NCBI GenBank assembly: GCA_027575765.1
Contig: JANBPT010000478.1
Span: forward strand, 1 to 34,146
Direction: 5' to 3'
Source: Tieghemiomyces parasiticus
Taxonomy: Eukaryota; Kickxellomycota; Dimargaritomycetes; Dimargaritales; Dimargaritaceae
DNA: 34,146 nucleotides
In this document: one piece after another, positions 1-34,146 of the stretch
How the letters are laid out: every line of letters starts with the position of its first letter
Position numbering within the stretch: position 1 is the first letter of the stretch
The notes under the pieces: model-generated
Database searches by the model: none
The model's input: only the letters and a program-made list of their open reading frames with translations
What the model was told of the DNA's origin: nothing
Made by a program: the position numbers and the translations under genes

Positions 1-89
1 TAGACGCAAAGCAGGGCCAGGGCTGCACTAGCGGCGCCCGTCAGAGCCATCCCAAACGGAGGCAGGGCCTCCTTCGTCAACTTGGCCAT
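1..89 (-). CDS. 5' end of an unidentified protein, truncated by the window edge
   Basis: An ATG at 89 on the minus strand, in a favourable context (A at -3, G at +4), opens a reading frame that stays open to the window edge for 29 codons. The peptide begins MAKLTKEALPPFGM and continues into a small hydrophobic Ala/Leu-rich stretch (about residues 14-29), which could be an N-terminal signal anchor or membrane segment. Third positions are mostly G or C, as in the certain genes of this window. Only the N-terminus is visible, so the family cannot be named. A chance ORF is possible because it is so short. Confidence 0.45.
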   Translation of the reverse strand, partial: MAKLTKEALPPFGMALTGAASAALALLCV

Positions 90-1385
90 GGTGTGACAGT
101 GCTACCAGTATTGAGAGGTCTACGGCGTGGGCAGGTGTAGTATTGTGGGAGGGGGGCACGCCATCATGGCACGGTGGTTTGAGGCTACAATAGGGCATCA
201 GTTAAGGCTACCGTGTGGTTGCTTGCGAACAAGGTACCCGCTGCTTGCGCCCCTACCCAAGTTCACAGGGGTTCGGACCCCACATGCACATCGACCAGGC
301 TTCACAAATGACCCTAACCGCCTGACTGTTTCTTACCTGGCAATGGACTGAATGTCTCTATGAACGGAGGGCAGAATATAAGTGAAACGCAGAGGTCTTC
401 TAAGGAATGAGGGCGCCGCTGGCCACAGAAGGCGGGGCAGGTAGTAGTGGTTTATGGAGTGCACCTAGAAGCCAGGCGCCGATTGGGATATGCCGCCGGC
501 GGGGTCCAGTCGGCACGTGCTACGGCTCGATGATTCTTTCACAAGTCAGGATCCGCTATCATCGGAGGTTGGCCAGAGGGAGGGGAGTGGGGAATGAGTC
601 GAGTCATATCAGTTATGTATGCTTGAGCCGCCCAAGGGGGGAAGAGTGGTGTTCAGAGGTCTTAAGTGAGTGGCTAGCCAAGTAAAGTTAGCCTTGTGAC
701 GTATTATCTCCACCCTCGAATATTACATTTCCAACAAATGCCCTGGGCTCAATTTGTACAATTAACGTGTTGGACTATGCTAAATAATTTTATTAATTAG
801 GTACGTATCCTCGGTATTCCCTGGGTAACCTGTCGAGTATGTTGGGAGGAAGAGGGATTAAGGATGATGGTTAGCATTAATCCTTTCACATTAGCCCATC
901 TGTTTTAATGCCAGAATTGGGTGAGTCAGCGGTAATTTAAGGTAGCGAGAGTTTTCATCATTTTGCATAACGCGTTCAAGCCAAATGCCTCGATTGTCAT
1001 CATTCCCATGATTGATATAGGACCTAGCCTAGGGAACAGGAAAACAAATGAGCGTGGTGAGGAAATACTTACGATGTATGTACACAGTGCGGCGACACAG
1101 TAGGCAGAGTATAAATGAGTAGACTAGCAGAGTACAAGAGAACGAAGCATGATGCAGTGCTAATTACGGCTTTAGCAAGGGCGCTTTATATCGTGTGTTC
1201 CAACCACCTGGACGCTGCCTCTAGGCCTAGCCAGAAAAAAAATTACCGGTGGGGTCGAGGAGAGCGAAAAAAAAAAACAGACGGAATAGATGCACAGCAT
1301 AAAATTTGACAAGGCTAGCTAGACATCCCTTTCTGTGCGCTCTGGACCAGCTCCGGTAAACCACCACTGGTAAACTGAGAGATCA

Positions 1386-1407
1386 GATATAATCACGTGA
1401 TTATATC
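1386..1407. promoter_or_regulatory. 22-bp perfect palindrome centred on an E-box (TCACGTGA)
   Basis: The two 11-base arms are exact reverse complements, with GATATAATCAC as the left arm and no spacer. The centre is TCACGTGA, the extended E-box form bound by fungal bHLH factors of the Cbf1/Pho4 type. The same 10-mer AATCACGTGA recurs at 3717-3726. Binding is inferred; only the symmetry is seen directly. Confidence 0.5.
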
Positions 1408-1736
1408 ACTTCTTGCACCCGCCATGGGATGGAGCAGCGTAATCCCCGATGCGACGTGAGCGACGGGGACTACCTTAATCACCTTGACAAATCAAGACAA
1501 AGGCTGCAATCACTGATCCCTAGCCTCCATTTAGGGTACAACTTAAGGCAGGGGGGGGGGGGCGGGCACCACACCCATTTGATTAGTGGCTGCCGGGCCA
1601 TGGCGGAGGTCTCAAACCACCACAGGCCCATAGTTACTGGGTGTCTACTTGATGACAGCTCTGATCTCTACCCAATAGCGAGTATAGGCCTGCTCCATGT
1701 TGCCCCTAATAGCTGCCAGCGGTCCCTTTAAAGACG

Positions 1737-2168
1737 ATGGCCAAGGCCCGTCCGCCACCAACGTGGCCCCTAGTCTCACGCCAGGCTTCCGCTGGGTGGG
1801 AAAGCATGAGCTTCTACGACACCCTGACCCCTTATCAGGCCCATCCTACAACGTCACCCCCTCCCCCAGTCCTTGCCTCCACAAGACCCCACGAGAGACC
1901 TGCGCCACCCGGCCTCCTACACTCTGACTTGGCTACCAGTCATTTCTCCACTTGCGCATTCTACTCTTGTCCTATACAGTCACTGGACTTGGTAAGTGAC
2001 CAGCAGGCCATCAGTAGGCCGTTTCCCGCCCGTTTCGCTACCGCCTCATTCCGCATGGTTGGCATGGCCGGCCAGGGAGCCGGGATGTCATGGAATCTAG
2101 GCGATAGCTATGTTGAACCTAAGCAGCGACTGGACTGTGCTATCCAGCAGCGAGGGAAACATTGGTAG
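1737..2168 (+). CDS. Weak candidate ORF, proline-rich, possible first exon
   Basis: A 143-codon frame starts at an ATG in good context (A at -3, G at +4). Its first 85 codons are Pro/Ser/Thr-rich with fairly C-rich third positions. A consensus 5' splice site, TTG|GTAAGTGAC, falls at about 1992, so the coding part may be an exon ending there rather than reading on to the stop. No recognisable domain was seen and no convincing downstream exon could be linked. It may equally be a chance ORF in C-rich intergenic DNA. Confidence 0.2.
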   Translation: MAKARPPPTWPLVSRQASAGWESMSFYDTLTPYQAHPTTSPPPPVLASTRPHERPAPPGLLHSDLATSHFSTCAFYSCPIQSLDLVSDQQAISRPFPARFATASFRMVGMAGQGAGMSWNLGDSYVEPKQRLDCAIQQRGKHW

Positions 2169-2661
2169 TAGGCCAGAGGGACCGGCGCACGGGGCTGTAA
2201 AGCGCAAGCGAAGCGCGGTAGAGGTTGTGTGGTGTCCAGGAGAAACCTGTCCCCCCCCCGCATGGTCTCCGTCGCCCCCTTAGCACCTTGACTGGAATTT
2301 CCCGGTTATGGTCTCATCGGGCCGTTTCGCTTGGACCCGCTCAACTCGCTATTAGATGTCGGTTCCAGACGGTCGGAAGCTGATGACTAACACTTAGAAA
2401 CTGTGCCCTGGCTTCTATCATGCCTCCTCCCCTATCTTCCTGCCACCATTCGCTCCGGTATATCATGCCATATGGTGCCACTCTCCTTCTCCCACCCTTT
2501 TTCAATTCACTAACCTTCCTTCCCTTGTGTGGCTCACCTGCCGTACGGGCCATACTCTATGACCGTAGTTTTACGGCTACCTCCTGAATTAATTTCACTT
2601 CTTTATTCAACCACCCACTTCGGCGCCACCTCACCTTCACCTCCTCCTCCCTTCGACCACC

Positions 2662-3519
2662 ATGACCCCGCGCACCAGTCCGAACGTGACGGAGCAGGGC
2701 AGCCTAGTCACTGTGCGTCACCCGTCCGGGTCCAGCTGCGAGATTGATAAACTGGGTGCCACGGTCACCTCGTGGCGGGTCCAGGACCGCGAGCGACTGT
2801 TTGTGAGCCGTAAGGCAGTGCGAGACGGCACCAAGCCCATCCGAGGTGGTATCCCGCTTGTGTTTCCGCAGTTTGGCCAGGGCCCACTGATGCCTGGCCA
2901 GCACGGGTTCGCACGCAAGCTGTACTGGACGTACACAGGGGTAGCTCGTGACGACCCGACCGAGGTTCTAGTAGCCTTCGAACTTAAGGACAGCGATGCC
3001 ACGCGGTCCAGCGGGTGGGCCCACGCCTTCAAGCTGACCTACGTGGTAACCCTGGGGGCTGATACCCTGGGGACGCACCTGGCGGTGACCAACACCGATA
3101 AGACACCATTCAAGTTCACCCCGCTCCTGCACACTTACTTTGCCACGCCGGACATCACCGAGGTCCGAGTACACGACCTCAAGTCGCTTAACTACACCGA
3201 CAAGGTGCGGGAGGCCCAGGCATACTATGAGGACCGCGACGCCGTGACGTTTGATGCTGAGGTGGACCGGATCTACCATGGTGCGCCAAACATCATCCAC
3301 CTTGACGTTGACCCGCGGACTACCATCCTGATCAAGAAGAACAACCTGCGCGATGTGGTCGTGTGGAACCCCTGGGCTGACAAAGCCCAGGAGATGGCCG
3401 ACTTTGCCGACGAGGAGTATAAGTCCATGTTCTGTGTCGAGGCCGGTACGGTCCACGAGGCCGTGTCACTGCAGCCATCGCAGACCTGGGAGGCTGGTCA
3501 GCAGTTGATTATCAAGTAA
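2662..3519 (+). CDS. Glucose-6-phosphate 1-epimerase (YMR099C type)
   Basis: A single-exon gene of 285 residues, close to the 297 of yeast YMR099C. The enzyme interconverts alpha and beta anomers of hexose-6-phosphates, in the cytosol. Visible family marks in order are RGGIPLVFPQFG at 61-72 (phosphate/sugar binding), HGFAR at 81-85, LLHTYF with His157, VVWNPW, and FCVEAG with Glu260 near the C-terminus. His157 and Glu260 match the catalytic His and Glu of the aldose-1-epimerase fold, at spacing almost identical to the yeast enzyme. The ATG follows a C/T-rich leader in the context ACCACCATGA. No signal peptide is present and all motifs are intact, so the enzyme should be active. Confidence is high. 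Confidence 0.95.
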   Translation: MTPRTSPNVTEQGSLVTVRHPSGSSCEIDKLGATVTSWRVQDRERLFVSRKAVRDGTKPIRGGIPLVFPQFGQGPLMPGQHGFARKLYWTYTGVARDDPTEVLVAFELKDSDATRSSGWAHAFKLTYVVTLGADTLGTHLAVTNTDKTPFKFTPLLHTYFATPDITEVRVHDLKSLNYTDKVREAQAYYEDRDAVTFDAEVDRIYHGAPNIIHLDVDPRTTILIKKNNLRDVVVWNPWADKAQEMADFADEEYKSMFCVEAGTVHEAVSLQPSQTWEAGQQLIIK

Positions 3520-4047
3520 ACGAGTGTCTAGGTATGGACATCTCTATTCTCTGATCCACCTTTAGGACCCCGACGACTTTCTATACTTTCTTTGCACCGT
3601 ATTTTGCCATTGCGGCTCTGGCTACAACCTATTGTGGCCAATGTGCTATCATACATAATAATCTCATACTTACCCAGCCTAGATCCACTTTGGCAATGTT
3701 GATACCTTACCGTTCAAATCACGTGACTAAAATAGGCTTTCAGCCCTGCCTGGTGCAGACCGGAAGGAGGCGGACCGGTGGCCTTCGAGGCCTGGTTTCA
3801 ATGTCAGGCAGCTTTATGAGTATTAGCCACGTCCCCTACGAGGGAGGGGAGGGGGAGGTAACGGCTGGTTGCAAGGATTTCGATGTAGACGACCCTTCGA
3901 CAATCCATGTTCCACTGCTAGGCTAGCTTCCAGCGTTTTTCCGTAGTCGTCCCCCTCCCCTGCGGTCTGGAGCCATAAATCGCACCTTCTGTTTGGACAG
4001 CTTGATCCCTTTTATCGTTTGGCCTTTGCCGACTAAATTTTACCGTC
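3520..4047. other. Intergenic region between epimerase and splicing-factor genes
   Basis: This must hold the 3' end of the epimerase transcript and the promoter of the next gene. Visible elements are an AATAAT-like stretch near 3655, an E-box TCACGTGA at 3719-3726, and G runs at 3842-3858. No ORF here is convincing. Confidence 0.6.
3717..3726. promoter_or_regulatory. Extended E-box AATCACGTGA upstream of the RBM39-like gene
   Basis: This decamer is identical to the centre of the palindrome at 1391-1400. It lies 322 bases upstream of the ATG at 4048. TCACGTGA is a typical Cbf1/bHLH target in fungi; function here is inferred. Confidence 0.35.
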
Positions 4048-5328
4048 ATGAGCGACTTGAACATGGCAAAGGGAGGCATTGCTGTGGCTGGCACTGCTAG
4101 CAAGGGTCACGAGCATTCTGATTCGCCGTATTCGTCGCAGTCCCCGTCGTCGCACCTTCGTAGGGAGTCTCAGCCGCGCAGCCGAAGCCCAGCTCACCAC
4201 GGGGTTTCCCGCCACCAACGTTTCTCCCCTTACGAGGAAGACCGCTCGCATCACGGTCGTCATCGCCGCGGCCACTACCGATCACCTTCGCACGGTCGCT
4301 CGCCAGACCGTAAGCGTCAAGGTGAACGTCCGGACCCGATCGACTGTACGGTCCTGGTACTCCAACTGGGGAGCCGGACGCGTGAGCGCGACCTTTATGA
4401 GTTTTTTGAACAAGTGGGCCCGGTCCAGGCCGTGGCCCTCGTGCTGGACCACCTGGAAAACAAATTTCGTGGAGCAGCCTTCGTGGAATTTACCGATCCA
4501 AGCCACGTCGCCGCCGCCGTGCGTCTCAGTGGTACCCGGTTGCATGGCCACCCGCTCCTGGTAGACTCTGTCGAATATCCGAAACCCCGTCGGTCGGAAA
4601 CTAACCGCCGCGCTGAACCCTCCACCCGTACCCGCCGTCGGCTGTTCATTGGGTCGATAGATTACCGCATCAAGGAGGAGGACCTGCGCCTTCTGTTTGA
4701 GGCCTTCGGTCCCATCCAGGAATTCAAAGTCCCCCTGGAGGAATCTACGGGCCGTTCCAAGGGGTTCGCCTTCCTTGAGTATTGTGATCCGCTCCACGCC
4801 CAGATGGCCATAGATGCCATGCACAATTTTGACCTGAACGGCCGGCCTTTGCGGGTGGAATTTATGCAATCATCGTCGACATCGATGCGCAATGCTACCA
4901 CTGACCATGGGGCCTCCGTGTCGACCGCTCCACGGTACGACGGGTCACCATCGTCTTACCTGGAAAGCAAACCGCGCTCCCGTGACCCGCACCTCGACCA
5001 TTCTGGCCCCAACCCAGTATCCACACCTGCTGGTCCGCCCCTGAATTTCATGCACATGACCAACATGTTTAACCCGGCCACCGAGACGGGGTCGGATTGG
5101 GACGTCGAGCTCAGCGACGACGTTAAGGAGGAATGCCGGGGGTTTGGCACGGTCCGTGCCGTCCACGTTTCCCCGCAGTCCACTGCCGGGAATGTGTTTG
5201 TGGAGTTTGAGGAACCCGCCGCATGCCAACAGGCCGTGGAGGCCATGCAGGGCCGCTGGTTTTCCGGTAAGCAGATCGCGGCCTCTGCCATCTCCATCGA
5301 TCAGTTCCGCGAACTTCGTGATCAGTGA
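4048..5328 (+). CDS. RBM39: RBM39/Rsd1-type splicing factor (RS domain, RRM1, RRM2, UHM)
   Basis: An intronless gene for 426 residues with the full architecture of the CC1-like family (human RBM39, fission yeast Rsd1), nuclear factors acting in early spliceosome assembly. Residues 20-95 form an Arg/Ser/His-rich RS-like region. RRM1 spans about 99-176, with RNP2 TVLVLQL and RNP1 RGAAFVEF. RRM2 spans about 197-273, with RNP2 LFIGSI and RNP1 SKGFAFLEY. The linker MTNMFNP (337-343) is the motif that precedes the C-terminal UHM in this family. The UHM (about 350-422) keeps the R-x-F element as RWF at 403-405, which binds Trp-containing ligand motifs in U2AF/SF3b1-type partners. Everything expected is intact. 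The next gene is convergent, 245 bases downstream. Confidence 0.93.
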   Translation: MSDLNMAKGGIAVAGTASKGHEHSDSPYSSQSPSSHLRRESQPRSRSPAHHGVSRHQRFSPYEEDRSHHGRHRRGHYRSPSHGRSPDRKRQGERPDPIDCTVLVLQLGSRTRERDLYEFFEQVGPVQAVALVLDHLENKFRGAAFVEFTDPSHVAAAVRLSGTRLHGHPLLVDSVEYPKPRRSETNRRAEPSTRTRRRLFIGSIDYRIKEEDLRLLFEAFGPIQEFKVPLEESTGRSKGFAFLEYCDPLHAQMAIDAMHNFDLNGRPLRVEFMQSSSTSMRNATTDHGASVSTAPRYDGSPSSYLESKPRSRDPHLDHSGPNPVSTPAGPPLNFMHMTNMFNPATETGSDWDVELSDDVKEECRGFGTVRAVHVSPQSTAGNVFVEFEEPAACQQAVEAMQGRWFSGKQIAASAISIDQFRELRDQ

Positions 5329-5436
5329 TGCGACGGTTCAATGATGATCTTTTCTGTGTTGTTAGTTTGTTTTCACTTTACTCTCCCCACCCCCAAGTCT
5401 CTACGTAGTACGTCCACCAGTAAAGGTACTCTCCGT

Positions 5437-5442
5437 TTTATT
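5437..5442 (-). terminator. Poly(A) signal AATAAA for the minus-strand orphan gene
   Basis: AATAAA on the minus strand lies 132 bases beyond the stop of the 5574-6404 gene. It falls inside the 3' region of the convergent RBM39-like gene, so the two 3' UTRs probably overlap. Confidence 0.4.
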
Positions 5443-5573
5443 CATTATTTTCAGGCTACAGTTAGCTCATGGTGATATAATTGTGAAACTCATCGCCAGC
5501 TGGCCAGGGATAGTAACGAGCTATGCTAAGAATCAGTCGATTTAATGGGTACTAGTGGCGAACACTATAAAAG

Positions 5574-6404
5574 TTAAGGCAGATTGTGCCGGTCTGTAGG
5601 CCCAGAGGATTTATCAGATCCGGTAAGGTAAGCGATCGACATGCGCGGTGAAGTATGAACGAGGGTAGTCTGTTTGGCGACGGGCACAGGTGAGGCTGTC
5701 GCATCAGACTGTGGGACCGACCGCTGACATGGGTGACTCTGGTGCCTCTCTTTACCGTGCCGCTTGGAATAAAACGCGGCTGGATCTTCCATCTCAAACA
5801 CCAGGGCCTGCGACCTCGATTCATACCGCGTAGACCGATACGCTTTGCGGCGAAATTTGGTCGGTTTAGGGGCCTGGTGTGACGGGCCATCGAGCGAAGC
5901 GGCACCAACGGCGGGGTCGTATGCAATAAAGGTCAGGGCTTCGCCTGAAAGTGGGTAGTTGGTACGCGGGCGTGGATAAGGGCTAGGCGTGGATGAAGAG
6001 GGCGAGGAGGTGAGACTGCGACTAGCTGATAGGGTGGCCGGAGATGGTCGAGGCGGGACCCTTTGGGTTAGGTAATGGTAACGCTGGTGTTGATACGGTG
6101 ATTGGTAATTGGAGTGCGGATTCGGGTGGCTGTACGTGCCGTGATTGAGAGGTCTGGATAAAAAGTTGACTGGCTTCGGTAGATCCATGTTCTGACCGTC
6201 TTCTGGGCCGTAGTGGGATGGCCGCTGTGCTTGACGCGGGTAGGGGTCCATGTGGCAGTTGGCTTGCAAGGTCGCGTGGTAGTACGGGGAAGCGTGCGGG
6301 GATGGATGCGAGCGGACTGCCGCCCTAAGGTTGTGGGGGACCTGGCTCTGACGCTGGTAGTCCCAATGCGCCTCGATATAGTGACTAGAACGTAGAGGTG
6401 ACAT
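5574..6404 (-). CDS. His/Pro/Ser/Tyr-rich protein of unknown function
   Basis: A 276-residue frame starting at the ATG at 6404; an in-frame TTG six bases further upstream is not a plausible start. Codons favour C or G in third position, as in the neighbouring genes, which argues for real coding. The first 150 residues are low-complexity, rich in His, Pro, Ser, Tyr and Gln. A less biased segment follows at about 150-220, including GEALTFIAYDPAVGAAS, a basic stretch KPTKFRRKAYRSTRYES, and FEMEDPAAFYSKRHG. There is no signal peptide or membrane segment. The C-terminal half could hold a short conserved motif, but no family is recognised. It is convergent with the splicing-factor gene. A TATA-like TATTGTATAATC lies shortly upstream (about 6420-6433). 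Confidence 0.65.
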   Translation of the reverse strand: MSPLRSSHYIEAHWDYQRQSQVPHNLRAAVRSHPSPHASPYYHATLQANCHMDPYPRQAQRPSHYGPEDGQNMDLPKPVNFLSRPLNHGTYSHPNPHSNYQSPYQHQRYHYLTQRVPPRPSPATLSASRSLTSSPSSSTPSPYPRPRTNYPLSGEALTFIAYDPAVGAASLDGPSHQAPKPTKFRRKAYRSTRYESRSQALVFEMEDPAAFYSKRHGKERHQSHPCQRSVPQSDATASPVPVAKQTTLVHTSPRMSIAYLTGSDKSSGPTDRHNLP

Positions 6405-9400
6405 TGCCAAACTAGCCAGCGATTATACAATATGGCGTGCTTTACAAAATTGTCTTTTTTTTTGGCAAGGTTGGCTTGAAGGACAGGGGCGGGCGCGTAA
6501 TTTGCCGCCTCAACAAAAGAAAGCTAGTAAAGGGTACAAATAGGGTCGTTACAATACTAATAATGCGTTAAAGGTCCAGGTCATAATCAACCGGACGCGA
6601 AGGGAAAAGCGAGACAGCGGCTTAAATAGAATGCCTCCAGGCACATATTCTCCCTCATTTTCCTTAGCTCACAGCACCCCGTTTCTCTCCTTGGTATAAG
6701 GGTTATCTTTTCCGGGCGCCGCGCAACATAGGGCTCCGCCCGAACCGGGAATAAAGTATGGCGGTGGGCGGGAGGCATTTAAGAGAACGAGTGGTGGGCG
6801 ATGGTATTCGAAAACAGACACACTGCACTACAGCCCATAGTGGCACAAGTTCCCTTCTGGTACCTTGGCACCACCTACTATCCTTTTTCGTGAATGTCGG
6901 GAAGGAACGAATCGTGATGAGCGGGGCCCTCCAGCGCTCGTTTCCAATTTTCTCCTCTACTCTCTTGTTGGCTAACCTAACCGGTCGTGTAGCCATGTTT
7001 ATCTTCGCCCAATTGAAAATGAAATAGAAAAGGTGGGATGACGGGAATGGATAGAGGGGACGAGCGCGGGCCTGACCCCGACACGTCCCGACCATGTGTA
7101 ACCACGCCACTACGACGTCGATAGGGATAGAAAGGAAGAAGCATGGTAGCTTTTAATAACACTTCGATAGCGCTTTCGTGGTATAGCGATGAAGTAGGAC
7201 TACGGTCGAGCCAGGCCCTGGTGACCTTGGAGCGGCCGCTGCCGGACTAAAGTGCAGTTAAACCTATAGCATCACTGGTGGATTATCTGTCTCGTTGTCT
7301 TTACGCCATGGCGAATACTGCCGGACATACCTCAACACGCGGCTAACCATCCTTTGACATTATCTAGCCTGTCAGCTGGAGGCCCCAAGCCTGAACGGAT
7401 AAGTCAGTGTTTAAACCAGAATTCGGATACTCATGAGACCCGCCGTCGGTTGATCAACAGTACCTCTATGACGAGTACTATCCCGCTTAGGGCCCTATTT
7501 GGGAGGCAGAAGGCAGGTTTCCACTAGACATAATGCGCTCGGTATCATAATTCACTAATTATTGCCGTATACTCCCTTTCCTTATGTTTGCCGCACTGTC
7601 CTATACTACATTTACGGACACTCCCCTTCCGTAATAGATACCTTGCAATGATATTGAGTGGTGTATTGGGCTACGTGATGTGGCGTGTTTTATTTTTTCC
7701 ATAGTAAAATATGCTGACCGAAATATAGTGATCCTAGACCACACATACCCCCCCTATGTCGTATACGTCCTCCTGTATCGAGTTTTTATATCATTTACAG
7801 TACCTGACAGGTTGTCTGCTGCATTAATCAGCTATTACATTCGCCAAACTTTTTTTGGATGTCGTCAGCATAAGTTTAAGTTCACCAATCTGCTTTTACA
7901 CCCAGCACCAGAAGTCAATTGCTAATCTCCTGCCCTCGATTTACAGTGCTTTCCTGATTTTATCACCACAAACTTAGCCGGGAATAGCAGCTTAAGTGAT
8001 CATCAATAGGTTGGAGTCATACCACACCAAGAGTTACCAGCCCTGTTGGCTTCAATACCCCTTGTATCGCCTACTATCGTGTATAGCTTTGTATTTTTAA
8101 ATCCCCCCTGCGCTCTCCTTGTCTGCCGTCTGCCGTCTTTCGCATTTCCTACCTCGCCCTTGCTGTTTCTACTCTGAAAATATGCTTCCTACGCACTCCT
8201 CCTTTTCTTCCTTCCCGGAAACTTGCAACTTTGGTGAAGACTTTGCTTGTCCAACTCCTTTGTTCCACGTCTATCCCCTTACGGACACCATAGATGTGGT
8301 GACATACTATAGCATTTACTGAAGGTTTAATATCACCGTTGAGGTATCTAAATCTATGGGGATAGGGGTTGAGTCCCACGCCGATTGCGCATAACAACCT
8401 AGTAACATTATTCTGGAAAGAGTTATAGACGAATCCGCCAGAATAACTGAATATGATGTTGCTTGCTTAAACTAGCGCCCATCCTACCGATAATTATACA
8501 TAGTAAGATAGGCAATGAGTGTAGATGATGGGGTCAGAGAGAAGGAAGAGCTATCATCAGAGTCATTAACATCTCTCGCCAATACTATCGTCAGCTGCAG
8601 AATGAGTAAAGGCAGGGCCATCCTATGCATCTGCAGCAGCAAGGACGAGCGATACAATGTAGAGGGTGCGGAAGAGACGAGTGGGCCCGGAGATGTTAAC
8701 CGTACGTCCTGTAGCCCGGTGTGGGCCTTGGTATGCGATGTCGATTGGACTACAAATAAGAAGTAGGTGATGCGAATTAAAAATAGCGAACAATTTACTC
8801 TATTCAATACGAGTTAGCTGCAGGTAGGTCAGCTAGATAAAATAATTAGCCGTTAGTTCTCATCCGAGGGGCGCGGCGTAGGGCCGGTTAGATACAGATC
8901 GGATAGGCAACAAGCCCTGTTCTGCATGCTGGACGGTAAAGTGGTCTGCAATCGCACTAAGCAAGAAGACAGCCAACGGGAGTGAGCGAGAACCAATGCG
9001 AAGAGAGGTCCCAAACCGACCTTGTACTATTTCATCACTGTGTCTGCTGACCGCAACATAGCTGGCTTTGATCCTAGAATGCGGCACTGAGCTGGCACTT
9101 TTCCGCACCCTTTCCTTCTATTATTATAGTTGGACCGATATACCACCATGGACGCGAGCTCTGGATTGATGGGTCGTCGTTTTCCTTGACTAGATGCTCC
9201 CGCTATTTTGGTACTAGCCTATATGAGCTACTGGCCGGCCGTTTTGGAAAAAATAAAATAAAACGACAGTACAACTTCTGCACACCTCGCCATACAGTCC
9301 ACCTAAGGTTACCTTTTCTTCGCGCGAGTGTATAGGTGTAACGACAAAGTGGCGACAACCATTCGTCAGCGCATCGCGTAGCTTGAAACGGCTCAATTAT

Positions 9401-11551
9401 GGCGGATACTTCAACTGGAAAGGGGTGGCTGTACATTTGGAGGAGGCACAGGCGATCCGCAAAACTAACGCGAACACGCCTGCTGAACCTAAACTCGATC
9501 TCAGCCCCGCAGGCGACCTAATCTACCTCTTGGGCAAAGAACGGTCCTAAGGTTGACCAGCAACACGTACTTAAACTCTGGCGACCCTCGGCCCAAGGAG
9601 TCAAGTCCGTGCTTGAAATAAATAAGCAATTGATTCCATAGTATACCCCTACTCATCCGTTACAATACTAAGCAGTGGCATGTGGCTGAGTAGAAGAGAA
9701 AAACGGAGCGAAGTGATGAAAGACGTAGTGATAAATAAAACACTGGTGTGATTGACCTGCACTGAATAAAGGCTCAGACCATGGTGTAATTCGTTGGTGG
9801 CTGCTGGTCATTATTCTTATAGCTCGCTATTCTCCTTGTTGGACTATTAGCCACGCTTGAAAGGTGTGTCCACACTACGGTCAGACCTAGATGTCTTTGC
9901 CTGCGTTTCTACTCCCGATTGTTGGCCAGGGATTCGCTGGATGCCGTAACCTCCATCGTAGTAGTGTAAAGAGGGCCCAGCAGGCGGAGGGCAAATGGTG
10001 GAAGCCAAAAGACTGTTTAGTGGTAAATACACTTTTCTCGATGCCGGCGGAGGTCTATTGCACACGCTAGGTATTTTTTTGATAAGAAGTTCGTCAATGG
10101 TGGTTCATCTTGGCAACGAATGTACGTTGGACAGGACCTTGGCTAACCTCCCGTCGGTGCGGTGGGGGGGGGGGCTTCGTTCGACTAGTTGACCCGTTCA
10201 CTTCGTGGGGTTCTGTACGTGGAGAAGAGGATGTGAGGGGGGGTGAATTAGCGGGGTTCGATTCGTTCCTCTCAGGGGGAGGGATGCACTGTCTCCTTAT
10301 TTGGAGGGAGGGAGGGAGTCACTATGTCGCCTACAGCCGGTGATAGTAGGGTGAGCATCACAGCAGCCTAGGGGCTGGCAGGGCTATTCTAAATTGTACT
10401 ATCCAATGGGGCCATCGAGAAAGTTAGGACGGGCCCTTAGCTCACTACAAAATGTGGTGAGGTTTACATACCCCTACCTGGCCACACAAACACCGAATCA
10501 GTGCTGAAGATGTCGAATTCACTTCCCACTTGACTCTTTTATCTCTCCTGTCTACCTTGTGACTTGGGATCCCGGTTGAGTGAATAGGGTATAACGAATC
10601 AATTCGAAAAGGGGCAAGGTTTTCTGCCTGCCTGCATCAACCCGCGCTGCTGTCTATCCTTGTGGCATACCGGAAGGCGTCGGTCTTGGAGGCGAAGGAG
10701 TGGATGATTACCCGTGCCTCCTGGGGAAGCCTCTCTCGGTAGCGTAAGTGGTCCCCGATAAGCCGCCAACCGCCTACCTGAGCTCAAATCGGATTAACTA
10801 CAAGGCCAACTGAAACAGGTGAGGTCGAAATCAAAGACGGGACGAGCTACGGTGGCCAAGCGCTGGTGACAGAAGTCATGTTACTATCAGCCGGTAGCCG
10901 AGCGAGACAGATGGCCATAGGCATGGGTACCCATAGCTAGCAAGTGTAAAAGTTTTTATTAACGTCAACATAAAAGAGGTAGATGGATCTCCGTAACTAG
11001 ATCGGGCGTAACCTATTACCATGGTTAATAATTACTGGTCACTTACTAGGTTAAATATGAGCCCGGTGTCCATGTTCCCATGCTGCTGCTGCGTAATTGG
11101 TATCAGCCGGGTACATGGTCCAAATCCCTCACCTTGTCTCTACGAGCCTTTGTTTCTGATGCACCTCTTTCACCGTCTATAATCATCCTGGGGGTCCTTT
11201 GAGTAGTAGACTTGCTTTGCCGGGCGCTTGATCTCCCCACACACTCAACTTTGTAGTTCATTTTTTTCTTTTCACCGTTGCACAACTCCGCCTGTCCCCC
11301 CAGTAACGGAGGACCTTACTTGGCTCGCCAGGCGTTCAAACAGGGACAGGCGGTCAGGTGTCAGAGTCTCCAAACCCCGACGTCACTATCCTACAACTCT
11401 GATTGACTTGACTGCGGGCACTCTACGCTGCCATCCTCACCTCTATCCGCTCTTCCGCCATAACATCGACATTCAACCTAGCTAGTCCAGCCTCTCTTGC
11501 CACTTCATCAACCCCTTTCGTCTAATTCTGGATTTCCTTTTCGGGCTGCCC
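6405..11551. other. 5.1 kb gene-poor region
   Basis: No ORF here combines an ATG in good context, fungal-like codon bias and recognisable sequence. Short ORFs exist on both strands, mostly with non-ATG starts. Two deserve mention: a minus-strand frame from an ATG at 8630 encoding 48 residues with a signal-peptide-like N-terminus, and a minus-strand frame at 9847-10065. G-rich runs cluster at 10164-10317. A C/T-rich stretch at about 11430-11550 is the likely promoter/leader of ATG15. No tRNA, transposon ends or long repeats were found by eye. Confidence 0.55.
10164..10317 (+). repeat. Cluster of G-runs with G-quadruplex potential
   Basis: An 11-base G run at 10164-10174 is followed by a 7-base G run (10237-10243), GGGGGAGGG near 10275-10283, and GGAGGGAGGGAGGGAG at 10303-10318. 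This many long G runs within 160 bases is unusual for the surrounding sequence. Function is unknown. Confidence 0.4.
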
Positions 11552-13114
11552 ATGGCCACGACAACCACTATCGCCATTCTGAGCGGCCTAACTGGTGGCC
11601 TTTTGGCCCTGGTCTGGCTCAGCGGCATCGACCCGGCCGTCCTCTCGCCCCTTGGGCTGGCCTTGACCTACTTTTGCCCACCCCATTATGCGCAGCCCTC
11701 TTGGACCGGACCGGCCACCGCACCGCAGCGACGTCCCCCGCCGCCGTCCTCCCGGCCCTTACGGCTCAAGCTTCAGCAGGTGCTGTATCACGGCGCCCAC
11801 GACGAGTCGGACCTATTCCTCCAGCACTCCGTCGGTCCGAGCCAGTCCGGCGCTGTCGAAGCCCAGAGCGACGCGGAGCGCGCGGGCGAGTACGGCCTGC
11901 ACGCCGTCCCGGCCCCACGTATTCCCTACCCGGTCAGCCACGTCGACGACTTTCTACGGTATCTAGCTCGGCGACAACCCCTGGCATCACCCGCCGAGAC
12001 ACCCCTCGCCCTCGATGAAGCGGGCGGCCCCGATGTCTACGCCACGGCGGCTACCAGCCTCGCATTCAACGACGTACCCTTCCGCCACCACTACCACGTG
12101 TACGCTGCCCGCCAGACCACCAGTTTCTGGCGTAGCCCGGCGGCCGCTTCCCTGGCCAAGGCGGCCGTGACAGAGCCCACTGCCCGTAGACCACCCGTCC
12201 CACGCCTCCCGCCGCTGGTCCACCCGGACGTGGATGATCCGGCCACGGTCCTAGCCCTGGCCAAGATGGCCTCCAACGCCTACGTGCTCCCCGCGGACGC
12301 CCTGTGGTACGATTTACGCAAGGACCAGTGGGTGCGCAACGACTCCTTCGGTTGGGGCTCGGACGGCCTCCGGGGCCACCTCTTCGCCGACGACACCAAC
12401 TCGACCGTAGTCATTGCCATTAAGGGCACCAGTGCCCGGTTCTTTTTAGGCGGTGATTCGGAAACGGCCGCCCGCGACCGCCTCAACGATAACCGACTTT
12501 TCTCGTGCTGCTGTGCCCGCGTCGACTACTCTTGGTCCACCGTATGTGACTGCTATAAAAGCGGCTGGGATTGCGGCCAGCAATGCGTCGAGGACAGTCT
12601 TGATAAGGAAGACCTATACTTCCAAGCCGCCGCCAACCTCTTCCTTTACGCCCACAGCCAGTACCCCAGGGCTAACCTGTGGCTGGTGGGTCATTCACTG
12701 GGTGGGTCCCTGGCCGGCCTCATGGGACTCACCTACGGTCACCCCGTGGTGGCCTTTGAAGCCCCACCCGAACGTCGGGCCGCCCAGCGACTCCACCTCC
12801 CCGTGGGGCCCGCCGTATCTATGGACGACCTCCCAGTATGGCACTTTGGCCATAACGCTGACCCGCTCTTCACGGGTGAATGCCAGGGTGGTGCTAGTAG
12901 TTGTTACTATGCAGGATACGCCATGGAAACCAAGTGCCACTCGGGACGCACCTGTACGTTCGATACCATCAAGGGTAAAAAGTGGAGTGTGGACATCCGC
13001 CACCACCGAATTTCCTTAGTCATCGACGAGGTCTTGCAAGATCCTAACATGACATGGCCCACTTGTCGGTATAACAGCAACTGTACGGATTGCGATTCTT
13101 GGAAGTACATTTAG
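11552..13114 (+). CDS. ATG15: Atg15-type vacuolar phospholipase/triacylglycerol lipase
   Basis: An intronless gene for 520 residues, the same length as yeast Atg15, which breaks down the membranes of autophagic and Cvt bodies and multivesicular-body vesicles inside the vacuole. The N-terminus (about 5-25) is a hydrophobic signal anchor, as required for delivery by the multivesicular-body route. The class-3 lipase fold starts near 225. It contains VIAIKGTS, a Cys-rich segment LFSCCCARVDYSWSTVCDC, and the nucleophile elbow GHSLGG with Ser382. The other likely triad residues are Asp437 in HFGHNADPLF and one of His484/His485 in DIRHHRI. The segments AFEAPPERRAAQRLHLP and SCYYAGYAMETKCHSG are typical of the Atg15 family. 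N-glycosylation sequons occur (for example N293 and N499). The ATG context is CCCATGG. All catalytic elements are intact. Confidence 0.95.
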   Translation: MATTTTIAILSGLTGGLLALVWLSGIDPAVLSPLGLALTYFCPPHYAQPSWTGPATAPQRRPPPPSSRPLRLKLQQVLYHGAHDESDLFLQHSVGPSQSGAVEAQSDAERAGEYGLHAVPAPRIPYPVSHVDDFLRYLARRQPLASPAETPLALDEAGGPDVYATAATSLAFNDVPFRHHYHVYAARQTTSFWRSPAAASLAKAAVTEPTARRPPVPRLPPLVHPDVDDPATVLALAKMASNAYVLPADALWYDLRKDQWVRNDSFGWGSDGLRGHLFADDTNSTVVIAIKGTSARFFLGGDSETAARDRLNDNRLFSCCCARVDYSWSTVCDCYKSGWDCGQQCVEDSLDKEDLYFQAAANLFLYAHSQYPRANLWLVGHSLGGSLAGLMGLTYGHPVVAFEAPPERRAAQRLHLPVGPAVSMDDLPVWHFGHNADPLFTGECQGGASSCYYAGYAMETKCHSGRTCTFDTIKGKKWSVDIRHHRISLVIDEVLQDPNMTWPTCRYNSNCTDCDSWKYI

Positions 13115-14800
13115 GGCCACTTCTATGCCGGTCAGCCTTGTATGACCGCTGTATTTTATTTTTTTACATGGATCCAAGCGTCTTGGTGTTTTTTAATCAC
13201 CCTGTAGTAATTACAGTGCCCTTCAGCAGCCCATTGTTTTTTTGCTGAGTTTGACCGTGTCCACCTAATGCCTTTCCACGGGAAGGACGACTCGCCACAC
13301 GATGTTAACATGTACAAGCTAGGTGACCGAAACTTGGATGGCCGTGGTTGTTCCGACAAAGTGATCTCCTTCTTCCTTATGACGGCTGTCGGTACATTTT
13401 GGCCACCCTTGTAATAGCGCAGTTGTGACGGCAGATACACATCGTCTCCTAGTTTCCGACGCACAACTCTGTCCTGTCATGCATGTGTGTTAAGCGAGGT
13501 TCAGTAAAAGGAGGAGCGACCAAATGAAAAATGACGCGTGGGGGACCACCTTGCCTTGGGTGATTAGGGATCGTTCTAGCCCCGCAGACCCATAGGCGGA
13601 CGAGATGAGCCAGCGCGATAGTGAAGCATACGGCACACACGAGACGGCCTCTCCGGTACAATTAGAGGCCAGCCCTATGAGACTGGCGGAAAATTGTCCC
13701 ATCAAAAAAGGTATTCTAGCACTGAAAGGCAGGGCAAATCAAACCGCCGCCGTCGTTATTTTCTCCGGATAGTGTTCTGGTGGCTTGCTGCGATCCAAGC
13801 GGGTTACCGGGTTACGTCAGTTAGAGCGCTATCTAGTTTGTAGTACTCTCAAGCCAGGAAGCTGGAAACGCAGCCTACCTCTACCAGTCCCTGGTCGACA
13901 TTGGAAGCGCTACCAGGACTTGGGAGGATAATAGGGGAAAACGAACTGGGACCTCCCACGCTCTTCGCTGAACTCCAACAGTCGTATTCGGCGGTTTGAA
14001 GGCCATTCCGCATTCCCGTAAGGTCAGTAGTGGTTCACCAAGTTTGAAGTATAGCCGACCTCGACTACACAACAGTAAACATGGGCCAATGAATCATACG
14101 TGGTGGCGGGCGCAGGGGGCTCAATTAACGACGGAGATGAAGGCGCTAGGGAAGACCCCCTACAGGAAACTCCCTCATTGTCGGCTGGCGAGAAACGGAT
14201 GTATACTGGGAGGGTCCGTGGCACATCCTATAGGCTAGCTGGAACGTTGCCTTCGACTAGGATGGCCAACGCTGTTGGACACCTGCGTCCGCTGTGGGCA
14301 GTGACTATATGGGTGCACTAGGGAGTGATCAGAGTTGAGACGGCAGCCATTAGCAGGAAAGACTGGGCTGCATGCGACCTCTCGGTGGCACGGATATTGC
14401 CAGTAAGTCGGCGATGGCAGGAGGGTAGAAAGTTAGGGGATAACTGTACGACTGAATACGCAACAGCCTGCTCAATTCGGGAGGAGAGGAAACCGTGTAA
14501 GCGGCTTGGAGGGTCAGGGGCGCGTCTGAGGAAGAGGTTGAATAATTTACGGTTAGATAATGCCGTCTAGTTAGGTCAAGGGAAATGGGCCGGAGAGTTC
14601 AGAGTAGCAACCGTAACGGATGGACGGCATGGGTCCACATCGGCCATATATAAACTGCCTCGAACGTCCCTTACTACGAAGGTCATCCTCACCGCATTAC
14701 CTTCATTTACACCTCAATTGCATATCATAAGCATTTCACGATTCCCCCGGCTTACAGTCATACATCTCCATCTTCATCATACCTTTGTATTTAAATCATT
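13115..14800. other. Intergenic region between ATG15 and the repeat-protein gene
   Basis: Short ORFs on both strands lack codon bias and recognisable sequence. T-rich sequence at 13150-13165 and 13190 follows ATG15 and may hold its 3' end. The promoter of the next gene is at the right end and includes the TATA box listed separately. Confidence 0.6.
14647..14654 (+). promoter_or_regulatory. TATA box TATATAAA for the secreted repeat-protein gene
   Basis: A consensus TATATAAA lies about 150 bases upstream of the ATG at 14801, leaving room for a leader of roughly 120 bases. The leader is T/C-rich. A strong TATA box fits a highly or conditionally expressed secreted protein; that expression pattern is inference. 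Confidence 0.55.
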
Positions 14801-15799
14801 ATGAGAGTCAATATCGTTTTCCTCGCTGCCGTTGCCTCGGTCATGGCCTCTGATGTTCTGGCGGCTCCGGGTCAGGTTCAGCTGGGCGTCCGTTCCTACA
14901 TCGCGAATCCCGCTCCGGAACACGGCCACCAGAGTCCCCAGCACGGCAGCAATTATTCCCCTGCCCCCGGCCACCATGACTCGGAGCACGGCCATGAAGG
15001 TCCTCAGAACGGTGACAAATACGGCGGTGAGCACCGTCCTGAGCAAGGTAATGAGCACGGCCCTGAACGCCAGGGCCCTGGCTACCAGGCCCACGGCCCC
15101 GAGCACGGCCACCAAGGACCTTCCCACGGTGGTAACTATGGCTCCGGTCCTGGCCACCAAGGTGGTGAGCATGGCCACGGTGGACCCCAGAAGGGCGGCA
15201 ATCACGGCCCCGAGCGCCAGGGTCCTAGCTACCCGGCCCACGGCCCCGAGTACGGCTACGAGGGCCCCTCCCACGGTGGACCCCACAAGGGCGGCAACAA
15301 CGGCCCCGAGCGCCAGGGCCCTGGCTACCAGGCCCACGGCCCCGAGCACGGTCACGAGGGTCCTTCCCACGGTGGTAACTATGGCTCCGGTCCTGGCCAC
15401 CAAGGTGGCGAGTATGGCCACAGTGGACCCCAGAAGGGCGGCAATCACGGTCCCGAGCGCCAGGGTCCTAGCTACCAGNNNNNNNNNNNNNNNNNNNNNN
15501 NNNNNNNNNNNNNNNNNNNNNNNNNNNNNNNNNNNNNNNNNNNNNNNNNNNNNNNNNNNNNNNNNNNNNNNNNNNNACAAGGTGGCGAGTATGGCCACAG
15601 TGGACCCCAGAAGGGCGGCAATCACGGTCCCGAGCGCCAGGGTCCTAGCTACCAGGCCCACGGCCCCGAGCACGGCAACGAGGGCCCCTCCCACGGTGGA
15701 CCCCACAAGGGCGGCAACAACGGACCTGAGCACGGTGGTTACAAGGCCCAGGGCCCTGACCATGGCCACGGTAACGGCCCACAATATACCAGCCGTTAA
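14801..15799 (+). CDS. Secreted His/Gly/Pro-rich tandem-repeat protein (contains assembly gap)
   Basis: The ATG at 14801 opens a signal peptide, MRVNIVFLAAVASVMASDVLA, with likely cleavage before APG. The rest is almost entirely repeats built from short pieces such as HGPEHGHEGPSHGG, GPERQGP[GS]Y and GPQKGGNHG. One full unit is 81 residues (243 bases); the second unit begins 243 bases after the first (about 15060 and 15303). A run of 98 Ns interrupts the second unit. The frame is the same on both sides, but the true length of the protein (nominally 332 residues) is unknown. No Cys is present, and His, Gly, Pro and Glu dominate, so it is probably disordered, possibly metal-binding or part of a cell-surface or extracellular matrix (inference). 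The family is not recognised. Long ORFs in other frames are by-products of the stop-free repeats. Confidence 0.8.
   Translation: MRVNIVFLAAVASVMASDVLAAPGQVQLGVRSYIANPAPEHGHQSPQHGSNYSPAPGHHDSEHGHEGPQNGDKYGGEHRPEQGNEHGPERQGPGYQAHGPEHGHQGPSHGGNYGSGPGHQGGEHGHGGPQKGGNHGPERQGPSYPAHGPEYGYEGPSHGGPHKGGNNGPERQGPGYQAHGPEHGHEGPSHGGNYGSGPGHQGGEYGHSGPQKGGNHGPERQGPSYQXXXXXXXXXXXXXXXXXXXXXXXXXXXXXXXXXQGGEYGHSGPQKGGNHGPERQGPSYQAHGPEHGNEGPSHGGPHKGGNNGPEHGGYKAQGPDHGHGNGPQYTSR
15060..15740 (+). repeat. In-frame tandem repeats, 243-base unit with internal sub-repeats
   Basis: Two 81-residue units are arranged in tandem, the second incomplete because of the gap, followed by partial copies. Within each unit, GPERQGP[GS]Y[QP]AHGPE occurs twice, about 50 residues apart, showing an older internal duplication. 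Near-identity at the DNA level (for example 15158-15235 against 15401-15478) points to recent expansion or gene conversion. Confidence 0.8.
15479..15576. other. Assembly gap of 98 Ns inside the repeat array
   Basis: The 78 bases left of the gap (15401-15478) are identical to the 78 bases at 15578-15655, just right of it, with an offset of 177 bases. The main array has a 243-base period, so a gap of 164 rather than 98 bases would be expected if the period holds. The array was probably not resolved in assembly. Confidence 0.95.
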
Positions 15800-16492
15800 G
15801 AACCAAAATCATGGCACCGAACAACTTGTATGTCACCTGTACCTTAGCCATCCCGCTCAGATTCCGCCGTTTCTGACTATCCTGCTTCATATCTTCAGGC
15901 GCTACCTCACATGCCCGACCAAGATATGACTCTTGCTCATTTAAGACCTGTGCCAAATTCATTATTCATTAAATGTATGTCTGGAGGACGGGCCCTAAGT
16001 AATGGAACAATGGCAAGGAAATCACGGTTGCGGAAGTTATTGTCACCCCGACATGGCTGAAGAAACATCCAGATCATTAATACGACACTGGCAGTTCCAA
16101 CAACAACGAAATTACTTAGTTTTACTGGTGTAGCCTATTGCTTACACTTCGCATTTGCGTTGCGGCGTTGAATGACCTGTCGACCCCTGCTTCACGTAAT
16201 ACCTCGGATCCCTAGTCGACTTTCTCTTTTCCGCGCCTCTTTAGAAACGAGGCTTATATAGGTGACCTGTATCAGCAAACAGGGAGAGGGTAGCCTGCAA
16301 TCAACCCTATCTACTAGTATTTTCATTTGGTTCGGCTCTTATTTCAGTAATTTACCCGTCGTCTAGTAATGGGTAGTCTGGTGCGCATTGTCGCCTTGCA
16401 ATATCATTTGTTTCCCAATTGAATCATTAACGTGAAGTTAATTTTATTGCAGGACCTAATTCGTGCTGAATCATGGTTCCAGACTTCCGTCG
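15800..16492. other. Region between two convergent genes
   Basis: It contains the 3' ends of the repeat-protein gene and of the minus-strand secreted protein gene. The sequence is relatively A/T-rich, with no supported ORF or RNA gene. Confidence 0.6.
16443..16448 (-). terminator. Poly(A) signal AATAAA for the minus-strand secreted protein gene
   Basis: AATAAA on the minus strand lies 45 bases downstream of the stop codon at 16493-16495, a typical position for a fungal cleavage/polyadenylation signal. Confidence 0.45.
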
Positions 16493-17641
16493 TTAATTGC
16501 TGAACAGCTTGTGAACCTCTTCCTCATTGTACTCACGCCATTGGATCTCCCCTCGCTCAGAAGGTGAGATGGTGCGGTAGCCATCCACAATAAGGTTCAT
16601 GGGAAAGAAATCAAAGTACACGTTGTCCTCCCATCTGCCCAGGTGGTGAACCAACACGTCGCACGTGAGTATCAGTCCCGTGGACGTCGGGCGGTAGGGA
16701 ATAATAAATGCCGGCTTGGACGGATCAGTCCGAGACGGCACCGTGAGCAGGACGGCTAGTTGGGGAACCTGGATCATAAGGCTCAAGGTAGGGCTTGTCA
16801 GGCGTCTTGTGAGCTTGTCGAGCGTAAGTGGCGGCCCGTTCGGTCGAAAATGAGACCTTCCGTAGTAGATGGAGCCTGTCACTTTTTGAGACGCCGTCAG
16901 GGCGTGGTTATTAACGGGCATATCCGCAATTAACGCTTCTAGTTCGCCGGGCAAACGATCCGAAGAGGTGCAACTGCGGGTTTTCAGACAAGAAGAAAAG
17001 AGGACATCGAGTTGACTCAGATATATCTCGCAGTTCCCGGTCGGGAACCGGGTGCGGAAGGCCGCACAGATGGGCTCGTGGAGGATTTGGCCTAAAAACC
17101 CCGCATATTCCTTGACTGGGTGAGTACGGCGGAAGAGCAGTAAAGAAAGCAGACCGTCGCCTTCGCGCTCAAGGGTGGGTAGGGACTCGGTCAATTCTAA
17201 CGGCAGCTTGGGCAGGGGATGGATGGGCACGACCTGCTTCCGTCGAACGGTTTTTTTTTTAAGAGACTTGACCGCTTTCCCGCTCTGACGCTTTCGACCC
17301 GAATATATCGTACCCGGCTGAGACGTCAATGGTCCGTCGGTGATTTCTTGTCGATAGGTGTCGACAGCAGGGGGCATATCGTCCGAGCGGAAGGGATACA
17401 GTATGTCCTCGGCCGCCTCAAGTTCACCTGGGTAGTACTGCTCCGGGTTCAGGTCGATGCTGGAAAGGGTGTCATCCAGCCATTCAGGGAAAAAGGCCTT
17501 GGTATGAAGCTGATCCGCCTCGGTTAGGTCACTCAGCCGCGGACCGGAAATCGGTTGGGTCGGTAAGCTAACTGAGTCGTCGGCTGCTAGGACGCCTGCA
17601 GTTGCTGTACATAGACCAACTATTAAGGTGCGGGCCCACAT
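16493..17641 (-). CDS. Secreted protein of unknown function with a Kex2-like site
   Basis: An intronless frame of 382 residues from an ATG at 17641. Residues 1-19, MWARTLIVGLCTATAGVLA, form a clear signal peptide with an Ala-x-Ala-like end before ADDS. The first third of the mature part is acidic. A basic stretch at 115-136 follows, with GRKRQSG (KR at 117-118, a Kex2-type dibasic site) and KSLKKKTVRRKQ, so a propeptide may be removed there. The C-terminal two thirds (about 137-382) look globular, with Cys at 192, 204, 218 and 224 and a hydrophobic core such as LMIQVPQLAVLLTVPSRTD. There is no membrane anchor or GPI signal. No family is recognised. The KKK stretch is coded through a T homopolymer on the plus strand, where an indel error could hide. 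Confidence 0.8.
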   Translation of the reverse strand: MWARTLIVGLCTATAGVLAADDSVSLPTQPISGPRLSDLTEADQLHTKAFFPEWLDDTLSSIDLNPEQYYPGELEAAEDILYPFRSDDMPPAVDTYRQEITDGPLTSQPGTIYSGRKRQSGKAVKSLKKKTVRRKQVVPIHPLPKLPLELTESLPTLEREGDGLLSLLLFRRTHPVKEYAGFLGQILHEPICAAFRTRFPTGNCEIYLSQLDVLFSSCLKTRSCTSSDRLPGELEALIADMPVNNHALTASQKVTGSIYYGRSHFRPNGPPLTLDKLTRRLTSPTLSLMIQVPQLAVLLTVPSRTDPSKPAFIIPYRPTSTGLILTCDVLVHHLGRWEDNVYFDFFPMNLIVDGYRTISPSERGEIQWREYNEEEVHKLFSN

Positions 17642-18417
17642 GTTGGTCTACGCTAATTCAACGGAGTAAAAAAAATAATGTTGGCGAGAAAAAGTGTAGT
17701 TGCGCCTAGAGAAAGGAACTCAATTTTAAAGCGTCAAAATTACTTAGCAGAATAGAGTCAAAGTCGAGAAAGCGGAAGACAATAATATCCCCCGAGAAAT
17801 CTCTGAGGAAAATGTGGTAAAATGTTGATATTGTGTGGCGTGCGGTACGAGATGGGACCTTATAAGGACGAGCGAAAGGGAGGGGAGGGAGAGGGGACCT
17901 TGTCAAAACTGGCCAGGCGACTCAAGGATGAAAAGGTGAAACGATACCACTCGTAAACGTACACCAATCATAGCTCTATCAGTGGATGGTGTAACAAGCG
18001 CACGAAGCCAACGGTGCATCCTCGGATAACAACGAGATGGGGCCCACACAGTTGGTTTTGATTGCTAAACGGGCCAACTAGTGTGGCGTGGTATGGCACG
18101 AAAAGACAAACCAGCCCAATGGGTAGCGGACGGGCCGTATTGATTGTTTGAGAGGGATTTTTTGCTCCACCCATTCTGTGAAGGGCAACATAAACCCCCC
18201 CCCGCTCCCTTGGGTACCGCATAAATTACCCACAATTCTAGCGCTGAACCAGAACACTGCTACTACCTCACTTTCCACACCATTAGATATCGGTTGTATT
18301 TGGATTGGGATGTGTAGTTACCATTAGAGCGAGAACGTTGGCCGGAGGTATGATTAACAAGGGTAAACCAGGCTACGGTGTGTAGGAAGCGCGGCCATAA
18401 ACCTGCATACCCTCGAC
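17642..18417. other. Intergenic region with promoter of the secreted protein gene
   Basis: No supported ORF. It holds the promoter of the 16493-17641 gene, including a CArG box at 17858-17867, and the 3' end of the PHIP/BRWD-like transcript. A purine-rich stretch lies at 17872-17896. Confidence 0.6.
17858..17867. promoter_or_regulatory. CArG box CCTTATAAGG (MADS-box factor site)
   Basis: A perfect palindromic CC(A/T)6GG sequence, the core bound by Mcm1/SRF-type MADS proteins, lies about 220 bases upstream of the ATG at 17641. Its TATAA core could alternatively serve as a TATA element. Use in vivo is inferred. Confidence 0.35.
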
Positions 18418-21400
18418 TCAATGGTAGCTCGAGCCGCTCGATCCCTCGTCCTCGGAGTCCAAGCGACGCCGTTTAGTCCGTCGACGATTCGTGCCCGCGG
18501 ACCCAGGTGACGGTCTCCCGGTAGGTGACGTGACGGACCCTTCGGTTTGTGAGGACCGCCCGCGGCGCAGGGGCTGGGACGACACCGGGGGACCGGGCCT
18601 CCCCCGGCCCTTCTCTGACCTGGCCTGCCTTTTCGCCCGCTTGGCCTGGCGACCTCGCCGTCGGCGCTGGCCGGAGACGCCACCGTCCGAGTCGGAGGCG
18701 ATGAAAGCTTGTTCATCCTCGGATTCACCCAGTAGCAGGTCATCGACCTCCTCCATCGTGTAGAGTCCGCGCGGGGGTGGTCGACGTCCGCTGGGTCGGG
18801 CCGACCGGGAACGCTTGACAACGTCGCCAAAGTCCGATCCGTCGGCGCTCTCCCCCTCACCGGTGGCTACAGCATCAGTGTCGTCGTCGTTGGACAGCTC
18901 ACCGGCGGAGTCTTCGCCGGACGGAACCGTACCAGCCTCCGGTTCATCGTAGTCGTCCGATTCGGAGCGGTACCGCGCGCGCGTGAAGCGGTGCAAAGTG
19001 TGACGATGGTCGCCGCCGCTACCGGAATCTCCCGAGGAGACGTCGAGTAGTAGCTTACGTAGGGGTCGCAGCCGCTCGCGCAGCTGACTCTGAAAGGTTT
19101 TGACGAGTTTACTGGCCGCGCGGGCGATGGCGCTCTGAGGCTCATTAAATAGGTTGGCATTCGTTTGAATCAGATTGATGTCGAAGGTGACGGCCTGGAA
19201 TTGAGATTATCGCCCGGGTTACGACGAAAAATATATGTATGGGAAGAATGCAAACAACGGTTAGCGGCTCGCCTTGGAACAAAATTTGTGCCATGATGTT
19301 CATCTCGCTTACTTCCAACCTGAAAAATTATGAAGAAAGAAAGAAAGAAAACAACTGTCCACTCACGACGGCTTATTCTCGCGACTTACCTCGATCCTTC
19401 GGTAGTACTTGTTCACCAAACGTTGTGAGACGGAATCTAGACACATTGGGTAGGCCACGGCGCTCAGGTACGATGGGTAGGCCGCGAAATCGACATGCTC
19501 CACGAAGACCTCGTATCGTACGTCACCACGTAGTTCCCCGACAAGGTCACGACACATGTCCGCCACAGGTTTCGGTAACCGCTCGGTAGTCGGACAGGTT
19601 AGGGCGCAGACCGGCAGCCGCGGTGCGCCGTCTTTACCACTATTACTATCCCCCTTCTCCTCCTCCTCTTCCTCCTCCTTGAGTGGGGTTTCGGAAACCG
19701 ACGTGTCCGGTCGCACCAGTTCCCAAGGACTCAACCACTCAGCGGGCCCGTGGCTGGGAGGATTCCACTCGACTTGAAATTGCTGCCACTGGAGTTCAGA
19801 GTAATTATCCTGTAAGGAATTGGCGACATTGTCCTTGTCGGAGAGATCGCCATGCAGGTGTGGCGCGGTGGCCGGTACGGACTTGGTTGCAACGATGCGC
19901 CCAGGATACCTTTCGGAGTCATTATAGAAGGCCACGACGGCGTCGCCGACCCGCAGATTCTGGCGCGCCGCCGCCTGATATTTGGCCAAGAGGACGATGA
20001 AGTCCGGGTTTGTATCAATATCGTGAAAATCGAGCGTGTGCGGCTTACCTGTACGCGTGAAAGGCGGGGGAATGTAACGTGGCGACGACGACGACGACGA
20101 TGATGACGCCGACGACTCCGGAGTTTCAATCTCGCTACTTTCCACATCAATGACACCTGCAGGTGGTTCCGGGCTTGCAGTCAACGCTTCAGGTGCCACT
20201 ATTATATCCTGTAACGTGAGCTGACACCAGGTAGGCGGGCCGACGCGGTACTGCACGTCGTGAATCTCGGCGAAGGTCACATCTGGCGTCGATGCAGTGA
20301 CTGTCCGCACCCTAAATTGGGACGCGAGGGGGCTCGCCTTCAGGAACTGGCGGTGGCCCTCGGCAAAGTACGCCACCAGGTCACCCACCTGCGGTTTGTA
20401 AGGGGTGACCTTGGGTGTGTTGTCGCCGACCCAGTCACCCAGGCCGCCAGCGGCCCCTGTCGCACTGTACGATGGCAGGGGTTCTGGTGTGCTGCCAGTG
20501 GTGTCATCGCCCTCGCGGTATTCGGATTTCATCTCGGCAGGCGATGACGACCCTTCACCATCATCAATATTGTCGTTATCTTCGGAGGTCGCTGCTAAGG
20601 CCTGAATATCCTCTGAATCACTGGCAAGTTGCACTCGTGATTTGCGCAGGTTAACCTTCAGCCGGATGGGACCATCCGGCCCAGTTGGTTTCATTTTTCC
20701 ACCGGCCCGCACCGGTCGCTTGTGGCTGGCCCCCGCGACAGATGAACTGCTCGCCTGGTTGTCCGAGTCTGAATCGAACAGGGCGGGAAGTTTCTCCCGA
20801 CGTTTATGGCTCAACGACGGCCCCAGCGGCGTCTCGGCCGATTGTGCATCGCCGTTGAGGCCATCCGAGTCACTACTATCGGTATAAATCTGGGCGCTTC
20901 GCTGGTGGTGCATTTGGAGGGCCACCGCAGAGGCGGAACTTTGGTGACCCAATTCCAAATCGACCCCCCGCGAGGGTGCGTTCCCGAGTGATGCATCGCT
21001 ATAGTTCAAGTCCGGTTCCGAGTCGGAACTTTCAATGTACGACCGCTGGGTTCGCTGCCGACGCAGGCGCTGGCGACCAGTGGACGAGGAGGGGGGTGAT
21101 GAGCCCTCGGAGGAGCTGGGACTTTCGGCATCATCTAACTCACCCGGCGGACCCCGGCGACTGCGGCGCTGGCTACGGCGTTGGCGGGTGGAGGATGGGC
21201 CTGCGGGTGGTGGGCGCCGACTGGAGCTGTTCCGGTTGCGCGCCAGGGCTGTGGAAATGGATTCGTCGGTGGCCGATCCAGCTGTGTCGGAGCGAGACCG
21301 CCGGCGTTTGCGACGACGTCGAGCCTCCCGTATGGCCCCGAACCCGCGAGTCCCGGTTGACGACCCGTACCTTTCGCCATCCGAATCGAATCCGTCTTCC

Positions 21401-24400
21401 TCATAGGGATCGAACCCGTTATCCTCCATGGCTTCGTCGTCGAAATAGATCCCAGCCCCACGGTCACCGTAGGGGTCCGTATCGGAAGCCGACTCACCCC
21501 CGGCGGAGGAGCCATGAAAGTCCTCGTCATCCTCGTCGTCGGGGAGGGGGTATATGGGCGCCTCGATGGCGAGCGGATCGTCCTCCGCGTCTCCGGCGGT
21601 CTCCGCAACACCGGCGTCCACGTTGCCTCCCTGGGCCCGTCCACGCTTACGCCTAGCGGCTAGGGCCGGGATGGTGGCGGTAACCAGCCCCTCAGCCTCG
21701 GGCGTGTTCAATTCGTCGTACAACTGCACCAGGCGGGTAAGGTCCCGTCGGGCGGCAATGCCTGGAGCCGGATCGGTCGGGAAGCGTAGGCCGTAGCCGG
21801 GTGGCTTCTGGGCGGCGTATTCACGACCGTCAAAATCTCGGATCGGGCCCTTAGGCAACAAGTGCGGGGCGATCTGGTAGAGCTCATCGACTACGTTGCC
21901 GCTGACGTCCAGCACGGTCGGCATGTAATCGGACATGAACATTTGGGAGCCGAACTGGCGCGCCGCGGCGAACTGAGCCGGATTGCAACCAAGACCAAAA
22001 AGTAAGCAAGCCCCATACTCATCGGTGACAGCGAATTGATACCCGTCCCCAGAGAAGCGGCCATCAAAGAAACGCCTGTCGGCGTATCGAAACTCCCGCA
22101 GCTTGGCTCCGGCTTCAATATCCCATAGAATAATGCGGCCGTCGTAGCCCGCAGTCATAACCACCCTTTCCGAAAGCGGGGTGGTGGCGATCACGTAGAC
22201 CTCGTCAGTGTGACCAATGAGCGCGTGGTGCAAGTAGCCCGTGGTGGAGTCAAAGACCTGCCAGGGATGGAGATTAGGAGGAGGGGTATGGATGATGAAA
22301 CGGCAGAAGTGGCAGGGTGTAATGGGTTAGCGGTGGGGTTAAGGGACGCTGAATTGACGGCGATTGGGACGGGCTACTCCCCCACCTACAACCGATTTCA
22401 CTTACCCGAACGGTACCCATAGAGCAAGCGATAATCACGTAACGGTCGTGTTGGGACCAGATAGCCATGGTGACGGGGAAGGTGCGGCTAGTGCCGGGTG
22501 GAGGTGGGGCGGTCTCGGCATCAGCGGGGGGCTGAGAATCGTGACCTTCCTCAGAGGGGTCCGCAGAGGCCGTACCGAGGGGGGCGCCGGGGGTCCGGTG
22601 GGCTAGGTGCGGAGACGTGGCCGCTGGCGGGTTCTGGCTTTCGGAAAGGACAATAGCCGTGTCGGCGACCAGCTCGGGGCCGGCCGTACGCATGTCAAAC
22701 TCGACCGAGGTCCAGGCCTTAGCCTCAGGCTGGAAAGTCCAGACCCGGGCCGTGCCGTCGGCTGAACTGGACAGGATACGGTAGTCGTCGCGGGCGTAGA
22801 GCAGGGCCGTCACATCACCGGTATGTCCCTCGAGACGGGCCACTAGCTTGGGTCGGTGGTCCAGTCGCGCTGATAGATCGTCATCAGGTACGCGCGTGGC
22901 ACCCCCCGCGGGGGTGTGGTAATAAGAACGGCGGGCGGAGATATCGACAGCAGCGGTGGTCAAGTCAGCCACAGTGGAGAATACGCGGATGACGCCGTCC
23001 GAACTGGCCACGGCGAAGTGCGACCCGGTATTATTGAAAGCCGCACATAGTACCGCGTCACGAGGACCGGTCCGACAGTCGAGGACGTAGGCCTCATCGG
23101 AGAAAGTGAGGTGGCGCCGTGACCACCGCCATAAGCGGACCATGCCGTCCTGGCAGCCCGCCAACATGAAGCGGGCGTCGGAGATGGGAGACGGGGAGAA
23201 AAGTAGACAGGCGATTGATTTGCGCTGACCAAGTCGGGTGCGAGGTGGGCGCAGGGTAGGGTCATTGGTGTTCGCTGGGTTAGGGGCGAACATAAAGTAC
23301 ATTGGCGCAGGGAACAACGTTGGTCGTCCCAGTGGGGGTTCGATCAAGGGCCTGGCGGCGCCGAGGGTCGCCCCCTTCCCTCCGTTATTTACAATCAAAC
23401 TCGCCGCTTATCATGCTGAAGGACTTACCGTTCCCACAACGTTGAGGCGGAGGACAGCCGCCGGGGCGCCGGTCGCCATGGTAAACACACGGATCACGCC
23501 GTTCTGGGCGGCCGTGGCCAGCAAGGTGTTCTCCTCATTAATTGAGATGTCCGTGATAACGTCTTGATGGCCTCGTAGTGTATTGATGAGGTAGCCCGAC
23601 CGGGCGCACCACACTTTGATTAAGAAGTCGTCACTACCCTACAGTGTCCGTGGAAGCGGGTCCGATCAGTAGAAACGAAGAGAGTAGATTAGTGGTTGCC
23701 CAATGACATCCACCTCGAGCTCATCGGTGTTCTAGGCGTAAGATGATGCATCCCGGCCGTCTGTACTAAACTCGACGAGGCTGGTCTATACTGAACGCTT
23801 GACAGAGCAGCGGTTGATTTCGAAAACATTAAATCAGATACCTCCGACCGGGCTACATCGCCATAATTGGGAGGGTGATTTGAGACCATCACAGCAAAGC
23901 TGGAGGCTGAAACCAATGAACCTACCGTGATCAATCGTAATCCTGTCTGATCGAACATGACGCAGAAGGAGGCGTACTTATGCCCGTGGACGCAAACCAA
24001 CTCTTCATAGTTGCGCAGCAGGGCAATAGGACAGGCGGGCGGGATGCGATTCGGACGAACCCGCGTACGATCCAGGTAGGTGTGATAATTGCGAACAACT
24101 CTTGTGGGTGGGTCCCGAATGGCACTGCTAGCTAGGAATGTAGTGAGCGTATACGGTGGGTCCCTGGTGAACGGTGCGGACCCGAGGGCCGGCAGACGGG
24201 TCACCGAGATTAGGGTATCGAGTAGGTGAGACGGGGTAACATGGGGAAACTGGTCGACCTATGGGAGGGGAGGGTAGAATGCGGAAAGAAGGGACATGAA
24301 TACGGGCGGGATGGTTAAAGACACAACTCAGCCACGCTGTGAGCGGAAGAATTCACCGACTTGTGGTGCGAAGAAAATCGTCATAGCGTTGAGAATAGAC

Positions 24401-24902
24401 ACCTTCACGGGTCTCAACTACCCATCGGCCCAGGGGTATCTGCTTACCAATTCCTCATAGGTCTGAAGATGGGGGCGGCCCAGCCAGTCGTAACGTCGGG
24501 GTAGGAGGTTGGCGTGGCTGTTCACAACGGGACGGAGGGCTGCTTGTAAGTCAGGCGTGCCCAATTCACGCAGTGCGTGCAAAATGAGGAAGAGGAGCTG
24601 CGTACGAAACGTAGATATAGGAGGGATCATCAGGCAGTGAGATAAGAAGCGATGGATGCCAAATGGGCCCGTGCAGCAATTAATCGCGCATTGCGGCGAC
24701 CACGTACACCGGGGCTTGGTGCAGACCATCCGCTCTCCGATTGAGTCAGCTGCCAACCAGCAAGCCAGCGGGTCATGTCAATATGGGACGGATCGGACGG
24801 GCAATGCGCAGGAAAGATGATTCGGCCTTATACTCTCGACTAGAGTGTCCAATATGCGAGCCGGCTTACCTCTAAATATGGGAGGGCGACCGATAGGAAC
24901 AT
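18418..24902 (-). CDS. PHIP/BRWD-like protein: WD40 repeats, CryptoTudor, one bromodomain (7 exons)
   Basis: Exons on the minus strand: 24902-24870, 24597-24448, 24258-23926, 23638-23429, 23224-22406, 22257-19390 and 19194-18418, giving about 1,729 residues. Splice sites are GTAAGC/GTAAGT/GTAGGT...AG and all introns are phase 0. The N-terminal helix region LELLFLILHALRELG...LLPRRYDWLG...TYEEL matches animal PHIP/BRWD. WD40 repeats cover about 145-600 (for example GSDDFLIKVW, TAGYDGRIILWD). A long acidic, Ser-rich disordered stretch follows. The CryptoTudor module spans about 1133-1365 (PYKPQVGDLVAYF; EWLSPWELV). The bromodomain spans about 1405-1510, with VAYPMCLDSVSQRLVNKYY and NANLFNEP, whose second Asn (about 1488) is the expected acetyl-lysine-binding residue. 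The tail is basic. It likely reads methylated/acetylated histones in the nucleus. Start codon and exon-5 boundary are uncertain: an acceptor at 23375 would add 50 residues. Confidence 0.88.
19335..19351. repeat. Short GAAA microsatellite in the last intron of the PHIP/BRWD-like gene
   Basis: About four copies of GAAA on the plus strand. On the coding strand this is TTTC, upstream of the CTAAC branch-like motif of the intron (19195-19389). Confidence 0.6.
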
Positions 24903-25213
24903 GTAAGGTATGGGGGCATGAGGAAGAGACAAGCCAGAAGGTCAGGGCCAGGCGGTGGTGTAAAATACGATGGTGTCCATTCCATACCCAAGGCGACCTT
25001 AACCGGCTGGCGGGGATTCGGATCCACCTGGCGCCCGGTCGTGGTCACTTTGGACAGATCGCGCGCTAAAATGGTACCCGGGGCCCACGGTAGCGACCGA
25101 TGGAGAGGCGAGGTAGTACCGGTCCGGAACTTACCTCGTTTATATTCGGCAGTCGGTGGCTTGGCGGCCGATGATAGGGCCGCTTGCGGCATGGCGCCAG
25201 GTGATGTCGGCAT
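24872..25213 (-). CDS. Candidate upstream exon or uORF at the 5' end of the PHIP/BRWD-like gene
   Basis: An ATG at 25213 opens a 113-codon frame beginning MPTSPGAMPQAALSSAAKPP with coding-like third positions. After 79 bases a perfect donor, GAG|GTAAGT, occurs (intron would start at 25134). A possible acceptor, TTTTAG at about 25066, is in frame, so the frame stays open with or without a 69-base intron. The frame ends in TAG just before the donor of the first assigned PHIP/BRWD exon. It could not be joined in frame to that exon. It may be an alternative 5' exon, an upstream ORF or a separate small gene. Confidence 0.3.
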   Translation of the reverse strand: MPTSPGAMPQAALSSAAKPPTAEYKRGKFRTGTTSPLHRSLPWAPGTILARDLSKVTTTGRQVDPNPRQPVKVALGMEWTPSYFTPPPGPDLLACLFLMPPYLTCSYRSPSHI

Positions 25214-28200
25214 GGCGAATAGGGCCCACGAGACTTGAGTGCTTGGGGAGCAATCAGAGCTCGCAGTTAAAGGGTCGCGGGTCGTTACGAATAAACCTAG
25301 TGAGGGATTTATCAACCGCGAAAAGAGACTGGGGATGTACTGACGAGCCCTCGGGCTGTGCTAGGGGGAGGAGAAGGAAAGGCGTATTATACGCGCAAGG
25401 CGAACTTTCAAGTCGTGTTCGTGCCTTAGAGATGCAGGTACTACCGAATGCTTTAGACGTGGCCAGGGGCAGACCGGAGATGCCGATGCGTCTTGAAAGT
25501 AGGATAACACCGACTGGTAGTTGGAGACCAACCCTAAGAGCGCCACGGCAGGAGAGGTACCGCGGACAGGGCAATCCAGCACGCCGCGTGTTAGTTGGCG
25601 ACCAGAGCGGGCGAACTTGTGGTATGGACCAGCTGCGCTGAAGCTGTAGGGGAGATGAACAATGAAAGGGCGAAGAGAGAGGGGCCCGCCAGCGGAAGTG
25701 GCGCAGATAACCCCCGCCGTGGGAAACTTGGCTCACGGGTAGGCCGCCATCAGAAGCGTGCCAGAAAACTATGGACGCGTGCCTGGACTAATGGCCCTAG
25801 CCCTTTCCTTATTTTTAACGCTGACTCGCCAATGCTGGGCATTACCGGTGCTGATCGGTTATCGCGGCGGACCGGCCAATGACGCCTAAGGGCTCATGGC
25901 GGACTATTTTGGGACACAGTTTGGTGGGTTGCTCCCGACGTCGTCAATGTACTAAGGCCACGCCAATCTTTTTGCTTCGTCGCGTACGATCGGCTGTTGA
26001 CTCGGAGATACCAGGACCCGCTCTTGTGGATCAGTCTTGCAAGTTCTAAAATATCAAGAACGAAAGCAGCCCAACGACCTTCAGAGGCATTTCGAGGACG
26101 ATGTGGATTTAGCCGGCGACAAGCCATTAAACATGTAGGGGGGGAGGACTCTTCCTGCAGTGCTCCACTGGTGAACCCAGCTGTTCGTCAGGTGACTTCG
26201 GCCTTACCAGAGAGTTTAACTCAGCACACGGCGCAACAGGGGGGGAGGGGCAGGCAGTGCCAGCCCCGAACTGCCGGATCATCTGGACTGGGAAACTATG
26301 GCTATACTGAGGGTGGGCTGGTATTAAATAGAAGCAGGCGGGTGGTGGGCGGCTAGCCTTGCCCTTGGGGAGGCGCTACTCTTGAGGGTTTTAGATCTTA
26401 TATTCTTTATTATGTTTCCCCGTGGATGGTACATTATGACCAACAGATTGCCTGCCTTAGATTCACTATAAATAAAAATTCACTTCACCCGGGGAGGCGC
26501 CACTGGAATCCAAACCCGCCTTACTCAGGTCGGGGGTGGATTATCCGTAAATGCAAGCTGTCATGACATAGTTTACTCGGCGGCAAATGGGGGGTCGGAG
26601 AGGGGGGTGGTGGGTGATACTCCGGCACGCGGTCCCATGCGGAAATTTATAAAACCATGCGCCATGGAATCACCCACGAAGCCTGGAAGAGACGCATGGA
26701 AGACCTTGGGAGGATCAGGCAGTAGCGCCTCTAGGATATCCACAATATGCTATGCTGGGCTGGCAGGCCGGAAAATAGCCATGGGCTGGGATCGTCGTCG
26801 CCCCCCTCCCGCTGGCGATAATCCCACCTTCGAGATCTACCCGGCCTGCAGCCAATCCACCCCAGCTGCACCTCCCCTTTCCACTGTTGTGTTGGCGAAA
26901 AATGATTCGCCACGGAAGTCCGGACCACTGTACAATGTCGAAGGAAGGCGCGTAATGGGTATGGCGAGGGAGTGACGATCCGGCGAGCATTCACCTGCCA
27001 TCGCTGTAGGTAGGGTGGCTGCGGGAGTGGGTGGACACTTAGTGCAGTGGTCAGGAGCGCAAGTGGAGACGCTTTGAAGCGGCAGCTCAAGCGGCGGGGT
27101 GCTGGCTTCCGGAAGGCGCGGAATATATCACTGTCGTTGATTACCTGCATTTCAGGCGATGCAAGCGGGAGGGTTGGGGAGGGGGCGGTACCACCGGGCC
27201 TGTGGCCCTCATGTCTGTATGTCGAGAAAATCAGGAGGGAGGGTGGTACAGCTTTGACCGCAGGTAACGCTGGCATACAGGTATCGCCAGCCTCCCTAAT
27301 GCGTCTCCCCTACCTACTGTGACTGACCCCGACGCGGCAGCCAGGCTCTATGCCGGTCACAGTTCATTACGACCCCGCTGTGGAATGCGAGTGCCTGTGT
27401 CAGCTTTGCCCAAGCGGATGGGAATAGATTCAGGACGGCCCCGAGGTGGAGGGCTGGCGCATCCTGCCATGCACACAGACACCCTCCACGACGAATAGCG
27501 CAGGTGTGGCGGTGGCGACGGCTGACGAATCCGCCTGCTGCTGTCTACCATAGAAACCCTCGCGAACTATACACTGGGGGTACGTGAGGCTCCCGCCGTG
27601 GGCCAATCCCCGCCGCTGCGGCCCATCGCTAGTGTGCGGGGCTCACAGGTGTAACCAGCCCGGGGCTTTACAAACACCGGGTCCGTCCATCAGCCAACCC
27701 AGCCGGCCAGCCCAGCTCCCCCCTTACTGGCAATATGCTGCGCAGTAGTCGGGGCTCCTGGCTGCGCTCATTGAGGTACGACCGCTCCGCCGCGCCGAGG
27801 GGGCTGCGCAGTGTGTATATAAAGGCTGGCGTTCCTCGACTGCCCTTTCCTGGATTCCGGTTGCAACTTTCCGCGGCCCACCTAAGCAACTTCAGATCGT
27901 TCAACATCCCAACGAAACTAACCTCTGCAAGCAAAGGGGCCAGACCCAGTGCTTCCCTGTGGTTTCCGTGGCCATTTCCCCAACTTTTCATTACACGCAG
28001 CTGTCCGTCACTCATTGACGGCCCTGGTTCCTTGTTGCACCACCCCCACTCCACTATTTCTTACTGCTTCTCAAGAAACCCCGGCCCGTAGCCCGTGGCT
28101 GCACACAAACCACTCCGGCACTGCCCTCCGCCAACTGGTCGCCTGGTTACTTTCCTGACGCTCCTTTCGTGAGCCCTGGCTTCCCTCCTCTGGCCCCGTC

Positions 28201-29194
28201 AGTAGCGTGCGATTCCATTCGGCTGAGTTCACAATAACTTCGGGTTTTAACAGCCAAGTCCCCCAGGCATTCTTCCTACATCCCCTCTCAGACCCCGCCC
28301 ATCAGTAGCCGCTGGGCACTGCCACACATATGCACGCTTCTCTGCCAAGGTTTCTCGCGACGCCCAGCCCTCTCATCCTACTTGATGCCTGACCACTCGT
28401 CCGCGTCGTAAAAATCTCTCCTCCCATCTCTTGTCTCCACCTTACTCGTCACTTTTTTTCTAGTTTTTCGAGGTCTCCTGGGCCGCCTGACCCCGTTATT
28501 CTTCGCGTCGCGCCCCCTTTTTCTTCAAAGCTTCTCTCTAATCTCGTCATTTTTTTGCGAGGGGTCATCCCATCGCCGACAGTCCTCACACTCTCTGCGC
28601 ATCCCGCTCTTCCCTCTTCTTCTGCGTCCTTCGTATCTCCCTACCGACCCACGGCTGTATTCGTGGACACCGAACTGCCTGGGGCGACTCGTTCATATCC
28701 TTACGTGAATTCTCTGTCGACCACCCGCCGTCCTCGCGCATCATCCGGTGCCCCTCTCCCCGCCCGCACCGTTTCCACACGCGTCGTGCTGGCCCCCCTT
28801 GCCCTCATCCGTGGCCGCACTGTCTCTCCCACACTTGGGGGATCCCCCCATCTCTTCCGATACCGGGCGGAACCGAAATACGTCACCACACGCTTCCATC
28901 CCTCTCTCACCGCCTTTGTCGGCCACCATTGCGCCACGACCGCCGCCGCCACCATCAGCTTCACATTCCTGTCGCGGTGTCAACTAAATACCTCACTGTT
29001 CCCGCTGTTCATAACAACCGTTCCGAATTGTCCGCAAGTCGGGTCCGTTTCTAACGCGAATCCACGCGCAGTGCCTTCTCTCGTCCCCTTTCCTCGCTCT
29101 ATTATTACCAGCCGCGCCTGCATGTCGCACCCAGTACCACCACCACTGTTTCAGTAATCTCTCCACTAATTCCCCTGCCTGGTCCCCTACTCCA
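25214..29194. other. 4 kb intergenic region, pyrimidine-rich toward the capping-enzyme gene
   Basis: No ORF is convincing. The left half (25214-27700) has many short ORFs on both strands without codon bias. From about 27850 to 29190 the plus strand is strongly C/T-rich with few ATGs, as in long fungal promoters and leaders. A TATATAAA box lies at 27816-27823. A 200-codon ORF at 28555-29157 starts with TTG and follows the C-rich composition, so it is not taken as a gene. A TTTCAG at about 29150 could be the acceptor of a leader intron. Confidence 0.55.
27816..27823 (+). promoter_or_regulatory. TATA box TATATAAA, possible start of a long leader
   Basis: The same octamer as at 14647. The sequence after it turns pyrimidine-rich, as is common around fungal transcription starts. 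The next supported plus-strand ATG is 29195, about 1.37 kb away, so either the capping-enzyme-like gene has a very long or spliced leader, or this drives an unrecognised non-coding transcript. Confidence 0.35.
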
Positions 29195-32100
29195 ATGTCT
29201 AAATCCGCGCACGAGCGCGTTCCGTCTAATGGGGCGTCACGGGCCGCCTCACCCGGCCAGTATTGCAGCGCAAGCTCAGGTGCTGTAGCCGAACGCACCC
29301 CGGGTGAGCCCACTTTGGTATACCCTGGTCGGCCTAATTTTGATGACCGGCGGGACAGTGGCTTTGTTGATGGTCAGCCCCGACCGCTGCCTACCACCAC
29401 CCGGCACCCAATCCCACTCCCCGCATTCGCCGTCGACCAGCGTTACCAGAACTACCTGCGGAAACGCACCAAGAATTTGCTGAACCTTAGCCACGATGGG
29501 TTTCCCGGTTCTCATACCGTACCGTTCACCCCGGCTGCCTTCGAGTTTCTCGACCAAGAGGACTACTTTGTGAGTGAGCAGGCGGATGGAGTGCGCTACA
29601 TTATGCACATTGTTCATGAGGAGAAACGGTCCGCAGTGTTCATGGCGGACCAGCGCAACCATTACTTCTACGTGCGCGACATGGCCCTAAACTACCCGTG
29701 CCCTGGTAACAAGCACACCCGGGAGACCATTATCGACGGGGAACTCGTTGTGGACACGTCAGATAACCAAGTCCGGCTACATTTCCAACCCTTTGACGTG
29801 TTGGTGTTAAATTCGGTCATTATGCTCCGCCGATCCCTCAGCTCGCGACTCGGACTCCTACGTCAGGATATCATCCAGCCTTACATGAATCTGATGAAGA
29901 ATGATCCTAATTTGGCCAAGCGTCAGGCCTTTACTATATCCATACGCAAAATGGAACGGTCCTATGGGGTCAATCTGCTCATGGCCGACCTCGCCAAGAG
30001 CAAGCATCCCAGTCCCGGGTTGGTTTTCACCCCTGTAAAATTGCCCTACACGCCCGGCCATTACAACAAACTGTAAGTGGTTTCGACCCTGTCGCTCAGG
30101 CTGTAGTCCCAACGTCGGCGGAATATGCGCCAGAAGGGCCATTTTCCCGCTCCTAACCCCGTGTAGGCGGCGTCATTACTCGCTCACCAATAATCTGACC
30201 TGTTTATCTAACCGTATATATTTTTCTTCCGGTCGTTCCCCCTTATTTGTGTGCCCCCTCCTCCTCCTCCTTACCTATAGACTACGGTGGAAACCCCCTG
30301 ATTCCTTCACGGCTGATTTCAAGATCCAGGTGCAGTACAGCAAAGAACGGAAACCCGTCTACAAACTGCTGGTCGGCCACGGCGGGTCAGAGCGTGAGTT
30401 TACCACCCTCCAGCTTGAGGCTGTGGTCTTCCAGCAGTGGCGGAACCACCCACCCGATAACCGTATAGTGACCTGCCGCTATGATCCCGAGTGGAAAGTG
30501 ACCACGGTCGAGGACGGGTACGCTCCGCAGACTCGGAGGGGTGGCTGGCGGTTCCTGCGGTTCCGCGTCGACCGAACGGTTCCTGACGACGATGCCACCG
30601 TGCTGACGGTAGTACAAAACAGCGAACGCGAGGTCCCGCGCGAGGAGTTTGACAAACGACTGGATAGAATCCGCGCCAACTGGAAGGCCCGGGAACGAGC
30701 CGCGGCTGCGAACCAGCCACCATCAGGTAACAGTACCGGCAAGTCCGAAACCCCCGCCGGTACACCACGCTTCACGTCGCCCATGGCACCCTCGGCCACG
30801 CATGAGTCGTATTTCAGCACTAATTCGCACCACGCGGCGCAAAGGATCGCCTCGCCTCGTTCTGTGGCAATGCCGCTACGCACACCTGGCAACTCTTCAC
30901 ACACCCACCACTCGACCGGAACGACACCGGCGACAGTGGACGGTAACGCGGGCGCAGATCGGTCGGTCAGGCCGCTATTGTCGCCTACCGCATCCACACC
31001 TGCTTCCGGGTCGACGAAATCTCACTCCACTTCCTCCATGATGCTGCCCAAACGGCAGACCACACCCCCGCAAGCCAGCCGCGGGAAGCCTGCCACGCCG
31101 ACTGACAACGGTCGTCCCGCCCTTGTCCTTCCGCCCCAGGGAACCTCGGCGTCCGTGGCCAGCGCCGGTAAGCGGAAGTTTGATGAGCACAGTAGTCCAG
31201 CCAGTAGTCCGGCTTTGATGTCGCCCACCCAGCTACCCGCCCGCGTCCTTTCGCAATCCCCTGCGGCCCGTGACCCGGGAAAGTACCCCAAACTGAGTGG
31301 CGACATGCGGTCTCCGCTACGCGAACGTGCGAGTGTCAACTCGACCACGCCTACTACACCTACTGATCCGGCCCGCCGGCCGACGGGGGGCGAGGCGCCA
31401 GCCAGCTCGCCATTGCAGAGTCCGCGTGAAGCTTCTCCCCAGAACATGCGCAAGGGCAGCTCCCTCGACGGCCGACTCTATCTTCCCCGCTCGCACGTCA
31501 TTTCGACCAAGTTGTCGTCGCTGGGTGGTGTCGAGAGTAGCACCCTTTCGCCCGCGAAATCAGCTCCTGAACCAGCTTCTGACAAGCGCCTACCGGCCCT
31601 TGCTCTCCCACCACGGACCGCCAGCAGCCAGCCACCTCCGCCTGTCGTCGACACCACCGTTGTTCCTGCCTCAGAAGCCCCCGCGCAGTCCCCCAAGCTG
31701 GCAGAATCCAATGGGAAACCAGCGACCAGTACACGAGGCGGCACTCGAAGTCGAGGCCGTGGCCGCGGACGTGCGAAGCGATCCTCAGTGTCTGGGCGGT
31801 CCGTCTCGGAGGTCACGGCGCTTCCACCGACCGCCCTGCCGGTACAGTCGGTGTCCGCTTCTACTCCCGCTGTTTATACTAGCATGACCCTCGAATCCAA
31901 CCGCCCCCCTGACGCTGAGCACTTGGAAACCATGCCTGCACCGTCATCCCCGATGCGGGTAGACAGTCCGCCCAACTCCGTGAAAACCGTTCTGCCGACG
32001 TCGCCACCGCCACCGCCTTCCGTCGCAGGCCCACTACCCACACCGTCCTCGCCCACTGTTCAGCCGCCTCCCGAACTCGCATCGACTGCGGCACCTGTCC

Positions 32101-33908
32101 AACTCCCGGGCTCGGCTCTTGTTCAGGTGTCACAAGCGGAGGCCGAAGACGAGCACGTCCGGCAGGAGGCGGAGGCCCAGCGCCAGGCTCAAGAACAGCG
32201 TACCCGGCAAGATGAGGATGTTCAGCGCCAGACCCAATTGGCGGAGGCGTTGCGAATACAGCAACAGCAGGAAGAAACCCATCGACAGCAGCAGCAGAAC
32301 CAAGAGCAGGCCCGTCGGCAGCAAGAGGTGCAAAAGCAGCAGGAAGAGATGCAGCATCAGCAACGATTGCAGCAACTCCAAATCCAACAGAAACAGGAGT
32401 CAGAGCGGTTTCAAATGGAGGCCCAGCGCCAACAGCAACAACAACAGCAGCAGCAGCAGCAACGACACCAGCAGCTCACTCTGCAGTCATCCCCGACAGT
32501 GGTCGCTCCTCGCCCGCCGGCTTCGGCCGGCGGCCTGGCTCCTCGCCCCGAACCTGGCTACCCAGCCCCGCCAACCCACCCTACCGCGCACCCCCACCAT
32601 CCGGCCAACTACCCAGGTGGCCCCCCAGGAAGTGGCCCGCCTTTCACCCCCGTCTCCTATGCCGCCCACCCTGGGGGGCGGCCGCCCGGACCCTTCGATC
32701 CGGCCGGTGGATTCCAGGGTCGTCCACCGCCGGGCACGCTGCACCGCATGCACTCACTGTCGTTACAGAACACGACAGGCCCTCCGCCATTCGATCCGAC
32801 GCGACCCAACTACTCCCCGCGCACACCCACTTTCCCCAACGGCCACCCGTACCCTGGACCCGTGCCCTCTCCAGGGTATCCGCCGGGTGCGCCACTGGGC
32901 CCCAACGGCCTCCCTCCACCGCCGCCCTCGCAATTCTCGCCGCCAGGGAGCCGTCGCAGCTCGTTTACTCAGTCTTTCCCACCTCAGCCGGGCCACCCAT
33001 ACCCACACCCGCCACCGCGGCCGTACCTGCCGGGTACTCCAGGCCAGCCGCCACCGGGCGCTTACCCGGATAGTCCCGGACAGGGTGGATTCCCACCCCA
33101 GAGCGTTCGCTATGTCACCGGTCAGGGCCCGCCCCCGCACGCCCTGGGTCGACCGCCGCACCAGGGTGGCGGCATCCCTGCACGTCCCTCCATGGGCGGC
33201 CGGCGCGCCTCTACCTCCTTCCATGCCGCCATGACTGAGGGGTCCCCTAATCCGGTAGGCCGGCCGCTCAGTAACATGATGCAATCACCGGGCGGCAGTC
33301 CTCGTCCTTTGCCTCCAGGCTACCCACCTCAGCAGGCGCCGCAACCGCCGGGGCCCTTCGTGCGCAAGCATTCCATGCCTGGCGCCCCGATGCCAGGGTA
33401 TGGACCGATGCCCGGCCGACCGCCCCCGCCGCCACCGGGTGGCAGCAGTCCCTATCCGATGGGCGACCCCTACCACACCCATCACTCCCATATCCACGCG
33501 CCAGGGCTGCCGCCATACCCGCAGCAGCAGGCGCCTCACCAACGGCCCCATCCGCATGCCCCACCACCGCACATGGGCCAGCCTCAGCCGCGGCCCCACC
33601 CGCACCATCATCCGTCACATCACCCGCAGCAGCAGCAGCAGTCACAACCTCCGGTAGCCATGCCAACCTCGCATGGCTACCCGGGTCGACCACCGATGGG
33701 TCAACCCGGACACCCTGGCGCTGGATCATCCCCTCACGGGCAGCTCCACGCCAGCGGTCCCGGTACTGCTGGATCCCCGCAAGCTCCGCCGCCCGCTCAG
33801 GTTCGACCATCCGCTCCCGCCGCGGCCCAGCAGTCTAAGTCGGCCCTCAACTTCATCATGAACGACGACGAGCCAGTGGACGATAGCGCATCGTCTTGGT
33901 TTGGGTAG
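29195..33908 (+). CDS. CEG1: Capping-enzyme (guanylyltransferase) homologue lacking the catalytic lysine, with long Q/P-rich tail
   Basis: Two exons, 29195-30072 and 30281-33908 (phase-2 intron, donor CT|GTAAGT, acceptor CCTATAG), giving 1,501 residues. Residues 85-435 follow the Ceg1 guanylyltransferase plus OB-fold: DGFPGSHTVPF, motif I region SEQADGVRYIM, DGELVVD (181-187), FDVLVLN, GLVFTPVKLPYTPG, LLRWKPPDSFTADF, RIVTCRYD and WRFLRFRVDR. Motif I should read K-x-D-G, but residue 129 is Gln (CAG at 29579-29581). The acid of motif IV is Pro274, the first Lys of motif V is Arg295, the Lys of motif VI is Arg391, and the Arg after Asp152 is Gln153. Glu183 is kept. After 435 the chain is disordered: Ser/Pro/Thr-rich, an RG stretch near 777-795, a Gln-rich coiled-coil-like part near 912-1025, a Pro/Gly/His-rich part, and an acidic end NFIMNDDEPVDD...WFG. 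It is probably a non-catalytic paralogue. The symbol marks the family only. Confidence 0.85.
30073..30280 (+). other. Intron of the capping-enzyme-like gene
   Basis: It starts GTAAGTGG and ends in a CTCC-rich tract with CCTATAG. Joining CT to A restores Leu293 and gives N-K-L-L-R-W-K-P, the expected motif V environment, which supports this exact splice. A CTAAC motif occurs near 30152. Confidence 0.85.
32137..32476 (+). repeat. Glutamine-codon-rich tract within the capping-enzyme-like gene
   Basis: CAG/CAA codons alternate with Glu, Arg and Lys codons, and a pure run of 11 Gln codons occupies 32430-32462. The encoded part (about residues 912-1025) should form a long charged helix or coiled coil. 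Mixed CAG/CAA use suggests it is maintained as protein sequence rather than arising by recent slippage alone. Confidence 0.8.
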
Positions 33909-33925
33909 TTCCAATGTCCTCAGCG

Positions 33926-34066
33926 TACTTGTATGTGGAGAGGGGGGGGAGGAGGAGGAGGAGGGGTGAAGGGGAGGCTGGTCACAGTCCGCTATTCTCC
34001 ACAATCAGCTGTACCACTACCCTGGTATACTTGCGCGTGCGTGTGGAGAGGCGGGGGGAGGGGAGG
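33926..34066 (+). repeat. Two G-rich near-copies downstream of the capping-enzyme-like gene
   Basis: TACTTGTATGTGGAGAGG followed by a G/A-rich tract (from 33926) is echoed by TACTTGCGCGTGCGTGTGGA then GAGG and a G/A-rich tract (from 34028). Both are purine-rich on the sense strand and lie in the likely 3' UTR or terminator. They could be a short local duplication or paired 3'-end elements. Confidence 0.4.
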
Positions 34067-34146
34067 AGAGAGGATTCCTTAATGAATAGGTGTTCCTTGG
34101 GCGACCGTGGGACGTATTGTACAGTTTTGGTATCGTTAGTGTTGGT

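Follow-up and report, generated by a model that had tools for sequence, protein, structure and literature searches.

A predicted inactive guanylyltransferase homologue with a long tail, and its intact paralogue, in the fungus Tieghemiomyces parasiticus

The locus and its gene models

The window considered here, by which we mean the whole stretch of DNA analysed, comprises 34,146 nucleotides of Tieghemiomyces parasiticus, a member of the Dimargaritales in the NCBI taxonomy (contig JANBPT010000478.1 of assembly GCA_027575765.1; C785 below). It contains, on the forward strand, a gene for a guanylyltransferase homologue of 1,501 residues (29195–30072 joined to 30281–33908, splicing predicted). Exon 1 (29195–30072, + strand) encodes residues 1–292 and two bases of codon 293, and includes an N-terminal extension (residues 1–75) and most of the nucleotidyltransferase domain, while exon 2 (30281–33908, + strand) carries motif V, the OB domain, a tail and the stop codon. 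The predicted GT-AG intron between them (30073–30280, + strand, 208 bases) recurs in a second copy of the gene as GTGAGT...CTACAG, 207 bases long, and the predicted splice junction gives GLVFTPVKLPYTPGHYNKLLRWKPP, which aligns with GLIFTPVKQEYIPGTCAKLLKWKPP of Dimargaris. The protein is laid out as a guanylyltransferase head (residues 76–430) followed by a low-complexity tail of 1,071 residues. A preliminary description of the locus had ended the gene at 30590; the open frame continues to 33908 and takes in the entire tail.

Pfam recognizes both the capping-enzyme catalytic domain (E 2.9e-37) and the C-terminal domain (E 1.2e-8) in this protein, and the solved structure nearest by sequence is fission yeast Pce1 (E 5.9e-38, over residues 85–435), in agreement with the earlier statement that a guanylyltransferase fold can be followed here. 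Nucleotidyltransferase and OB domains of capping-enzyme type are found by Pfam and in the predicted fold, the two domains having been modelled apart, so that the capping-enzyme fold is predicted to be kept.

Three other loci of the window deserve mention. A Lipase_3 protein, which may be the autophagy lipase ATG15, is encoded at 11552–13114 (+). A repetitive protein of GHEGPxHGG type (14801–15799, +), whose repeat contains a run of 98 N bases (15479–15576), gave no match in Pfam. Finally, two neighbouring open reading frames on the reverse strand (19363–22233 and 22274–23398) encode WD40 repeats and a bromodomain; they are possibly one gene split by an intron, which we take to be possibly BRWD/PHIP-like.

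Catalytic residues lost and kept

We aligned the protein with its second copy, an intact paralogue from the same genome and 204 search matches (207 rows in all). Motif I reads EQADG: Gln129 (CAG, 29579–29581, + strand; also CAG in the second copy) replaces the GMP-accepting lysine. A letter is present at this position in 193 of the 207 rows, and it is Lys in 189, Gln in three and Leu in one; of the 14 rows with a gap, two (P0079, P0080) contain EKSDG in their sequences. The three Gln rows represent one species: two are the window protein and its second copy, and the third is the NCBI entry for the latter. The sole Leu row is Polyrhizophydium stewartii P0081.

The other replacements, all on the forward strand and counted over rows with a letter, are spread across the head. 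Gln153 (29651–29653) replaces the motif III Arg (Arg in 190/195; besides the inactivated rows, P0006 has Tyr), Pro274 (30014–30016) the motif IV Asp (Asp in 202/206), Arg295 (30285–30287) the first motif V Lys (Lys in 201/206; besides the inactivated rows, P0112 has Gln) and Arg391 (30573–30575) the motif VI Lys (Lys in 165/169). These four changes and Gln129 had been read correctly, residue by residue, in the preliminary description. Absent from its list were the replacement of Lys251 by Arg (29945–29947), at a position that is Lys in 19/19 tail-bearing and 119/119 other fungal rows with a letter, that of Asn395, just past motif VI, by Asp (30585–30587; Asn in 18/18 tail-bearing and 120/120 other fungal rows with a letter), and a few more. 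At both of these positions the two inactivated proteins, those of the window and of Polyrhizophydium, carry the same new residue. By alignment and spacing, the Lys251 position is likely that of the guanine-contacting lysine, the equivalent of PBCV-1 Lys188; excerpts of a report on the chlorella virus enzyme state that this lysine contacts guanine O6, and that its change to Ala kills activity while GTP binding remains (PMC3783409).

Altogether, the window protein is altered at 10 of the 27 columns in which conservation among the other 203 rows reaches 97% or more. It keeps the DGE (D181-G182-E183), the motif I DG and Arg, Trp296, the second motif V Lys (K297), and both Arg and the Asp of motif VI.

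An intact paralogue and a second, constrained copy

The preliminary description had proposed searching the genome for a second guanylyltransferase, and one with an intact KxDG motif is indeed there. In the 46.5 Mb assembly (1,363 contigs), searches with the catalytic and OB profiles matched only two genes, each in at least two copies: the window gene and a six-exon gene of 378 residues, found on contigs C1360 and C806, whose motifs read EKSDG, IDRK, FDGE, KNDG, LKWKP and RFREDK. RNA triphosphatase and cap methyltransferase profiles matched at least two contigs each. The idea that the window gene is the genome's only capping enzyme is rejected by the intact paralogue, present in two copies. Each of the four capping genes examined lies on two contigs (C785/C1195, C806/C1360, C851/C706 and C731/C874), and dS is about 0.11 in both contig pairs compared, those of the window homologue and of the intact paralogue, a sign that the assembly may combine two haplotypes, or derive from a hybrid or a mixed culture.

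The second copy of the window gene, on C1195, is 94.8% identical to it over 7,685 aligned columns. The same motif residues are altered in it, and neither copy has an interruption in its frame of 1,501 codons. Between the two copies, the head differs by 26 synonymous and three nonsynonymous changes (dS 0.1145, dN 0.0037, omega 0.032), the tail by 81 and 42 (omega 0.176) and the N-terminal 75 codons by four and two. The two copies of the intact paralogue differ by 28 synonymous and three nonsynonymous changes (omega 0.031); by this single pair of copies, then, the predicted dead head is as tightly constrained as the intact enzyme. In sequence, the gene fits the description of a pseudo-enzyme, with its catalytic residues gone and its frame under purifying selection, the selection being measured in one copy pair.

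With these changes present in a diverged second copy as well, and with an omega near 0.03 for the head, neither a sequencing slip nor a decaying relic is likely. Sequencing error was rejected, given that both copies carry CAG together with the other changes. A dying pseudogene is disfavoured by the omega of the head. The NCBI protein P0070 was taken to come from the same assembly as the C1195 copy and is not independent evidence; compared with that copy, its gene model skips 18 residues in the stretch from motif IV to motif V, and it stops at 1,085 residues and is marked partial.

A tail-bearing clade of fungal guanylyltransferases

We built a tree of 61 rows, consisting of 59 of the 204 search matches trimmed to the domain, the window protein and the intact paralogue. 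It splits the fungal guanylyltransferases into a clade of 20 rows (support 100/97), which we call tail-bearing, a name coined in this analysis, and a clade of 36 rows (98/95) made up of ordinary fungal enzymes with one aphelid and one metagenome row. Support for the tail-bearing clade is 98/88 when the changed sites are masked. Its named members come from Quaeritorhiza (P0002), Rhizophlyctis, Polychytrium, Spizellomyces (P0074), Powellomyces, Fimicolochytrium, Thoreauomyces and Polyrhizophydium, all of which we take to be chytrids, and from Umbelopsis (P0073), Apophysomyces, Benjaminiella, Zychaea, Calcarisporiella, Ambispora, Entomophthora and the Dimargaritales. None of the named members belongs to the Dikarya. 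Elsewhere among the matches, Stylonectria norvegica P0082 joins PF00787 and PF09325, presumably domains of sorting-nexin type, to an ordinary guanylyltransferase, possibly through a gene-model fusion.

Within the clade, where head identity to the window protein is 34–56%, the window protein groups with a copy from Dimargaris cristalligena (P0001; 100/100), on a branch of 0.77 as against 0.24 for this sister. The branches of the ordinary enzyme in the same two species are 0.41 and 0.34 from an unresolved fork. Both guanylyltransferase types occur in Tieghemiomyces and in D. cristalligena. Tail-bearing copies from Dispira simplex, Dimargaris verticillata and D. xerosporica were not among the matches of a search limited by shared words and length, which leaves their absence unproven. 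As to the ordinary enzyme in chytrids, no named protein among the 120 matches listed of 786 came from a genus that we recognized as Chytridiomycota. From these sequences, the tail-bearing clade seems to represent a second gene for guanylyltransferase in the early-diverging fungi.

The motif I lysine is kept in 18 of the 19 other tail-bearing rows aligned there, the exception being Polyrhizophydium P0081. The gene model of this protein begins inside the head, and it is altered at 10 of the 23 near-invariant columns that it covers. The window protein is changed at eight of these 23, and seven positions coincide (hypergeometric P 0.003, with columns treated as exchangeable); in window numbering they are Lys129, Arg153, Lys251, Asp274, Lys295, Lys391 and Asn395, and at Lys251, Lys295, Lys391 and Asn395 the two proteins carry the same new residue. 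We tested a tree constrained to unite this pair, which was picked after the tree had been seen. The constraint was disfavoured, lowering log-likelihood by 28.5 (AU p 0.04). It was again disfavoured, with a drop of 29.7 (AU p 0.004), once the changed sites of both proteins had been masked and three divergent rows, two from dinoflagellates and one unnamed, omitted; the masked tree gives Polyrhizophydium no firm position inside the clade. A single shared loss is therefore disfavoured, though not overwhelmingly, and the motif I lysine was probably lost twice, separately in the Tieghemiomyces and Polyrhizophydium lineages.

The tail and its C-terminal peptide

The tail (residues 431–1501; 30693–33905, + strand) is 20% Pro, 11% Ser and 9% Gln, with a longest Gln run of 11, and judged from composition it is likely disordered. 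Fourteen residues from its end stands the peptide LNFIMN (residues 1482–1487; 33846–33863, + strand), of the form Lx[FVIM][IV][LM][NG]. This pattern occurs within 19 residues of the end in 11 of 22 tail-bearing rows, the window row included and the second copy and P0070 omitted as the same gene, as against 0 of 120 ordinary fungal and 0 of 62 other rows; it was drawn up after the tails had been seen, and so describes rather than tests. Of 2,000 shuffled versions of each tail, no more than 0.4% matched the pattern. Both inactivated proteins have the peptide. Of the 11 tail-bearing rows that lack it, five carry the label partial and another two are fragments some 300 residues long; the remaining four, from Calcarisporiella, Entomophthora, Polychytrium and Fimicolochytrium, are neither. 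The Umbelopsis, Apophysomyces and Benjaminiella tails (P0073, P0079, P0072, P0003) share, by eye, a second stretch upstream of the peptide, S(I/N)(A/H)xLL and then VE.

Contacts with the RNA polymerase II CTD

Excerpts of PMC8034621 name as CTD-contact residues human R358, the human R386 site, K178 and K193 of Candida CDS2, and a Tyr1 pocket, which we mapped onto the window protein through alignments. The equivalent of human R358, a conserved arginine, is His196, the CDS2 lysines K178 and K193 correspond to Met234 and Thr247, and the R386 site is Gln224, while the Tyr1 pocket is partly kept (Phe125, Leu219, Met253). The published CDS2 phosphoserine contacts are absent, as far as the aligned letters go, and the docking partner may therefore not be Pol II. 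These sites vary in active relatives too, the R358 equivalent being Arg in 12 of the 18 tail-bearing rows with a letter. A Pol II scaffold, a role suggested in the preliminary description, would thus be one option only, for which the sequence gives mixed support.

A non-catalytic adaptor as the preferred reading

We put at roughly 60% the probability that the window gene encodes a catalytically dead second guanylyltransferase homologue, likely kept as a non-catalytic adaptor, with the intact paralogue likely doing the capping. The prediction that the protein is dead follows from the absence in its head of the lysine that accepts GMP and of other near-invariant residues. The pseudo-enzyme reading of the preliminary description is, at the level of sequence, well supported by the missing motif I lysine in both copies, the intact paralogue, the strong constraint and the second inactivated relative.

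The ancestor of the tail-bearing clade may have combined two functions, one being guanylyl transfer, carried out by the head, and the other a role linked to the tail in transcription or in the processing of 5' ends. With capping provided by the ordinary fungal enzyme, the chemistry of the head could likely degenerate, probably in two separate lineages, whereas the fold and the tail persisted. If chytrids have the tail-bearing type alone, this redundancy argument fails for Polyrhizophydium. In such an adaptor, the head might offer a surface on which a partner from capping or elongation, or the 5' end of an RNA, could dock, and the LxxIL-like C-terminal peptide might recruit a partner protein. 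We would give about even odds to a broader proposal, that this ancient second guanylyltransferase of early-diverging fungi is really a transcription adaptor, its GTP chemistry dismantled in at least two lineages at the same sites as fold, tail and peptide persisted.

Other readings were weighed against the adaptor. If the protein is a reader of capped or guanosine-bearing 5' ends, a role that we consider possible but unlikely, its guanylyltransferase pocket has likely turned into a cap-binding site, as in snurportin-1. We think it rather doubtful that the dead copy is a competitive regulator, which would occupy a docking partner of the intact enzyme (Pol II CTD, Spt5 or RNA triphosphatase) and so lower or delay capping: dead and intact genes do share one genome, the fold is predicted to be kept and so, in part, is the Tyr1 pocket, but the CDS2 phosphoserine contacts are gone (His196, Met234, Thr247) and a protein that did nothing but compete would have no need of a conserved peptide in its tail. 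That the protein is still an enzyme, with another nucleophile or another chemistry, seems very improbable; the strong constraint on the head and the retained DGE, motif I DG and Arg, and second motif V lysine would fit, but the motif III Arg, IIIc Lys, motif IV Asp and motif VI Lys are also changed and there is no lysine within 10 residues of position 129. That the gene is a relic about to disappear, or an artefact of sequencing or assembly, is scarcely credible despite the longer branch, in view of the diverged second copy with its identical motif changes, open frame and low omega.

If the broader proposal is true, nature has separated the structural role of a capping enzyme from catalysis. 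Yeast capping enzymes are reported, in excerpts of PMC6981093, to affect transcription beyond capping. In the yeasts studied, catalysis and structure reside in a single guanylyltransferase, whereas one intact and one predicted dead enzyme in one genome make a capping-independent role directly testable. Our literature search, which covered mostly papers open without subscription, found no description of the tail-bearing clade and, among the papers examined, none on a pseudo-enzyme, inactive paralogue or second guanylyltransferase in fungi.

Comparison with known systems

The window protein resembles fission yeast Pce1, Candida Cgt1 and budding yeast Ceg1 in its nucleotidyltransferase and OB fold, its DGE, its motif I DG and Arg and several structural motif residues. 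Unlike them, it has the motif I Lys, III Arg, IIIc Lys, IV Asp, first V Lys and VI Lys replaced, and a tail of 1,071 residues. With the other tail-bearing guanylyltransferases it shares the clade and, in 10 of 21 other rows, a similar C-terminal peptide, but unlike 18 of 19 of them it has no motif I lysine.

Outside the fungal enzymes, the m3G-cap-binding domain of snurportin-1 has a guanylyltransferase-like fold without enzyme function, at 12% identity to the window protein. The 50 matches listed from a viral structure library were named as capping enzymes, ligases, mRNA 5'-phosphatases and the like, or else had uninformative names. Finally, a duplicated capping gene is described for the budding yeast RNA triphosphatases Cet1 and Ctl1, of which, in excerpts of PMC2704937, the faster copy lacks the capping-partner motif and Ctl1 retains 14 of 15 catalytic sites. 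That pair concerns a different enzyme of the pathway and, on those excerpts, presents the reverse case.
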